DNA of 64,000 bases, taken from the NCBI GenBank assembly GCA_002840555.1, contig PHBJ01000008.1:62001-126000 (forward strand). The letters are read 5' to 3'. The notes under the pieces were generated by a model that did not search any database, was not told where the DNA came from, and saw only the letters and a list, made by a program, of their open reading frames with translations. Numbering within the stretch: the stretch's first letter is position 1; every line of letters starts with the position of its first letter. Both the position numbers and the translations under genes were made by a program. The DNA comes from Deltaproteobacteria bacterium HGW-Deltaproteobacteria-13 (GTDB lineage: Bacteria > Desulfobacterota > Syntrophia > Syntrophales > Smithellaceae). This document shows, piece after piece, positions 1 to 64,000 of this stretch.

Positions 1-61
1 GCGCGCGGCCAATACCGCTTGAGCATCCGCTTATGAGCACTACAGGAGCATTGATGTCCAT
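1..61 (-). CDS. Short-chain dehydrogenase/reductase, N-terminal fragment (runs off window)
   Basis: Reading the minus strand from position 61 gives an ATG preceded by a ggagg Shine-Dalgarno about 6 nt upstream, followed by 20 open codons to the window edge. The peptide contains SGCSSGIG, the Gly-rich TGxxxGIG dinucleotide-binding turn that opens SDR-family oxidoreductases. Only the start of the Rossmann fold is visible, so substrate and subfamily cannot be given. It is transcribed away from rplU, and the 340 bp between them holds the rplU promoter. Confidence 0.75.
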   Translation of the reverse strand, partial: MDINAPVVLISGCSSGIGRA

Positions 62-339
62 GGCAAACCTCCACATTTTTAAAAGAATAACTGCAATTTA
101 TAGAAACGATCTTATATCGAAAGCAAAACTGAACGTTGCAATGTGTTAATTATTTCACATATTAGCAGCAAAATAAATCATCTTTTCATGATCAGCCCTT
201 CTTTTTTATTAATTTGTCTTGCTTCTTTAATGCGTTATAGAGCACAAGCCCCAAACGCTGCTATTTATAATATCATTTCAATAACTTGTCCGTTGCTTTG
301 CACCTGAGAAAAATATTTGTCTTCAAGGCTTAAATTTGA
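62..339. other. Intergenic region between the SDR fragment and the rplU promoter
   Basis: AT-rich stretch with no convincing reading frame, RNA gene or strong hairpin. It must contain the promoter of the leftward SDR gene, but I could not pick one with confidence. Confidence 0.5.
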
Positions 340-368
340 TTGACAAAAAGAAACATTTTATCTATAAG
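340..368 (+). promoter_or_regulatory. Sigma-70 promoter of rplU-rpmA
   Basis: TTGACA at 340-345, 17-nt spacer, TATAAG at 363-368: a perfect -35 box and a 5/6 -10 box. The start site would lie near 375, leaving a leader of about 30 nt before the rplU ATG at 405. Confidence 0.75.
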
Positions 369-404
369 AACCGTCTTAATTCTAATTCAAGTAAGGATAT
401 ACTT

Positions 405-716
405 ATGTACGCAGTAATAAAAACAGGAGCAAAGCAGCACAAAGTAAGCGAAGGTGATGTTTTATCCGTAGAAAAGCTGGTCGGTAACAAAGGCGATGAA
501 GTTGTTTTTAATGAGGTTCTTATGCTTTCCGACGATAAAGAAGTAAAAATAGGAAAACCTTTTGTGGACGGAGCCAAGGTTGTCGGTCAAATCATTGCCC
601 AAAAGAGAGGGCCGAAGCTTATCGTTTACCATATGAAAAGACGCAAGGGTTTTCATAAAAAGACCGGGCATCGTCAAAGCTTAACCAGTATGAAAATAAC
701 AAAAATTTCGATGTAA
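405..716 (+). CDS. rplU: 50S ribosomal protein L21
   Basis: Large-subunit ribosomal protein L21 that binds 23S rRNA. From the ATG at 405 the protein is 103 residues, the usual L21 length, starting [14 protein letters not shown] and ending in the conserved basic segment ([17 protein letters not shown]) that contacts rRNA. The frame is open upstream to a TTG at 336, but that start would fall in the promoter, and 405 has an aagga ribosome site. rpmA follows after 12 bp, the standard L21-L27 operon, with obgE next as in most bacteria. Confidence 0.97.
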
Positions 717-728
717 GAGGAAGAAGTC

Positions 729-983
729 ATGGCACATAAAAAAGGTCAGGGAAGTTCCCGCAACGGCAGAGACAGTAATTCTCAACGGCGTGGAATAAAA
801 GTATACGGCGGAGAAAAGATTAACGCCGGTTCTATCATTGTCCGGCAGGTAGGAACAAAAATTCATCCGGGTAATAACGTGGGATTGGGCAAAGATTACA
901 CCATTTTCTCCCTGATTAACGGCGTTGTTAAATATGAACGACTGGATAAAACGAGAAAAAAAGTGAGTGTCTACGCATCATAA
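729..983 (+). CDS. rpmA: 50S ribosomal protein L27
   Basis: L27, 84 residues; its N-terminus reaches the peptidyl-transferase centre. It begins directly with [16 protein letters not shown], so there is no N-terminal leader of the kind cleaved in Firmicutes. The conserved [19 protein letters not shown] and DYTIFSL segments are present. The gene is preceded by gaggaag, lies 12 bp behind rplU and is closed by a strong terminator 30 bp downstream. Confidence 0.97.
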
Positions 984-1012
984 AAAATGATGATCAGATA
1001 TTTTTGATTTAA

Positions 1013-1040
1013 AAGGCGCTTACACCAAGCGCCTTTTTAT
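1013..1040 (+). terminator. Rho-independent terminator of rplU-rpmA
   Basis: Perfect 9-bp stem (aaggcgctt at 1013-1021 with aagcgcctt at 1027-1035), 5-nt loop, then a T-rich run to 1038. It separates the ribosomal pair from obgE. Confidence 0.9.
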
Positions 1041-1102
1041 TTGATGAGGCTCCAATACCGTAAGCGAAGCGCAGCGGAGTTGGCAAGCCGAATTATCCCG
1101 CG
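1041..1102. repeat. Dispersed hairpin repeat, family B copy 1
   Basis: About 60 bp between rpmA and obgE resembles 25207-25266 at roughly 70% identity. Shared blocks are ctccaat, cgaagcgc, gcgga and ttggcaag. Within each copy ccaatNccg pairs with cggaNttgg to give a hairpin. Function unknown; it lies just past the rpmA terminator. Confidence 0.6.
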
Positions 1103-1261
1103 CACGCGGGATCACTTTCTCAGTTCCGTATGCATTCGTTTTTTTCGTGCTTCAGCGGAAGATGTTTACAATCCCGGTGAATTCTTAGATATCAAATTTA
1201 CAAAAAGTATCTTATACTAAAATAATAAAAAAATAGAAGAAGATATAAACAGGCAATCGTT

Positions 1262-2257
1262 ATGAAATTTGTTGATGAAGCAAAAATATATATCAAGGCC
1301 GGCCATGGCGGTCCGGGGTGTGTAAGTTTCCGGCGGGAAAAATTTATACCGAGAGGCGGACCCGACGGCGGCGACGGCGGCAAGGGGGGCGATGTTATTT
1401 TTCACGCGACGGAAAGCCATCACACCCTGCTGGATTTAAAATATAAACAGCATCAGATTGCCAAAAACGGCGGGCATGGTTCGGGCAATCATCGCACCGG
1501 TAAAAGCGCGGAAGATCTTGAAGTTGCCGTCCCGGTGGGAACAATCATCAAAAATTATGAAACCGGAGAGGTGATGGCGGATTTGTCGGAAAAGGGACAA
1601 ACTTTTATCGCCGCGCACGGCGGTATCGGAGGCAAGGGCAATGCTCATTTTACCACCTCAACCCATCAGACCCCCCGTTTTGCCCAGGACGGCATGGAGG
1701 GTGAAGAATTTACCCTTAAGCTTGAGCTGAAATTGCTGGCTGATGTCGGAATTCTGGGGTTTCCCAACGCCGGAAAATCAACGTTTATTTCCCGCGTGTC
1801 CGCGGCCAAACCCAAAATTGCCGATTATCCTTTCACCACGCTGACGCCGCATCTGGGAGTTGTTAAGTTTTCAGACAGCAAAAGTTTTGTGATTGCCGAT
1901 ATACCCGGCCTTATCTGCGGCGCGCATGACGGCCTGGGCATGGGTATAAAATTTTTAAAACATATCGAGAGAACTTCTGTGTTGCTCCACATTCTGGACA
2001 TTTCCATGGAGCCCAATACGAATGCCTGGTCCAATTTTACCACCATCAATAAGGAGCTTGAGCATTACAATCCTGAACTGCTGGAGAGGCCGCAAATAGT
2101 GGCTCTTAATAAGATCGACCTGCCTTATGTGAGAGAAAACGCCAAAAAAGAAGTTGCGCTATTCAAGAAAAAAGGCATAATATTGCATCTTTTTTCCGCA
2201 GTGACCGGCGAAGGGGTGAAGGAAATACTAAGCAGGATCGTCAAAAAATTAAATTAA
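1262..2257 (+). CDS. obgE: GTPase Obg/CgtA, ribosome-assembly GTPase
   Basis: Essential Obg-family GTPase that acts on 50S subunit maturation and stress signalling. Residues 1-158 form the glycine-rich Obg fold (GGPGCVSFRREKF, PDGGDGGKGGDV). The G domain follows: G1 GFPNAGKS at 166-173, G2 threonines near 192, G3 DIPG at 213, G4 NKID near 283. At 331 residues it lacks the long C-terminal extension of longer Obg proteins. Conserved placement after rplU-rpmA supports the call. The upstream purine tract (agaagaag) is only a weak ribosome site. Confidence 0.96.
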   Translation: MKFVDEAKIYIKAGHGGPGCVSFRREKFIPRGGPDGGDGGKGGDVIFHATESHHTLLDLKYKQHQIAKNGGHGSGNHRTGKSAEDLEVAVPVGTIIKNYETGEVMADLSEKGQTFIAAHGGIGGKGNAHFTTSTHQTPRFAQDGMEGEEFTLKLELKLLADVGILGFPNAGKSTFISRVSAAKPKIADYPFTTLTPHLGVVKFSDSKSFVIADIPGLICGAHDGLGMGIKFLKHIERTSVLLHILDISMEPNTNAWSNFTTINKELEHYNPELLERPQIVALNKIDLPYVRENAKKEVALFKKKGIILHLFSAVTGEGVKEILSRIVKKLN

Positions 2258-2276
2258 ACCGGATGCAAATAAAATT

Positions 2277-3431
2277 ATGGATAATATTCGACGGGATATC
2301 CTTGCACACACAAAAAGAATCCTGATTAAAGTCGGTTCCGCGGTATTGACCGGCGAGGACGGCCTGGACCTTAAAATTATTGATGGCTTGGTGCGTGACA
2401 TGTCCGGCTTGGTGCGAAACGGATATTCCGTTGTCCTGGTCACTTCCGGCGCGATCGTCTCGGGAAAACATCGCATGAATATAACCGGAAAATTAAAAAG
2501 CATGCCGGAAAAGCAAGCCGCCGCCGCCATCGGGCAGGGGAGGTTAATGCGCGTCTATTCCAAATCTTTCGAAAAAAACGGCCTTTACGTTGCCCAAATT
2601 CTTTTAACGCTTTCCGATGTTACCGACCGCCAGCGATATTTAAATATCCGCAACACGCTTTCCACGCTGATGGAATGGGGAGCCATTCCCATTATCAACG
2701 AAAATGATACGGTCGCCGTTGATGAAATAAAATTTGGAGAAAACGACAACCTTGCCGCGATGATTGCCAATCTCATTGAGGCCGATCTCTTTATTAACCT
2801 GACGAGCATTGACGGGCTTTACGATTGCAATCCGGCGGTATCTAAAAAAGCCAGGCTGATACCTGTGGTCAGCGAGTTTTCCGAGGAGATTGAAGCCGCC
2901 GCCACGGATGAAACATCTTCGGCGGGCACGGGAGGAATGAAAAGTAAAATTCAGGCCGCCAAGAAAGTGACCGCCATCGGTATTCCCTGCATCATTGCCC
3001 CCGGAAAAAAGAAGAAAGTTTTGACCGGCATTATAGCGGGCAAGGAAATCGGCACACTGTTTTTACCCATGGCTGATCGTCTCAACAGTAAGAAATACTG
3101 GATCGCTTTTGCCTTGCGTCCCCGCGGCAGGCTCGTCCTTGACGACGGCGCAAAAAAAGCCCTGCTGGAAAAAGGAAAAAGCCTGCTGCCTTCAGGCATC
3201 ATTGATGTAGAAGGGAATTTCGGTCTGGGCGATCCGGTAAGCTGCGTTGGCCGCGACGGCGCACTCCTGGCTAAAGGATTGGTTAATTTCAGCTCGGAAG
3301 AACTAAACAAAATTAAGGGATTAAAAACAAATCAAATCTGCCAGGTGCTGGGACACAAAGACTACGATGAAGTGATCCACCGCGACAATCTGGCTATCAC
3401 AAAACAAAATTACAAAAGCAAAACTCAATAA
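2277..3431 (+). CDS. proB: Glutamate 5-kinase with C-terminal PUA domain
   Basis: ATP-dependent phosphorylation of glutamate to gamma-glutamyl phosphate, the first step of proline synthesis. Residues 1 to about 265 form the amino-acid-kinase domain: KVGSAVLT near the N-terminus, VTSGAIVSGKH, INENDTVAVDEIKFGENDNLAA, and the glycine-rich SSAGTGGMKSKIQAA. About 100 C-terminal residues form the RNA-binding-like PUA domain typical of bacterial ProB. At 384 residues the length is normal. It lies 19 bp behind obgE and is probably cotranscribed; proA is not in the window. Confidence 0.95.
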   Translation: MDNIRRDILAHTKRILIKVGSAVLTGEDGLDLKIIDGLVRDMSGLVRNGYSVVLVTSGAIVSGKHRMNITGKLKSMPEKQAAAAIGQGRLMRVYSKSFEKNGLYVAQILLTLSDVTDRQRYLNIRNTLSTLMEWGAIPIINENDTVAVDEIKFGENDNLAAMIANLIEADLFINLTSIDGLYDCNPAVSKKARLIPVVSEFSEEIEAAATDETSSAGTGGMKSKIQAAKKVTAIGIPCIIAPGKKKKVLTGIIAGKEIGTLFLPMADRLNSKKYWIAFALRPRGRLVLDDGAKKALLEKGKSLLPSGIIDVEGNFGLGDPVSCVGRDGALLAKGLVNFSSEELNKIKGLKTNQICQVLGHKDYDEVIHRDNLAITKQNYKSKTQ

Positions 3432-3565
3432 ATATTCATCGGCAGGCAATGCCGTTCCGAACAGATTATTTTGTCAATACGTTTCAATACAATTTCTTTC
3501 TTCCTATATTCAACAAATCACCAACCTCGACAAATGGCTAGACTTCAATTCGTAATCAATAAACG

Positions 3566-3595
3566 TTGACATAAATATTTCTCGTTATCTAATAT
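3566..3595 (+). promoter_or_regulatory. Upstream promoter of the Cys-rich secreted protein gene
   Basis: TTGACA at 3566-3571, 18-nt spacer, TAATAT at 3590-3595. The first of two tandem candidates ahead of the gene starting at 3729. Confidence 0.5.
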
Positions 3596-3599
3596 TTTC

Positions 3600-3628
3600 T
3601 TGACACGAGGGGAAGATAATTTTATGTT
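3600..3628 (+). promoter_or_regulatory. Second tandem promoter of the Cys-rich secreted protein gene
   Basis: TTGACA at 3600-3605, 17-nt spacer, TATGTT at 3623-3628. Either promoter gives a leader of about 95-130 nt before the ATG at 3729. Confidence 0.5.
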
Positions 3629-3728
3629 TTACATGCCAAGCAAAGCCACATTGATAAAAAATCAAGCATTAAAACAGTCTAAAAATCGAATAATTGCTAT
3701 TGTTAAATATTATCAAGGAGAGAATACA

Positions 3729-4382
3729 ATGAGAGTTGTAATTTTAGTTCTGTGTTTTTGTATAACTTTTTTAAGCAATGCCGTTGCAGGAGAAATGTAC
3801 AACTGTATTGACCGTGACGGTAACTCAATCTTCACAGATACCCCACAAGATGGAATGAAATGTGACTTAAAAAGTGATGATATGAAGTCAACGACTGCTC
3901 AGAATCAAAAACACCCACGCGCTTTTACTTCTTCTCGGGGATTGGATCAAGAATGCATTCAAGAATTAGAAGCCTCTACGAAATCCTGTGAAGGGGTTTC
4001 CAAGGACAAATCTCATCTTAGCCAATTATCACCAGACTGTTCGAGACAGATAGAATCACACCAATGGCCAAAACCAGGTACTGCTTGTAGTAAAGAAATG
4101 CAAGAGGCGGGAAAAGCAATGATGTCAGAAATTATTGAATGTCGCGACAAGCACATCAGTGCAAGATGTAGGGACTCTATCAACTCAAAAAGCAAAAGAT
4201 TACAGAAAGAGTCAAATCGTTGTTCAGATGCAATGAAAAGGCTTTCCTCTATTTGCGGGAACATCCTAAAAAATGAGGCAAATGCTGAGTGCTACGACAA
4301 GCACCGTCTAGAACTTGAAGCCGCTTGTGGCAAGAGACTAGATTCTCAACCAGCAGTTCCACCGGATCGTGAGATGCCATAA
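3729..4382 (+). CDS. Secreted cysteine-rich protein with N-terminal DUF4124 domain
   Basis: Not a characterised protein. The start at 3729 has aaggag at 3715-3720; the longer open frame back to 3600 would hide the signal peptide. Residues 1 to about 21 form a signal peptide (hydrophobic VVILVLCFCITFL, then NAVAG). A DUF4124-like segment follows (MYNCIDRDGNSIFTDTP), a short beta motif common in exported proteobacterial proteins. The remaining 150 residues are helical, charged and carry about a dozen cysteines at semi-regular spacing, resembling periplasmic Cys-rich repeat proteins. DNA here looks more AT-rich than its neighbours, which may suggest acquisition. Confidence 0.75.
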   Translation: MRVVILVLCFCITFLSNAVAGEMYNCIDRDGNSIFTDTPQDGMKCDLKSDDMKSTTAQNQKHPRAFTSSRGLDQECIQELEASTKSCEGVSKDKSHLSQLSPDCSRQIESHQWPKPGTACSKEMQEAGKAMMSEIIECRDKHISARCRDSINSKSKRLQKESNRCSDAMKRLSSICGNILKNEANAECYDKHRLELEAACGKRLDSQPAVPPDREMP

Positions 4383-4528
4383 CCCTTACTGTTTACACCT
4401 TCAAATAGTAATCCTCAATTCTAATAACTGCCCACGACTGAACAGGAGTAGGTGTTATCTATGTCCAGACAAACCATATTTTTACAATATCTTTCAATCA
4501 AACATGGTTTGAGGAGTTTTTTATTTTA

Positions 4529-4650
4529 TACCATTTTGCTTTCAAAGGATAACGAGGCGGCAAGGAGGAGGCTCCTGAGGCGTATATGAACATACGTCGA
4601 GGAAACCGACGACGATGCTAACAAAGTTAGCCGAAGAAAGCGAATTGGTA
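4529..4650. repeat. Palindromic dispersed element, family A copy 1
   Basis: 122-bp imperfect palindrome bounded by tacc (4529) and ggta (4650). It begins immediately beyond the stop codon of the minus-strand RNase HI gene (4651-4653). It matches 47503-47622 in inverted orientation, sharing blocks such as caaaggataacgaggcggc and ccgacgacga. Outer arms pair at about 19 of 26 positions, and a central hairpin is built on cgtat/atacg. See findings. Confidence 0.85.
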
Positions 4651-5061
4651 TTATATTCTTTCATCAATGGCCAGATTAGCGAGTCTGTCGGCATGACTGT
4701 TGTGAAGACGCGGGACGTGTTTAACGGCAACGGAATCAAAAGAAGCCAGCAGTTTGCGGACCTCTTTCATTAAGATCTGCAAATTTTCATTTTTGACGCG
4801 GTAGGAACCGTTGATTTGTTTGGCCAGCAGTTCTGAATCCATGTAAACTTCCAGATTCATATAACCGCGAGCCAACGCGCCCTTTAATCCCAGAATAAGC
4901 GCTCTATACTCGGCGATGTTATTGGTGCAGTGCCCCAGGTATTCCCTGCCTTCCCAGACAACACTTTCATCGGCATCCGTGATGACGGCGCCGGCGCCGC
5001 CGGATCCGGGATTGCCGCGGCAAGCGCCATCGCTGAATAATTTATAGTTCTGACTCGCCAT
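4651..5061 (-). CDS. Ribonuclease HI family protein
   Basis: RNase H-fold endonuclease expected to cut RNA in RNA-DNA hybrids. All four acidic active-site positions are seen: D in FSDGACRGNPGSGGAG, E in NNIAEYRAL, D in YMDSELLAKQ and D in NSHADRLANLA. At 136 residues it is the short YpdQ/archaeal-like form without the basic handle of E. coli RnhA, so no symbol is given. It starts 4 bp after the zinc-ribbon gene, a pairing common in several phyla. Its stop codon directly abuts repeat family A. Confidence 0.92.
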   Translation of the reverse strand: MASQNYKLFSDGACRGNPGSGGAGAVITDADESVVWEGREYLGHCTNNIAEYRALILGLKGALARGYMNLEVYMDSELLAKQINGSYRVKNENLQILMKEVRKLLASFDSVAVKHVPRLHNSHADRLANLAIDERI

Positions 5062-5065
5062 AGAA

Positions 5066-5785
5066 TTAAACCGGTTTTTCCATATCCTGATAATACATGA
5101 TCCGGTTGCAATTGGGACAACTCAACAAATCATCCGATCTTTGCAATTCATTATAAAGCTGGGCCGGAATATTCATATGACAACCGTTGCAAACAGCTTT
5201 CCAGACGGAAGTTACACCGACGCCTTTATTTCTTTTTTTGACTTTTTCGTATGTGACCAGAAGATCTTCAGGAACATTCTTTTGTAAATCAAGTCGCTTC
5301 TTTTCCCAATCGGCAACATCGGCATCCACGGCATTTAAATCATCTTCTATGGCTTTCTTTTCCTGTTCGTATTTATCCCGGCCTTGTTTCAGAATTTCAT
5401 CATCTTTTTTCACTAAAACAGAAAGTTTGTCCAATTCTTCCAACAGGGAAATGATCTGGGTTTCAATTTCACCGCGTGATGATTCGGCCGTCTCGATTTC
5501 CTTGAGCATGGCCTGATATTCCTTGTTGTTCTTAACCTCCAGCATTCTTTCTTTTGTTTTTACAATGCCTTCGTTTACCTTTTTAATCTTGCTTTCATTT
5601 TCAGTGTGACGGGCCTTAAGCTCATCATACTTTGCTTTATTTTTTTCTATTCCTTCTTTAAATGAGCAGAATTCTTTATCCAGTTTTTCTATATTTCCCG
5701 GCAGTATTTTTTTCTTTGCGGATAACTTGACCAGTTGTGAATCACAATCCTGAAGCTTGATTAACAATAATAATTTCTCTTTCAA
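5066..5785 (-). CDS. Coiled-coil protein with C4 zinc ribbon (zf-RING_7, HP0958/CdsZ-like)
   Basis: 239 residues. Residues 1 to about 175 form a long charged coiled coil (heptads such as KLDKEFCSFKEGIEKNKAKY). The C-terminus is a C4 zinc ribbon: CNGCHMNI and CPNCNRI. Relatives HP0958 (FlgZ) and CdsZ are chaperone-like factors for RpoN/flagellar mRNA or type III secretion; the role here is unknown. Translation starts at TTG (5785) with aaggag 7 nt upstream. It heads a two-gene unit with the RNase HI gene. Confidence 0.88.
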   Translation of the reverse strand: MKEKLLLLIKLQDCDSQLVKLSAKKKILPGNIEKLDKEFCSFKEGIEKNKAKYDELKARHTENESKIKKVNEGIVKTKERMLEVKNNKEYQAMLKEIETAESSRGEIETQIISLLEELDKLSVLVKKDDEILKQGRDKYEQEKKAIEDDLNAVDADVADWEKKRLDLQKNVPEDLLVTYEKVKKRNKGVGVTSVWKAVCNGCHMNIPAQLYNELQRSDDLLSCPNCNRIMYYQDMEKPV

Positions 5786-5812
5786 TAATTTTCTCCTTCT
5801 TTTTTAGTATAA

Positions 5813-5844
5813 AAAAAATGCACCTTCTGAGGGGTGCATTTTTT
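5813..5844. terminator. Bidirectional terminator between the tRNA and the zinc-ribbon gene
   Basis: Stem atgcacc/ggtgcat extended by A6/T6 arms (5813-5824 with 5833-5844), 8-nt loop. On the minus strand the T-run lies downstream of the tRNA, so it probably ends tRNA transcripts; it is symmetric enough to work both ways. Confidence 0.8.
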
Positions 5845-5993
5845 CAAGTAAATTGCTTGATGATCTTATCATTTGCGCCGTGGAATGATGACCTTGTTAG
5901 TCTCACCACGGCATTGACAGAGCCTGTTGTTTTTTCTCTTTCCGTACAAAAATATTTTTTGACTTCACTCATGGCTCTTCTTCTAATTATATT

Positions 5994-6069
5994 TGGTGGG
6001 CCCACCTGGAGTCGAACCAGGGACCTACCGGTTATGAGCCGGTGGCTCTACCAGTTGAGCTATAGGCCC
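5994..6069 (-). tRNA. tRNA with CAU anticodon (elongator Met or Ile2)
   Basis: A complete 76-nt cloverleaf with encoded CCA can be folded: acceptor GGGCCTA/TGGGCCC (one T-G pair), D-stem GCTC/GAGC, anticodon stem ACCGG/CCGGT with loop CTCATAA, T-stem CCTGG/CCAGG with TTCGACT. The anticodon CAT and A37 fit both elongator tRNA-Met and the lysidine-modified tRNA-Ile2. It is not the initiator, because the three G-C pairs of the initiator anticodon stem are absent. The GGGCCTA acceptor resembles tRNA-Ile, leaning toward Ile2, but this is unresolved. Confidence 0.93.
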
Positions 6070-6107
6070 GCCACTTTGTTTTCTTGATGTGCATACAAGA
6101 ACTAGTT

Positions 6108-6136
6108 CTGATATACACAAACATATTGATTGTCAA
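6108..6136 (-). promoter_or_regulatory. Promoter of the tRNA(CAU) gene
   Basis: On the minus strand, TTGACA (6136-6131), 17-nt spacer, TATCAG (6113-6108). The start site would be near 6101, about 30 nt before the tRNA 5' end. The -35 box begins 7 bp after the rpoD stop codon, so the tRNA can be transcribed independently. Confidence 0.65.
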
Positions 6137-6143
6137 TACTATT

Positions 6144-7904
6144 TTACTGTTTTGTATAACGTTTTTTGGATTTGATCTTAACTTTCTTTAATGGCGGCTC
6201 TTCAATCCCTTCCTGAACGTCAGTAATTTCGGCAATTTTTTCAACTGTGTCCACGGATATGTTCTCGTCCGGCGTTAAAAAATTTGAACGGTCACTGATG
6301 CCAAAACGCATTCGTAAAACCTTTTCCTCCCTGGAGGTCAGCGTTGTCAATATTTTTCGTGTTTGCTCCGCCAAATCTATATTGATCGTTGCTTCCGAAG
6401 GGGACATAACTCTTTTATCTTCTATAAAATCACCTAAATGACTGTCTTCTTCCTCGCCAATGGGCGTCTCGAGAGAAATAGGCTCTTTGGCTATTTTTAA
6501 TACCTTCCTGACTTTTTCCAGCGGATATTCCATTTTATTGGCGATTTCTTCAGGAGTCGGTTCACGGCCCAGTTCCTGAACCAGATAGCGGGAAGTCCGA
6601 ATCAATTTATTGATGGTTTCAATCATGTGCACAGGAATCCTGATCGTACGCGCCTGATCGGCAATCGCCCGGGTAATCGCCTGTCTGATCCACCAGGTGG
6701 CATACGTGGAAAATTTGTATCCGCGCTGATACTCAAATTTATCCACCGCCTTCATCAGGCCGATATTGCCTTCCTGAATCAAATCAAGAAACTGCAATCC
6801 GCGGTTCGTGTATTTCTTGGCGATACTCACAACGAGCCGTAAATTTGCTTCCACCAGCGTTCTTTGAGCGATCTCCGCTTTTCTCTCACCTTCTTCAATG
6901 GATCGGATGATCGTTTTTAAAGTTGCCGTCGGTATGCCCGCTTCGTGCACAATTTGTTTAATATTTTTTTGCGCTTCGTGTATTTCTGTTTTACTTTTCT
7001 TGAGCAGTTCAACGGAAACACGGGTTTCTTTCACCACACTCTTTTCATCTTTTGCGGATTTTTTCATCTTAGCCCATGCTTTTTCCATCTGGGCAAGGGT
7101 CAACCCCGTTTCTTTCTTATACCGGGCAATTACATTTTCATGCACTTCGATCTCGTCTGCATAACGCCGCAGCCGGGAAATAAAACGATGAATTTGTTTT
7201 TTGCTGAAACGAATCTTACGGCAAAGCGTCACGATGTATTTTGTGTTCTTCTCCAGTTCGGCGCTTAATTGATCACGCTTCTTCCCCTGCAAGGCAGAGG
7301 ACTTGAGCTTAGTTCGCAAAACAGTATTTCTGTCGTTAAAAAGTTTAACTCTGGCGATCAGTTTGAGGATTCTTTCTTTATGTTCATCCTCTTCCATGAA
7401 GCCTTCTTCATCTTCGATATTATCAACGACGTATTTACTTTTAATCTCGCCCGATATCAGCTTTTCTCCGATGCTTAATACTTCGTTAATGGAAACGGAG
7501 AAACGAAATATTGCCGACATGGTTTCGCGCGCGCCTTCTTCAATTTTTTTAGCTATTTCCACTTCCCCTTCACGGCTCAAAAGAGAAACCGAGCCCATCT
7601 CGCGTAAATACATTTTTACCGGGTCGCCGGTTTTTTCCGCGCTGGGCACCAGCGCAAGGGTGTCTTTTAGAATAACATCGCCAATATCCTTCATGGACTT
7701 TTTCACAGTCAGTTTTTCACCCTGTTCCGTATCGATGATGTCAATATTTTTCTCTCCAAAAAGCATAATGATATCATCGATTTGTTCCGAAGATGTTACG
7801 TCCGGCAGCAAGGCGTCATTGACGTCATCGTACGTCAAGAACCCTTTTTCTTCACCCAGTAAAATTAATTTATTAACTTCATCAGATTGTACTTCTTTCG
7901 CCAT
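6144..7904 (-). CDS. rpoD: RNA polymerase primary sigma factor RpoD, lacking canonical region 4.2
   Basis: Sigma-70, 586 residues. The N-terminus has region 1.1, region 1.2 is [21 protein letters not shown] (about 93-113), a long non-conserved insert follows, and region 2 is intact ([39 protein letters not shown]). Region 3 and 4.1 ([12 protein letters not shown]) are normal to residue 536. The expected 4.2 helix-turn-helix (HTLEEVG...TRERIRQIEAKALRKLR) is absent. Instead 50 residues end in a Lys-rich tail ([14 protein letters not shown]). The other minus-strand frames do not contain it. It closes the yqeY-dnaG-rpoD set. Confidence 0.9.
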
Positions 7905-7942
7905 CGGGCATCTCCTTCAAATATTTTATTTATTGAACTCGT

Positions 7943-9709
7943 TTAATGTAATAATTCTTTTTCTTTAAGCAAGATATTTTCTTTTTCATAAAGAAGCTGA
8001 TTGAGCAGATCTTCATTGCCGTTTTCCTGGGCCTTGCTCAATTTTAATTTAATTTGACGGTGTTGTTCTTTATAGCACTTTCTTTTAATCTGCCGCACAT
8101 TGTCGGCAAAAATTTTCTCCAGCATGGCATCATCGGCAGGCAAAGCCTTCATCATGGATTGAAATATTCTTTCACGCAAAGGCGCATTTTCATTAGCCGA
8201 TAAAATTACACCGATATCAATAAAGCCTAATAGTTTATACGCATCAATAATTTTTTTGCCCAGGTTTTGAAGCTCCGGCTGTAAGAAATAATCCAATATA
8301 TTTTCGTTTTCCACCTGTATAATTTTCTGAGGATACTCCAGCATCAATTGAATTAAATGCAGTTCCACCAGATCGTTATTGATCGTCACCAGAGGTCTTG
8401 CTTTTCCGCTTTTTTGTTCCCCTTGTTTTTCGTTTTTATAAGTTTCTTTTATCAGTAACTCTTCGTTAAGGCCTGTTTTTTCCGCTATCCGTTTGATAAA
8501 AAGGTCTTTTTCCTTCTTATCACCGATTTTGTCAATAAATTCCATAGCGGTTTTTATCATATCCCGTTTATCTTCAAACGTCCTGCCGCCGCCCAGTACA
8601 TTTTCAATATAATAATCACTGAGCGGCTGAGCCCGGGAAATCAATTCTTCCAGCTTCTCTTTGCCAAACTTTCGCACATAATCATCGGGATCGTATCCGC
8701 CCGGCAGGATTAATGCCCGCGCCCGCATTTGAGCACTTAAAAATAATTCCAGACTGCGGTCAAGCGCTTTTATTCCCGCTTCATCCGGGTCAAAAAGAGC
8801 AACAACCTCCACCGTATAACGACGAAGAAGGTCAAGATGCTCCCGGGTCAGCGCCGTGCCTAAAGTGGCAACGACATTGCAGATACCCGCATTCCACAAA
8901 GAAATCAAATCAAAATATCCTTCAACAATGAGCGCAAAACCTTTTTTACGGATTTCTTCTTTTCCTTTGTTCAGGCCATACAAATTCTTTCCCTTGATAT
9001 AAACCGGCGATTCCGGAGAGTTGAGATACTTGGGCTCGCCTTTCTCCATAATTCTGCCACCAAAGGCCACGATCTCGCCAAATACATTTTCAATGGGGAA
9101 AATAAGGCGGCCGCGAAACCGGTCATAAAAACTCCCTTCCTTCCCGGCGATGACCAGACCTGCCTGCTCGGCCAATTTCAGGGACATTCCGTTTTTCTCA
9201 ATGTAATCTGTCAAAGAACGCCAGGTATCGGGCACATACCCCAGACGGAACTGCTTAACAATTTCTTCAGCGATGCCTCTGTCCTGCAGGTACTTACGGG
9301 CGGCAGTGCCTGAAGGAGAGGCAAGATTCCGGGAGAATTGCTGCGCCGCCTTCAAATTTAAATTAATGATGCCTTCTTTGAGTGAATCTTTTTGCCTGCC
9401 GTCTTTACCGGAAGACATCGGAGGTAGAACAACCCCTGTTTTTTCCGCCAGATCTTTAATCGCTTCCGGAAAAGTTTTGTCGGCGATTTTCATCAGGAAC
9501 GTAATAACATTGCCGCCTTCTCCGCAGCCGAAGCAGTAAAATATTTGTTTGTCGCGGTTGACAGAAAACGAAGGTGTTTTTTCCTGATGAAACGGGCACA
9601 GTCCCGTGAAATTCCTCCCTGCTTTTTTTAATGTCAGGTATTCGGAAACAAGATCAACAATATCCACTCTGTTTTTAATTTCTTCAATCTTGCTTTTATC
9701 AAAATACAC
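7943..9709 (-). CDS. dnaG: DNA primase
   Basis: Synthesises RNA primers for replication with the DnaB helicase. 588 residues. The N-terminal CHC2 zinc finger uses C38, H41, C59 and C62 (LCPFHQEKTPSF, YCFGCGEGG). The central RNA-polymerase/TOPRIM domain carries ALIVEGYFD near residue 258 and DPDEAG near 308. The C-terminal helicase-binding part is poorly conserved. Translation starts at GTG (9709) with a weak upstream site. It sits between yqeY and rpoD, the classical macromolecular-synthesis order, though rpsU is absent. Confidence 0.96.
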   Translation of the reverse strand: MYFDKSKIEEIKNRVDIVDLVSEYLTLKKAGRNFTGLCPFHQEKTPSFSVNRDKQIFYCFGCGEGGNVITFLMKIADKTFPEAIKDLAEKTGVVLPPMSSGKDGRQKDSLKEGIINLNLKAAQQFSRNLASPSGTAARKYLQDRGIAEEIVKQFRLGYVPDTWRSLTDYIEKNGMSLKLAEQAGLVIAGKEGSFYDRFRGRLIFPIENVFGEIVAFGGRIMEKGEPKYLNSPESPVYIKGKNLYGLNKGKEEIRKKGFALIVEGYFDLISLWNAGICNVVATLGTALTREHLDLLRRYTVEVVALFDPDEAGIKALDRSLELFLSAQMRARALILPGGYDPDDYVRKFGKEKLEELISRAQPLSDYYIENVLGGGRTFEDKRDMIKTAMEFIDKIGDKKEKDLFIKRIAEKTGLNEELLIKETYKNEKQGEQKSGKARPLVTINNDLVELHLIQLMLEYPQKIIQVENENILDYFLQPELQNLGKKIIDAYKLLGFIDIGVILSANENAPLRERIFQSMMKALPADDAMLEKIFADNVRQIKRKCYKEQHRQIKLKLSKAQENGNEDLLNQLLYEKENILLKEKELLH

Positions 9710-9734
9710 TGGCTGCCCTGCTTAATATATTCGT

Positions 9735-9755
9735 CCCCGTTTTTCAGTAACGGGG
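9735..9755. other. Intercistronic hairpin between yqeY and dnaG
   Basis: 7-bp stem ccccgtt (9735-9741) / aacgggg (9749-9755) with a 7-nt loop. There is no T-run in the direction of transcription, so it is better read as an mRNA processing or stability hairpin than a terminator. Confidence 0.4.
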
Positions 9756-9763
9756 AAAAATGT

Positions 9764-10210
9764 TTACTTGGATAAAAATGTCTTTACCTTCTCGCCGACG
9801 ATTTTACCATCCGCCATGCCGGTCAGTTTCGGCATTAGAATTTTCATGACCTTTCCCATGTCTTTGATGGAAACAGCTCCCGCTTCCTCAATGGCTTTTT
9901 TAATCGCGGCATCGACATCTTCTTCCGACATCTGGGCCGGCATGAATTCCTGCAAAATTTTTAGTTCCGCCTCTTCTTTTTCGACCAGATCAGCTCTGCC
10001 TCCCTTGGCAAACTGTTCGATAGAATCTTTCCTTTGCTTGATCATTGAAGAAAGAACCTGCAAAACTTCACTCTCGTTCAGCGACCGTATTAATTCGATT
10101 TCCTTGTTATGCAGAGCCGTCTTCAACATGCGAACCGCGGAAAGCCTGATCTTGTCTTTGGCTTTAGCGGCGGCAACCATTTCTTCTTCCAACTTTTTCT
10201 TTACATCCAT
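9764..10210 (-). CDS. yqeY: GatB/YqeY-domain protein
   Basis: 148-residue all-helical protein of the YqeY family, related to the C-terminal tRNA-binding tail domain of GatB but not itself an amidotransferase. Characteristic segments are AAKAKDKIRLSAVRMLKTALHNKEIE, the SMIKQRKDSIEQFAKGGRADL stretch and the C-terminal MGKVMKILMPKLTGMADG. It is commonly found next to dnaG and rpsU, as here beside dnaG. The molecular role is not settled. hinT lies 21 bp upstream in the same transcript. Confidence 0.92.
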   Translation of the reverse strand: MDVKKKLEEEMVAAAKAKDKIRLSAVRMLKTALHNKEIELIRSLNESEVLQVLSSMIKQRKDSIEQFAKGGRADLVEKEEAELKILQEFMPAQMSEEDVDAAIKKAIEEAGAVSIKDMGKVMKILMPKLTGMADGKIVGEKVKTFLSK

Positions 10211-10231
10211 GATTGTTCACCTTTGTATAAT

Positions 10232-10576
10232 TTATCCTAATTCATCCTGAAGTTTTCTGCCTCCGAGAACATGCATGTGCAAATGAAACACCACCTGTCC
10301 TCCTTCAACATTGCAGTTAATCGCCGTGCGAAAACCCCTGGCGTCAATGCCTTTAACCTTAGCCACCTTTTGCGCGGCGGCAATCAGATGATTCATGATA
10401 TTATTTTTTTCGGTATCTATATCCATCAGAGTAGCAATGTGTTTTTTAGGAATGATGACAACATGTGCAGGCGCCATCGGATGGATATCATCAAACGCCA
10501 ATACATGATCATCTTCATAAACCCGGGCGCAGGGAATTTCCCCCCGGACAATTTTACAAAAAATACAATCTGACAT
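10232..10576 (-). CDS. HIT-family nucleotide-binding hydrolase (HinT-like)
   Basis: Histidine-triad protein, likely a purine-nucleoside phosphoramidase acting on adenylated lysine or similar adducts. The triad HLHMHVLGG is near the C-terminus, the N-terminal CIFCKI motif supplies zinc-type cysteines, and FDDIHPMAPAHVVIIPKKHI is conserved. I start it at 10576 (MSDCIFCKI, 114 residues), where ggagg lies 8 nt upstream; the frame extends five codons further to 10591. Position between hisA and yqeY matches related genomes. Confidence 0.92.
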   Translation of the reverse strand: MSDCIFCKIVRGEIPCARVYEDDHVLAFDDIHPMAPAHVVIIPKKHIATLMDIDTEKNNIMNHLIAAAQKVAKVKGIDARGFRTAINCNVEGGQVVFHLHMHVLGGRKLQDELG

Positions 10577-10590
10577 AAATGCCGCCTCCA

Positions 10591-11331
10591 TTATTTTTTA
10601 ACTGAGAAACTTTTGCTTTCTTTTATCGCCTCTTCCAGGGAAACAGCTCCGTTGTATAGGGCGCGGCCGATAATGACTCCGAAGAATTCACAATCTTTTA
10701 TGGATAGAAGGTTTTTAATATCGGCAAGAGCGGCCACGCCGCCGGAGGCAATAACCGGAATGCCTACCGCCTTCGCTAATTCTTTTGTGGCTTCAATGTT
10801 GACTCCTGTTCCCATGCCGTCCCGCTTGATATCCGTATAAACGATGGCTCTTACATTGTAATCTTCATAACGTCTGGCTAAATCGACGGCGTTCTGCTCG
10901 GTTTTTTGCGTCCAGCCCCGGATGGCCACCTTTCCCTCCAGAGCGTCAATTCCCAGCGTTATTCTCCCGGGAAATGTTTTACAGGCCTCCCGCACGATGT
11001 TTTCATTTTGCAGAGCCGTTGTACCCAGGATAACACTGGCAACACCATTTTCTAAGTAGAACTTAATGGTTTCCATATCCCTTATTCCGCCGCCAACCTG
11101 AATGGGGACATCAATTTCCCTGGCAATGTTCAGAATAATATTTGCGTTACGGGGCAAACCGGCAACGGAACCATCGAGATCAACGATATGAATCAATTCA
11201 GCGCCCTTTTGCTTCCAGGTCAGCGCCATATCCACCGGATTATCCGCATAGGTTGTAACGCGGTCAAAATCACCCTGAGCCAGCCGCACACATTTTCCAT
11301 CTTTAATATCAATTGCCGGAATAATGACCAA
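10591..11331 (-). CDS. hisA: ProFAR isomerase (histidine biosynthesis)
   Basis: Converts ProFAR to PRFAR by an Amadori rearrangement, the fourth step of histidine synthesis. 246 residues in a TIM barrel with the paired catalytic aspartates: D8 in IIPAIDIKDGKCVRLAQG and the one in LGIDALEGKVAIRGW. Phosphate-binding loops are QVGGGIRD and IASGGVAALAD. Start codon is TTG at 11331 with ggagg 7 nt upstream. It is transcribed from the hisIGB side; hinT follows after 14 bp. Confidence 0.96.
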   Translation of the reverse strand: MVIIPAIDIKDGKCVRLAQGDFDRVTTYADNPVDMALTWKQKGAELIHIVDLDGSVAGLPRNANIILNIAREIDVPIQVGGGIRDMETIKFYLENGVASVILGTTALQNENIVREACKTFPGRITLGIDALEGKVAIRGWTQKTEQNAVDLARRYEDYNVRAIVYTDIKRDGMGTGVNIEATKELAKAVGIPVIASGGVAALADIKNLLSIKDCEFFGVIIGRALYNGAVSLEEAIKESKSFSVKK

Positions 11332-11383
11332 ACGAATAACCTCCGCGGGAAAAAGTTTGACTTCGTGTAACTAAAAACTTGAT

Positions 11384-11422
11384 TACCTTAAAAATAAAGG
11401 GAACCTTTTATTTTTAAGGTAA
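11384..11422. repeat. AT-rich 18-bp inverted repeat upstream of hisA
   Basis: The arm starting ttaccttaaaaataaagg (11384) is mirrored at 11404-11422 with one extra T. It lies in the 167-bp gap between the secreted-protein gene and hisA. On the minus strand it is followed by a moderately T-rich stretch, so it may terminate or attenuate read-through into hisA. Nothing else was seen in this gap. Confidence 0.55.
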
Positions 11423-11498
11423 AGTTAATTTTTCGTTGCCCGCTAAGGATCTTTACGCAGATTTTACTTAGAGGGCTCGTGCATTCCGAAAAGTATGA

Positions 11499-12185
11499 TT
11501 AATTTTCGAATTTTGGGAATGTCTCAAAAATATTGCTCATTCCCTGTTCTGTCAACTGGCGCGCGGTAAGCCATTTGGCGCCGCCTTTAAGAAACGAAGA
11601 CACTTGAAAGACATCCTCCATTAAAGATTTTTGCGTTTTGTCAAAAAAACCCCGCCAGACAAGGCTTCCGTCAATCGTTTTCATTAAATGAATTTCAAAA
11701 ACCACGGAGGCGGGACGTTCCGATGAGTATTTGTAACCCACTCTTTCAACATAACGGTAAACGTAACCGACGGCTACAAAATCAGCGCCCAACTCTTTGC
11801 CAACTTTTTCCAAACGTTTCAGGGAGGGTTCCTTCAGCGATTCGGACGATATCCTTTTATAGACCCCTTCCACTTTCTCCGCAGGAATTAATTCCACTTC
11901 TTTTATTTCTCTCAGTTTATTAACGAAGACCTCTTCAACTATTTTTTCAGATCCTTTAAGGATTTTCCCGCCGGAAGATCCTATGCCGCAAAGCGGGCAA
12001 AACGCCGTGTTTCCCGTGTCTTCTTCAGGGGCAACAGGTTGAAAAGAGATGACGGCTATGCGTACCGGAAGTTTTGCGTTTCCCGTGCTTTTTTCCACGG
12101 CTTGCGTTGTCATGGACAAAGTCAGAAAAGCAACTAAAACAAATCCCGCGATACAACTGAATTTTTTCCAATAATAATTATGCAA
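11499..12185 (-). CDS. Secreted protein of CsgG/LpoB-like type
   Basis: 228 residues, starting at TTG (12185) with gagg 8 nt upstream. A signal peptide of about 29 residues (FVLVAFLTLSMTTQA) has no lipobox cysteine, so it is probably a free periplasmic protein. The body has the pattern of CsgG/LpoB/GNA1162-like proteins: an early strand RIAVISFQPVAP, a VEEVFVNKLREIKEVELIP helix-strand, KELGADFVAVGYVYRY, and SLVWRGFFDKTQKSL. An internal CPLCG could bind metal or form a disulfide. It lies in the his cluster, where other genomes often carry hisH. Confidence 0.65.
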   Translation of the reverse strand: MHNYYWKKFSCIAGFVLVAFLTLSMTTQAVEKSTGNAKLPVRIAVISFQPVAPEEDTGNTAFCPLCGIGSSGGKILKGSEKIVEEVFVNKLREIKEVELIPAEKVEGVYKRISSESLKEPSLKRLEKVGKELGADFVAVGYVYRYVERVGYKYSSERPASVVFEIHLMKTIDGSLVWRGFFDKTQKSLMEDVFQVSSFLKGGAKWLTARQLTEQGMSNIFETFPKFEN

Positions 12186-12202
12186 AATTTGACCTCGCTT
12201 TC

Positions 12203-12790
12203 TTAAAGACTTCCTTTTGTTGAAAGAACTCCTTCTATGTTTTGATTTAACGTTACAGCGTCTCTAAGGGCACGGGCAAAAGATTTGAATATTGTCTCAA
12301 TAATGTGGTGTCCATTATCGCCATACAAAAAATTGATGTGCAACGTTATACCACTGTGATCGGTAAACGCTTTAAAAAATTCTTTAACCAGGGTCTGATC
12401 AAATCCGCTGATTTTTCTGCGGCCGTATTTCACATTATAAATCAGATAAGGACGGCCGGAAATATCCATGTCCACCCGGCATAAACATTCATCCATCGGT
12501 ATGCAAGCCGAACCGTAACGGTTAATGCCTGTTTTTTTACCCAGTGCTTTGGCTACGGCCTGTCCCAGACAGATGCCCAAATCCTCTATTAAATGATGAT
12601 CATCGATATGCGTGTCGCCTTTGCTCTTGATGACAAGCTTTAAAAAACCATGCCGCGCAAAAAGTTCCAGCATATGGTTAAAGAAAGGAATGGTCGTGTC
12701 AATTTTGCTTCCCGCGGTTTTATCGAGATCAATTTCCAGGTTGATATCGGTTTCTGTTGTTTTGCGGATAATTTTTGCTTTTCTGGACAT
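12203..12790 (-). CDS. hisB: Imidazoleglycerol-phosphate dehydratase
   Basis: Dehydrates imidazoleglycerol phosphate to imidazoleacetol phosphate in histidine synthesis. From the ATG at 12790 it is 195 residues, the normal monofunctional length, with no phosphatase domain. Manganese-binding His clusters are seen: FFNHMLELFARHG, DDHHLIEDLGICLG, DHSGITLHI and GHHIIETIFK. The frame is open 15 codons further up, but the conserved N-terminus MSRKAKIIRKT fits 12790, which keeps a 16-bp gap from hisG. Confidence 0.96.
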   Translation of the reverse strand: MSRKAKIIRKTTETDINLEIDLDKTAGSKIDTTIPFFNHMLELFARHGFLKLVIKSKGDTHIDDHHLIEDLGICLGQAVAKALGKKTGINRYGSACIPMDECLCRVDMDISGRPYLIYNVKYGRRKISGFDQTLVKEFFKAFTDHSGITLHINFLYGDNGHHIIETIFKSFARALRDAVTLNQNIEGVLSTKGSL

Positions 12791-12806
12791 GACTTTTTTC
12801 CCCAAG

Positions 12807-13679
12807 TTAAATAACTTTGTTGAGAGGATATTCAATGATGCCCTGCGCCCCCGCTTCCAGAAGAACAGGAATTAAATCCCGCATAATCTTTGCGTCAACA
12901 ATGGATTCAATAGCGTACCATTTATTCGAAGATAAACTGGAAATGGTGGGGGCCTTCAGCGAAGGAAGCAGCGACATGACCTTGTCCAGATTTTCTTTGG
13001 CAACATTCAGTTTCAATCCCACCTTGCCCATGGCCTGCAGCGAACCGGTCAGCATGGTGCTGATTTGTTCGATTTTTTTACGTTTCCATTGATTCTTCCA
13101 GGAAGCGCGATTGGCAATTAATTGCGTGTTGGTTTTCATCAGTTCATGAATAATCTTTAATTTATTGGCCTTAATCGTAGAGCCGGTTTCCGTTACTTCC
13201 ACAACGGCATCCACCAATCCTTCCACCACCTTGGCTTCGGTCGCTCCCCAGGAAAATTCAACATGAATATTGATATTTCTTTCGGCAAAGTATTTTTTTG
13301 TAAAGTTCACCAGTTCGGTTGAAATCCTTTTGCCTTCCATATCTTCAATTGATTTATAAGGTGAATCTTCGCGGACAACCAGCACCCAGCGCGCTTTTTG
13401 AGTAGAAACCTTGGAATAGATCAGGTCCTGCACCACAACAATATTCGACTCATTTTCCATAATCCAGTCAATGCCGGTGAGGCCCAGATCCAGCGTGCCG
13501 TCTTCAACATAACGCGACATTTCCTGCGCCCGAACCAGTTTGCATGAAATTTCAGGATCATCGATATCGGGAAAATAGCTGCGCGAATCACTGGTAATGC
13601 GCCAGCCGGCTTTTTTAAATAAATCGATGGTATTGGCTTCCAGACTCCCCTTGGGAATTCCTAACTTCAAAACTTTCAT
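12807..13679 (-). CDS. hisG: ATP phosphoribosyltransferase, long form
   Basis: First and feedback-controlled step of histidine synthesis, joining ATP and PRPP. 290 residues, i.e. the long HisG with its own C-terminal ACT-like regulatory domain (from about residue 215), so a HisZ partner should not be needed. Conserved features: [32 protein letters not shown], and the PRPP loop [16 protein letters not shown]. It overlaps the hisI stop by 4 bp (ATGA), pointing to translational coupling. Confidence 0.96.
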
Positions 13680-14047
13680 TTATATACTTCCTTTGGATTA
13701 AAAATCTTCTCTCCCACGACAACAAAATCTTCGCCGCTCAGCTTCCGGTAGAAACATGATCTGTATCCTGTATGGCAGGCCGCATCTCCTAATTGTTTGA
13801 CCTGCAATAAAATCGTATCATTATCGCAATCAATAAAAATGTCTTTGATGAGTTGAAAATGTCCGGATTCTTCACCTTTTAACCAGAGTTTTTGTCGTGA
13901 TCTGCTCCAGTAGGTGGCCTTCCCTGTTTGCAGGGTTGCTTTCCATGATTCGCGATTCATGTAGGCCATCATAAGAATCTCTTTAGTTTCAGCATCTTGA
14001 ACAATCGCGGGGACTAAGCCATCGCCTTTGGCAAAATCGGGTTCCAT
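13676..14047 (-). CDS. hisI: Phosphoribosyl-AMP cyclohydrolase
   Basis: Opens the adenine ring of PR-AMP, the third step of histidine synthesis. 123 residues, cyclohydrolase domain only; the pyrophosphohydrolase HisE is not fused. Visible motifs are [35 protein letters not shown], the Mg-binding DCDNDT and the Zn-binding [11 protein letters not shown]. It is the first gene of the leftward his transcript; the upstream gap to 14213 must hold its promoter. Confidence 0.96.
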
Positions 14048-14212
14048 TATTTTATCCTCATATCTTTATAATTTTATATATTTAAATTATGAATTGCTTT
14101 TAATCAAGAAATATTTTCATCTTTTATAATATCTATTTGAAGCTTGTCTCAGCATTTTTTTTATGATAGAAAAACTTCGTAACGATTCATTTATTTCACC
14201 GGAGGTATGATT

Positions 14213-14503
14213 ATGTCTTTGCTCATCGGGGGAGTAATTTCTGCCATCTTCGGATTAATCAGTTTAATATTTTTCTGGTCGGATTTTATGACCATTATTA
14301 GAGGTTCCTTACCTATTTTTCTGCTTCTGGGCGGAGCTCTGGCCGTTTACGTGGGCATTGATGAACTTCAGGAAAAAGAAAGAGAAGAAAGAAGAAGGCA
14401 CGAAGAAGAAATTGAAAAAGCTCAAAAAGAAATTGAATTAGTCAGGGCGCAGGCTGAAAGTTATAAAGAAGAATTAAATAAACTCAGAGAATCAAAACAA
14501 TAA
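14213..14503 (+). CDS. Small membrane protein with C-terminal coiled coil
   Basis: 96 residues from the ATG at 14213, which sits 7 nt after ggagg; an in-frame ATG at 14207 is too close to that site. Two hydrophobic segments (LLIGGVISAIFGLISLIFFW and a second from IRGSLPIFLLLGGALAVYVGI) precede a highly charged helix (KEREERRRHEEEIEKAQKEIE) predicted to form a cytoplasmic coiled coil. No known family recognised. It stands alone, divergent from hisI. Confidence 0.75.
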   Translation: MSLLIGGVISAIFGLISLIFFWSDFMTIIRGSLPIFLLLGGALAVYVGIDELQEKEREERRRHEEEIEKAQKEIELVRAQAESYKEELNKLRESKQ

Positions 14504-14768
14504 ATTAGAACACCTGCATAAAAAGTCTTCCAATCCGTAAACATCATCAAATCCATGTCCTGATTATATAAATTCCAACTATTCTTAGCGTTGCCGCAAT
14601 TTGTCGAAATATTTACAAAATATGTAATTTACCTAATATTACTTTTTCTTACTTTTACACCTAAATAATCCTTTACAAAACAATTATTTGATGTTAATTC
14701 ATCGCCAATTTAGTCGTTTGAGTAAAAAAGAACATTTTTAGAAAATAATTTTTATTCAGGAGGAAATA
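14504..14768. other. Leader region of porin 1
   Basis: AT-rich, no coding potential seen. Presumably holds the porin promoter; candidate boxes (TTTACA or TTGAGT with weak -10 hexamers) are not convincing. A strong aggagg precedes the ATG at 14769. Confidence 0.4.
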
Positions 14769-16193
14769 ATGAAGAGATTTTGGTTGGTTTTGCTGTCACT
14801 GGGGCTGGTCATGGCCTTTAGTGTGTCGGCCTTCGCGGTTGACGTTAAAGTTAGCGGCGAATATTACGCTGCCGGATTGTATTTAAATAAGACAAATGTA
14901 AACGACACATACTATAATTTCACGCCTACAGCTAAAGGTAGTAAGACAGTCGATGTTTATCCGAATGTAAGCACAGCTTTCTTTTATCAGAGGCTGAGAG
15001 TCGGAACAGACTTTATCGTTTCCCCGGGATTGAAATTGGTTACTCGTTTTGACGCTATGGAAAGAATCTGGGGCGGAACGAGAAATACGGAAGCTGAACC
15101 CCCGACAGCCGCTATAGATTCAGCTGGCAGCCGTTCGGAAAATGAAAACATCGCGGTTGACTGGGCCTACATTAATTATGTGTCGCCTATCGGAACTTTT
15201 GACGTTGGTTATATGAATTATGGCGCAACGGGCACCATCTTCGGCAACAGTTCTTATCCTGCCGGCCGGATAAAATATAATTATGCAAAAGACGCTTTTA
15301 CCATCGGTGTCGATTATTCAAAAATAGCCGACAATAGCTATTCCAACACGAATTCATCCGCCTATTGGACAGACGGGGATAAGGATGTGTATGGAATAGA
15401 AGGCACCTATAAATGGAAAGACGGCAAAGCGGGCATGAAAATCAATTACTATCGTTATGCCGATAAAAGACCGGATCCATCGGGTCCTTCAAACTCTAAA
15501 AGCTATAACTATAATAAAACCTATTTTCTTTTCACTCCTTACGCAACCGCGAAAATCGGTCCTGTTGCACTGCAGGCCGAATTTAATTGGGCAACAGGCA
15601 ATTCCAAGACCTATGACGACTACGTGAATCATGTCACCAATCCGGATGTTAAATTGGACCAGATGAGCGGCTGGATTGATGCTACCGCAACCTTCGCCCC
15701 CGTTTATGTCGGCGCCACCATCGCTTATGTATCCGGTGATGATCCCGGTACACTGGATAGAGAAGAAGGCGGAACGCTTACCGGCGGCAATGACTGGAAT
15801 CCCTGCCTGATTATGTTTAATACCTATGATGTAGGTAATTGGGTTGGAAACGTTTACGGTTATGGCAGCGCCACAAGCGGCTCAAAAGTTACCGGCCCGA
15901 TGGCCAATGCCTGGTTCGGTCAGGGCAGAATCGGTATAAAACCGAATGCTCAGTTAGATGCCATGTTGTCAGTTTCTCACGCTTTTGCAGACAAAAAACC
16001 GACAGGTTATGCCAACGCCGCCTACGGTACGGAAGTTGATCTTACCGGTACTTACAAAATCACCAATAATCTGTCCTATATGCTGGGCGTCGGTTATTTA
16101 TTCACTGGCGATTATTTCAAAGCTCAGGATGCGGCGGGAACTAAAATTAATGATGATTTCATCATTGTCAATAAACTTACTCTGAGCTTTTAA
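14769..16193 (+). CDS. Outer-membrane porin-like beta-barrel protein (paralogue 1)
   Basis: 474 residues with a 23-residue signal peptide (LVMAFSVSAFA, then VDVKVSG). The mature part has alternating aromatic/hydrophobic strands with Tyr/Trp girdles and ends in LTLSF, a C-terminal Phe typical of outer-membrane barrels. An odd conserved WNPCLIMFN with a single cysteine is present. It is a close paralogue of 48807-50342: nearly identical signal peptide, VKVSGEYYAAGLYLNKT, and the final strands. Substrate unknown. Confidence 0.85.
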   Translation: MKRFWLVLLSLGLVMAFSVSAFAVDVKVSGEYYAAGLYLNKTNVNDTYYNFTPTAKGSKTVDVYPNVSTAFFYQRLRVGTDFIVSPGLKLVTRFDAMERIWGGTRNTEAEPPTAAIDSAGSRSENENIAVDWAYINYVSPIGTFDVGYMNYGATGTIFGNSSYPAGRIKYNYAKDAFTIGVDYSKIADNSYSNTNSSAYWTDGDKDVYGIEGTYKWKDGKAGMKINYYRYADKRPDPSGPSNSKSYNYNKTYFLFTPYATAKIGPVALQAEFNWATGNSKTYDDYVNHVTNPDVKLDQMSGWIDATATFAPVYVGATIAYVSGDDPGTLDREEGGTLTGGNDWNPCLIMFNTYDVGNWVGNVYGYGSATSGSKVTGPMANAWFGQGRIGIKPNAQLDAMLSVSHAFADKKPTGYANAAYGTEVDLTGTYKITNNLSYMLGVGYLFTGDYFKAQDAAGTKINDDFIIVNKLTLSF

Positions 16194-16220
16194 AATTCAG
16201 GATTAGTTCTATACGATGTA

Positions 16221-16257
16221 AAAACCCCGTGAAGTTAACCTTCACGGGGTTTTTTTA
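16221..16257. terminator. Bidirectional terminator between porin 1 and trkA
   Basis: Perfect 14-bp stem aaaaccccgtgaag (16221-16234) / 16240-16253, 5-nt loop, then T-run. The A-tract on the other side lets it serve the convergent trkA transcript too. Confidence 0.92.
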
Positions 16258-16278
16258 TTTCACCTTTTTTTTACTTTG

Positions 16279-16926
16279 TCATTGAATCTTGAGGATATCG
16301 CCTTCCTTGCCGATAACGACAAGCACCTCTCCGTCTTTCACGACAAAACCGGCTTGCGGAACCATGTGAACCTTGCCCGAAATCACATCCCGGACGGCAA
16401 TGACTTCAATATTATGTTTGTTTCTCAATTGCAATTCGGCGAGCGTTTTACCCAGGAAACTGTTGGGCGGAGCCATTTCAAAAATCATATAATCTTCGGA
16501 CAGCGGAATATAATCCATGACGTTGGGCGATATCAGGCTTTTGGCCAGCTTTTTGGCGACGTCCATTTCCGGGATAATAACGTCCGTTGCGCCTACTTTT
16601 TCCAGAATCAGCTTATGATCTTCATTGGGCGCCTTAACAATGATATTTTTAACCTTCATTTGCTTGAGATGCAGGGTAATTAAGGTAGCGGCGGCGAGGT
16701 CTTCACCAAAAGAGATGATGGCAATATCGTTTTCACCGATGCCGATTTCGTTCATAATATCCTGATCCGTGCCGTCGGCCAGCACCGCCTTCGTGGAATA
16801 ATCCCTTATCTTCTGAATAATCTCTTTGTTCTTATCAATCGCCACCACCTCAAATCCGTTTTCAAACAGTGTGCGGGCGATATGATAACCAAATATTCCC
16901 AGTCCGATAACAACTGCTCTTTTCAT
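16279..16926 (-). CDS. trkA: Potassium-uptake regulatory subunit TrkA/KtrA (RCK)
   Basis: Cytosolic gating subunit that binds nucleotide and controls the TrkH/KtrB channel. 215 residues in single-unit KtrA form: Rossmann RCK_N with GLGIFGYHIARTL and acidic VAIDKNKE, followed by an RCK_C domain after about residue 135 (KTLAELQLRNKHNIEVIAV). Its length, about half of E. coli TrkA, argues for a KtrA-like octamer. It lies 16 bp downstream of trkH in one operon. Confidence 0.93.
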   Translation of the reverse strand: MKRAVVIGLGIFGYHIARTLFENGFEVVAIDKNKEIIQKIRDYSTKAVLADGTDQDIMNEIGIGENDIAIISFGEDLAAATLITLHLKQMKVKNIIVKAPNEDHKLILEKVGATDVIIPEMDVAKKLAKSLISPNVMDYIPLSEDYMIFEMAPPNSFLGKTLAELQLRNKHNIEVIAVRDVISGKVHMVPQAGFVVKDGEVLVVIGKEGDILKIQ

Positions 16927-16942
16927 TTATTCCTCCTGTTGG

Positions 16943-18313
16943 TCAACCGACCATAACTGATTCTTCCGCATAGGTGATCCTTCTTTTTCTTGACGAATAC
17001 AAGGCAAACGCCAGCGTCAGAGGTCCGACGCGGCCGATGAACATCATCATGATGATGGCATATTTCTGAATGTCATTGAGTTTCGGCGTGAGATTCATCG
17101 ACAGGCCGACCGTGCCGAAAGCGGAAAAAGTTTCAAACACATATTCTATAAACTGATAGCGGCTGGCCGACGGCGCGCTGCCGGTTTCTCCGAAAAGCAA
17201 AAGCAACGCCGTTATCACGCCGATCAGGATGGCTGAAGCGAAAACGATGGAGATGGTCCGATCCACAAGTTCCGGAGGAATGGTGCGGTTGGCAATATTT
17301 ACATTTTCATTGCCTTTGATGCGGTTAAAAACCAAAAGACACAGTATGGCAAAACTGGTTGTCTTAACACCGCCGCCGGTAGAGCCGGGTGATGCGCCGA
17401 TAAACATCAGGACCATGATGACCAGGATTGTGGAATTGGTCAATGATCCGATATCCACGGTATTAAAGCCGGCTGTGCGCGGAACAACAGACTGGAAAAA
17501 AGAAGCCAGCAGCGCCGTTTGGGTTGTCGCGCCCTTTAAGACATTGTTCATCTCCAGAAAATAAAAGCAGACCGCACCCGCTACAACCAGCGCTGCGGTG
17601 GTTATCAAAACAATTTTGGTATGCAGGGAGAGTTTCTTTTCTTTTCCACGCAGTTTGGCAATAACTTCCTGCTGCACGATAAAGCCAATGCCCCCCAAGA
17701 TGATCAAACCCATAATCGTCACATTCACAAGAATGTCACTTTGATAACGCATCATGTTGTCGGGAAAAAGCGAATAACCGCAATTATTAAAAGCGGACAC
17801 GGCACTATAAACGGCGTGATAGAAAGCCTGTGGAACCGTAAATTCCTGCACATAGCGAAAAAATAAAAGCAGGGTGCCTGCGCTTTCAATGATGAGCGTA
17901 TAGAGCAAAACCTTCTTGATGATTAAATAAAAATCCTTTTTCGGAGTATGAAGGAAAGCGGATTGAGTCAGCTCCCGGCCTTTAAAAGAAATACCGCGTC
18001 CCATTAAAATAAACAGCACAATGGAGAACGTGATGATGCCCAGACCGCCGACCTGAAAAAGTATCATGGTGATGATTTGACCGGCAAAAGATAAATCTCT
18101 TCCTATATCGATGGATGTCAGGCCTGTTACGCAAACAGCGGACGTTGAAGTAAAGAGAGCGTCAACAAAACGCAAGCTGCCTGAACTTGCGGAAAACGGC
18201 AGCCATAGCGCCAGCGTGCCCAGCATGATTAATGCGGCAAAACTGAACACGAACATTCGCATCGGGGAAAGGTGACGGGAGAAAAACGTTTTAGTCGTCA
18301 AATAAAGCTTCAT
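16943..18313 (-). CDS. trkH: Potassium transporter TrkH/KtrB
   Basis: Inner-membrane K+ (Na+) translocating subunit, 456 residues with four M1-P-M2-like repeats. Filter-type segments are TSTSAVCVTGLTSID, SAVSAFNNCGYSLF, SVVPRTAGFNTVDIG and ETFSAFGTVGLSMN, each with the key glycine. The preceding GASPGSTGGGVKTTSFA is typical of the family. Partner trkA follows; lspA lies 35 bp upstream. Confidence 0.94.
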   Translation of the reverse strand: MKLYLTTKTFFSRHLSPMRMFVFSFAALIMLGTLALWLPFSASSGSLRFVDALFTSTSAVCVTGLTSIDIGRDLSFAGQIITMILFQVGGLGIITFSIVLFILMGRGISFKGRELTQSAFLHTPKKDFYLIIKKVLLYTLIIESAGTLLLFFRYVQEFTVPQAFYHAVYSAVSAFNNCGYSLFPDNMMRYQSDILVNVTIMGLIILGGIGFIVQQEVIAKLRGKEKKLSLHTKIVLITTAALVVAGAVCFYFLEMNNVLKGATTQTALLASFFQSVVPRTAGFNTVDIGSLTNSTILVIMVLMFIGASPGSTGGGVKTTSFAILCLLVFNRIKGNENVNIANRTIPPELVDRTISIVFASAILIGVITALLLLFGETGSAPSASRYQFIEYVFETFSAFGTVGLSMNLTPKLNDIQKYAIIMMMFIGRVGPLTLAFALYSSRKRRITYAEESVMVG

Positions 18314-18348
18314 GCGGCATCCTTCATGACGGAAGGCTCAAAAACACA

Positions 18349-18840
18349 TTATAATGGAGCTTCTTCTTTACGTTGAATAATCATGGCCCAGATCATTAAC
18401 ACGGCGCCCAGAAAAATAGACGAATCGGCGACATTAAACGCCGGCCAGTGCCATGTACCGATATAAAAATCGAGAAAATCCACAACCGCGCCAAAGCGGA
18501 TCCGGTCAATAAGGTTTCCAACCGCACCGGAAAATATCAGCGTCAGAGATATCACGGTTTGCATATTCTGCGATTTGCTTTTGACGATGTAATAAAGGAT
18601 CAGCAAAATAACCGCCGACGTAATTCCGATAAAGAAAACATAGCGAAATATTGCGGAAGCACCAGCCAGAAATCCAAAGGCGGCGCCGGGATTCATTACA
18701 TAAACAAGGTTAAAAAAACCATCAATGATGGCGTATGATTCATGAAGGACAAATTTTGTCACAATAGCGGCTTTTGTTATTTGATCAAGTGCGATAACAA
18801 AAGCCGCGCCAAGAATAAAAATAAGTATATTTTTTTTCAA
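18349..18840 (-). CDS. lspA: Lipoprotein signal peptidase
   Basis: Membrane aspartyl protease that removes signal peptides from prolipoproteins after lipidation. 163 residues, four membrane segments, with conserved DQITKA, NPGAAFGFL, GNLIDRIRFGAVVDFLD and FNVADSSIF; the last two hold the catalytic aspartates. Start is TTG at 18840 with gagg 8 nt upstream. It follows ileS as in many bacteria, with repeat family C between them. Confidence 0.95.
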   Translation of the reverse strand: MKKNILIFILGAAFVIALDQITKAAIVTKFVLHESYAIIDGFFNLVYVMNPGAAFGFLAGASAIFRYVFFIGITSAVILLILYYIVKSKSQNMQTVISLTLIFSGAVGNLIDRIRFGAVVDFLDFYIGTWHWPAFNVADSSIFLGAVLMIWAMIIQRKEEAPL

Positions 18841-18869
18841 AGTATTTACCTCATTCTTCGTTTATGCAA

Positions 18870-18955
18870 ATCTTCCCCCTTTACGTAAAGGGGGAGCGAG
18901 GGGGATTTAATTGTCAAAAAATCCTCCCTAACCCTCCTTTGAAAAAGGAGGGAAT
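18870..18955. repeat. Double-hairpin dispersed element, family C copy 1
   Basis: Two hairpins 37 bp apart between ileS and lspA: a perfect 20-bp palindrome at 18875-18894 (ccccctttac/gtaaaggggg) and ccctccttt/aaaggaggg at 18932-18952. The same arrangement, with the same linking gggaggatttt and aaatccccctc blocks, occurs in the opposite orientation at 53818-53905. Confidence 0.85.
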
Positions 18956-18965
18956 GAAAAGCTGA

Positions 18966-21755
18966 TTACAGATTCGGCAAACAACGGGCGCAAACCGTGG
19001 GATGCTCTGCGTCTGAGCCGACGGATTCTTCATAAATCCAGCAGCGTTCGCATTTGCTTCCGCGGGCTTTTTCCACGCCGACAACGAGCCCTTCGATCTC
19101 CGCGCTCTTGAAAGGCGCGGCGATATCTTTCTCATCGGCCAGTTGCAACTGCGATACAATGAGCAGCGCTCTTAAATCTTCCAGATGCGCGGCAAACAAC
19201 GCCCGCAATTTCTCAGGCGCGGCAATCGTGATACGCGCATCCAGGGAATGACCGATAATTTTTTCTTTTCGGGCCTGCTCGACGGCCTTGGCAATTTCAC
19301 TCTTGGCGTCAATCATCGCCTTCCAGCGTTCGCCCAACTCCGCGTTGAAATATTTATCGCTGACTTTGGGGAACTGTGCCAGATGAACGCTTTCTTCTTT
19401 GTTCTTCCATGGAGGCATGGCCGACCAGACTTCCTCCGCGGTAAAGGTCAGAATCGGAGCGAGTAATTTGGTCATCGCATTCAGAATCATAAACATCGTG
19501 GTCTGACCGGAACGGCGCACCTGGGATGCGGCCTTGTTGGTATAAAGTCTGTCCTTTAAAACATCGAGGTAAAGAGCGCTCAAATCAACTGAACAATAAT
19601 TATAGAGTGTGTAGAAAACCACGTGGAACTGATAATTTTCGTAAGCTTCCGTTACGCGCTTGATGACTTCCTGCAGGCGGTGCAACGCCCATTGATCCAT
19701 TTCCGTCATCTGTTCATAAGGGACCTGATCCTGATCCATGTTAAAATCATAGAGATTGCCGAGAATGAACCGGCTGGTGTTGCGAATCCGGCGATACGCT
19801 TCCATCAGGCGTTTGAGAATTTCTTCGGAAATGCGGATATCGTCGGTGTAATCTTCCGCCGCTACCCACAGGCGCAGGATTTCCGCACCGTATTTGTCAA
19901 TGCCTTCTTCCGCGCCGATCACGTTGCCGACAGACTTGGACATCTTTTTGCCTTCGCCGTCAACGACCATGCCGTGCGTCAGGACGCTTTTGTAAGGCGC
20001 ACGTCCGCGGGTGCCCACTGATTCCAGCAAGGAAGAATGAAACCAGCCGCGATGCTGATCGTTGCCTTCCAGATACATGTCGCAGGGCGAGCTCAGATCC
20101 GGTCTTTTTTCCAGAACGGCTGCGTGGCTCACGCCGGAATCAAACCAGACATCCAGAATATTTATTTCTTTCGTAAACTCGGTTCCGTGGCAATGAGGAC
20201 ATGTCGTATGTTTCGGCAGCAGATCTTTCGGTTCTTTTTCAAACCAGACATCCGCGCCGTTTTTTTCCACCAGGTCCACCAGACGATCCAGAATTTCCTT
20301 AGTCAGTAGTTCGTTTTTACATTTGGAGCAATAGAAGACGGTAATTGGAACACCCCAGAGTCTCTGGCGGGAGATACACCAGTCGGGACGGTTTTCCACC
20401 ATGCCGTGGATGCGGTCGCGTCCCCAGGCGGGAATCCACTGAACTTCATCGATGGCCGCCAGCGCTTTTTTGCGCAGGTCGTTTTTCTCCATCGAAATGA
20501 ACCACTGCTCCGTGGAACGGAAAATGATCGGTTTCTTGCAGCGCCAGCAGTGCGGATAGGAATGCTGCATGGGAACATGTCCCATCAAAGCGCCTACTTC
20601 ATCGAGCTTTTTAATAACGTTTTCATTGGCGTCAAAGACGAACTGGCCGGCAAAAAATTCAACATCCTCGGTAAATTTTCCCGCTTCGTCCACCGGCGCG
20701 TAATTGTCCAAGCCGTATTCCAGACCGATTTCATAGTCTTCCTGACCATGACCGGGCGCGATATGCACCGCGCCGGTTCCGGCTTCCAACGTGACAAACG
20801 GCGCCAGAATCAGAAGGCTGTTTCTTTTGATCAGAGGATGAATGCATTTCTGGCCTTCGAGAATTTCGCCTTTGAATTCATCCAGAATCTCATATTCTTT
20901 ATTCTTGAAGCCGAACGCGTCTAAACAATAATCGAGCATGTCCTTGGCGACAATCAGCACATCATTATCGATCTTCACCGCGGCATAAATAAAATCATTC
21001 TTAACGGCTATCGCCAAGTTGGCGGGAATCGTCCAGGGTGTGGTTGTCCAGATAACCATCGATACTTTTTGTCCGGCCAGCTTCGGCAGCACCTGACTGA
21101 TATCGGATGTAAAGTTGAACTTCACATAAATAGACGGGGTGTGATGATCGGCGTATTCCACTTCGGCTTCAGCCAGTGCCGTTTTACAGGTAGCGCACCA
21201 GTAAACCGGTTTCTTGCCTTTATAAACACTGCCGTTGAGATAAAGCTTGCCGAATTCGTTGACGGTGGTAGCTTCGTAGGGATAGGCCATGGTCAGATAG
21301 GGATTATCCCATTCGCCGAAAACACCCAGACGTTTAAATTGTTCACGCTGAATACCGACGTATTTTTCCGCGTAAACGCGGCAGGCGCGGCGCTTTTCCA
21401 CCTGCGACATTGCCGCCTTCTCGCCGCCCAGTTCCTTGTCCACCTGATGTTCGATGGGCAGGCCGTGACAGTCCCATCCCGGCACGTACACGCCGTCAAA
21501 GCCGGTCATATTCTTTGATTTAATGACTATATCCTTGATGATTTTATTGAGCGCCGTGCCCAGATGAATATTGCCGTTGGCGTAGGGAGGGCCGTCATGC
21601 AGAAGATAGGGTTTTCTGCCCTTGGCCGTTTCCCGGATTTTTTTATAAATGCCTATTTCTTCCCATTTTTTTAACATTTCCGGTTCACGTTGCGCCAGAT
21701 TCGCCTTCATCGGAAAATCCGTCTGGGGAAGATTCAAAGTACTTTTGTAATCCAT
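18966..21755 (-). CDS. ileS: Isoleucyl-tRNA synthetase
   Basis: Class I synthetase charging tRNA-Ile, with an editing domain for valine. 929 residues: HIGH-type motif [11 protein letters not shown] near residue 58, CP1 editing domain ([15 protein letters not shown]), KMSKS loop [10 protein letters not shown] near 595, anticodon-binding region, and a C-terminal zinc site with two CxxC pairs (CERCW, CARC), the bacterial-type arrangement. Start ATG has caggag upstream. Precedes lspA and trkHA on the same strand. Confidence 0.97.
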
Positions 21756-22327
21756 CTGTTGCTCCTGTTTTTAAGTTGTCGATATTATATATATAATCTT
21801 TTTACAATCTAAAACCAAGACCCTTTTTCATGATACCCGGGAGGCCGATGACTCCCCTGCAGGAATTCCAGCTAATGCCGGATTTACCGCAATTTATTGC
21901 CAACAACGGCAGCCTCATTCAGCGGTCCGGTTTCGTTGCAGTGCACTATCATAGAATTGTACCACTTTCAAGTAAACTCTATAATACTTAACACTGATAA
22001 TTTCTTGATAAATTTGCCGAATTTTGTGTTTTCCCCGGCATACTGTCCCCAGGACTAAAACCTGAAGTATTTATGATCCTGAGAACCACTCTCTGTGTTG
22101 GGGCATAATTGTGCCTCATGGAATTGACCGAAGTCAGGGATGTGAAAGAGGACAAGATGGAATACGATCAATATGAAAGGAAATGCAAAATAAGCCGGGA
22201 AGAATCCTTCTCTCCTGACTTTATCACCGCAAGGCCATGGCGGTTCCGCCATGGCCTTGCGGCAGGATCACTCCATACATCTTTTTTCAATGGAACATTT
22301 TTTCGCTTCCGGCATCTGAGACAACTG
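21756..22327. other. 572-bp region between the SDR gene and ileS
   Basis: No convincing gene. A 36-nt perfect hairpin lies at 22227-22262 (17-bp arms ccgcaaggccatggcgg, 2-nt loop) without a T-run on either side. The ileS promoter should lie near 21780-21830, an AT-rich stretch on the minus strand. An open frame entering from about 22109 (+) continues antisense into the SDR and is not believed. Confidence 0.5.
22227..22262. repeat. Perfect 17-bp inverted repeat, 2-nt loop
   Basis: ccgcaaggccatggcgg is followed by tt and its exact complement. It lies 65 bp beyond the stop of the leftward SDR gene. Strong enough to block RNA decay or polymerase, but not a canonical intrinsic terminator. Confidence 0.8.
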
Positions 22328-23236
22328 TTATTTCAGGAGCTGAGCAAACGCGTTGAACATTTCCGTAGATTGATAATAATATTCAGGATTATCAAGACTC
22401 ATGATTTGTTTCCAGTTATCTTTAATGTCCTCGGGCGTGGGAACTCTTGTCCCATCCGAAAGAATTGCGCCGGGACCGGTGACAATAGCCGAACGGCTGT
22501 AATAACCGGCGGCGGCATTGACCACAACGCCGGAATCCGTGCAGTCCTCCGAACAGAGATAAAGCACGGCCGGCGCGACGAAATCCGGTTTCATTTTCGC
22601 AAATAGTTCAGGCGGGAAAACATCTTCCGTAAACCGGGTTGCGGCGGTGGGACCAATGAGGTTTGTTTTGATATTGTATTTTCCGCCTTCCAGTTTGAGC
22701 ACGTTCGCCAGCCCTAAAAGCCCGAGCTTTGCGGCGGCATAATTGCTTTGTCCGAAGTTTCCGTACATTCCGGAGCTCGAGGTGGTCATGACAATCCTGC
22801 CGTAATTATTCTCGCGCATGTTAATAAATGCGGGCCGGGTCACACAGAAGGCTCCTTTAAGATGGACGTTGATGACGGAATCCCAGGTTGCTTCATCCAT
22901 CTTATTGAAAGTTTTGTCCCTGACAATTCCCGCATTGTTGACGAGGATATCAACCTTGCCGAATTTTTCCACGGCTGTCTTGACGATGTTTTCACCGCCC
23001 TCTACCGTGGCGACGTTATCATAGTTGGCTGTGGCTTCTCCGCCAAGGGCTTTGATCTCATCGACGACCTGATCGGCAGCGGATGTTCCCTGACCCGAAC
23101 CATCCCTCAATCCGCCCAGATCATTCACAACCACCTTGGCGCCGCGTTTGCCGATTTCTAATGCATACTGTCTTCCCAGACCGGCTCCCGCACCGGTTAT
23201 AATCGCAACCCGACCATTAAAATTTATTTCCGACAT
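22328..23236 (-). CDS. SDR, HSD17B4/MFE-2-like 3-hydroxyacyl-CoA dehydrogenase
   Basis: 302-residue NAD(P)-dependent dehydrogenase resembling the dehydrogenase module of peroxisomal multifunctional enzyme type 2. Motifs: TGAGAGLGRQYALE at residue 15, VVNDLGGLRDGSG, NNAGIVRDKTF, catalytic Ser in TTSSSGMYGNFGQSNYAAAK (YxxxK). The GGLRDGSG and FGQSNYAAAK signatures are specific to that subfamily, which oxidises 3-hydroxyacyl-CoAs. It follows the acyl-CoA synthetase by 46 bp and probably shares its transcript. The subfamily assignment is inference from motifs. Confidence 0.85.
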   Translation of the reverse strand: MSEINFNGRVAIITGAGAGLGRQYALEIGKRGAKVVVNDLGGLRDGSGQGTSAADQVVDEIKALGGEATANYDNVATVEGGENIVKTAVEKFGKVDILVNNAGIVRDKTFNKMDEATWDSVINVHLKGAFCVTRPAFINMRENNYGRIVMTTSSSGMYGNFGQSNYAAAKLGLLGLANVLKLEGGKYNIKTNLIGPTAATRFTEDVFPPELFAKMKPDFVAPAVLYLCSEDCTDSGVVVNAAAGYYSRSAIVTGPGAILSDGTRVPTPEDIKDNWKQIMSLDNPEYYYQSTEMFNAFAQLLK

Positions 23237-23282
23237 ACCTGTACTCCTTTTTCTATGAATTATTTTACATGATCACCTGTTT

Positions 23283-25118
23283 TTAAAATTTATATTTTCC
23301 TTCCATGATGTCCCCGTACACGGCGTCGTTCAGGGGAACATATTTGTCGCTTCCCGGAAGAAGAATGTATATATCGCCCTTGGTCATGGCCGGATTATAT
23401 CCATCGTTTTTAAGATCGGTCTTTTTAATCTTATGAGTTGCCGTCCACTGGAAATCATTGACAAAGCGTATGAAGATCGGGACCGCATATTTAGGCAAAA
23501 CGGATTTGAGGTGCGCTGCCAGTGCTGCAAAATCGATATCTTTGCCGTCTTCGCGTATGACAGCGGCCATGCCGGCCCGGCCATCGCCTTTGGGCATCGT
23601 TACTCCGTATACCGCCGACGATGAAACACCGGGGAAAGAATCGATGGCCTTTTCCACTTCCATGGTAGCAACGTTTTCGCCTTTCCAGCGGAAGGTATCG
23701 CCCAAACGGTCGACAAACTGCGCGTGCCGGAATCCCATGTTGCGCAGCATGTCGCCGGTATTAAACCAGCGGTCGCCTTTTTTAAACGCGTCCTGGATGA
23801 TTTTTTCTTCGGTTTTCTTTTTGTCGGTATAACCGGTGAACGGCGTCTTTTCCGATATCTCCATAATGAGAAGGCCGGGCTCTCCTTTTTTCACCTTTGT
23901 ACAAAAGCCGTTGCCGTCGCGCGCCACGCAGTCGTTTTCGATATCATACTTGACGATGGCAAAGGGCGTGAGGCTGGTGCCGACAGTATAGTCGAAATTC
24001 ATCAGATTGGTAAAAACACCAACCCCTTCGGCCGCGCCGTAAAATTCGAAAATCTTCCGGATGCCGAAACGCTTCTTGAACGCCATCCAGATATCCGGCC
24101 GCAGGCCGTTGCCGATGATATATTTGAGCGTTGTCTTATTTTCTCCGTCTTTAGCGGGCTGCGCCATCAGATACCGGCAAACTTCTCCCACATACACGAA
24201 ATGGGTGGCCTGGAATTTTTGCACATCATCAAGAAAACCGCTCGCGCTGAATTTTCTTCTCAGAGCAACTGCCGCGCCGCTGAACATCGCCGGCGGCCAT
24301 CCCACGGTGATGGCATTGGTGTGGAAAAACGGCAGGGGAATGTAGATGGTATGTTTCGGCTTGACGTGCGTTACGACTCTTCCAAACCAGAATGTCGCGG
24401 AAAGGGCTCGCTTGTTGGTGATCACCGCCGCTTTGGGCAACCCGCCGGTCGTTCCGGAGGTATAGACATACGCCATCGTATCTTTCAGCATGATCTTTCC
24501 TGTTTCAGGAAGATTGGTTTTGGGCAGGGAGGCAAGTTTATCCGTGATATCTTCAGATTCCTTTAATTTGTTAATTGCCGGATCTCGAAGCAGGCATAGT
24601 TCCGATCCCTGAAGATCAATCTTGTCCCTCACTTCTTTGAAAAAATTATAGCATTCCTCTCCGACAACAACCACTTTGCCTTTGTTGAGATTGAAACTGT
24701 GAACCAGAGAGTCGCCCCGCTGGTTGGTATTGATGAGGGAGCATATCGCCCCGATCTTGGCACATCCGCAGTACAGGACAAGAAGTTCCGGCCTGTTTTC
24801 GAGACACACGGTGACCGTGTCACCCTTCGCGACTTTTCTGGACAAAAGAAAATGAGCGAACTGGTTGGCCTTCTCGTTGAGTTCGCGATAGGTCAGTGTT
24901 CCGTCGGGCGACTTCACCGCCGGGTTGTCCGGGTACTTTTGTGCGATCTCTCCAAGAAGCGACCCCCAGGAGATGTTCCTGTTGGTGCTGATGGATTTGA
25001 TTCCCTTTATGCCGTGATAAACGACATACGGAAGCCGCCCTATAATCGGCAATAATTTAACAAAAAATTCCCAACCGCTGATTGTCTGTGGGTATTGACC
25101 GACAGAATCTTTTTTCAT
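23283..25118 (-). CDS. Very-long-chain acyl-CoA synthetase / FATP-type AMP-forming ligase
   Basis: Activates a carboxylic acid to its CoA thioester using ATP. 611 residues; AMP-binding core YVYTSGTTGGLPKAAVITNKR near 215, A5-like EFYGAAEGVG, A7/A8 NTGDMLRNMG and DRLGDTFRWKGENVATMEVEKAI, C-terminal KIKKTDLKNDGYNP. The FATP/VLACS signature RWKGENV and the N-terminal helix suggest membrane association and long or bulky hydrophobic substrates. Encoded upstream of the 3-hydroxyacyl-CoA dehydrogenase-like SDR, fitting beta-oxidation. Confidence 0.88.
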   Translation of the reverse strand: MKKDSVGQYPQTISGWEFFVKLLPIIGRLPYVVYHGIKGIKSISTNRNISWGSLLGEIAQKYPDNPAVKSPDGTLTYRELNEKANQFAHFLLSRKVAKGDTVTVCLENRPELLVLYCGCAKIGAICSLINTNQRGDSLVHSFNLNKGKVVVVGEECYNFFKEVRDKIDLQGSELCLLRDPAINKLKESEDITDKLASLPKTNLPETGKIMLKDTMAYVYTSGTTGGLPKAAVITNKRALSATFWFGRVVTHVKPKHTIYIPLPFFHTNAITVGWPPAMFSGAAVALRRKFSASGFLDDVQKFQATHFVYVGEVCRYLMAQPAKDGENKTTLKYIIGNGLRPDIWMAFKKRFGIRKIFEFYGAAEGVGVFTNLMNFDYTVGTSLTPFAIVKYDIENDCVARDGNGFCTKVKKGEPGLLIMEISEKTPFTGYTDKKKTEEKIIQDAFKKGDRWFNTGDMLRNMGFRHAQFVDRLGDTFRWKGENVATMEVEKAIDSFPGVSSSAVYGVTMPKGDGRAGMAAVIREDGKDIDFAALAAHLKSVLPKYAVPIFIRFVNDFQWTATHKIKKTDLKNDGYNPAMTKGDIYILLPGSDKYVPLNDAVYGDIMEGKYKF

Positions 25119-25206
25119 TACAACATCCTCCTAATGCACATCATTTTATCTCATTTGTTCATAATTCAGGATATAATTGATAATAAATTACTTCAAGCAG
25201 TTTTTA

Positions 25207-25266
25207 TTGTTGAAACTCCAATTCGGAAAACGAAGCGCGGCGGAATTGGCAAGTTGAACAATCCGC
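25207..25266. repeat. Dispersed hairpin repeat, family B copy 2
   Basis: Matches 1041-1102: ctccaat, cgaagcgc, gcgga and ttggcaag. Inverted core ccaattcgg / cggaattgg pairs at 8 of 9. Beyond it, at about 25275-25339, gggtttcataccc occurs twice (direct repeat about 50 bp apart), reaching the stop codon of the STAS-like gene. Confidence 0.6.
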
Positions 25267-25340
25267 GAAGGGTAGGGTTTCATACCCCGCGGCGAGCTTT
25301 CGAATCTGTTTCCAAAGCTTGCTTTGGGGTTTCATACCCG

Positions 25341-25715
25341 TTATTCATCCTTGATCAGCCACTCTTTTGCTTCTTCTTCTGTGGCAAAAGGGACAATTTT
25401 ATCTTTAGTAAAAGCGTTATACGCCTGTAGAAGTATACTTTGAACACCGGTAATGCCTATGGCAGCGCTTTTTTTCACCTTCTCCGCGAATACTTCTTTC
25501 CCCATTTTTTTTCCGTATGCTATAAACTCTGAATTTGCCTTACTATTACGAAAATCTGAAAGAACGAGTCCTTTTTCTGTCCAGGTTCGCATTTCCTTTG
25601 CCTCTTCGTCAAGAAGTGCTATGGCCTCTTTAGTCTGCTCCCCAGTCATATTGCTGTAGTCAACATAAAGAATTCTCTTTCCTTTGTATTGTATGTATCT
25701 TAACCGCATATTCAT
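25341..25715 (-). CDS. STAS/SpoIIAA-like domain protein
   Basis: 124 residues. The layout fits a SpoIIAA/STAS-like small alpha/beta domain: an early strand pair KRILYVDYSNM, helix KEAIALLDEEAKEM, strand GLVLSDFRNSKAN, helix GKKMGKEVFAEKVKKSA, strand IGITGVQ, and terminal EEEAKEWLIKDE. No catalytic motif. Start ATG 25715 has aaggagg close upstream; the second ATG two codons in is also possible. Such proteins may bind lipids or partner proteins; function unknown. Confidence 0.65.
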   Translation of the reverse strand: MNMRLRYIQYKGKRILYVDYSNMTGEQTKEAIALLDEEAKEMRTWTEKGLVLSDFRNSKANSEFIAYGKKMGKEVFAEKVKKSAAIGITGVQSILLQAYNAFTKDKIVPFATEEEAKEWLIKDE

Positions 25716-25853
25716 AAACCTCCTTTTTTATTTCTCAGCCGACGGAATAGATATTCAGGAAATTTCGGAAACAAATGTTAATCCTTCGATTATTTTCAAG
25801 TCAAAACCTGTCGTGATTGACGCGCTTGACGTTTTGGAAAATGATTGAAGAAT

Positions 25854-26657
25854 TTATAACCTGTCTACAAATTCTCTGCTGATTCTGAGATCGGAAACGA
25901 ATCTGGTTATCGCCGGGAAATGCCTTGCCCCCCAAACCGTTAACCTGCAAAATTTACCCGGCACAATCAGGAATTTCCCTTTTTTTATTCCTTTTATAGT
26001 GTCTCTTACCATCGTATCAATATCGTATTCCGGTATGGTCAGGGTATGTGCTTTATTCTCAGGAGTCCTTGTATCATTAAGGTGTTCCGTCATCGGGGAG
26101 GCGAATTCGGAAGGACACACCAAATGAACACTTACGCCAAGCGGGTTCATTTCATATCTGAGAGATTCGGTAAGTCCCACGAGAGCGAACTTTGACGAGC
26201 AATAAGTTGTATAACCGAAAACGCCCATCAATCCCGCGACAGAAGATATATTCACTATCCGGCCCTTTTGTTTGATTATAGAAGGCAGGGCGGCTTTGAT
26301 TGAATTAAGGACTCCGAAATAATTTGTTTCGATAACTTCCCGGAAAGTTTCAACAGACAGTTCATCAAAATACCCCTCCCGAAGAATTCCCGCGGAATTG
26401 ATTAATATATCGGGAGAGCCGACCGCATCTTCAATGTTTTTAAAAGTTTCCGTGATGGATTCAATCCTGGAAACATCTGATGAGAATACATGCACCGGCC
26501 TGCCGGCATTCTTTATCGCAGTCCTGGCCATTTCAAGTTTTTCCCTGTTGCGGGCAATCAGTGTGACAATAGCCCCTCTTGCCGACAATTCTTTCCCCAT
26601 TGCCAATCCCAGTCCCGAGGAGCCGCCGGTAATCACTACATTCTTTCCTTCAAACAT
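25854..26657 (-). CDS. SDR-family oxidoreductase (3-ketodihydrosphingosine-reductase-like)
   Basis: 267-residue SDR with TGGSSGLGLAMGKELSARGA at the N-terminus, INSAG in place of the usual NNAG, catalytic Ser in ISSVAGLMGVFGYTTYCSSK and YxxxK. The overall look is of KDSR/DHRS7-type reductases acting on lipid ketones or alcohols. The start codon overlaps the CoA-transferase 3' end by 22 bp, so the two are translationally coupled. Substrate not determinable. Confidence 0.82.
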   Translation of the reverse strand: MFEGKNVVITGGSSGLGLAMGKELSARGAIVTLIARNREKLEMARTAIKNAGRPVHVFSSDVSRIESITETFKNIEDAVGSPDILINSAGILREGYFDELSVETFREVIETNYFGVLNSIKAALPSIIKQKGRIVNISSVAGLMGVFGYTTYCSSKFALVGLTESLRYEMNPLGVSVHLVCPSEFASPMTEHLNDTRTPENKAHTLTIPEYDIDTMVRDTIKGIKKGKFLIVPGKFCRLTVWGARHFPAITRFVSDLRISREFVDRL

Positions 26658-28474
26658 AACGCCGCCTCTCTCTTCTTTGCTCTTTGAGCCATTTCTGCCG
26701 CGTTTCCTGCATGCTCAAATTTAAGGAAGAATCCTTCTCCGCTAACCAGATCGTTGCTCACAAGGGGGACCTTCCCTCCGGCGGGAAGATTTATCTTCGC
26801 TGTACTGACCTTGATGATATCCTTTTCGATATCGACGCCGGGCATAACTCTTATCAACTCAATTCCTGTCTCAGCCAATTGAAATATTCCGACAGTGCTT
26901 ACATAATAAACATTCGTTCCTTTTGCGAAGGCTATATTCGCGTTGAATGATATCTCGCTGACCTTATCAATAAACTTCGGCTTCCCGTGTTTTTTGATCA
27001 CAAGCTTTCCGTTTTTGATTGTGTACTTGCCGCCATCAGTCCATTTGCCGATGAAAATAATCGTTTTGGCGTTGGTGACGAGATTCGGAAAACCACCGGG
27101 TCCGACGCAGTTGGTGACCAGAGGACCTCTTCTGGATACGTTGACATTGCCTTCCGAATCAACTTCAAGACAACCGAGCACCGTGACCTCCAGATCATTT
27201 TCGTAAATCTGAAACATCTTTGCCGATCTGATAAGTTTTAAAGGATTAATTGATGCGCCGAAATACATACCGGATACAGGCATGCCGCTATATCCGCCGC
27301 TTTCCGTGGTAAAGGTTAGCTGTTTATACAAGCCGCTCTCAAACAGAATGCGGCTGACCTCCTCGGGAAGGCCGATGCCGATATTTACCAGTGAGCCCGG
27401 CATTGTTTCTTGAACAAAAAGCGAAGCGGCCATTCGGGCGATCGCGTTATCCACGGAATCCCTGACAGGCGTTATACCTGTAAAGGTGTTGGCCATTTTA
27501 ACAAGATTATAAGCGCCGACTATATCCGTCTGCGCTCCTTCGGTAAACATCGGGAAATATTGTTTTTGAAGGACACCTCCGGTCTGTTCGTTTCTCGGAT
27601 TAACCGCTATCGCGTCAACCATGGAGGCGGGAATGGAAATTTCTTCAGGATTAGATTCGATGATATCGCAAACCGTCACCAGCACACGCCCGCCGTTGGC
27701 CTTGGCCGCGGCGGCCGCATCAACATTTTCAGTGACAACCGCCGCATTTTTAAAATAAATATTCCCTTCCTTGTCCGCGTAAGGTGCGGAAAATGCCGCT
27801 ATCTGTATATCAGGAAGCGTATAGACCAGAGTATCTCCATTTGACCGGACAAAGCTTTTTCCGTTTTTCGTCACGACATTTGTCCCGCCGCCTATGCCCG
27901 GATCGAGAAATGTTCCCATGCCGACGGTGCTTTTAATTTCCTTAATTCCTTTACCCTGTCCTTCGATAAGATAGGCCATTATACCCTGGGGCATGGTATG
28001 GATATCCAGCTTTCCCTCCTGTCCCAGTTGGAGCAGAGACTTGTGAGTTTCTAAATGCGCTGATATATGACACTTCAACAGGCCCGGCAATCCCAGCTCC
28101 TCAATAGTACCGGGAGCCTTGCCCCTGCCACCGACACCGGCAATAGCCATCCATGTCAGACCGGCGGGTTTGCCTGTTTTTTCATATCTGTCTCTGATGG
28201 CCCAATAATAGGTTGAGCATCTGCTGTTTCCCGCAATTCCGGTTGAAATAACCGTCGCTCCGTCAGGAATAAGTTCCGCCGCCTTTCTGGCGGACATGAA
28301 CACCGGCGGCAGGTTTCCTTCCGGCACATAATCAAGATCTCGCTTATTCCAGGTCGCCCTGAATTTGAGCATCTGAATCATGGATACTAACGGCTTAACA
28401 TCGCTTTTTCTGTGTTTAATTTTATAGGTAATTACTCTGATCACGGTCTTCAGAAATTCAAAAATTTGTTTCAT
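26636..28474 (-). CDS. Family I acyl-CoA transferase (propionate/acetoacetate CoA-transferase type)
   Basis: Moves CoA between acyl-CoA and a free acid through a glutamyl-CoA thioester. 612 residues with fused alpha and beta halves. The alpha half has ISTGIAGNSRCSTYYW and GIGGGTNVV. The beta half has VNIGIGLPEEVSRILFE and TFTTESGGYSG, where E is the likely catalytic glutamate, then GCVGPGGFPNLV-type loops. An extra N-terminal helical extension of about 55 residues is unusual. It could activate the acid made by the neighbouring AOR without ATP. Confidence 0.87.
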   Translation of the reverse strand: MKQIFEFLKTVIRVITYKIKHRKSDVKPLVSMIQMLKFRATWNKRDLDYVPEGNLPPVFMSARKAAELIPDGATVISTGIAGNSRCSTYYWAIRDRYEKTGKPAGLTWMAIAGVGGRGKAPGTIEELGLPGLLKCHISAHLETHKSLLQLGQEGKLDIHTMPQGIMAYLIEGQGKGIKEIKSTVGMGTFLDPGIGGGTNVVTKNGKSFVRSNGDTLVYTLPDIQIAAFSAPYADKEGNIYFKNAAVVTENVDAAAAAKANGGRVLVTVCDIIESNPEEISIPASMVDAIAVNPRNEQTGGVLQKQYFPMFTEGAQTDIVGAYNLVKMANTFTGITPVRDSVDNAIARMAASLFVQETMPGSLVNIGIGLPEEVSRILFESGLYKQLTFTTESGGYSGMPVSGMYFGASINPLKLIRSAKMFQIYENDLEVTVLGCLEVDSEGNVNVSRRGPLVTNCVGPGGFPNLVTNAKTIIFIGKWTDGGKYTIKNGKLVIKKHGKPKFIDKVSEISFNANIAFAKGTNVYYVSTVGIFQLAETGIELIRVMPGVDIEKDIIKVSTAKINLPAGGKVPLVSNDLVSGEGFFLKFEHAGNAAEMAQRAKKREAALCLKERM

Positions 28475-28540
28475 CTAATTCTTACTCCTCCCAACAGATA
28501 ATCAACAGCAATCACACCATGCGGTGAACCAATATTCTAC

Positions 28541-28966
28541 TTACCGGCACGACATGAGTTTCGTAAATCTGGTCAGCATGATGGGATGAGCAAACAGTCC
28601 TTTTATTTCCAGTTCCCTCGTTAAGAACAATTTTTTCAGTATTGCCAGACCGGCATAATCGAAATAGTGGGGCAAACCAAATTTAATATTAATATTGGCA
28701 AGATCGAGCAGCGTTTCCGAATCCGTGCAGATTGATATCCTTGGGTTTCCGACTTTGCCGCTGTGCACGGAAAGTTTGCCCTTTTCAAAAACCATCGTCA
28801 TATCGACATACGCATCATGAGCCCGCATGTAAATATTTCCGTTTAGCGCGTTAAAGTCATTTTGTCTTTCCGGTTTGGCTTCCAAATTGCCCGTGATGAT
28901 TCCGGCAATCATCACGGGTAACCCTCCCTCATCCTCAATGCCGGGTGCAAAAATTATCTGAGTCAT
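28541..28966 (-). CDS. SCP2-like lipid-binding domain protein
   Basis: 141 residues. Sequence pattern of SCP2 sterol-carrier folds: strands around GIITGNLEAKPE, VDMTMVFEKGKLSVHSGKVGNPRISI, then a TDSETLLDLANINIKFGLP helix and a C-terminal KLFLTRELEIKGLFAHPIMLTRF segment. It would provide a hydrophobic tunnel for fatty acyl or polycyclic ligands. Downstream of the Fe-ADH gene by 43 bp with aaggag before its ATG. Family call is by pattern only. Confidence 0.7.
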   Translation of the reverse strand: MTQIIFAPGIEDEGGLPVMIAGIITGNLEAKPERQNDFNALNGNIYMRAHDAYVDMTMVFEKGKLSVHSGKVGNPRISICTDSETLLDLANINIKFGLPHYFDYAGLAILKKLFLTRELEIKGLFAHPIMLTRFTKLMSCR

Positions 28967-29009
28967 AACAGCTCCTTAAGTATAGTCAATTCGAGATACT
29001 CAATTAAAA

Positions 29010-30164
29010 TTACCATGCTTGTTTGAGAACACTCAGAACCTCTTGAGCATCATCCACCTGCCGGGGATTGACCACCATCGGCGCCTGACCCATGGCAACT
29101 TCAGATGCCTCTGCCAAACCGTCTTCCGGGACGCCGGCATCTCTTAATCTTTGAGGCACTCCCATTTTTTGGGATAGGGCGGTTATTGCCCCGGCGACAG
29201 CCTCTCCCGCTTCCTCATCACTCACCTTCATGCCCATCGCGACCGCAACCATGGCATAGCTGTCCCCGCAGTCGCAGGCATTGAAGCGAACAACGTGCGG
29301 AAGCAAAATACTGTTGGCCAGTCCGTGCGGCACTTTATACATGCCTCCCAGCATATGGGCGATGGCATGCACCATGGCTGTCTGGGAATTGGTAAAGGCG
29401 ATTCCGGCCATGGTGGCCGCCAGCGCCTGCTGACCGCGGGCAAAAAGATCTTTGCCGTTCTCCACGCATTGCGGGAGGTATTCCATGATCAATTGAATGG
29501 CGCGAAGCGCGAAGGCATCGGCCATGGGTTGGCGTTGTGTGCAATGGATGGCTTCGACGGCATGACATAAAGCATCCATGCCGGTTGTGGCTGTCAGCAT
29601 CGGCGGCAATCCCGCCGTCATGGTCGGATCAATGATACCGACATTGGGATAAATATTATCATCGACAATTTCATGTTTTCTGTGTTCTTCCTGATTTTTG
29701 ACCACCGCGGCATTGGTGACTTCGCTGCCCGTTCCGGCGGTTGTGGGAATGACGATGTGCGGTGTCTGGGGCTGTGAAAGCATCTGATAACCGGCTACAT
29801 CCTGGATCTGACCGCCTTCTTTTAAAACAATAGCCGCTCCCTTGGTTGTATCAATAACACTGCCGCCGCCCAGGCTGACAAAAATATCAGCGCCTTTCTC
29901 CCTGGCGATTCCAGCCACTTCGTTGATAATGCGCAGGTCGGAGTCCTGGACACATTGGTCATAGGTTCCGACCAGTTTTTTACCCAGCGCTTTTTCCACC
30001 CGCGCGGCCAATCCGGCATTCACCACACCCTTATCCGTAACCAGAAACGCCTTACCGCATTTAAGCCGTTCTATTTCTTCTCCCACCTCGCTGATGGAAT
30101 TCTCCCCGAATACTATTCTCGTCGGATTGTTATAGATAAAACTAAGATCCCTGTCGTAAGCCAT
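29010..30164 (-). CDS. Iron-containing alcohol dehydrogenase
   Basis: NAD(P)-dependent group III alcohol dehydrogenase, 384 residues. N-terminal nucleotide-binding part has IVFGENSISEVGEEI and VSLGGGSVIDTTKG (near 100). Metal ligands lie in CHAVEAIHC and MVHAIAHMLGGMYKVPHGLANSILLPHV. It would oxidise a primary alcohol to the aldehyde used by AOR upstream, or run in reverse. It sits between the two SCP2-like genes, implying a poorly soluble substrate. Confidence 0.93.
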   Translation of the reverse strand: MAYDRDLSFIYNNPTRIVFGENSISEVGEEIERLKCGKAFLVTDKGVVNAGLAARVEKALGKKLVGTYDQCVQDSDLRIINEVAGIAREKGADIFVSLGGGSVIDTTKGAAIVLKEGGQIQDVAGYQMLSQPQTPHIVIPTTAGTGSEVTNAAVVKNQEEHRKHEIVDDNIYPNVGIIDPTMTAGLPPMLTATTGMDALCHAVEAIHCTQRQPMADAFALRAIQLIMEYLPQCVENGKDLFARGQQALAATMAGIAFTNSQTAMVHAIAHMLGGMYKVPHGLANSILLPHVVRFNACDCGDSYAMVAVAMGMKVSDEEAGEAVAGAITALSQKMGVPQRLRDAGVPEDGLAEASEVAMGQAPMVVNPRQVDDAQEVLSVLKQAW

Positions 30165-30257
30165 TTGATACCTCCCCTTGAGATTAATTCATTGTTTATC
30201 TTTAATGATAATCAGCATCATGTTATATGAGCCGCGAGTTTTTTTATCCGGATTGTT

Positions 30258-30833
30258 TTATGTAATATTGAACTCTTTGGTTAGATCCTGAACGACTTTT
30301 CTGAAGGCTTCCGTCTGTTCCGGAGTAAGTTCATCAGGGAATTTACCATCTACCTCTCCAACGGTTTCTACAATACGTACGGACGACTTTACAGCTTTTA
30401 CAATAGTGGGAAGGTCTCCCTTCAGTTTGAGCTTTCCCTGCATCATGCCTTTTGTTACATCGAGCTGTTTTCTGCCAACGGCTAACCAGCGCTCAACCGT
30501 TCCGGTAACCACAAAGTCACCCGGCTGCCCAACGGCCGTATTCGGAATATATCGTATGGACCGGCATTCGCCATTGTGCCAGAGATCCAGTTTGACATAA
30601 ATATCCTGATCCACGCCTAAAGCAGGATTTTTCAGCATGTGCAGAATAACCGGATTTTCCCAGTTCGGCTGAGCCAGTTCTTTGTATTTGGCATCATTTT
30701 GAACATATTTTTCCCATTCTCCAATCCATTCCGGCGAAAACACAACAAAAGGCCTCGGCTGAGTTGCAATCCTCTCCTGAGTTAATTTTTTAAAAGCTTC
30801 CTCCCATTCCGGTGTTCCAAAAGTATACGGCAT
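30258..30833 (-). CDS. SCP2 sterol-transfer family protein
   Basis: 191 residues. An N-terminal helical stretch (TPEWEEAFKKLTQERIA) is followed by an SCP2-like beta sheet: DIYVKLDLWHNGECRSIRYI, FVVTGTVERWLAVGRKQLDVTKGMMQGKLKLKGDLPTIVKAV. The segment MMQGKLKLKGD matches the conserved SCP2 core (GKIKxxG). Probably a soluble carrier handing lipophilic substrate to the AOR or ADH. Start ATG has gaaggag 4-5 nt upstream. Lies 78 bp after AOR. Confidence 0.82.
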   Translation of the reverse strand: MPYTFGTPEWEEAFKKLTQERIATQPRPFVVFSPEWIGEWEKYVQNDAKYKELAQPNWENPVILHMLKNPALGVDQDIYVKLDLWHNGECRSIRYIPNTAVGQPGDFVVTGTVERWLAVGRKQLDVTKGMMQGKLKLKGDLPTIVKAVKSSVRIVETVGEVDGKFPDELTPEQTEAFRKVVQDLTKEFNIT

Positions 30834-30911
30834 CTCTCCTTCTCCTTTTCTAAATTTAATTTATTATCAATGTCCTCAGAGAAAAACTCTTCCGGACAAA
30901 ACAATCATTAA

Positions 30912-32831
30912 TCACGCAGCGCCATGAAGTTTTTGGGCAAGGTCAGCAAGACCGGCTTTTTCCAGCACTTCTCTTCGGGGCCAGCCGTTGGCATCAAGGC
31001 TTCTGAGCTCATAAAATTCTTGGAGCATTTTCTCAATATCCGGAACCGATCCGACGTTACCCCCTGCTTCCAGCGGTTTCATAACATTAGGAGGCAATGT
31101 GTCATCGCCCGCCCTTGATCCCAGGAGGTTGGTTATGCCGCGCATCAGCAACCAGATTTTCTCGCCCATTTTTATCAGATCGTCTTGCGAGAAATCCCAC
31201 CCGGTAACCACGTGAATCATATCCGCAAAGTCTTTTACGGATATGCAGTTATAAACGAAGATACACAAACAGGCCGAAGTGGCCGGCGCGCCTATGTTTT
31301 GTGAAAGAATAACCATATCCGCCTTGCCGTCACTGCTTTGCCCGTCATAATCTTCCTTCAACCCGGCGTCTTCGTAGGCGGTCACTCCCTGTTCAATGGT
31401 GAGACTCATATGCTGTAGATGGCAAGCGCCGCGGTATCCCACCGCGTATTCCAGACCCATGCCATGAAATCCACGGGGGTCATGAGCCGGTAATTCCAAA
31501 CCCTTGACCGCCACGACATACTGCTCGGAACCTTTGCCGATCTTTTGCGCCGCTTTGGCGGAACCTTCCGCCAGCAGATTCCCTATGCCTTCACGCCGGG
31601 CAATCTTCTCGACCATTTTTATCGCCGATTCGATATTCCCCCAGTTAAGTTCGATGCCGTCCGTATCCGCCGTCGTGAGAATCCCCTGGTCGAAGCACTG
31701 CATGGCAAAAGCAATTGTCGAACCGCAGGAAATGGTATCGACACCGTATTGATTACAGGTTTCGTTGGCCTTGATGATGCCTTCGAAGTTGTCGTTTTCC
31801 ATGAAGGTGCCGAAGGTAGAGCAGGTTTCATACTCCGGTCCCGGGCCTTCATCGGTTTTAAAAGGGCCGCCCTCCACTTTGACCACACGCTTGCAGGCAA
31901 TCGGACACGCGTAGCAGGCATGAACCTTCGTCAGGTATTGCTCGGTCATGGTAGGTCCGCCGATGTTTGCCGACCCATCGAATTCTCCTTTTGTCCAGTT
32001 GCGAATCGGCACATCTCCCATCATCATTCCCGAATCCATGGACACAGCCGTTCCCATGCTCCTCATGAGTTGGGCAAACTGGCTTTCTTTAATTTTCTCG
32101 AGGAGACTTTCCCTGAGGGCTTTGTATTCTTCAGGCAGTGCCGGTAATGCCTTGCCGGTACCGCTGACGACAACCGCTTTGAGTGACTTGGAGCCCATGA
32201 CGGCGCCCATGCCGGTTCTGCCGATGTAGTGACCTTTATCATTGGCAATCGCCGCAAAGCGCACCAGGTTCTCTCCGCCGGGGCCGATCACCAGAACTTT
32301 CGGCTTGCGTTTTCCTCCATGCCGTTCCTTCAAGATATCGGTAACCTCATAAACAGGCTTGCCCCAAAGATCTGCGGCGTCACGGATTTCCACATGGTCA
32401 TCTTCAACTAAAAGATAAACCGGTTTATCCGATTTGCCTTCGATAAAAATTCCGTCATATCCGGCAAATTTAAGTTCCGGACCAAAATAAATTCCGTCAT
32501 ATCCGGCAAATTTAAGTTCCGGACCAAAATTGCCGCCGCAAGTGCCGATTCCCCAGTACCCCGTTTGAGGAGAACGGGCGCAAACGGCGAAGCGCGACGT
32601 TCCCGGCAGCAGCGTGCCGACCAACGGGCCGGTCATTATAATCAGTGGGTTATCTTCTGAGAGAGCATCCGATTCAGGAGAAAATTTATTGAGGAAAAGA
32701 TGAGCCGCAAGACCGCCACCGCCTAAATAATTTTTTAGAAGATCATCATCCAATGGTGTCGTTTCAATTTTTCCTTCCGTCAGATTGACTTCCAGCAGTC
32801 TTTTCGCATACCCTGATTCACAATTTCCCAT
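30912..32831 (-). CDS. Tungsten-dependent aldehyde:ferredoxin oxidoreductase
   Basis: Interconverts aldehydes and acids with ferredoxin, using W-pyranopterin and a 4Fe-4S cluster. 639 residues. N-terminal AOR_N has YLGGGGLAAHLF, TGPLVGTLLPGTSRF, GTCGGNFGPELK, and GRTGMGAVMGSKSLKAVVV. Cluster cysteines are in HACYACPIACKRVV, and a late one in CLCIFVYNC. Pterin motifs include AHDPRGFHGMGLEYAVGYRGACH. A 14-residue unit (start GPELKFAGYDGI) is perfectly duplicated around residues 101-128. Preceded by gaggag and a sigma-54-like site. Confidence 0.94.
   Translation of the reverse strand: MGNCESGYAKRLLEVNLTEGKIETTPLDDDLLKNYLGGGGLAAHLFLNKFSPESDALSEDNPLIIMTGPLVGTLLPGTSRFAVCARSPQTGYWGIGTCGGNFGPELKFAGYDGIYFGPELKFAGYDGIFIEGKSDKPVYLLVEDDHVEIRDAADLWGKPVYEVTDILKERHGGKRKPKVLVIGPGGENLVRFAAIANDKGHYIGRTGMGAVMGSKSLKAVVVSGTGKALPALPEEYKALRESLLEKIKESQFAQLMRSMGTAVSMDSGMMMGDVPIRNWTKGEFDGSANIGGPTMTEQYLTKVHACYACPIACKRVVKVEGGPFKTDEGPGPEYETCSTFGTFMENDNFEGIIKANETCNQYGVDTISCGSTIAFAMQCFDQGILTTADTDGIELNWGNIESAIKMVEKIARREGIGNLLAEGSAKAAQKIGKGSEQYVVAVKGLELPAHDPRGFHGMGLEYAVGYRGACHLQHMSLTIEQGVTAYEDAGLKEDYDGQSSDGKADMVILSQNIGAPATSACLCIFVYNCISVKDFADMIHVVTGWDFSQDDLIKMGEKIWLLMRGITNLLGSRAGDDTLPPNVMKPLEAGGNVGSVPDIEKMLQEFYELRSLDANGWPRREVLEKAGLADLAQKLHGAA
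32447..32530. repeat. Exact tandem duplication, 2 x 42 bp, inside AOR
   Basis: 32447-32488 and 32489-32530 are identical. The 42-bp unit is 14 codons, so the frame is kept. The protein repeats the segment beginning GPELKFAGYDGI. Identity at every base, including third positions, implies a very recent event. Confidence 0.95.
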
Positions 32832-32897
32832 GATGATAATCTCCTCTTTTTAATAGAAACACCCGGAATCCAGACATTATTTTTCTTGAAAATATAT

Positions 32898-32914
32898 TTC
32901 ACATATCATGCCAA
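32898..32914 (-). promoter_or_regulatory. Sigma-54-like -24/-12 element upstream of AOR
   Basis: Minus strand TTGGCATGATATGTGAA matches 14 of 17 of the consensus YTGGCACGRNNNTTGCW. The -24 GG is right, but the -12 pair is GA rather than GC. It sits about 67 bp before the AOR start, beside a divergently encoded sigma-54 activator. Confidence 0.4.
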
Positions 32915-33037
32915 TAAATAAGTATTGTAATATCATGATGTTAACAGAAGCTTCCGCTGTTGCCGCCGCCATATAATGAAATTTGATTTTACTTTATGAC
33001 AGTTCCGTCATATATTGCGGCTGCAAGGAGTGGTTTT

Positions 33038-34585
33038 ATGAAAAGAAATTTGCCCGAATCGTTTAATGATTGCCTTGGGAAAATATACCGCAGTGAGGAT
33101 CTGAAAACCTCCGTTAGGATGCTTTATTCTTTTTTTAAGGATTATCTTCCCCTCGACTACATCACCATGCTTATCTACGACGTGGAGCAGAGCATGCTTA
33201 GGTACAGAATACATTCTACAGAGGAAAGCGTTGTTCTTGTGGAAGAGACTAAAAAGGTTACAGAAGATACTCGAAAAGAAGCGCTCGCTTTCATTAACAG
33301 CGAGATCAGGACGCTCTATATTCCCAACGGACAGAATCATTCCATTGTGCAGGAATTCGATGAACACGTCGGCATTCGGGAACCAGCCTCAACCATCGCG
33401 CACGGGGCAGAGGCAGGACAAAATCAATATGTCGTTCTCGCCCTCGTCGTCTGGGAAGAAGACCGGTATAATCAGAAAGATATCGATCTTGTAAAAGATA
33501 TTTCGGAACCCATAGATAATGCCCTTCGTCACATATACTCTCAACTGGTTATTGCACCGTTGAGAAACAGGTTGACGGCAGATAATCGTGAAGCGAGAAA
33601 AAGATTAGTGCTGAATAAAGCCGAAGGCAACCTCGGTTTAAGAGACGTTATGTCGCGGATCGAACAGGTGGCGAAGCTCGATACGCCGGTGTTGCTTATG
33701 GGAGAAACCGGTGTCGGTAAAGAATTGATCGCCAATACCATCCATCAACATTCCAGACGCGCAGAGAGACCTCTCGTCAGCATTAATTGCGGGGCCATTG
33801 TCGAAACATTGCTCGACAGCGAACTGTTCGGTCATGAGAAGGGCGCTTTTACAGGGGCAGGCAACGTGAAAATCGGTTTTTTTGAGCAGGCGAACGGCGG
33901 CACTATTTTTTTTGATGAGGTCAGTGAGCTCTCGATGCTGGCCCAGGTCAAACTGCTTAGAGTGCTTCAGAACATGACCTTCCAGCGGGTCGGCGGCCAA
34001 AAGACCGTATCCGTCGATGTCCGGGTGATTGCAGCCACCAACAGGGATATCGCCAGAATGGTGGAAAACAGGGAGTTCAGAAAGGATCTGTGGTTCAGGC
34101 TGAATACCTTTCCCATCACAATTCCAACACTGCGCGAAAGGAAAGAAGATATCCCCGGACTGGCGGAATATTTCGCCAAACGTCTGGCCGTGGAAATGAA
34201 TCTTCCCTATCGTTACCGTTTTGCACCTTATGCCATGGAGCAGCTTCAAAAATATAACTGGCCAGGCAATGTGCGCGAACTGGAAAACGTCATTGAACAG
34301 GCACTGATCCTCAGCCGGGGAGCACCATTGTCCTTCCATCATCTTGCAAATATCCGTACCGAAATACCGTCTGTTTCTCATGGAGAAAAAAACAACCAGA
34401 TCATAACGATGAATGAGATAATGAGGCGTCATATTATCAGTGTTCTCAATCTCACCCGCGGCAGGATAGAAGGAAGAGGAGGGGCCGCGGAAATCCTCGA
34501 TATGAAATCTTCCACGCTGCGGGCAAGAATGAGAAAACTGGGAATACGGGTGGCAAAATTCCCGGACAAAATACTTACAAATTAG
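33038..34585 (+). CDS. Sigma-54-dependent transcriptional activator, FhlA-like
   Basis: 515 residues from the ATG at 33038 (aaggag upstream; an in-frame GTG/ATG-type extension to 32996 lacks a ribosome site). N-terminal 170 residues look like a GAF sensor. The AAA+ domain has Walker A GETGVGKE, the sigma-54 loop GAFTGA, Walker B GGTIFFDE, and the arginine finger region FRKDLWFRLN. The C-terminal Fis-type helix-turn-helix reads GRIEGRGGAAEILDMKSSTLRARMRKLGI, the FhlA/HyfR form. Divergent from AOR, its likely target. The effector is unknown. Confidence 0.92.
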   Translation: MKRNLPESFNDCLGKIYRSEDLKTSVRMLYSFFKDYLPLDYITMLIYDVEQSMLRYRIHSTEESVVLVEETKKVTEDTRKEALAFINSEIRTLYIPNGQNHSIVQEFDEHVGIREPASTIAHGAEAGQNQYVVLALVVWEEDRYNQKDIDLVKDISEPIDNALRHIYSQLVIAPLRNRLTADNREARKRLVLNKAEGNLGLRDVMSRIEQVAKLDTPVLLMGETGVGKELIANTIHQHSRRAERPLVSINCGAIVETLLDSELFGHEKGAFTGAGNVKIGFFEQANGGTIFFDEVSELSMLAQVKLLRVLQNMTFQRVGGQKTVSVDVRVIAATNRDIARMVENREFRKDLWFRLNTFPITIPTLRERKEDIPGLAEYFAKRLAVEMNLPYRYRFAPYAMEQLQKYNWPGNVRELENVIEQALILSRGAPLSFHHLANIRTEIPSVSHGEKNNQIITMNEIMRRHIISVLNLTRGRIEGRGGAAEILDMKSSTLRARMRKLGIRVAKFPDKILTN

Positions 34586-34663
34586 AATATTATTTGAAAT
34601 AATTTAAATTTTTTCATTTCCTATGTAAACTCACCGCTGGCCGGTTATTTTTCATATAAGCAC

Positions 34664-34691
34664 TTGACATCCGGCATCTTGTCATTAAAAT
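34664..34691 (+). promoter_or_regulatory. Promoter of htpX
   Basis: TTGACA (34664-34669), 16-nt spacer, TAAAAT (34686-34691), about 65 nt upstream of the htpX ATG. No clear heat-shock sigma hexamers were seen. Confidence 0.5.
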
Positions 34692-34759
34692 AACAAGACT
34701 ATTATAAATGTATTGCTTTAATTACTGCCTAAGGCAGTTTTTAATTCAGGAGGTTAAAA

Positions 34760-35650
34760 ATGAAAAGGATTTTGTTGTTTCTCGCCACGAATATCGCCGT
34801 GCTGGTTGTTTTGAGCATCGTCGCCAGTCTGCTGGGAGTTGGTAATTTTCTGGATAAAAACGGTTTGAATATGACCAGTCTGCTTGCTTTCGCCGCGGTA
34901 TTCGGATTCGGCGGTTCTTTCATATCGCTGGCCATGTCCAAATGGATGGCCAAACGCCTGATGGGCGCGAAAGTCATCACCAATCCCCAAAGTTCAGCTG
35001 AAATCTGGCTGGTGGACACAGTCAAAAAACTGGCGATGGCCTCCCATATCGGCATGCCGGAAGTCGCCATCTTCGATTCTCCGTCGCCCAACGCCTTTGC
35101 CACAGGCATGAATAAAAATAAAGCTCTGGTTGCCGTAAGTTCAGGCCTGCTTAACGCCATGAATAAAGATGAAATAGAGGCCGTCCTCGGTCATGAAATG
35201 AGCCATGTTACCAACGGCGACATGGTTACGCTGTCGCTGATTCAGGGTGTGGTCAATACGTTCGTTATCTTCCTCTCCCGCGTCGTGGGATTTTTTGTGG
35301 ACAGGGTTATTTTCAGGAGTGAAAATGATGAAGGCGTCGGTATCGGTTTTTTTATAACGTCGATGATCGCCCAGGTTCTGTTCGGCATACTCGCCAGCAT
35401 CATCGTTATGTGGTTCAGCAGGAAACGGGAATTTATAGCTGATGCGGGCGGCGCGAAACTCGCCGGAACGCAAAAAATGATTGCGGCGCTGGAAAGACTG
35501 AAAGAAGGTGTTGCCGGGCCTCTGCCGGATCAGATGTCTGCCTTCGGCATTAACGGAAAGCCTTCCAAACATAATTTAGCTTTATTGTTTATGAGCCATC
35601 CGCCGCTTGATGACCGCATCGAAGCGTTAAAGAAAATGACCAATTTTTAA
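34760..35650 (+). CDS. htpX: Membrane zinc metalloprotease HtpX
   Basis: Inner-membrane M48 protease in quality control of membrane proteins. 296 residues: two N-terminal membrane segments ([34 protein letters not shown]), zinc site [13 protein letters not shown] near 150, two later membrane segments, third ligand in [15 protein letters not shown], and C-terminal [17 protein letters not shown]. Ribosome site caggagg is strong. A single-gene unit. Confidence 0.95.
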
Positions 35651-35758
35651 CAAGCTAAACTAAAGTGAGCATAAGCATATTGGAGCAAAGGCATCGGCAT
35701 TGACGAAATTAAACTGCCCGGTGAAGTTTACCCTGGTTTTTTCGATAGGAGTATTGCG

Positions 35759-36547
35759 TCAGGAAGAACAGCTTCTCTTATTGGTTAAAAAACCTGCGAT
35801 TTTTAAAATTACAATTCGCGGAGCGAACTTGGCTGAAAGCACGCTGATTTTATTATCCAGACCCGTAATGACAACCCGTTTGCCTTTCATTAAACCTTTA
35901 TAACCAAGTTCGGCTACCGTTTTGGCATCGATCATCCGCACCTGATTCAGCCGGATATTTTCCGCGCCGGCCCTGGCTTGCCAATTGGTCTTCGTTGCAC
36001 CGGGACACAGGCAGGTTACACTTACTCCGGTACCTTTCAGCTCTTCCGACAGCGCTTCAGAAAAATACAGCACATAAGCTTTGCTGGCATTATATAAAGC
36101 AAAGTTGGGACTGGGCATAAACGAGGCGATAGAGCCGACGGTCATGATCTTGCCGGATTTACGCGCCAGCATGCCGGGCAAAAACAGCCGGGTTAGTTTT
36201 GTCAGAGTCATGAGATTGACCTCAAGCATATGCATGTTCCTGTCCATACTTGACTTGGCGAACTCACCATGAAGCCCCAGACCGGCGTTGTTGACGAGTA
36301 CATCAATATGGACGCCGGCCGCATTGAGTTCGTCAAAAATATCCTGAGCGGCTTGCGGCAGGGACAGATCTTTCGTAATGACCCGTGCAGTGATGCCGAA
36401 GCTCTTTTTAACTTCGGCGGCGAGTTGATCCATCCTTTCTTTGTTGCGCGCTGCCAGCACACAATGATAGCCGTCTTTCGCAAATAATTTGACCAGTTCA
36501 TAGCCGATGCCTTCGGAAGCGCCGGTGATCAAGGCTGTTTTTGACAT
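35759..36547 (-). CDS. SDR-family oxidoreductase (DltE-like)
   Basis: 262-residue SDR: TGASEGIGYELVKLFAKDGY at the N-terminus, NNAGLGLHGEF, catalytic Ser in VGSIASFMPSPNFALYNASK and YxxxK, followed by CLCPGATKTNW. This motif set is that of YqjQ/DltE-type classical SDRs of broad, unknown substrate range. Its C-terminus ends in a short basic tail. It is 66 bp downstream of the nitroreductase gene and the ArsR-like regulator, probably one unit. Confidence 0.85.
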   Translation of the reverse strand: MSKTALITGASEGIGYELVKLFAKDGYHCVLAARNKERMDQLAAEVKKSFGITARVITKDLSLPQAAQDIFDELNAAGVHIDVLVNNAGLGLHGEFAKSSMDRNMHMLEVNLMTLTKLTRLFLPGMLARKSGKIMTVGSIASFMPSPNFALYNASKAYVLYFSEALSEELKGTGVSVTCLCPGATKTNWQARAGAENIRLNQVRMIDAKTVAELGYKGLMKGKRVVITGLDNKISVLSAKFAPRIVILKIAGFLTNKRSCSS

Positions 36548-36613
36548 GGATTTCTCTCCTTTATGGTATTATTTTTTTAAAGCATTTCTTGCTTTGTTTT
36601 AGAGGTCTACTGG

Positions 36614-37468
36614 CTACTTGCCGCCCACCCAGGTGACTCTATAATCCAGTTTATCGGCAATGCCTCCCAGGCGGGGATCATGGATATGCCATGATCCTTT
36701 TAAGCCTTCTTCATCAGCCGCCAGCGCAAAGTGGCACATGGCAATACCCAGATCTACACGCTGTAAATCGGACTTCATGAAAAATTTTAAACCCGGCACG
36801 CGCTTTATATAGAAATGGTACGTGTCATCCTTAGAATCCTTTATAATCCGCCAGGGCTGGAAATTGTTTGCCGAAGGAGCCAGACGGACCATTTCGAGTG
36901 GTATGGCATAAGCTCCCGCTTCTTCGGTCGGGAGAGGCTTGTCATTTTTGAAGAATAACGCGCTCCAGAGTTTGCGTTTATTTGCTCCGGCAGACGAGCG
37001 AACCAGGGAATCCATCGGAGAAAGCTTCGTTACAGCGTAACCGACTGACGTGACAGCCGGGATAATTTCATTATTTTGCAGAGCGATCTTACGTGCAAAC
37101 CCGCTGGAGTTGAATGTCCCTCCCAGCCAGCATGTGCCGAGCCCCAGATCGGTCGCCATCAGGATAGCCTTTTCCATCAGATAGCCGAAGTCTTCCAGAC
37201 CGTACGGGGTGTTTCCTACCGCGCCGATGATAAACCCCATGGGGTTTTTAATCATTCCATAGGTAATAAGTCCCTTTAAGGCTCCCCTGTCTTCCCGGGA
37301 GGCGGTTATAAAAGTAAAGCGTGCCTGACTTCCCAGCGGTCCTGTTGTGTTGGCTGAAAGGAAATGCGTCAAGGCCTCATTTTTTTCTTTTTCAATCGAT
37401 GTACCCAGGTAACTCCGAATTGATTTACGCTGCCGGATGATATCCGTAATGGCTCTATTGAACAACAT
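36614..37468 (-). CDS. Nitroreductase-family flavoprotein (TM1586-like)
   Basis: 284 residues from the ATG at 37468, which follows gaggggg by 6 nt; the frame runs 17 codons further upstream without a good site. FMN nitroreductase fold with N-terminal RQRKSIRSYLG (phosphate-binding Arg/Ser), GFIIGAVGN, LGLGTCWLGGTF, and a second half with VRLAPSANNFQPWRI and VDLGIAMCHFALAA. This double arrangement matches the single-chain TM1586-like subgroup. Likely NAD(P)H-dependent reductase of unknown substrate. Confidence 0.85.
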   Translation of the reverse strand: MLFNRAITDIIRQRKSIRSYLGTSIEKEKNEALTHFLSANTTGPLGSQARFTFITASREDRGALKGLITYGMIKNPMGFIIGAVGNTPYGLEDFGYLMEKAILMATDLGLGTCWLGGTFNSSGFARKIALQNNEIIPAVTSVGYAVTKLSPMDSLVRSSAGANKRKLWSALFFKNDKPLPTEEAGAYAIPLEMVRLAPSANNFQPWRIIKDSKDDTYHFYIKRVPGLKFFMKSDLQRVDLGIAMCHFALAADEEGLKGSWHIHDPRLGGIADKLDYRVTWVGGK

Positions 37469-37541
37469 TGCTTGCCCCCTCATTATTTTTTGACTGTTTA
37501 ATACTTCGATATGTATCAAACTGTCAAGCTAAAAATTTTGG

Positions 37542-37847
37542 CTATTTCCCGACTTTTAGGGACAAAACCCGGGATGCGGCTTCCAGAGTCTTCTTGTTGA
37601 TCTGGGCTACAAGGAACTTGCCCCGGCGTTCGGTAGAAATCAAGTCGGCATTGGAAAGCTCCTTCAGGTGATGCGATATGGTTGGTGCGCCGATATTCAT
37701 GCAGGAGATGATATCGGTCACAAAACATTCTTCGCCTGTTTCGTAACTGACTTCCTGCTTCTTTTTTATTTCCAGATATAACTCCAGCCGGTTGGTGTTG
37801 GAAAGGGCTTTCATGATCTTTGCCAGTTGTTTGGTTTCCATCTTCAT
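37542..37847 (-). CDS. ArsR-family transcriptional regulator
   Basis: 101 residues from the ATG at 37847 (ggggag 8 nt upstream); the open frame extends to 37958 without support. Winged helix: KIMKALSNTNRLELYLEIKK, then TDIISCMNIGAPTISHHLKELSNADLIST (recognition helix TISHHLKEL), wing RRGKFLVAQINKKTL. Cysteines in EECFVTDIISC lie near the usual metal/redox-sensing position of ArsR proteins. Probably represses the downstream nitroreductase-SDR pair. Confidence 0.88.
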   Translation of the reverse strand: MKMETKQLAKIMKALSNTNRLELYLEIKKKQEVSYETGEECFVTDIISCMNIGAPTISHHLKELSNADLISTERRGKFLVAQINKKTLEAASRVLSLKVGK

Positions 37848-38055
37848 CTTTGAAACTCCCCGGATGCAATGTGACAAGCTTGTTTTTGCTTCGATAACTG
37901 TCGAATTGTTTTTAATGGCTTTCCGGCTATATGTCAAGGCGATTTGTTGATAGAGCATGGCCCATCAAAGGTTGATTGAAATAAACGGTGAATATTTACG
38001 CTTGATCCCTCGGGCGAAAAAAAGTGAAAAGATGCCGTCCATGAGCGCAAGCGAA

Positions 38056-39216
38056 TCAGGCTGTATATTTGTTGCCGATTAATTTTTCTCCCCAGACAAC
38101 ACCCGGACGTTCAACGTACTTATAGGATATCAGCGATATAACCGTCAGTGGAATAAGAGTAATTAATAATGACGATAAAAACCCTAAAATATCTACTGAG
38201 AGATGACCATAACACCAGTAGTAGACCGGGACAAGCGTGAAAATCAGAATCGGATGGAAAAGATACAACGAATAACTGGCCTTGCCCAGGCCCACGGTTT
38301 TAGTGTTGACCAGAAAATTAAAAGGCTTTAATCCCAGGCCTAATATCAGCAGGGAAAAACACAGGCCATGCAGTATATTCATTCCCCAGAAGATGTTCTG
38401 CATGGGGCCGGTAAGCAGGATGGCATAAAGAAATAAAAACGAAAGGATCAAGAGAAGGCCGGACAGGCGCCTGGCCTTCTGGTTCATTTTAAGAAGGTAA
38501 TCAAAGAACAAACGATAGGTTACAACGCCGCAAACGAATACCGGCAGATGTTGAAGAAAACCAAAAGCCCATACATAGTTCATTTGATCGGGGGCGAGGT
38601 ATCCTGTCGCTTCACCGTAGCGGATGACAAAAAAAGACCAGCCCCGCGCAATTATGGTAGTGACCATCAGCAGCGCCAGCGCCGCATACAAATTACGGCT
38701 GCACTTGTGGATTAAAGGGAACAGCAGATATAACAAAACCATCACGCCAATGGTCCAACTTGCCCAGACAAAGCCTGATATGCAAGCCGGTATCAGATTA
38801 AACAGAAGTGAGGCGTTGATGAGCACTTCGGAAACAGGATGCAGTACATGAAAGCTGACGGCGTCCCGAATCCAGTATATGAACATCATGAAGTAGAACA
38901 GGGGAGCAATTCTGAAGAAACGCCGGATGTAGAATCGGCGTGTAAGCATTGTCTCGCCCGCGCGCGCATCCATGGAATAGGACAGGGAAAAGGCGCTCAA
39001 AACAAAGAAGAGGCTGACCCCCGCGTTGCCGCCATTGATGATGAACGGCGCAATCCATTCAGGAATTGCCAGATTCGGCTGAGGGATTAAGACCAGATGG
39101 CTTATAAATACATATAATATCGCGAAACAGCGTAAAGCATCCAGAAAATCCAGGCGAATGAATGGTAAATCATTTCCTTTGTTGAGTGTATGACTTGGCA
39201 TCAAGCGCTCCGGCAA
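38056..39216 (-). CDS. Acyltransferase 3 family membrane protein (OafA/YrhL-like)
   Basis: 386-residue integral membrane O-acyltransferase, about ten hydrophobic segments. The family signature RLDFLDALRCFAILYVFISHL places the catalytic histidine in the first membrane segment, and FFVLSAFSLSYSMDARAGETMLTRRFYIRRFFRIAPLFYF carries the second conserved block. Such proteins acetylate surface polysaccharides or peptidoglycan. It lies 39 bp after purD; no glycan genes adjoin, so the acceptor is unknown. Confidence 0.88.
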   Translation of the reverse strand: MPERLMPSHTLNKGNDLPFIRLDFLDALRCFAILYVFISHLVLIPQPNLAIPEWIAPFIINGGNAGVSLFFVLSAFSLSYSMDARAGETMLTRRFYIRRFFRIAPLFYFMMFIYWIRDAVSFHVLHPVSEVLINASLLFNLIPACISGFVWASWTIGVMVLLYLLFPLIHKCSRNLYAALALLMVTTIIARGWSFFVIRYGEATGYLAPDQMNYVWAFGFLQHLPVFVCGVVTYRLFFDYLLKMNQKARRLSGLLLILSFLFLYAILLTGPMQNIFWGMNILHGLCFSLLILGLGLKPFNFLVNTKTVGLGKASYSLYLFHPILIFTLVPVYYWCYGHLSVDILGFLSSLLITLIPLTVISLISYKYVERPGVVWGEKLIGNKYTA

Positions 39217-39255
39217 AGCAGCATCGTCGGACTAAAAAATAAAAGTGCTTTCCCT

Positions 39256-40584
39256 CTAATCTTTGCGTATTTTCTTCAAGTGATCAACGCGTTTTTGGAT
39301 AAGCGCGTCTGTGCCGATATCCTCGCGATAGGCGACAGGGCCTTTAATGGCTTTGACGCCTTCTTCGGCTATTTTTCGGGCTTCGGCCAATGTGTCCGCA
39401 ATGCCGACAATGCCGATGGCGCGCGAAGCGCTCAAATACAAACCATCCTCTTTCTGATCTACGGATGAATAATAAAGCCGTGCTTTCCCTACATGACCCA
39501 CTTCGATCTTTGCTTTGGAAGAGGCGGCGTCGGGATGATCTGAGGGTAAGCCGTAACCTTTTGGCACAACATATTTGCAAACGGTTGCTTTGTGTTCGAA
39601 TTCGATTTTTAATTGATCCAGCGTTCCGGCAATAATATGGCGGCAGACCTCCACAAAATCTGTTTTTAACAGCGGCAGGATATTCATAGCTTCCGGATCG
39701 CCGAACCGCGCGTTGTATTCCAGAAGTTTGACGCCGTCTTTCGTGGCGATGAATCCGCCATACATGACACCTTTATAAAGGCTGCCGGTTTCCGCAAGCA
39801 GCGCCGCCGCTACCTGACGGGTGATTTCCAGTCCGTCCAGCAAATCCTGCGGCTTTAAAAAAGGCAGGGAATGATCAGCCAGCGAATAGGAGCCCATGCC
39901 GCCCGTGTTGGGACCTTTATCTCCGTCAAATCTTCTTTTATGATCCTGCACCAGCGGCGTGCCCACGACTGTTTTGCCGTCGCACAGGCATTGCAATGAG
40001 AATTCCTCGCCATCGAATTTTTCCTCGACAATCAGCGAAGAACCCTCCGCCAGGATTTGTTTGCACAGATTCAAAGCTTCTTGAGGGGTTGCAAAGTGAT
40101 CGCCCTGCACCAGTACCCCTTTGCCGCCGGTCAACCCGTCCGGCTTAAGAACAATGCCTTCCAGTTCATTCAGAAAAGCTTCAACGCCGTCGATCACTTT
40201 AAATACCCGGAAGCGCGGATTGCCGGGAATATGATACTTGCTGACCAGATTTCTGGTAAATGATTTGGACGTCTCCAGCCTGGCCAGGCTTTGTGTGGGG
40301 CCGACTGACGGAATATTTATTCTGGACAGAGCGTCGGCAACTCCGTTATTGAGCGGATCTTCCGGGCCGATGACGGCAAACTCGATTTTATTTTCCACGG
40401 CAAATCCTGTAATGGCCTCAAGATCGGCATAACGGCCCAACAGGACTTTTGCCGAAAGTGAAGCGATGCCCGGATTGTTCGTCTTCATAAAAGAGAAAAT
40501 CCTCGGTTTTTGTTCAGAGCGTGCAATCGCTTCAGCCAGCGCGTGTTCGCGGGCGCCGTTTCCTATAAGCAGTATGTTGGGCAT
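39256..40584 (-). CDS. purD: Phosphoribosylamine-glycine ligase
   Basis: GAR synthetase, second step of purine synthesis. 442 residues, ATP-grasp type: N-terminal ILLIGNGAREHALAEAIARS, VIGPEDPLNNGVADALS, ATP-grasp VLKPDGLTGGKGVLV, FDGEEFSLQCLCDGK, PNTGGMGSYS, and Mg-binding EYNARFGDPEAMNILPLL. No fused PurM or PurN domain. Located between the DUF4197 and acyltransferase genes with short gaps (36 and 39 bp), likely one transcript. Confidence 0.96.
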   Translation of the reverse strand: MPNILLIGNGAREHALAEAIARSEQKPRIFSFMKTNNPGIASLSAKVLLGRYADLEAITGFAVENKIEFAVIGPEDPLNNGVADALSRINIPSVGPTQSLARLETSKSFTRNLVSKYHIPGNPRFRVFKVIDGVEAFLNELEGIVLKPDGLTGGKGVLVQGDHFATPQEALNLCKQILAEGSSLIVEEKFDGEEFSLQCLCDGKTVVGTPLVQDHKRRFDGDKGPNTGGMGSYSLADHSLPFLKPQDLLDGLEITRQVAAALLAETGSLYKGVMYGGFIATKDGVKLLEYNARFGDPEAMNILPLLKTDFVEVCRHIIAGTLDQLKIEFEHKATVCKYVVPKGYGLPSDHPDAASSKAKIEVGHVGKARLYYSSVDQKEDGLYLSASRAIGIVGIADTLAEARKIAEEGVKAIKGPVAYREDIGTDALIQKRVDHLKKIRKD

Positions 40585-40620
40585 GGACAGAATCTCCTAT
40601 TCTTATTTTTTATGATCAGA

Positions 40621-41337
40621 TTATTTAAAAACTTCTTTCAGCAGATCGGTTACTCTTGCTTTCGGATTGGTGCGGATATTCGTTTCTTCTTTGGCCAGAA
40701 CGGTAAATAATCCATCGAGCGCCTTGGAGGAGACATACCGGTTCACGTCAAGATTGACGGTCTTGCCGACCAGCGGCAGATTCTGCACTTTTGAGTTAAG
40801 CTTATCGTATTTTTGAGTTACCTTGTACTCGCTCATTGTTTTGCGCACAGCCGGCTGAAATTTTTCCAACAGTTTGTCGTAAGTTTTTTTCTTAAGATAA
40901 TCCGTCGCGGCTGTATTGCCGCCGCGTAGAATTCTGTTGGCGTCGTCAAAAGACATGTCCGTAATCGCCTGGGAGAAGATATCGGCAGCCAGAGGCGCGG
41001 CCTTTTCCGCGGCTCTGTTCATACTGAGTGTAAATTCATCGATTTGCGGTCCATAGCCGATGCCGCGCAGGGCGGGCTCCAATTTTCTGACTTGTTCAGG
41101 CAATAATATTTTGACCGCGGCATTGGCGAAGTATCCGTCATTTTTCCCCAGGTAGGTGATCGTGTTTTTAATGCCGACATTCAAGGCCTCTTTGAGTCCC
41201 AGATCAACTTTGCCGCCGCCGGACCTGGTTGTTGTTGCGGTGTCCAGTGTATCTTTTACGACATCAAGAAAAGAAGCGTGAGAATATTGACAAAGGAATA
41301 ATAAGAAAAAAATGCTCAGAACGACTTTTTTTTTCAT
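40621..41337 (-). CDS. Exported DUF4197 protein
   Basis: 238 residues. Signal peptide VVLSIFFLLFLCQYSHA, then the DUF4197 body: GLKEALNVGIKNTITYLGKNDGYFAN, KILLPEQVRKLEP, LSMNRAAEKAAPLAADIFSQAITDMSFDDANRILRGGNTAATDYL, and VSSKALDGLFTVLAKEE. All-helical periplasmic protein family of unknown function, widespread in proteobacteria. It has its own strong promoter and leads the purD-acyltransferase unit. Confidence 0.88.
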   Translation of the reverse strand: MKKKVVLSIFFLLFLCQYSHASFLDVVKDTLDTATTTRSGGGKVDLGLKEALNVGIKNTITYLGKNDGYFANAAVKILLPEQVRKLEPALRGIGYGPQIDEFTLSMNRAAEKAAPLAADIFSQAITDMSFDDANRILRGGNTAATDYLKKKTYDKLLEKFQPAVRKTMSEYKVTQKYDKLNSKVQNLPLVGKTVNLDVNRYVSSKALDGLFTVLAKEETNIRTNPKARVTDLLKEVFK

Positions 41338-41421
41338 AATGCATCCTCCCTGTAATGGTCTTCAATGTGAAGAAGTTTTGTGTTGATTATTTATAATGCG
41401 TCAACGCTTTTAAGCGCTCGA

Positions 41422-41450
41422 AGTATAAGAAGAATAATTTTTACTGTCAA
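41422..41450 (-). promoter_or_regulatory. Promoter of the DUF4197-purD unit
   Basis: Minus strand TTGACA (41450-41445), 17-nt spacer, TATACT (41427-41422): a 6/6 and 5/6 match at optimal spacing. Leader of about 80 nt. Confidence 0.75.
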
Positions 41451-41508
41451 TGGAATAATCACAGTAAAATTAATTTCACGGTAAAGAGGGAAATCCTGTC
41501 CGTCACGG

Positions 41509-41536
41509 TTGACTTTCCTGCCGATCATGGTATTAT
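41509..41536 (+). promoter_or_regulatory. Promoter of the TolC/MFP/RND operon
   Basis: TTGACT (41509-41514), 16-nt spacer, TATTAT (41531-41536). It diverges from the DUF4197 promoter, with 58 bp between the -35 boxes. Its position shows that the open frame back to 41509 is not coding. Confidence 0.7.
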
Positions 41537-41613
41537 CCCGAATCTTATTTATATGGGGGTTGTACTTGCAGACGGAGTGCGCCTTTTTGTTTGTGTATGA
41601 AAGGATTTTAAGG

Positions 41614-42915
41614 ATGAAGAAAATATTCTTATACGGGACAATTACGCTGATAACGGTGCTGCTATCAGCATCGGAAACCATAGCTCGGGAATACACACTT
41701 AATGAAATTTATCAGAAGGCTTTTAAAAGTTCCGAAAAAATTGAAATAGCGCGGGAAAATGTTTATATCGCGCAGATGGGTAAGAACAAGGCCTGGTCGC
41801 TTTTAATTCCGCGGTTGACGGCTTACGGCACTTACAACCGGTTTACCGAAGACAAGTATGCTGTTTCCGGTATATTGCTTCAACCCGAAGAATCAGGAAC
41901 ATGGGGTGTCCGCGCTGATCAATCCTTTTCGCTCAGCGCGCGTGAACTGGATGCTTTGAAAATTGCCGGTCAGTCCATCACGAAAAGTCAATATGATCTG
42001 GATACCGCCAAATCGGATTTTATTCTGGCTGTCGCCGCCGCTTTTTATGATGTGCTCAAAGCGCAAAAAGCGCTGGAAATCGCTGCTGACAATATGGAAA
42101 GACTTACACAATACCGTCGTTTTGTGGAGAAAAGGGTAAAGGTTGGCGAATTGACTAAAACCGCTCTTTTGCGCGCGGAAGGAGAATTATCCGGAGCCCG
42201 CGCTGATTATCTGAGGGCAACCAATGCCGTGCAGCTCACGAGAGCCGCGCTGATTCGAACGGCGGAGGTGGAACCTGATTTTCAACTGAAGGATGAAAAA
42301 ATATCTTTATCAGAAGTGTGTGACATTGATCGTTTGCGGCAGACGGCTCAGAAATTCCGGACCGATTTGAAAAGTTATGATGTTCAGACAAAAATGGCCG
42401 AGCAGCAGGTCCAGTACGCCCGCGGCGCTTTCTGGCCGAATCTGGGCGTGTTTGCCATATATAACGGCGTGGATCAGTATCCCGCAGGCTCCACCCTCAA
42501 CAGGGAAAGTGTTCTTGCCGGCGCCTCGCTTACATTTCCTTTCTTTGAGGGCGGTTTGAGAATGGCTGAATTTAAAGAAGCCAAAGCCAAAGAACGTCAG
42601 GCTCGCCTTGCTTATGATGATTTAAAGAAAAGCGTTGACATTGAAATGCGCGCGGCCTGTCTTGATCTGGAAACTTTAAAAGGCTCTCTGAAATTTCTGG
42701 AAGATCAGCAGGTATTCGCCAAGGACAATTACAATGCCGTTCTGAAACAATTCGAAAACGGTCTGGCGACGAGCCTTGATGTGATGGACGCCAACACCCT
42801 GCTTTTAACCTCGGATAGAAATGTGGCGGAAGCATTATATAACAATCAGCTTGCCTCTTTGATTGTGAAAAGATCGAGCGGCACGTTACTGCAGTTTGTT
42901 CATATCGGTAAATAA
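41614..42915 (+). CDS. TolC-family outer-membrane efflux protein
   Basis: 433 residues from the ATG at 41614. Signal peptide IFLYGTITLITVLLSASETIA, then two OEP repeats with long helices and coiled-coil character (YKxA-type LNEIYQKAFKSSEKIEIARENV; LAVAAAFYDVLKAQKALEIAADNMERL; second half from VCDIDRLRQTAQKFR). Trimer forms the outer-membrane exit duct for the RND pump encoded next. The longer frame from 41509 overlaps the promoter and is rejected. Confidence 0.92.
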   Translation: MKKIFLYGTITLITVLLSASETIAREYTLNEIYQKAFKSSEKIEIARENVYIAQMGKNKAWSLLIPRLTAYGTYNRFTEDKYAVSGILLQPEESGTWGVRADQSFSLSARELDALKIAGQSITKSQYDLDTAKSDFILAVAAAFYDVLKAQKALEIAADNMERLTQYRRFVEKRVKVGELTKTALLRAEGELSGARADYLRATNAVQLTRAALIRTAEVEPDFQLKDEKISLSEVCDIDRLRQTAQKFRTDLKSYDVQTKMAEQQVQYARGAFWPNLGVFAIYNGVDQYPAGSTLNRESVLAGASLTFPFFEGGLRMAEFKEAKAKERQARLAYDDLKKSVDIEMRAACLDLETLKGSLKFLEDQQVFAKDNYNAVLKQFENGLATSLDVMDANTLLLTSDRNVAEALYNNQLASLIVKRSSGTLLQFVHIGK

Positions 42916-42953
42916 TCCGGAAGCCTTGCCGGCGCATGTTAGGAGGAAAGATC

Positions 42954-44051
42954 ATGTTTAAAAATATTCAAAAATCCAGGACGATAAAATTATCGTTTTT
43001 TCTTTTGTTGATAGCGCTCATCGCGGTTCCTTTGGTTTCCTGCAAAAAGGAAAAAAAGGTGGAGAAGGAAACTCTGGTCAACGTGCGTATTTCGCCCGCA
43101 TTAACAAAACAGATTCGGCCTTATATCGAAACGACAGGCACATTGAAAGCCGATGAAGAGGTAACCGTCAGTTCCGAGGTCGATGGAATCATTAAAAAGA
43201 TTAAAGTGGAAGAAGGTTACGCAGTCAGTCAGGGGACTCTTTTAGCGGAAATCAATCAAATTGACTATGCGTTGGAAGAAAAAAGGGCGGATGCCGCTCT
43301 TAAACAGGCACAGGCCAGTCTGGCGAATGCGAAGTCCGAATATCAGAGAAAAGAATCGCTGTTTAAGGAAGAGCTGGTTACGAAACAGCAGTTCGACGAC
43401 ATATCCACGAGGGTTACTCTGGCGGAAGCCGACCTGGCAAGGGCAAAGGCTTCTTTGGATACATCCAGAGAAAGGCTTTCCCGGACGAAAATATATTCAC
43501 CTCTGCACGGAATGGTAAAAGAAAAGAAAGTGTCTGTCGGTGATTACATTCGCAACGGATCGCCCCTCTTTCAATTAATCAAAATTGATCGGCTGAAACT
43601 GACTTTTACAGTCAGCGAAAAAGAGATCGCCGGTTTGAAAATAGGGCAGGATGTTGTCTTTACGGTCGATTCGTTTCCCGATAAAAAATTCAAGGGAAAG
43701 CTGAATTTGATTTATCCGAATGTGGAAGAAAGGACAAGGACATTGCAGGCTGAAGCAATGATTCCCAATCCCGGTTATGTGTTGAAACCGGGATTGTTCG
43801 CACGTCTTTCCATTTATACGGCGGCAACTCGCGATGCTGTTGTGGCTCCGCTCACGGCGCTGATGTATGACAACTCAACGGTCAGCATTTATGTCGTGGA
43901 CGGAAATGTGGCCCACCAGAGAATTGTAAAAACGGGCGGCAAATACGGAGAGAATGTGGAGATTATGGAAGGTCTTAAAGAGAAGGAACAGGTTGTCGTG
44001 GTTGGCCAGAACAATTTGTCGGAAGGAGTAAAGGTGAATGTGGCTCGCTGA
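42954..44051 (+). CDS. RND efflux periplasmic adaptor (membrane fusion) lipoprotein
   Basis: 365 residues from the ATG at 42954 (aggagg at 42941-42946). N-terminal lipobox VPLVSC directs lipidation. Beta-barrel/lipoyl half-motif TGTLKADEEVTVSSEVDGIIKKIKVEEG, long alpha-hairpin (about 100-170: ADAALKQAQASLANAKSEYQRKE), second lipoyl half RTKIYSPLHGMVKEKKVSVGDYI, membrane-proximal domain to the end. Bridges TolC and RND proteins. Its stop overlaps the RND start by 14 bp. Confidence 0.93.
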   Translation: MFKNIQKSRTIKLSFFLLLIALIAVPLVSCKKEKKVEKETLVNVRISPALTKQIRPYIETTGTLKADEEVTVSSEVDGIIKKIKVEEGYAVSQGTLLAEINQIDYALEEKRADAALKQAQASLANAKSEYQRKESLFKEELVTKQQFDDISTRVTLAEADLARAKASLDTSRERLSRTKIYSPLHGMVKEKKVSVGDYIRNGSPLFQLIKIDRLKLTFTVSEKEIAGLKIGQDVVFTVDSFPDKKFKGKLNLIYPNVEERTRTLQAEAMIPNPGYVLKPGLFARLSIYTAATRDAVVAPLTALMYDNSTVSIYVVDGNVAHQRIVKTGGKYGENVEIMEGLKEKEQVVVVGQNNLSEGVKVNVAR

Positions 44052-47000
44052 TACATCGGTAAAACGTCCTGTTTTCGCCACGATGGTCATTATGGCCCTG
44101 GTGGTGCTGGGTATCGTCAGTTACCCCAACATCGGCGTTGATCTTCTCCCCAAAATCGATTTCCCCATTGTTACCGTTACGACGACGCTGAAAGGCGCCA
44201 GTCCCGATGTCATGGACGTGGACGTAACCGATAAAATTGAAGGCGCTGTCAACACCATCAACGGTGTCAAGAGTATTACGTCAACAAGCTACGAAAGCAT
44301 GTCGCGTACGACCATCGAATTTGTTCTGGAGAGAAATATCGATCAGGCCGTTCAGGATGTGCGCGAAAAAGTATCCGGGATTCGCAATAAACTGCCCGAC
44401 GATATAGATGAGCCCAAGATTGCCAAGGTGGATCCCGACGCTTCGCCGATTTTGTTTCTGAATCTCTCCGGGAACCGGTCTGTCCGCGATTTATCTATGT
44501 ATGCCGATGAAGTTTTGAAGGAACAGCTTCAACGCATTAACGGCGTCGGCGATGTCATTTTTTACGGTCTTCGTCTGCGGCAGGTGCGCCTTTGGCTGGA
44601 TGCGGCCAAAATGCAGGCCTATCAGATAGCTCCATCCGATGTTATTCTGGCTCTCAAGCGGGAGAACATCGAACTGCCCGGTGGACGTATAGAAACCCAA
44701 ACCAAGGAATACACCGTCCGGATCAAGGGTGAGTTTGTCCATATTCCTGACTTCAATGATTTGATTATCAGTTACTATAAAGGCGCTCCGGTAAAGATAA
44801 AAGATATCGGACGGGCGGAAGACGGCATGGAGGAAAAGCGATCCCTGTCGCGTTTCAATCGTGTACCGGCGGTCGGTATGGCTATCCAGAAGCAGTCCGG
44901 GACCAATACTGTGGAAGTAGCCAACCGGGTGAAAGCTGAAGTTGCAAAAATCAACAAAACCCTGCCTCCCGGAATGAAAATCAATTTTGCCGTGGATTCG
45001 TCACTTTTTATTGTCCGTTCCATCAATGAAGTGCAGAATCATTTAATTCTTGGCAGTCTCTTTGCCATTCTGGCCGTTTTTATTTTTCTTAAAAATGTGC
45101 GCACGACTTTAATCAGCGCGGTGGCTCTGCCTGTTTCCGTCATTTCGACGTTTGCGTTGATTAACTTTTTCGGCTTTACGTTTAACAACATGACGATGCT
45201 GGCGCTGTCGCTCTCGGTGGGGTTGCTCATCGATGACGCCATTATTGTCATTGAAAATATTTACCGGCATGTGGAAGAGGGCATGGCGCCCAGAGAAGCA
45301 GCAAAATTCGCCACGTCGGAAATCGGTTTGGCCGTTATGGCCACGACATTCGCCATCGTGGCCATATTTCTTCCCGTTGCTTTCATGAAAGGGATTATCG
45401 GCCGGTTTTTCCTCCAGTTTGCTTTGACAATTATTTTCGCCATTCTGGTTTCGCTGCTTGTTTCCTTTACCTTGACGCCGATGATGGCGTCGATTTTTCT
45501 TAAACCGCATCAAAAATCAATGCCCAACCCATTGGCCGCAGGCATGAGTGGCAGCGGCAAAAAACACATTTGGACGAGAATCGGCGATTATCTGGAGTAT
45601 TATTATAGAAAACTGGAATCGTTTTACCGCGTGATTCTTGAATTTACCCTGGGCTACCGCAAAACGGTGCTTTTTGCCGCCCTGATTATATTTATTTTGA
45701 GTCTGGGGCTTACCGCTTTTATCGGAAAGGAATTCACACCGTCCGAAGATCAGGGCGTTTTCCTGATTCGGATGGAAGCGCCAATCGATTATTCCATTGA
45801 TCAGATAGGACAATATTTCGGCAATACGGAGGCCATGGTTCAGGAAATACCGGGGGTCAAATCTGTCTTTTACGTTCAGGGATACGGGGGTTATCCCAAT
45901 AAAGTTGTGATGATGGTCAACCTGATTCCCAAAGCGGAACGTAAATACAACCAGGAAGATATTAAAAAGATAGCGCGAACGAAATTGAGGCAAATTCCGG
46001 GGATAAAAGTATCCGCGGAAGATCTCTCCATTGTCGGAGGCGGAATAAGAAATGTGCCGATTCAATACAGCATTCGCGGACAGGATCTGAATGCTTTGCA
46101 AAAATACGCGAAACAAGTAGCGTCTGAGTTTTCCAAATTGCCCGGAATTGTCGATGTGGATACATCGCTGGAAGTCGGTAAGCCGGAATTCAAGGTTTAT
46201 ATTGATCGCGATCGAGCCGCTGATTTGGGTGTGGATGTGGCGACTGTTGCCGAAGCCGTTAACCTGCTGGTTGGCGGAGAACTGGATATCGCCCGGTATA
46301 AAGATGAGCAGAAAGGAAAGCGTTATGACATCCGGGTAAGGCTCAATCCCGAAGACCGGGAAAGCAGCAGCGCCATGCAGAGAATTAATGTGCGCGCCCG
46401 CGACGGGAAACTTGTTGAATTGGCCAATGTGGTCAAGGTGGAGGAAGGCACCGGCCCCAGTGTGATCAATCGCGCTGACCGCCAACGGGCCATTACCATA
46501 TTTGCTTCTCTGGAAGGAAAACCCCTGGGTCAGGCCAAAGACGAACTGGATGCCATTGCCGGACGCATCCTGCCATCTGATTATGTGCCGAAATATTATG
46601 GAATGGCGGATACCATGAAAGAATCTTTTGGCTATCTGCTTTTTGCGATTCTTCTGGGAGTGATCATGGCTTACATGATTCTGGCGGCGCAATTTGAAAG
46701 TTTTGTTCATCCCATTACGGTTTTGCTTTCCCTGCCGCTGTCTTTTGTGGGCGCGTTCGGCGCTTTGTTTTTAACGGGAAAGACGCTGAATATTTTCAGC
46801 TTTATCGGCCTGATTCTGCTCATGGGCCTGGTGAAGAAGAATGCCATTTTGCTGGTGGATTATACCAATGTTTTGCGGGAACGGGGGCTGTCACGCAGGG
46901 AAGCCATTTTGCAGGCCGGGCCAGTGAGAATGCGCCCGATCCTCATGACGACCTTTGCCATGGTTTGCGGCATGCTGCCGATTGCGCTGGGTGTGGGCGA

Positions 47001-47154
47001 GGGCGCGGAGACGCGCGCTCCGATGGGCATTGCGGTTATCGGCGGATTGCTGACTTCTCTGGTTCTTACTCTGGTCGTCGTTCCGTCCGCCTATGATATC
47101 TTTGACGACTGGCAGGAATATTTCAAAAGGAGACGTGCAAAAAAAGCCGGCTGA
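44038..47154 (+). CDS. RND efflux transporter, AcrB/HAE1 family
   Basis: 1038-residue proton-driven inner-membrane pump. Twelve membrane segments and two large periplasmic loops. Typical signatures: N-terminal SVKRPVFATMVIMALVVLG, SPDVMDVDVTDKIEGAVNTI, SVGLLIDDAIIVIENIYRHVEEG (TM4 with the paired Asp), FALTIIFAILVSLLVSFTLTPMM, and C-terminal GLILLMGLVKKNAILLVDYTN. The Asp pair and hydrophobic pore loops fit export of organic substrates rather than metals. Forms a tripartite system with the two preceding genes. Confidence 0.95.
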   Translation: MWLADTSVKRPVFATMVIMALVVLGIVSYPNIGVDLLPKIDFPIVTVTTTLKGASPDVMDVDVTDKIEGAVNTINGVKSITSTSYESMSRTTIEFVLERNIDQAVQDVREKVSGIRNKLPDDIDEPKIAKVDPDASPILFLNLSGNRSVRDLSMYADEVLKEQLQRINGVGDVIFYGLRLRQVRLWLDAAKMQAYQIAPSDVILALKRENIELPGGRIETQTKEYTVRIKGEFVHIPDFNDLIISYYKGAPVKIKDIGRAEDGMEEKRSLSRFNRVPAVGMAIQKQSGTNTVEVANRVKAEVAKINKTLPPGMKINFAVDSSLFIVRSINEVQNHLILGSLFAILAVFIFLKNVRTTLISAVALPVSVISTFALINFFGFTFNNMTMLALSLSVGLLIDDAIIVIENIYRHVEEGMAPREAAKFATSEIGLAVMATTFAIVAIFLPVAFMKGIIGRFFLQFALTIIFAILVSLLVSFTLTPMMASIFLKPHQKSMPNPLAAGMSGSGKKHIWTRIGDYLEYYYRKLESFYRVILEFTLGYRKTVLFAALIIFILSLGLTAFIGKEFTPSEDQGVFLIRMEAPIDYSIDQIGQYFGNTEAMVQEIPGVKSVFYVQGYGGYPNKVVMMVNLIPKAERKYNQEDIKKIARTKLRQIPGIKVSAEDLSIVGGGIRNVPIQYSIRGQDLNALQKYAKQVASEFSKLPGIVDVDTSLEVGKPEFKVYIDRDRAADLGVDVATVAEAVNLLVGGELDIARYKDEQKGKRYDIRVRLNPEDRESSSAMQRINVRARDGKLVELANVVKVEEGTGPSVINRADRQRAITIFASLEGKPLGQAKDELDAIAGRILPSDYVPKYYGMADTMKESFGYLLFAILLGVIMAYMILAAQFESFVHPITVLLSLPLSFVGAFGALFLTGKTLNIFSFIGLILLMGLVKKNAILLVDYTNVLRERGLSRREAILQAGPVRMRPILMTTFAMVCGMLPIALGVGEGAETRAPMGIAVIGGLLTSLVLTLVVVPSAYDIFDDWQEYFKRRRAKKAG

Positions 47155-47208
47155 TTTTATCTTGCAGGAAACGTCTGAAAAATATTTTCCAGAGGAGGGA
47201 TCGTCATT

Positions 47209-47502
47209 ATGAAGATGTTTATGGTCGTATACGCAGAAGCTTCCGATGAAGATATTGTTGCCGCTGTGAAAGAGGCTGGATTTAAAGCCTATACCAAAAT
47301 GTGCGGGTTGAAAGGCGAAGGTGAGGAATCCGAGCCGAAACTGGGAACGCATTACTGGCCGGGAGAAAATAATGCTCTGATTATCGCGGTGGGCAATGAT
47401 AAAATTCAGCCGCTGTGCGATCTGGTAAGAAAATTAAAAGCTGAACATCCCCGCGCGGGATTAAGGGCGTTTACCTTTCCATTGGAAGAAGAATGCATAT
47501 GA
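47209..47502 (+). CDS. PII/CutA-like small protein linked to RND efflux
   Basis: 97 residues. A ferredoxin-like fold is suggested by MKMFMVVYAEASDEDIVAAVKEAGF, LIIAVGNDKIQPLCDLVRKLKAEHP and LRAFTFPLEEE. The layout resembles PII-like/DUF3240-type proteins often encoded behind RND pumps. A short central loop (KGEGEESEPKLGTHYWPGENN) stands in place of the T-loop. May regulate or sense ligands for the pump. Ends 54 bp after RND with gagg upstream; repeat family A starts right after its stop codon. Confidence 0.72.
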   Translation: MKMFMVVYAEASDEDIVAAVKEAGFKAYTKMCGLKGEGEESEPKLGTHYWPGENNALIIAVGNDKIQPLCDLVRKLKAEHPRAGLRAFTFPLEEECI

Positions 47503-47622
47503 TACCTCATCGCTTCCCGCGACTAACTTTGTTGGCGTCGTCGTCGGCTTCCTCAACGTATTAGTAATACGCCTCGTCGCCTTCTCCTGGCCGCCTCGTT
47601 ATCCTTTGGAATCGATAAGGTA
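47503..47622. repeat. Palindromic dispersed element, family A copy 2
   Basis: 120 bp from tacc (directly after the TGA of the PII-like gene) to ggta at 47622. Reverse complement of the same element at 4529-4650. Central perfect hairpin cgtatta-g-taatacg. Outer arms (tacctcatcgcttcc / taccttatcgattcc as read inward on each strand) pair well and differ from the copy 1 arms in a matched way. Confidence 0.85.
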
Positions 47623-47653
47623 TAATAAGAAAAATCTATAAAAGTACAAATTT

Positions 47654-47779
47654 ATGGCCGGACAAAAAACAACCCGCAGACAAAAAGATATTTCCCGGCT
47701 TCTGCGCGAAAAAAAATATAACCCGCCTCAACGGTCGGGAAAGAATAATCCCTTTCCGGCAAAAAAACGCAGCAAATAA
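47654..47779 (+). CDS. Very small basic protein (41 residues), tentative
   Basis: Open frame of 41 codons rich in Lys/Arg (MAGQKTTRRQKDISRLLREK... ending AKKRSK). The end of repeat A upstream supplies TATAAT (47620-47625), a plausible -10 box. No ribosome binding site is visible, so this may not be translated. If real, the composition suggests a nucleic-acid-binding peptide. Confidence 0.33.
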   Translation: MAGQKTTRRQKDISRLLREKKYNPPQRSGKNNPFPAKKRSK

Positions 47780-47890
47780 AAGGAATACGATAATTCAGAA
47801 TTATGAAGGCCTGACTGTTTAGCGAACGGATGTCCGCCAGGTTCTTTGATGCTGCAAAGAATCTAAAATCGCATGTTGCGCCATTTCAGA

Positions 47891-48055
47891 TCACTTTTTA
47901 TTATTGAGCAGTTCGTCTATTTTTTTGCCGATACTGCCCTCTCTTTCTTCCATTTCCTTTATTTTGCTATTGAGGGTACTCATTTGGATATTTAATGTCA
48001 GCACCAGCACCAGCAGTAGAGCAACAACCGTACCAAGAACAAAATATTGATCCAT
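47891..48055 (-). CDS. Small single-pass membrane protein (54 residues)
   Basis: Minus-strand frame with ATG at 48055 and gggagg 8 nt upstream. The N-terminus is a hydrophobic membrane helix (YFVLGTVVALLLVLVLTLNI), followed by a charged coiled-coil-like tail (STLNSKIKEMEEREGSIGKKIDELLNNKK). No family recognised. It has its own promoter, duplicated upstream of the PilZ gene. Confidence 0.72.
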   Translation of the reverse strand: MDQYFVLGTVVALLLVLVLTLNIQMSTLNSKIKEMEEREGSIGKKIDELLNNKK

Positions 48056-48069
48056 CGAACGCTCCTCCC

Positions 48070-48156
48070 GTTAAGTTATAATTTTGCCATTTTCAGCCCT
48101 CACTTGTAATCATATAACATAAAACGTCAGGGTGGGGAAACAAGAATTACCGGAAG
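48070..48156 (-). repeat. Duplicated promoter/leader segment, copy 1
   Basis: About 87 bp resembling 48581-48669: gttaagtta, gccat, tgtaatc, cataaaacg, aaacaaga and ccggaag blocks align in order. It precedes the 54-residue membrane protein gene. Confidence 0.65.
48116..48143 (-). promoter_or_regulatory. Promoter of the 54-residue membrane protein gene
   Basis: Minus strand TTGTTT (48143-48138), 16-nt spacer, TATGTT (48121-48116). The same arrangement is found in the duplicate segment, which supports it. Confidence 0.5.
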
Positions 48157-48198
48157 TCAGCAAGGAGAGACAAGCCGGCTTAAACCGGATTGAAAATC

Positions 48199-48552
48199 TC
48201 AGACTTCTTTTTTCCACGAAATATACTCCGCCAGTTTCTGGGTCGCTTCGCGCGGGGAGCTGACGAATTGCACGCCCAACTCATAAGATTCATCCTCAAC
48301 GACGATTTTAATCCATTTTACTTTTCCGATGGCGGTTATCTTTTGTTGCAGATATTTTAATTTGATATCCATCATGAGGAGGGTATTGACGGGTAAATAA
48401 ATATTGGCCTGAATTTTGACCCCGGAAGTAGAGATATCCTTGCCGCGTTTATGGATGACATTTCCTTGAGAAAAATTTCCCTCATCGGCGACAACAGTGA
48501 TGGTAACCTCGCTTTCCTCCTGCAATCGTGCTGTCCTTCTTCTTTCGTCCAT
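48199..48552 (-). CDS. PilZ-domain protein
   Basis: 117 residues, single PilZ domain, a cyclic-di-GMP receptor fold. The N-terminal RRRTARL supplies the RxxxR-type arginines, and DISTSGVKI matches the D/NxSxxG motif 40 residues later. The strand-rich core continues through DIKLKYLQQKITAIGKVKWIKI and ELGVQFV. Probably couples c-di-GMP to an unidentified surface or motility output. Gene is monocistronic with a duplicated promoter. Confidence 0.9.
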   Translation of the reverse strand: MDERRRTARLQEESEVTITVVADEGNFSQGNVIHKRGKDISTSGVKIQANIYLPVNTLLMMDIKLKYLQQKITAIGKVKWIKIVVEDESYELGVQFVSSPREATQKLAEYISWKKEV

Positions 48553-48580
48553 TGACCTGCCTCCGCTTCTTATGCCAAAT

Positions 48581-48669
48581 GTTAAGTTAGAGTTCAGCCA
48601 TCTTTCAACCCATACTGGTTGTAATCTAGCATAAAACGATAGAATAGAAAAACAAGACTTAACCGGAAG
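48581..48669 (-). repeat. Duplicated promoter/leader segment, copy 2
   Basis: Partner of 48070-48156; precedes the PilZ gene on the minus strand. Confidence 0.65.
48628..48655 (-). promoter_or_regulatory. Promoter of the PilZ gene
   Basis: Minus strand TTGTTT (48655-48650), 16-nt spacer, TATGCT (48633-48628). Identical geometry to the promoter at 48116-48143. Confidence 0.5.
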
Positions 48670-48689
48670 AAATATTTACAACAGATTCA

Positions 48690-48733
48690 TCAAATTCCGG
48701 CGCTGCCGCTCAGCTGTCCGCAGGCGGCGAGGA
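48690..48733 (-). pseudogene. Remnant of an rlmN 3' end
   Basis: 28 bp (48706-48733) are identical to rlmN codons at 52759-52786. The minus-strand reading continues in frame as LAACGQLSGSAGI then a stop, against LAACGQLSGSFGI and stop in rlmN. It lies immediately behind the porin 2 terminator. No more of rlmN is present upstream. Confidence 0.75.
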
Positions 48734-48736
48734 CAC

Positions 48737-48775
48737 AAAAATCCCGGAAGGTTTTTGTTGCCTTCCGGGATTTTT
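48737..48775 (-). terminator. Terminator of porin 2
   Basis: Perfect 15-bp stem aaaaatcccggaagg (48737-48751) / 48761-48775, 9-nt loop. On the minus strand the stem ends in five T residues. Confidence 0.9.
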
Positions 48776-48806
48776 GAGCAATTGTTGAACAGCTAAACTT
48801 GCTCTT

Positions 48807-50342
48807 TTAGAAAGAAAGAGTAAGTTTGTTGATAATCATGTAGTCGTCTACGATTTTATAGTTTGCACGCGGATAATCGTAACCTTTGTAGTAATCACCG
48901 GTGAAGAGATAACCGGCGCCCAGCATATAGGACAGGTTATTGGTGATTTTGTAAGTGCCTGTAAGATCAACTTCCAAACCATAGCTGCCGTTGCCGTATT
49001 GCGTCGTTGAATAGTAGGGGCCGCCGATAACTGAGTTGGCCAGCGAATGAAGTTTGGGATCCGGCTTCTTGTCGGCAGTTGCATAAGAAACTGAAAGCAT
49101 GGCATCCAACTGGGGAGTGGGTTTCACACCGACTCTGCCCTGAAAAAACCAGGCATTGGACATTTCGCCGCCAACCTGTGAGTCACTGTGACCGCTGATT
49201 CCGCCTACCCAGTCGTTAATCACCTCATTGTTAAACATAATCAGGCAGGGATTCCAATCCAAACCGGCAGTATTAACAGCAGCCATACTATTACTGCCTT
49301 CCAGTTTATCATTGGTGCTGGGATCGTCACCGGAAAGGTAAGCAAAAGAGCCGCCCACATAAACAGGACCGAAAGTCGCGGTGGCATCAAGGAAAACGCT
49401 GATGGCGCCTATGCTGACATTTGCAGAATTATACAATCCATAAGGATTGCTGACACCGTCTCCATCTTCCCATTTCATCGCGTCGCCAAATGTGTACTCA
49501 AATTCTCCCTGAAGAACGACCGGTCCAATCTTCGCTTTAAAATAAGGTATTATCTTGTAAGCGTTGGTCAGATATGTAAATGACATTTGATCAAGATAGA
49601 CGCCCGGGGCTACCCCTATATGAGGCAAAGCGGCGAAGGTGGCGCTGCCGTTGAAGGGCTTATTGGTCGCATCACGTTCCCAGAGAAAAAGACCGCCGAC
49701 TTCGCCCTTGGCCTGAGAGGTACTGAAGTTGTAAATGACGCCCAGGCGGTAAGAGTCGTGATCACTATCGGTTGTCGCTGCATAAGGATTAACGGCGCTT
49801 TTGCTCATGTCCTTTTCTTTGGCGTATTGAGCCATAGCAGTGATTGGCCCTGCCATTATTCCATAAGTAATTATGCCGGCCGTAGGTCCTGTGGTTCTAT
49901 TGTCGAAAACTGTTCCCCATTCGTAATCCGGCTGATAGCCCACACGAAACAAACCGATGGGTGAGGTATAATCAATATAGGCCAGATCGAAGGCGATATT
50001 TTCACTTTCAGCCCGGGTTCCTGCTGATGTAGGATATTCGTAGGTTGCGCCGGGAGTTGACCTCTGCCCTCCCCAGATTCTTTCCATAGCGTCGAAGCGT
50101 GTGACCAGCTTCAGTGAGGGGGACAGGATAAAGTCAGTTCCGATGCGCAGTCTCTGGAAAAAGAAAGCTGTGCTGGGGTTGGTGCGATCGTAATCCCATC
50201 TCGCGTCATTTAAGGTGGTTTTATTTAAATACAGGCCGGCGGCATAATATTCTCCGCTAACCTTGACATCAACCGCGAAGGCTGACACACTAAAGGCCAG
50301 GACAAGCCCCAGCGTCAGCAAAACGAACCAAAATCTCTTCAT
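48807..50342 (-). CDS. Outer-membrane porin-like beta-barrel protein (paralogue 2)
   Basis: 511 residues. Signal peptide LVLAFSVSAFA then VDVKVSGEYYAAGLYLNKT, almost identical to porin 1. Further shared blocks are the FxQRLRxGTDFI strand, LKLVTRFDAMERIWGG, WNPCLIMFN with a lone Cys, VKPTPQLDAMLSVS, and the last strands to LTLSF. The middle loops differ strongly, which suggests different solute selectivity. Lies 38 bp behind the 5'-nucleotidase-like gene, so they are probably cotranscribed. Confidence 0.86.
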   Translation of the reverse strand: MKRFWFVLLTLGLVLAFSVSAFAVDVKVSGEYYAAGLYLNKTTLNDARWDYDRTNPSTAFFFQRLRIGTDFILSPSLKLVTRFDAMERIWGGQRSTPGATYEYPTSAGTRAESENIAFDLAYIDYTSPIGLFRVGYQPDYEWGTVFDNRTTGPTAGIITYGIMAGPITAMAQYAKEKDMSKSAVNPYAATTDSDHDSYRLGVIYNFSTSQAKGEVGGLFLWERDATNKPFNGSATFAALPHIGVAPGVYLDQMSFTYLTNAYKIIPYFKAKIGPVVLQGEFEYTFGDAMKWEDGDGVSNPYGLYNSANVSIGAISVFLDATATFGPVYVGGSFAYLSGDDPSTNDKLEGSNSMAAVNTAGLDWNPCLIMFNNEVINDWVGGISGHSDSQVGGEMSNAWFFQGRVGVKPTPQLDAMLSVSYATADKKPDPKLHSLANSVIGGPYYSTTQYGNGSYGLEVDLTGTYKITNNLSYMLGAGYLFTGDYYKGYDYPRANYKIVDDYMIINKLTLSF

Positions 50343-50380
50343 TATATTTCCTCCTTAATTAAAAATTAAGTATAAATCTG

Positions 50381-52384
50381 TTAATAAACTCGCGGATAAG
50401 GATAAGCCGTATAATATCCCGCATTGGACAAATTGGAGGTTGCATGCGCGCCTGCCGCCCATGACCATGCCTCCATCGCCTGCCATGGGCGCATGGTGGT
50501 GGATCCACTTGTCCAAACACGATTACCGGTCGCATTTACAACTGTTGTACCGGCAGCGTTATAAGTATAGATTGTATAAGCCGGATTGATAGCTGCAACC
50601 GCATACATCATATAAAGAGTGTAAAGGTCAACAGCAATCTTGTAAGTTGTTACCGTATCACCAGGATTAATCAGGGTTCCCGCAACACCCGTCCGTAAGT
50701 TGCCGTTCATGCCGTAATTGGGACTTGATGTATTGGTATCTGTCGGGCAGAGATAGACTTGGAAGGTTGAAGGCCAGGCAATAACATGAACGTAGATACC
50801 TGAAAAATTTATATAATAATCGCCGTTGTTCTGAAAGGATCCCATTAACAGAGATATACCGACAGCTTTGTAAATATCGAGAGCCTTGATGTACGTGGTC
50901 AATAGCGGATAACCGAACGCAGTTGAATCCAATGGATCCGCTCCCAGAGGCACTACATTGTAAAGATCGGCAAACGAAATGGTTCCATCCTCTACGGCCA
51001 GGGGATCACGAATTACGCCGCCCGGAACAAAGGCAATCTGAACCCGGTTGGCATCGCCTGTTGCCGCGGTCATAACAGTGTTCGCGTAAGTCACGTTACC
51101 GCCGGAACCCGCGTAAGCTTGTGCCCATATTCCATTGATGGCGGTTCTGTAGGAATCAGCGGCAAGATTGCCAAGAACCGATTCTCCGACAGTGTAGCCG
51201 CTTGTAATTGAAGTATCGTTTATTGGAGCATCGTTTATGGCCACGGTGTCAAGAATTGAAGCAACGCCTGTTAATCCCAGCCCCGTAAAAGCGGGAGCGA
51301 GAGCTGTATTAAGAGCGGAATTAACTTCCGTCCCTACTACATAGTTCATCCATGAATCACCAATAATGGTGTCATCGATAATTGGATTTATGCTGGTATA
51401 GCTTGTGACTTTACCAGTGGTTTTATCTATTTTAAGATCAAGTCTGGCTATGTGTTCGCCATACGCGCCCGGCTCTACAAGGATTGTATTGTGAGTATTA
51501 GCAGATGTTTTTAATGCTGTTTGATTAATGTGCAGATGACCGGAAAGAATCACATCAATGCCGGAAACAGCCTCAGCAAGATTAGCATCATTGCCTACTG
51601 CAACACCTCCGGAATTTGTAAATCCTTCGTGTGAGAGAAGGACAACAAATTGAGCGCCCTGATTATTTCTTAAATCATCAACCTGAGCCTGGAGGGCCGC
51701 ATAAGAAGCCGCATCATCAGGAGTACCAGGAGAATCAGCAGAAAATGTTAGAGGTGTGGCCATCGGAGCATCGAAAACTGCATTTGTACCCATCCGTCCG
51801 AGAATACCGATTTTGATGCCGGCTTTCTCAATAATTTTGGAAGTAACAATTTTGCCATTAATAGGGTGACCATGTGTATTCATATTACTTGCAATGATAG
51901 GAGTAGAGAAAGGATAGGTTGTATTGGCCTGCGCGTTAGATATAAAACTGTATAATGCATTCGGACCCAACTCGACTTCATGGTTGCCGATTGTTATCGC
52001 GTCATACCCCATTATAGAAAAAAACATAAAAGAAAGAGGAGAAGCCGAAGCAAGTGTCATGGTGTAAACTGTACCCATTGTAAAATCGCCGCTATCGCAA
52101 AGAAGCACATTGTTCGCTCCTTTCTGATTCTTAACATCGGAAATATAAGTAGCGAGGCGGGCATAACCTCCAAGAACCGTGTCATTGCCGGTAGTCATGG
52201 GAGAATATGATGCCGCAGAACCGTATCCACCGGCATGGTCATGAACATCGGAAGTTTCCAGTATAGTAAGCGAAACGGTATTGTCAGTACTACTACCACC
52301 GCCGCTGCTACTGCCACAACCCGCGATCATAAGGGAAAGAGTAAGCATTACCGCAATGGCAAGTAAAACTCTGAATCTTTTCAT
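50381..52384 (-). CDS. 5'-nucleotidase/UshA-like metallophosphatase lipoprotein
   Basis: 667 residues. Lipobox LMIAGC at residues 18-23, then a Gly/Ser linker. Calcineurin-like metal site: ETSDVHDH, CDSGDFTMG, IGNHEVELG, LSHEG, SGHLHINQTALK. The C-terminal 5'-nucleotidase domain follows (ESVLGNLAADSYRTA, VQIAFVPGGVIRDPL, DLYNVVPLGADPL). Expected to hydrolyse extracellular nucleotides or related phosphoesters at the cell envelope. The porin encoded next may admit its products or substrates. Confidence 0.88.
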   Translation of the reverse strand: MKRFRVLLAIAVMLTLSLMIAGCGSSSGGGSSTDNTVSLTILETSDVHDHAGGYGSAASYSPMTTGNDTVLGGYARLATYISDVKNQKGANNVLLCDSGDFTMGTVYTMTLASASPLSFMFFSIMGYDAITIGNHEVELGPNALYSFISNAQANTTYPFSTPIIASNMNTHGHPINGKIVTSKIIEKAGIKIGILGRMGTNAVFDAPMATPLTFSADSPGTPDDAASYAALQAQVDDLRNNQGAQFVVLLSHEGFTNSGGVAVGNDANLAEAVSGIDVILSGHLHINQTALKTSANTHNTILVEPGAYGEHIARLDLKIDKTTGKVTSYTSINPIIDDTIIGDSWMNYVVGTEVNSALNTALAPAFTGLGLTGVASILDTVAINDAPINDTSITSGYTVGESVLGNLAADSYRTAINGIWAQAYAGSGGNVTYANTVMTAATGDANRVQIAFVPGGVIRDPLAVEDGTISFADLYNVVPLGADPLDSTAFGYPLLTTYIKALDIYKAVGISLLMGSFQNNGDYYINFSGIYVHVIAWPSTFQVYLCPTDTNTSSPNYGMNGNLRTGVAGTLINPGDTVTTYKIAVDLYTLYMMYAVAAINPAYTIYTYNAAGTTVVNATGNRVWTSGSTTMRPWQAMEAWSWAAGAHATSNLSNAGYYTAYPYPRVY

Positions 52385-52742
52385 GAATATCCTCCTTTTT
52401 TCGATAAAATATTTCTTTCAATACAGATGGTTGAAAACCATCCGTGGATAAAACAAATTTCAATACAAATCAGGACAAGAGCATTCAGAAGAGATCAGGA
52501 TACCGCTTTCAGATTTTGCTTTTTCCGGTCAAAACTGCCGAAAATAAAAAACCTCCAAGGGCATAACAATCCCACGGAGGATTATGTTGATACGTTCCAA
52601 TAAATCAATTTCACGGTGGCCCCCAAAAGGTTGAGGGTTAGATTAATAAGTTTACCCGCGTTAATGAACACATGTTTTTTTATTAAAATACATTATTAAA
52701 GCGAAATATCAAGGGAAAATTACCGAATGGGTAGCTTAATTT
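52385..52742. other. 358-bp region between 5'-nucleotidase and rlmN
   Basis: Holds the rlmN-side terminator (52541-52580), a possible minus-strand promoter TTGATA-16-TATTTT (52712-52685), and a short hairpin gatggtt/aaccatc near 52424-52440. The 140 nt between that promoter and the terminator could be a small RNA or the nucleotidase leader. No reading frame was seen. Confidence 0.4.
52541..52580 (-). terminator. Terminator downstream of rlmN
   Basis: Minus strand cctccgtggg / cccttggagg stem (two internal mismatches, loop of 9) at 52580-52552, followed by TTTTTTATTTT. About 160 bp after the rlmN stop, 156 bp before the nucleotidase start. Confidence 0.8.
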
Positions 52743-53780
52743 TTATATTCCGAAAGAACCGCTCAGCTGTCCGCAGGCGGCGAGGATGTCGCTGCCTTTG
52801 CTTTTGCGAAGCATCGTTGTGTAGTGATGATCAATCAACGTTTGCTGAAAAGCTTCCACGGTTTTGGGCTGCGGTGATTTAAAAGGTGATTCGGGGTATT
52901 CATTAAAGACAATCAAGTTCAATTTGCAGCGCTGGCCTTTCAGTAAAGCCGCCAGTTTTTTGGCGTCCTGCACGGAAGAATTCATTCCGTCCATTAAAAT
53001 ATATTCGAAGGTCAGCAGTCTGCGCCCGGGCATCGGATATTTTTTGCAGGCATCCAGCAGGACTTCCAGGGGATATTTTTTGTTGACCGGCATGAGCTTG
53101 TTTCGTGTTTCGTTATCATGAGCGTTGAGTGACACGGCAAGATTGATGCAAATGTCCTGGCCAAGCCTGATGATTTGCGGGGCAAGACCGCAGGTGGAAA
53201 CGGTTATTTTCCGATTGGAAAATCCCATGCCGAAATCACAGGTAAGATTTTTTATCGTCTTCAAAACATTATCATAATTGGCCAGCGGTTCGCCCATGCC
53301 CATCATCACAATATTTTTAATTTCGGGACATTGAGGCAGTTCATTTTTCAATGTGATCAGCTGACCGGCAATTTCTGAAGGATTCAGATTTCTTTTAAAA
53401 CCATTACGGGCTGTCAGGCAAAATTTACAATCCATGGCGCAGCCGGCCTGAGTGGATACGCAGATTGTCCAGTTATTTTTCCCCGGGATCAAAACGCTTT
53501 CGATAAAAAGTCCGTCTTCCAGACGCAGCAGGGCTTTTTTTGTCCCGTCTTTGGATTCCTGGATCTTGACGATTTGCGGACGGCTGATCCGGGCGAGTTT
53601 GGAAAGTTTTACTCGGAAGTCACGGGAAAGGGTCGTCATTTCATCGAAAGAAACACTCCCGGACTGATATAGCCACTTCATGATTTGCGGCGCGCGGAAT
53701 TTTTCCTTTCCCAGGGAGGAAATGAACTCCTGCATTTCCTCCAGCGTGAAATCCAGCAAATTGGGCAGTGCTTTTGTCAT
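52743..53780 (-). CDS. rlmN: Dual-specificity 23S rRNA/tRNA m2A methyltransferase
   Basis: Radical-SAM enzyme methylating C2 of A2503 in 23S rRNA and A37 of some tRNAs. 345 residues. The cluster motif AGCAMDCKFC sits near 115-124, MGMGEPLANYDNV follows, and the conserved methyl-carrying cysteine is in the C-terminal LAACGQLSG. N-terminal FRAPQIMKWLYQ is the accessory domain. A 28-bp piece of its 3' end recurs at 48706-48733. Confidence 0.96.
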   Translation of the reverse strand: MTKALPNLLDFTLEEMQEFISSLGKEKFRAPQIMKWLYQSGSVSFDEMTTLSRDFRVKLSKLARISRPQIVKIQESKDGTKKALLRLEDGLFIESVLIPGKNNWTICVSTQAGCAMDCKFCLTARNGFKRNLNPSEIAGQLITLKNELPQCPEIKNIVMMGMGEPLANYDNVLKTIKNLTCDFGMGFSNRKITVSTCGLAPQIIRLGQDICINLAVSLNAHDNETRNKLMPVNKKYPLEVLLDACKKYPMPGRRLLTFEYILMDGMNSSVQDAKKLAALLKGQRCKLNLIVFNEYPESPFKSPQPKTVEAFQQTLIDHHYTTMLRKSKGSDILAACGQLSGSFGI

Positions 53781-53817
53781 CGTTAAACTCTATGCTTGTT
53801 TGTAGTATTTGCTGAAG

Positions 53818-53905
53818 AGCCCTCCTTTCTTAAAGGAGGGTATGGGAGGATTTTATTTGTGTCTGAAAAATCCCCCTCAATCCCCCTTTAAGAAAGGGGG
53901 AAATA
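53818..53905. repeat. Double-hairpin dispersed element, family C copy 2
   Basis: Hairpin ccctccttt/aaaggaggg (53820-53840) and hairpin cccccttt/aaaggggg (53882-53900), with gggaggatttt and aaatccccctc between. Inverted relative to 18870-18955. Lies between icd and rlmN, just past the icd stop. Confidence 0.85.
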
Positions 53906-53920
53906 ATCTTGTTCTCATCT

Positions 53921-55138
53921 CTATAGTATTTTCTTCAAACTGTCGGCGATAGCGTCGATAAAGCCTTCCGTGTTTACTTTTTTGTTGGAAGCTTTCTTTT
54001 CGGCAAGTAATAGCAAGTCGCCGGTCATTGTGCCGTTCTCTATGGTGGCAATGGCCGCTTCTTCGAGCTGATCGGCAAACTTAATCACTTCCGGCGTGCC
54101 GTCCATTTCACCGCGTTTGCGCAGACCTCCGGACCAGGCGAAAATCAGCGCCATCGAATTGCTGGAAGTCTCTTCACCCTTTAAATGTTTATAGTAGTGC
54201 TTCTGCACGGTGCCGTGCGCGGCCTCGTATTCAAACCAGCCGTTGGGTGAAACCAGCACGGATGTCATCATGGCCAGCGAGCCGCTCGCGGAAGCGATCA
54301 TATCCGACATGACGTCTCCGTCGTAGTTTTTCAGTGCCCAGAGCATCCCGCCTTCGCTTTTCATGATACGCGCAACGGCGTCGTCAATGAGGGTAAAGAA
54401 GTATTCGATGCCCGCCTTGTCGAATTTATCTTTCCAGTTTTTATCAAATTCCTGCTGGAAGATTTCGCGGAATCCGGCGTCGTATATTTTGGAAATGGTG
54501 TCTTTGGTCGAAAACCACAAATCGATCTTTTCACTCAAAGCATAAGTGAAACAAGCTTGGGCAAAGCTCAATATGGATTGCTCCAGATTATAATTAACCT
54601 GCGCGATTCCCTTGCCCGGGAAATTAAATACCGGCACGCTGATTGGTTTGCTCCCATCCTGCGGAGTGAAGACCAGTTCGAGTTTTCCGGCGGAAGGCAC
54701 GGCGAATTCCGTATTGCTGTAAACATCGCCGTAAGCATGGCGGCCGATGGTGATGGGTTTTTTCCACGAGGAAACATTCGGCTTGATGTTGTTGACCAGG
54801 ATAGGCGTTCTGAAGACCGTGCCGTCGAGCATGGCCCGGATGGTGCCGTTGGGGCTTTTCCAGGCTTTTTTTAAATTGTATTCAGTCACCCGGTCTTCAT
54901 TTGGCGTAATGGTCGCGCACTTGATGCCGACGCCATATTTCATAATCGCTTTTGCCGCATCAACCGTTACCTTGTCATCCGTATCGTCGCGATGTTTTAC
55001 ATGCAGGTCATAGTAATCCACATCCATGTCGAGATACGGGAAAATGAGTTTATCTTTAACCATCTGCCACATGACGCGGGTCATTTCATCGCCGTCCATT
55101 TCAACGACAGTGGTTTTTACTTTGATTTTCTGTGCCAT
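53921..55138 (-). CDS. icd: NADP-dependent isocitrate dehydrogenase, eukaryote-like homodimeric type
   Basis: Oxidative decarboxylation of isocitrate to 2-oxoglutarate, or the reverse. 405 residues; N-terminal [24 protein letters not shown], substrate-binding [31 protein letters not shown], metal-binding [28 protein letters not shown], and [12 protein letters not shown]. This is the mitochondrial/cytosolic-type subfamily, not the E. coli type. Lies 36 bp after aconitase in one operon supplying glutamate precursors. Confidence 0.95.
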
Positions 55139-55174
55139 AAAAAATTACTACTCCTTCACATATAAGTTGTTGTC

Positions 55175-57103
55175 TTAATTGGTGATGTTGAGAGCGCCGC
55201 CCGCCAGAATAATTTTTTTTTGTCTTTCCGACAGAATACAGATCGCCTGAAATGAAGTGTTCCTCGTTTTGTTTCGCACCATAAACTTTCCATTTCCGGC
55301 AATGATTTTTCTTGCCTCGACAATTTCCAGTTCGTCTCCCTGATCAATTTTGTCATAGTCACTTTCGTTTTCAAAAGTCAGCGGCAGGATTCCGAAGTTA
55401 ATCAGATTGGCGGCGTGAATTCTTTCAAAGGACTTGGCGATTACCGCGCGGACTCCCAGATACATGGGACACAAGGCGGCGTGTTCACGCGAAGAACCCT
55501 GACCATAGGACAGACCTGCCACGATAATATTTTGTTTCCCGGCTTTTTTTATTTCCTGAGCGCGTCCGGCGAATGTGGCGTCCACATTTTCAAAAACAAA
55601 TTCGGAATATTTAGGAATGTTGGAGCGGTATTTCATCCGTGCGCCGGCGGGAATAATATGATCTGTGGTGATTTTATCGCCGACTTTGATGGTGACCACG
55701 CCTTGAATGGTATCGGAAAGCTCAGGACTGCGCGGCAGTACGCCGATGTTCGGACCGCGGTATACCTCCACAGCTTTCTTTTTCTTATCCGGCCGGATGA
55801 TCATCGAATCATCAATGGAAAACTTTTTCGGCATTGCGACTTTCGGATAGCTTATTTTCAGATCGCGGGGATCGGTGAAGCGTCCGGTAATGACCGCGGC
55901 TGCGGCGGTTTCCGGGCTGACCAGGTAAACATTGGCGTCCATAGTTCCGGAGCGTCCCAGAAAGTTACGGTTGGATGTGCGCAGCGATACGGCGGCGGAT
56001 TGAGGGCTCTGGCTGTTGCCGATGCAAAAGCCGCAGGCATTTTCCATAACCCGCGCTCCGGAGGCGATCAAATCGGTGAGATAACCGCTTTGGGAGAGCG
56101 CTTCCAGAACCTGTCTGGAGCCGGGCGCTAAAATAAAACTGATATTGGGGGCGGCAGTTTTGCCCTTTAAAATTTTAGCCACGGTAACCAGATCTTTGTA
56201 GGAAGAATTCGTGCAGCTGCCCAGACAAACCTGATCAACGGCAATCTTTTTCATTTTCCTGACCGTGCTGATATTTTCCGGGCTGTGAGGCTTGGCCGTT
56301 AACGGCTCGACCTTGGACAGGTCAATATTGACAATTTTGGCGTAGCTGGTGTCTTTATCCGCCTTGAGTTCTACAAAATCGCTTTCTCTTTGTTGTGAGC
56401 GCAGGAAAAGACGCGTCATTTTATCACTGGGGAAAATAGAGGTTGTTACGCCGCATTCCGCGCCCATATTGGTTATGGTGGCGCGTTCGGGAACCGTGAG
56501 AGTAGCGACGCCTTCGCCGCCGTACTCGAATACCGTGTTGACATTTCCTTTTGTGGTAAAAATTTCCAGCACTTTGAGGATGACATCCTTGGCGGAAACC
56601 CAGGGTTTGAGCTTGCCGGTAAGATTGATCTTAATAACTTTAGGGCAAATCAGATAGAATGGTTTTCCGGCCATAGCCAGCGCGACATCAAGGCCCCCCG
56701 CGCCGATGGCGATCATGGCCAGCGCTCCGCCGGTGGGGGTGTGACTGTCCGAGCCGATCAGGGTTTTCCCAGGCTTACCGAATCTTTCCAGATGAACCTG
56801 GTGGCAAATGCCGTTTCCCGCGCGGGAAAAAACAATGCCGTATTTTTGCGCCACGCTTTGCAGATAGCGGTGATCATCCGCATTTTCAAAGCCTATTTGT
56901 ATCGTATTGTGATCTATGTAGCTGACGGACAGCTCGGTTTTAACCCTGGGCACATTCATCGCTTCAAATTGCAGATAGGCCATGGTGCCCGTGGCATCCT
57001 GAGTCAGGGTCTGGTCAATGCGAATGCCGATTTCTTCACCGGGCACAAGATTGCCGGAGATTAAATGTTTTGATAGAATTTTTTCAACTAAATTGTTTCC
57101 CAT
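55175..57103 (-). CDS. Aconitate hydratase
   Basis: 4Fe-4S enzyme interconverting citrate and isocitrate. 642 residues, shorter than AcnA (about 890), the form related to isopropylmalate isomerases that is common in deltaproteobacteria and bacilli. IGSDSHTPTGGALAMIAIGAGGLDVA, cluster cysteines in LGSCTNSSYKDL and ENACGFCIGNSQSP, and swivel domain AGLSYGQGSSREHAALCPMYLGVRAVIAKSFERIH. Has its own sigma-70 promoter. No symbol given because acn naming differs for this type. Confidence 0.94.
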   Translation of the reverse strand: MGNNLVEKILSKHLISGNLVPGEEIGIRIDQTLTQDATGTMAYLQFEAMNVPRVKTELSVSYIDHNTIQIGFENADDHRYLQSVAQKYGIVFSRAGNGICHQVHLERFGKPGKTLIGSDSHTPTGGALAMIAIGAGGLDVALAMAGKPFYLICPKVIKINLTGKLKPWVSAKDVILKVLEIFTTKGNVNTVFEYGGEGVATLTVPERATITNMGAECGVTTSIFPSDKMTRLFLRSQQRESDFVELKADKDTSYAKIVNIDLSKVEPLTAKPHSPENISTVRKMKKIAVDQVCLGSCTNSSYKDLVTVAKILKGKTAAPNISFILAPGSRQVLEALSQSGYLTDLIASGARVMENACGFCIGNSQSPQSAAVSLRTSNRNFLGRSGTMDANVYLVSPETAAAAVITGRFTDPRDLKISYPKVAMPKKFSIDDSMIIRPDKKKKAVEVYRGPNIGVLPRSPELSDTIQGVVTIKVGDKITTDHIIPAGARMKYRSNIPKYSEFVFENVDATFAGRAQEIKKAGKQNIIVAGLSYGQGSSREHAALCPMYLGVRAVIAKSFERIHAANLINFGILPLTFENESDYDKIDQGDELEIVEARKIIAGNGKFMVRNKTRNTSFQAICILSERQKKIILAGGALNITN

Positions 57104-57156
57104 TTCCCATTCCTTGAACAGAAGAATTGAAGTGATAAAGCATTTATAGCCGCGAA

Positions 57157-57185
57157 CTTATATAATAAACTCAGCGGATAATCAA
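57157..57185 (-). promoter_or_regulatory. Promoter of the aconitase-icd operon
   Basis: Minus strand TTGATT (57185-57180), 17-nt spacer, TATAAG (57162-57157). Leader of about 45 nt to the ATG at 57103. Confidence 0.6.
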
Positions 57186-57221
57186 CTAACAAAAACCTTG
57201 AAATAAGGGATAAAATAAAAG

Positions 57222-57256
57222 CAACGGGCTTTGTCATAGTTTCACAAAGCCCGTTG
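57222..57256 (-). terminator. Terminator of the NlpC/P60 gene
   Basis: Perfect 13-bp stem caacgggctttgt (57222-57234) / 57244-57256, loop 9; minus-strand transcript continues CTTTTATTTTAT. Confidence 0.88.
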
Positions 57257-57294
57257 TTGATTTATAAGCTTGACTTAATTAATGGCCGCTATAT

Positions 57295-58281
57295 TTAAGC
57301 GCCATTGTTATCCAATCCTTTTACCCGCACGGCACGCTGAAATCTTTTTTGATAATACGGGGTTTCCAGACTGTCAATGCGAACGCCTTTACTCTTGGAG
57401 GATGCATGCACGAACTCATTGTTGCCGATGTAAATTCCCACATGCCCTAAGGAACGCTTCGTATGGAAAAAAACAAGATCGCCCTGAGTAAGATTTTCGC
57501 GTGATATGCTGATGCCGACTTTGGACTGCTGAGCCGCATTACGGGGTAATTGTATATCAAATATCCGGTAAATCTTCTGAACAAAGGAAGAGCAGTCAAT
57601 TCCTTTCAGAGAGGAGCCGCCGAATCTGTAAGGCGCGCCTATATAACCGGTTGCCACTTTAACAAATAACTGCATTTCATCGGGACTGTTCCATTTTCCT
57701 AAAAGTTCTTCTTTTCTGCCCTGTTCATCTTTGTTGACGTCAACGATGGGATCACCATCTTCCTCGTCCAAGGTGTCCGGCGCGGTATCATCCTCTTCTG
57801 ATGTTATATCTTCGTCTTCCGGTAAAGTCTTTGATTTTGCCGATACGTAAGTTGATTTAGCCAGAACAAGTTTTTGACCAACGCGTAAACTCCTGCTGTT
57901 GACATGGTTAAGTGCCATTATTTGTTTCAAGGGTTGATGCGTTTTTTGGGCGATTTTGGCTAAAGTATCTCCTCTCTTGACCGTGTAGCAAGACGGCTGG
58001 GATTTTGACTTCACCATGCGTTTTGACGAGCTTGCTTTTGAGGACTTTACGGAAGAGCCGTCTGAAGAGATATTTAAAATCTGTTTTGGTTTAATTTTGG
58101 ATTTTTGAATATTATTGACGTTTTTTATTTCGTTAACGCTTACGCCAAACTTTTTGGAAATGCTGTAAAGGGTGTCACCATTTTGTACTCTGTATTGTGT
58201 TGCCAGAGCATTCGTACTGAAAATACTAAGTAACGAGAGAAGGACAAATAGTCCTGAAATTGCGAGAACTTGCCGTTTCAT
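57295..58281 (-). CDS. LysM-LysM-NlpC/P60 peptidoglycan endopeptidase
   Basis: 328 residues, exported (signal peptide LSLLSIFSTNALA). LysM 1 at about 29-72 (YRVQNGDTLYSISKKFGVSVNEIK) and LysM 2 at about 98-141 (YTVKRGDTLAKIAQKTHQ) bind peptidoglycan. A very acidic linker (EDEDITSEEDDTAPDTLDEE) precedes the NlpC/P60 domain: catalytic Cys in LKGIDCSSFVQKIY, His in LGHVGIYIG, third residue in EFVHASS. Likely cuts D-Glu-DAP stem bonds during wall remodelling. mtgA is divergent upstream. Confidence 0.93.
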   Translation of the reverse strand: MKRQVLAISGLFVLLSLLSIFSTNALATQYRVQNGDTLYSISKKFGVSVNEIKNVNNIQKSKIKPKQILNISSDGSSVKSSKASSSKRMVKSKSQPSCYTVKRGDTLAKIAQKTHQPLKQIMALNHVNSRSLRVGQKLVLAKSTYVSAKSKTLPEDEDITSEEDDTAPDTLDEEDGDPIVDVNKDEQGRKEELLGKWNSPDEMQLFVKVATGYIGAPYRFGGSSLKGIDCSSFVQKIYRIFDIQLPRNAAQQSKVGISISRENLTQGDLVFFHTKRSLGHVGIYIGNNEFVHASSKSKGVRIDSLETPYYQKRFQRAVRVKGLDNNGA

Positions 58282-58683
58282 AATGAAATGCCTCCTTATT
58301 TATGGGGGGTATTATCCTATTAACGGTGTACATATTTCGATTTAATTTCATAACATTAACCGAAAAACGAATAACATGTAACTGTACACACCTACCGTAC
58401 ATTAAACAACAATGTACAACCAACGACGCACTTAACGAGTTACCTACTAGAAAAATTCCGGCCTGTCAAACTTATTTTACAATATTGGGCTGCTAATTTA
58501 TTGTAAGATATTGTTTAAAATAAATAATTAGCGGAAAGCTTCCGGCGCCGGGCGGGGTAAATTATTATTGGATTTTATGTGGATTTTCAGTTATTGCAAT
58601 GCCTGTTTTAATCGAACTTCGGGGCGGTTTACCGTTTGCCCCAGGGACGGTTGAAGCCATTAAAATATGTAAGAGGATTACTT
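58282..58683. promoter_or_regulatory. Divergent control region between NlpC/P60 and mtgA, with TGTACA cluster
   Basis: About 400 bp, non-coding. TGTACA or CGTACA occurs at 58327-58332, 58383-58388, 58396-58401 and 58413-58418, four near-palindromic sites in 92 bp on the NlpC side. The rest is AT-rich with no clear promoter hexamers. The ribosome site of mtgA is aagagga before 58684. Confidence 0.4.
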
Positions 58684-59556
58684 ATGCGTTCTTTCGGGAG
58701 AATTATTTCTATCATCTTAATTTTAGTCTTAACTTATTTTATTATCGATGTAGGGCGTTATTTTGTCTATCCCAATGTTTCCGATCTGAAGAAAAATTGT
58801 CCCCGGAAGACAGCCTTTATGGAATACCGGGAAAAAGTATGGAAAGAAAAGGGGATAAAGAGAAAAATTACCAATATCTGGGTCCCTCTTTCGAGCGTGT
58901 CGCCCTATGTGATGAAGGCCGTCATTATCGCCGAAGATGATAAATTCTGGTCCCATGAAGGATTTGACTTTGACGCCATGCAAAAAGCACTGGAGAAGGA
59001 TATCAAAAAAAAGAAATTTAAGGCCGGCGGCAGCACCATTTCGCAGCAGCTGGCAAAAAATTTATACCTGTCACCCTCTAAAAATCCGATTAGAAAGCTA
59101 AAAGAGGCGATACTCACCTGGCGGTTGGAGAATAATTTAAGCAAAAGAAGGATTATGGAACTTTACTTAAATGTCGCCGAATGGGGCGACGGGATTTACG
59201 GCATCGAAGCAGCGGCCAGAAAACACTACGGAAAGAGCGCGGCCGGATTATCTGCCCGTGAAGCGGCGGAACTGGCCGCGGTTATTCCCAATCCCCGCAG
59301 GTATAAAACGGACGGCACATCGAGATATGTGGAACATCAGTCGGAAAGAATTTATCAAATTATGGTGCGCCGTGGAATAGTCATCCCTGAATACGATGAA
59401 ATGATTTCCGAAAAAGATGAGAATAACATGGGAGGGCCGACGGATCAGACGAATGTGAATCTCATTGAAATTACCGGACAAAAGACTGAAATAAAACAGG
59501 AGGAACAGAATAAGAACTCTGCCCCTCCTGATTTGGGAAACAAAATTAATCCATAG
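58684..59556 (+). CDS. mtgA: Monofunctional peptidoglycan glycosyltransferase
   Basis: GT51 enzyme polymerising lipid II into glycan strands. From the ATG at 58684, 290 residues: membrane anchor IISIILILVLTYFIIDVG, catalytic AEDDKFWSHEGFDFDAM (the Glu of EDxxFxxHxG), GGSTISQQLAKNLYLS, KRRIMELYLNVAEWGDGIYGIEAAARKHYGKSA and LAAVIPNPRRY. There is no transpeptidase domain. A hydrophilic Glu/Asn/Gln-rich tail of about 50 residues is unusual for MtgA. The frame extends to 58636 without support. Confidence 0.93.
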   Translation: MRSFGRIISIILILVLTYFIIDVGRYFVYPNVSDLKKNCPRKTAFMEYREKVWKEKGIKRKITNIWVPLSSVSPYVMKAVIIAEDDKFWSHEGFDFDAMQKALEKDIKKKKFKAGGSTISQQLAKNLYLSPSKNPIRKLKEAILTWRLENNLSKRRIMELYLNVAEWGDGIYGIEAAARKHYGKSAAGLSAREAAELAAVIPNPRRYKTDGTSRYVEHQSERIYQIMVRRGIVIPEYDEMISEKDENNMGGPTDQTNVNLIEITGQKTEIKQEEQNKNSAPPDLGNKINP

Positions 59557-59561
59557 CGATT

Positions 59562-60815
59562 TTATAACATTTCGATAGCAGTGGCCATGGAAACGCCGCC
59601 TCCGCCGCAAAGGGTGGCCAATCCAAGGGTCTTGCCGTGTTTTTGCATGGCGTTAATTAATGTAACCATAATACGGCAGCCGGTGGAACCCACGGGATGT
59701 CCCAGTCCAATGCCGCTGCCATTAATATTGGTAATCTCACGATTTAAACCAAGCTCCTTTTCACAACCCAGATACTGACCGGCAAACGCTTCGTTGACTT
59801 CCAGCAGTTCAAATGCATTCAGGGTAAGCTTCGGGTCGTTTTTGAGCAGGTGTTTTACGGCTGGGACCGGGCTTAAGCCCATCACGGAAGGATGACAGCC
59901 GCCGCGTCCTGAAGAACGTATCCTGGCGATTGGCTTCAATCCTAACTCACTGGCTTTTTCCGCCGACATGATAATCATGGCTGAAGCGCCGTCATTAAGC
60001 CCCGAGGAATTACCTGCTGTTACCTTGCCGACTTTGGGAATAAATGCCGACGGTAAGGCCTTTAACTGTTCCATCGTCAATCCGGGACGGAAATGTTCAT
60101 CCTTGTCGAAAATGATGGGCGGTTTGCCCTTTTTCTGGGGGATCTCAACCGGCACGATCTCGTCCTTGAAATCGCCGTTCTTCGTGGCGCGTTCGACGTT
60201 GTTATGGCTGCGCAGGGCAACCTCGTCCATTTCCTCGCGGCTGATGTTCAAAAGCTGGGCGATCAGTTCCGTGGTATGCCCCATGATATAAGGTTTGCCC
60301 TTTAAACTCTCGAAAGGCTGGCCTGATTTGACAGGGCCATCGTCGGATAACGGCATGACATAAGAGCCGCAATGGAGAGCGCGGATCATGGCATCCACAA
60401 AAACCGTGTCTTGAAGACGGCAGCCCCAACGGGCATCAAAGCTGACATAAGGTACGCCGGACATATGTTCAACGCCGCCGGCCAGAATGACATCAGCCAT
60501 ACCGGCTTTGATCATGGCGGCGCCGGAAAGAACGGCTTCCATGCCCGAAATGCACACGCGGTTAACCGTCACAGCGGTCACCGTTTCCGGAATACCGGCT
60601 AAAAGAGCCGCCACCCGGGTTGTGTTCAGAGTATTGGGGTTTTCGATGCAACAGCCGAATCTCACATCATCAATGATACCCGGATCAATTCCTGCACGCT
60701 TGATGGCCTCTTTCATGACGACTGCCGCAATGCGCGCTCCGATCATGTCCTTTAATGTTCCTCCGTATGTTCCTATGGCTGTCCTGCACGCTGAAACAAT
60801 GACTACATCCTTCAT
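59562..60815 (-). CDS. Acetyl-CoA acetyltransferase (thiolase)
   Basis: Condenses or cleaves acyl-CoA and acetyl-CoA. 417 residues. The nucleophilic cysteine is in VNRVCISGMEA (usually VCGSG), the base histidine in GLGHPVGSTGCR, and the second catalytic cysteine in ATLCGGGGVSMA. The conserved GGAIALGHP is replaced by GSGIGLGHP, so the oxyanion loop is atypical. Could serve beta-oxidation with the 22-33 kb catabolic genes. Stop is 6 bp from the convergent mtgA stop. Confidence 0.9.
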   Translation of the reverse strand: MKDVVIVSACRTAIGTYGGTLKDMIGARIAAVVMKEAIKRAGIDPGIIDDVRFGCCIENPNTLNTTRVAALLAGIPETVTAVTVNRVCISGMEAVLSGAAMIKAGMADVILAGGVEHMSGVPYVSFDARWGCRLQDTVFVDAMIRALHCGSYVMPLSDDGPVKSGQPFESLKGKPYIMGHTTELIAQLLNISREEMDEVALRSHNNVERATKNGDFKDEIVPVEIPQKKGKPPIIFDKDEHFRPGLTMEQLKALPSAFIPKVGKVTAGNSSGLNDGASAMIIMSAEKASELGLKPIARIRSSGRGGCHPSVMGLSPVPAVKHLLKNDPKLTLNAFELLEVNEAFAGQYLGCEKELGLNREITNINGSGIGLGHPVGSTGCRIMVTLINAMQKHGKTLGLATLCGGGGVSMATAIEML

Positions 60816-61156
60816 TTCGTAAACTCCTTATCATTAAATAATTATTTTCTTCTTTTAAAGCTTGGATGGTTCAGACAGGCTTTGCAGAAGTTATTTCTTT
60901 AATTAGATTGTGAAATATTTTTAATACCACTGCCGGATCGAAGTGTTAAACAATTACAAAAGATATGTCAAATAATAAAATTGCGGATGTGAAAATTGAG
61001 AATAAGAAGGATGTGAAAAACAACATCTCTTTTTTGGATTGACAAAAAAGATCGATTTCATTATAGATTTCAACATCCAGTACCGATATATTTAAGCTAT
61101 AAATATTTTTCCCGGAAAAACGCTTTATAAAAATAAACGATTAGAGGGGTAATATT
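60816..61156. other. Divergent region between thiolase and the OmpA-like gene
   Basis: 341 bp, AT-rich. Contains the strong rightward promoter at 61039-61067. The thiolase promoter was not resolved. No reading frame or hairpin seen. Confidence 0.5.
61039..61067 (+). promoter_or_regulatory. Promoter of the OmpA-like/NTF2-like gene
   Basis: TTGACA (61039-61044), 17-nt spacer, TATAGA (61062-61067). About 85 nt of leader before the ATG at 61157, with a gagggg ribosome site. Confidence 0.75.
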
Positions 61157-62257
61157 ATGAAAAAATACGGCATGTTGATCATCGTAATCATGTTGATGGC
61201 TGTTTCCCAGCCAGCAAAAGCGGAAGTTAGAGCCGGCTCATTCTCCGTTACCCCCTTTGCCGGAGGTTATTTCTTCGAAGGCAATCAGAACAGCAAAGAT
61301 GCATTTGCTGCTGGTTTGCGCGCCGGTTATAACTTTACAAAAAACTTAGGTGTGGAAGGGTTTTATACTTACGTGCCATCGAAATATGAAGATACAGATG
61401 CTAAAAACAATGTATATATTGGCGGCATTGAGGGTCTCTACCATTTCTTTCCGGAGGGAAGTTTTGTGCCATTCGTGGCAATAGGTATCGGAGGATATCA
61501 TTTCAGCGATGATGCCAATAAGTATGTGCCTCGTCGACTTGCCGTTGATTACGGCGCCGGCTTGAAAATCTTTATAACGGATGACATCGCTCTGCGGGCC
61601 GACGTTCGGCATGTTCTTCCCCTGAATGACAGATTCAATGATCTGCTCGTTTCTCTGGGTGTTACTTTTTCCTTCGGCGGGAAAAAGAAAGAGGTTGCAG
61701 CCCAAGCTGAAGAACCATCTGCTCCGGTTGTCGCAGCCAGGACGGAAGAACCTGCCCCGCCTGTTCCCGCCAAAGTCGAAGAGACCTCGGCCCCAGCTGT
61801 TAAAGAACCGGTTCCTCCTGTTGAAGCGCCTGCTGCTGTCGCACCTGTGGCACCGGTCGTTGAACCGGCAGCCCCGGTCATGAGTCAACAAAGCGAGACA
61901 AAAATCATTCCGGAAGATGATGTTAAAAATTTTGTGAATAAGTGGCTGACCAGTTGGCAGGCCGGCGATATGGATACTTACCGCAGTTGTTACTCTTCAG
62001 AGTTTCAGTCGAAAGGAATGAACTTAGATGCGTGGATCTCCTTTAAAAACAATGTGCGCCAAAAGAGTAAAGACATAAGTATAAGGATCGATGATTTGAA
62101 AATATCGGTGGATGGTAAGATGGCCAGCGCCACGGCCATCTTTAATCAATATTACAGTTCTTCGATACTCAAAGATTCAGTCAGGAAGACATTGAATCTG
62201 AAAAAAATAAATGAACAATGGAAAATATCCAAAGAAACCATTGCCCCGCTGAAATAG
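61157..62257 (+). CDS. OmpA-like beta-barrel with Pro/Ala/Glu linker and NTF2-like C-terminal domain
   Basis: 366 residues. Signal peptide IIVIMLMAVSQPAKA. Residues about 23-175 form an eight-strand OmpA/OprF-like barrel (FSVTPFAGGYFFEGNQNS, AAGLRAGYNFTKNLGVEGFYTY, LALRADVRH-like ALRADVRHVLPL, LVSLGVTFSFGG). A linker of about 65 residues is rich in Pro, Ala, Val and Glu. The C-terminal 110 residues (VKNFVNKWLTSWQAGDMDTYRSCYSSEFQSKG) resemble NTF2-like Cds6/SnoaL domains instead of the usual OmpA peptidoglycan-binding domain. Confidence 0.82.
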   Translation: MKKYGMLIIVIMLMAVSQPAKAEVRAGSFSVTPFAGGYFFEGNQNSKDAFAAGLRAGYNFTKNLGVEGFYTYVPSKYEDTDAKNNVYIGGIEGLYHFFPEGSFVPFVAIGIGGYHFSDDANKYVPRRLAVDYGAGLKIFITDDIALRADVRHVLPLNDRFNDLLVSLGVTFSFGGKKKEVAAQAEEPSAPVVAARTEEPAPPVPAKVEETSAPAVKEPVPPVEAPAAVAPVAPVVEPAAPVMSQQSETKIIPEDDVKNFVNKWLTSWQAGDMDTYRSCYSSEFQSKGMNLDAWISFKNNVRQKSKDISIRIDDLKISVDGKMASATAIFNQYYSSSILKDSVRKTLNLKKINEQWKISKETIAPLK

Positions 62258-62281
62258 ACATCGCGCATTGAGAAAGTAAAG

Positions 62282-62336
62282 CCTCCTCCCCTCTGTTTCG
62301 ATGATATGCGGTCTCATCGAAACAGAGGGGAGGAGG
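62282..62336. repeat. Perfect 23-bp inverted repeat downstream of the OmpA-like gene
   Basis: Arms at 62282-62304 and 62314-62336 (beginning cctcctcccctctg) are exact complements with a 9-nt loop. Located 24 bp beyond the OmpA-like stop. No T-run follows on either strand, so termination is possible but not canonical. Confidence 0.85.
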
Positions 62337-62404
62337 AGTGGCAAAACAATAATCACAGAAAATTAAATTTCTTTAATCCCTCATTGATTCAATGGATTTC
62401 ATGA

Positions 62405-64000
62405 ATGGAAGCAAATTCTGATTCTGCTGAAATATCAAAATACTTCATCTATTTTTTATCCATATTCGTTGTTGTTTTGTTGATCGTTCTATACTTGCTG
62501 GGGCAGGCAAATGTAAGGAAAGGGGAATTGGCGGATACTGATTGCTACACGCGGCTCAATCGCGTCATTCAGTTGCATGAAAGCGGTAAATGGTATGATT
62601 CTGTTTTGACCAGAAGTAATGCCCCGTTTGGAGAGCATTTGCATTGGACAAGGCCTCTCGATGTTTTGCTGTTAACAGGCGCCTGGATTGCATCCCCTCT
62701 GACGGATTTCAAAACCGGTCTGTTTTGGTGGGGGGTTCTTATCAGCCCTTTTTTTCTTGCTGCCTCCGTGGTTTTTCTTCCCTGGGCTTTTCGTCCGCTT
62801 CTTGGTGCCTCTACTTCAAATCTCATCAGTATTTTATTTCTATTCCAAGTGGGAACATTGGGCCAATATTATATCGGCCGGCCCGATCATCATTCTATGC
62901 TAGGTTTCATATTCATTATTTCAACAGGGATCATCTTAAGAATCATTCAAGGTCCATTTAACAAAACGATTTGCTACTTTGCCGGGATGATAGGTGCCCT
63001 ATCAATGTGGATTCATATTGAATCCATGCTGCTTATCTTCTTGAGTTTCCTCTTTCTCGGTATTTTTTGGATTATTGAAGATGACGATGATTTTATCCAT
63101 AAAAATTTGCATTATGCTGCGGCTCTTTTTGTGTTTACCAGTCTCGCGCTCATTTTGGAACGTCCCTGGTATGATCTGACAAGTATTGAATATGACAAGA
63201 TATCCATAGTTCACTGGGTCATCTTCGGCATGATCAACCTGTTCTGGGTGGTCGTCTTTTATTTGAGACATCACTCAGTGTTCTCTCTACAAAGACGAAC
63301 TATGCGCTTTAAGATTGCTTCTGTTGGAGTGGTAATCGTGACTTTATGTGTATGGATTCTCTTTCCCGGTTTTTATCGTGGAGGTTATGCTGACATTGAT
63401 CCGAGGATCGTGCCGATCTGGCTTAATAATGTAAGTGAGGTCCTCTCTCCACTGCGCGGGGAATTTCTGATGCCTTTAATTTCACTAATCGGTTCCGCAA
63501 TTGTTGGCATCGTTTATATTTGTTTCATTTTCCGGAAAAGATCTTATGAAAACTTAAAGGGGTGGATATTTATTTTAGCCGGGATCCTGTTATTCGCATC
63601 AGCCGGTATGTTTGAACGAAGGCTTCTTCCCTATGGCAATATCATTACAATGGTACCTCTGGCCGCTCTTTTGGGCGTGGTAGTGCAATGGGAGAGCACA
63701 CATTTTTCAACAATAATAAAATCATTTATCAGACCTTTCACAATTATGGCTTTTGGTGCCGGATTTCTGCTCATTGGTTATGGATGTCAAAACATGATTG
63801 GTACTGCGCCTGTAACAAAGAAAATAGATATGATAGCACCGCTTTCACAAATGTGTGATGAACTAAACAAACTCAGTCCAATCCACACACAGCCAATACG
63901 TATACAGGCATTCATTGATTATGGCCCTGAAATTTTGTATCGCACCAGCTATGAAGTCATTGCGACTCCCTATCATCGCAATGCGCAGGGTATCCTTGAT
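62405..64000 (+). CDS. GT-C-type membrane glycosyltransferase, STT3/PglB/AglB-like (partial, 3' end outside)
   Basis: 532 open codons from the ATG at 62405 to the window edge with no stop. About a dozen hydrophobic segments. After the first membrane helix comes ADTDCYTRLNRVIQLHESGKWYD, matching the acidic first-loop motif of GT-C enzymes. GRPDHHSM in a later loop resembles the DHH motif of archaeal AglB/STT3 oligosaccharyltransferases. Late in the fragment YRTSYEVIATPYHRN begins the soluble part. Probably transfers a lipid-linked glycan to an extracytoplasmic acceptor. Ribosome site is weak. Confidence 0.72.
   Translation, partial: MEANSDSAEISKYFIYFLSIFVVVLLIVLYLLGQANVRKGELADTDCYTRLNRVIQLHESGKWYDSVLTRSNAPFGEHLHWTRPLDVLLLTGAWIASPLTDFKTGLFWWGVLISPFFLAASVVFLPWAFRPLLGASTSNLISILFLFQVGTLGQYYIGRPDHHSMLGFIFIISTGIILRIIQGPFNKTICYFAGMIGALSMWIHIESMLLIFLSFLFLGIFWIIEDDDDFIHKNLHYAAALFVFTSLALILERPWYDLTSIEYDKISIVHWVIFGMINLFWVVVFYLRHHSVFSLQRRTMRFKIASVGVVIVTLCVWILFPGFYRGGYADIDPRIVPIWLNNVSEVLSPLRGEFLMPLISLIGSAIVGIVYICFIFRKRSYENLKGWIFILAGILLFASAGMFERRLLPYGNIITMVPLAALLGVVVQWESTHFSTIIKSFIRPFTIMAFGAGFLLIGYGCQNMIGTAPVTKKIDMIAPLSQMCDELNKLSPIHTQPIRIQAFIDYGPEILYRTSYEVIATPYHRNAQGILD

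Follow-up and report, generated by a model that had tools for sequence, protein, structure and literature searches.

ERIC duplicates the dinucleotide TA, and De Gregorio et al. reportedly observed in 2005 that ERICs lying beside stop codons do so preferentially in one orientation. Also called IRU or RU-1, it is described as a 127-bp imperfect palindrome that is non-autonomous, is co-transcribed with its neighbours and has orientation-dependent effects (PMC2229807). REPs are given as 20-40 bp long (PMC3733652) and are described as landing sites for insertion sequences (ISs; PMC1525189). QMITE2 of Coxiella comprises intergenic MITEs, many of them in 3′ untranslated positions (PMC10969869), and the multicopy palindromic sequences of Geobacter are presented as intergenic families (PMC2700814, PMC2996986). 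The element studied here drew attention as a pair of copies in one 64-kb stretch of DNA (the window, meaning the whole stretch analysed). Our analysis confirms that it is a real interspersed palindrome family of Smithella-type hosts, with distant forms scattered in the phylum.

The window copies and their family

We define strand B as the strand that reads AACGAGGCGGC...GTTGAGG or GTCGAGG, and name its ends B5 and B3 (the 3′ end). B3 is the end that touches a gene stop in both window copies. The features are as follows:

4526-4528, no strand: left flanking triplet TTA of copy 1, a candidate target-site duplication
4529-4650, + strand: element copy 1, 122 bp; strand B is the + strand, with end B3 at 4650; model score 118.2 bits
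4651-4653, no strand: right flanking triplet TTA of copy 1, the same as the left one and the complement of the RNase HI stop TAA
4651-5061, - strand: RNase HI gene, 136 aa, with Pfam RVT_3 and RNase_H; its stop adjoins B3 of copy 1
47209-47502, + strand: gene for a P-II-like protein of 97 aa, following an RND-type transporter ORF; its Pfam P-II score of 24.4 bits falls slightly short of the cut-off of 25
47500-47502, + strand: stop TGA of the upstream gene, adjoining B3 of copy 2
47503-47622, - strand: element copy 2, 120 bp; strand B is the - strand, with B3 at 47503; 122.3 bits
47623-47625, no strand: triplet TAA at the other end of copy 2, a TNA that differs from TGA

The earlier note placed the start of the element right after the RNase HI stop, counted one other copy in the window and remarked that both adjoining genes end in Ile-stop. 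These observations hold: copy 1 (4529-4650) abuts the stop at 4651-4653 on the opposite strand, the span 4526-4653 being the 122-bp element with TTA on each side, and within the window blastn and a covariance model both find only the copies at 4529-4650 and 47503-47622. Both genes do end in Ile-stop. The shared ending looks incidental, because the ATA codon precedes only 3 of the 27 stops that adjoin B3 in three genomes, both window genes being among the 3. The arms differ between the two copies yet match inside each copy, as the note had said. Compared with shuffled sequences, strand B folds strongly (z of -7.16 and -4.39 for the two copies) and its complement more weakly (-4.45 and -1.40). 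Elsewhere in the window, a tRNA gene lies at 5997-6069 on the minus strand, and a promoter-like match at 47476-47503 is at chance level; its second hexamer, TATGAT, covers the stop together with the B3 base of copy 2.

The window pair is not a chance likeness, because the host genome (3.51 Mb, 29 contigs) holds 15 near-full-length copies of 109-126 bp by blastn, plus some partial ones. A covariance model built from these 15 copies (R1) gives 18 matches there at E 1e-11 or better, the 15 included, and the search of the whole genome and its relatives that the earlier note had proposed, run with this model, recovered a dispersed family. R1 matches occur in 30 of 40 relatives, the host genome counted, with top counts of at least 88 and at least 89 when up to 89 candidates per genome were scored; two genomes of the same genus, G007 and G008, hold 67 and 52 copies (E 1e-8). 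Among the 80 named loci listed, most come from Syntrophaceae, Smithella or unspecified Deltaproteobacteria; the labels Clostridiales, Paludibacter, Synergistales and Pelotomaculum, on four loci, may be binning errors. In a phylum-wide scan that scored up to 30 candidates per genome, 13 of 118 genomes match at E 1e-6, including the host genome and two of its own family. Distant genomes with many copies (at least 24 in G134, 29 in G154, 7 in G135, 7 in G098 and 5 in G101) keep the same core and have different arms. Element length shifts by one or two bases between copies, so that no reading frame is kept. The core pattern has no match in viral contigs, and blastn searches of plasmids, E. coli and phages found no match to the element. 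Rfam 15 gives a tRNA as its sole gathering-score match over the window and, with the threshold relaxed to E 1 at four loci, no match covering the element.

Variable arms around a conserved core

It is well supported that the core is conserved and that the arms vary between copies yet remain complementary. In 153 copies, column conservation averages 0.89 for the core and 0.63 and 0.68 for the two arms. Within the arms the terminal TWCC/GGWA is preserved best, columns 3-4 forming C-G pairs in 36 and 41 of 43 aligned copies. Across 197 copies, all four Watson-Crick pair types are present at 13 of 14 arm positions. Pairs 7-14 are Watson-Crick in 1270 of 1576 cells, compared with 831 expected from independent columns, and pairs 1-6 in 1010 of 1182 (678 expected); these copies were selected out of 223 because their outer ends pair, a choice that inflates pairs 1-6 and took no account of pairs 7-14. 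Alignment A4, comprising 43 hand-picked copies (14 Smithella-type and 29 from six other genomes), pairs in 95.6% of 1148 cells versus 81.8% when shuffled, and shows two-sided change at 17 of 27 pairs versus 11.2. Its covariation score of 0.419, against 0.170 shuffled and at most 0.082 when slid, is partly favoured by a structure derived from A4 itself. The inner stem is continuous in G154, and in Smithella copies it pairs at about every third base.

The earlier note saw in the co-varying arms a sign of selection on structure, or of gene conversion. Its compensation stands between copies (0.419 versus 0.170 shuffled), but orthologous copies mostly show single-sided changes. Sixteen orthologous comparisons, partly dependent and with three sharing one site, hold 22 single-sided changes, 3 Watson-Crick doubles and 2 other doubles; the independent Watson-Crick doubles are two, in L071 versus its orthologs and in L001 versus L161. 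With the three comparisons that had been dropped as out of register or cut (L322/L007, L260/L351 and L300/L354), all 19 give 40 single, 8 Watson-Crick double and 8 other double changes, where 9.0 doubles are expected if the two sides are independent. Because single-sided changes (22) exceed Watson-Crick doubles (3), arm change at or between copying events fits the data better than selection in place.

Target triplets, stop codons and orientation

Flanking triplets give good support to an insertion at TNA that leaves TNA on both sides. In a set of 103 copies, TNA stands on the left in 72, on the right in 66 and on both sides in 54, and the two triplets are identical in 37, compared with a permutation mean of 15.3 and maximum of 29. 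Other families, represented by 50 copies, have matching triplets in 33 of them (permutation mean 11.9, maximum 22); where TNA flanks the element on either side, the match holds in 31 of 33 copies. A TNA target-site duplication thus appears statistically, from triplet matching. In an unselected set from G000, G007 and G008, just 21 of 106 copies have identical triplets. Seven element-free homologous sites are too divergent locally to settle duplication base by base: a single triplet gives the higher score only at L191 and L326, and the other five do not favour one, including L220, the element-free counterpart of copy 1, where keeping both scores higher.

Insertions also differ between species. 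We located RNase HI in 14 same-genus genomes, the host included, and within 230 bases past its stop the host alone carries a family copy directly at the stop; in G013 a shortened copy lies farther away, and in G006 there is a different palindrome. For the 97-aa gene, the host's insertion also occurs in G002; a different one, 16 bases past the stop, is common to G007 and G008, G012 has a further insertion, and G004, G005, G011 and G015 have none in that stretch. The MITE-like mobile unit suggested in the earlier note is supported by dispersed copies, matching TNA flanks and this presence and absence between species.

TAA and TGA both fit TNA, so an insertion can target a stop codon without removing it. 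Of 193 copies lying between two called genes, 47 adjoin a stop, any stop being counted, compared with 20.6 expected from uniform placement over TNA sites in the same gaps. Together with the bias towards B3 described below, this makes placement relative to genes non-random. Gene calls for copy context come from our own ORF scoring, applied to three sets: set 1 is 119 copies of G007 and G008 (E 1e-8) plus 16 from the host genome, excluding the partial L013 and L016; set 2 derives from 112 of 120 hits in other genomes (eight weak or second-strand hits dropped), reduced to 101 by removing G008 records and duplicates; and set 3 derives from 53 hits in six distant genomes, of which 50 remained once two duplicates and a weak hit had been removed and 49 have gene context. 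Copies overlapping a called gene number 2 of 135, 2 of 101 and 0 of 49.

B3 is well supported as the defined end that touches gene stops. Stops lie exactly at B3 in 27 of 83 facing gene ends versus 5 of 81 at B5 in set 1, in 19 of 52 versus 4 of 53 in set 2, and in 10 of 28 versus 1 of 29 in set 3 (pooled, 56 of 163 versus 10 of 163). Fisher P values are 2e-5, 3e-4, 0.002 and, pooled, 1e-10, and serve as guides since the copies are related. The base composition of set 1 agrees with this asymmetry without recourse to gene calls, AT content at 20-40 bp being 0.568 outside B3 and 0.665 outside B5. On the far side of the 27 B3-adjoining stops in set 1, the same triplet recurs in 8 (five TGA, three TAA). 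Tandem gene pairs hold the element in both senses equally (66 and 66, from 39+27 and 41+25). A preference of B3 for start codons, seen in set 1 (21 of 51 versus 3 of 53 at B5 within 10 bp), was not repeated in set 2 (3 of 44 versus 2 of 41) or set 3 (2 of 19 versus 6 of 18) and was dropped. Rather different copies, L002 in the host genome and the 68875 copy of L285 in G007, adjoin the stop of what is seemingly the same gene (KLKKY..LK-stop); either they are old orthologs or a single stop has been hit twice.

That the element supplied the stop codon of both window genes, as the earlier note had suggested, is highly improbable. Where a gene reads into the element it can find a stop there (15 of 83 ends facing B3 in three genomes), and the host RNase HI is one residue longer than most relatives, its stop falling one codon beyond their commonest end. 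Even so, removing copy 1 with one triplet still leaves an in-frame TAA, which makes donation unlikely there. At copy 2 donation is unneeded: the protein ends at the same terminal residue in same-genus genomes that lack the element at the stop.

Explanations and known systems

The element is, in our view, probably an ERIC-like MITE family, that is, a short non-autonomous transposable palindrome of Syntrophaceae or Smithella-type hosts, with distant forms in the phylum. It shows general MITE features, apart from a known partner: it is short and multi-copy, keeps no conserved frame and has terminal inverted repeats. A trans-acting enzyme would make a 3-bp staggered cut at TNA. This enzyme would recognise the folded hairpin and core rather than the arm sequence, or else the moving step would copy one arm from the other. 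It is well supported that a TAA or TGA target can be a stop codon and that the gene then keeps its stop; B3 would reach genes via target choice or via loss of the opposite orientation. The stronger proposal of a mover that reads shape, with free arms kept or re-copied as complements, a fixed core and directional insertion of one end on gene boundaries, chiefly stops, strikes us as rather doubtful. If true, it would be a case of DNA transposition with structure-read ends and a 3-bp duplication, in which duplicating TNA renders directional insertion at stop codons harmless.

Several alternatives bear on the same observations. The element may be an ordinary MITE of a TNA-duplicating IS, moved by a transposase that reads end sequence, with stop abutment and orientation as by-products of tolerance; we regard this as a possibility, if on balance not the expected one. 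The IS1031 group of the IS5 family duplicates TNA, and the terminal TWCC/GGWA, with its C-G pairs at columns 3-4 in 36 and 41 of 43 copies, is what the arms keep best. Against this, arms more variable than the core are the reverse of what sequence-read MITE ends predict. PF01609 enzymes, present in 6 of 8 genomes, are missing from the host genome and G008, and the inverted repeats around those of relatives do not match the family ends. Moreover, an ordinary MITE gives no reason why B3 and not B5 meets stops. Under the ERIC-like reading too, tolerance of insertion at stops leaves the one-sidedness unexplained. It is far less likely that a Y1 (RAYT) transposase moves the element in single-stranded form, as a palindrome of the REP/BIME type: PF01797 occurs in 7 of 11 genomes but is lacking in the copy-bearing G000, G007, G134 and G098, and Y1 transposition is not expected to leave matching TNA flanks. 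What recalls REPs is a hairpin with variable complementary arms and a mismatched inner stem, and the landing of an IS110-type IS in the element in G134, as ISs are described to do in REPs (PMC1525189). For the IS5 relatives, TNA is given for the eukaryotic NuwaII and ANT for bacterial IS5 (PMC4482050).

Selection in place on a structured RNA or a 3′ element, acting as stabiliser, RNase site or terminator, as proposed for ERIC, would account for the one-sided placement at stops, but we judge it unlikely. The element is better conserved than 200-bp flanks in the clear orthologs L286/L146, L326/L299, L339/L306 and L001/L161. This evidence is weakened because only detectable pairs enter the comparison; some 50-bp flanks equal the element in conservation, and for at least one member of L064/L008, L270/L137, L284/L106, L301/L344, L331/L104 and L334/L154 another copy is at least as similar as the ortholog. 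Also in favour of an RNA role, on strand B G-T exceeds A-C by 152 to 72 and by 84 to 17, although positions 5, 8 and 9 supply 81 of the 152 and the structure behind the 84-to-17 count was predicted with G-U allowed. The mRNA at stops carries the complement of strand B, the worse-folding strand, and in-place compensations are few. The earlier note's alternative of a 3′ RNA stabiliser or terminator is not supported as a general role: neither window element has a terminator-like site, meaning a GC stem with a T run after it, and the two senses are equally frequent in tandem gene pairs (66 and 66).

The ERIC-like MITE reading leaves a mover to be found. Among places listed by end pattern from seven genomes, covering a minority of those in G007, G009, G010 and G014, eight stretches were read and none holds an autonomous partner with element ends; they are copies of 177-272 bp that contain further small palindromes, or ends separated by 5-11 kb. 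A partner candidate in G134 was rejected when its five ends of one type were traced to the IS110-type IS inside the B3 arm. This IS (405 aa, PF01548 and PF02371) sits at a fixed site in that arm, with six junctions (L402 and L405-L409), and is read as a lodger in the element rather than a partner because in L405 TAA flanks the whole composite. Copies at L109, L113, L143, L144, L200, L202, L205, L334 and L412-L416 contain other small palindromes, such as CCCGATGAATCGGG and CCCGGCCTGCGCCGGG, which often occupy similar internal sites. The palindrome at L096 (82-205), whose ends resemble GGCTGTTnAAAA, has the shared central core AGGCGTAT...ATACGTTGAGGAAGC, and at L222 one with similar ends follows the RNase HI stop of G006. 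An IS at L212 carries ends GGGGCTGTTGAAAAACA.

An element on the base after a stop yields a testable rule, that the TNA target can be a stop codon and that duplicating it leaves the gene unharmed. Families with diverged arms show the same one-sided orientation at stops; it resembles the pattern reported for the unrelated ERIC, so that it may be a general rule for how small palindromes settle next to genes. The combination of a conserved core and free, co-varying arms raises the question of which enzyme can move the element.

Set beside known systems, the element lacks the features of an intrinsic terminator, the unit size and Y1 partner of REP/BIME, and a DDE_Tnp_1 partner of the IS5/IS1031 type. 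Like REP/BIME it is an extragenic palindrome and an IS landing site, but it is about 120 bp long, has matching TNA flanks and has no consistent Y1 enzyme. MITEs of the QMITE2 type share its placement at 3′ ends, whereas the element favours the exact base after the stop and one orientation, and its arms are more variable than its core. The Geobacter palindromes belong to the same broad bacterial group and are likewise intergenic, a likeness by description; the family is undescribed in the literature searched, and these Geobacter families could include a relative. The element has no blastn match in 5,426 E. coli genomes and, judged by sequence, is not a member of ERIC. It resembles ERIC in size, in placement and, as ERIC is reported to behave, in orientation at stops, with the triplet TNA in place of the dinucleotide TA and with hosts in another phylum.
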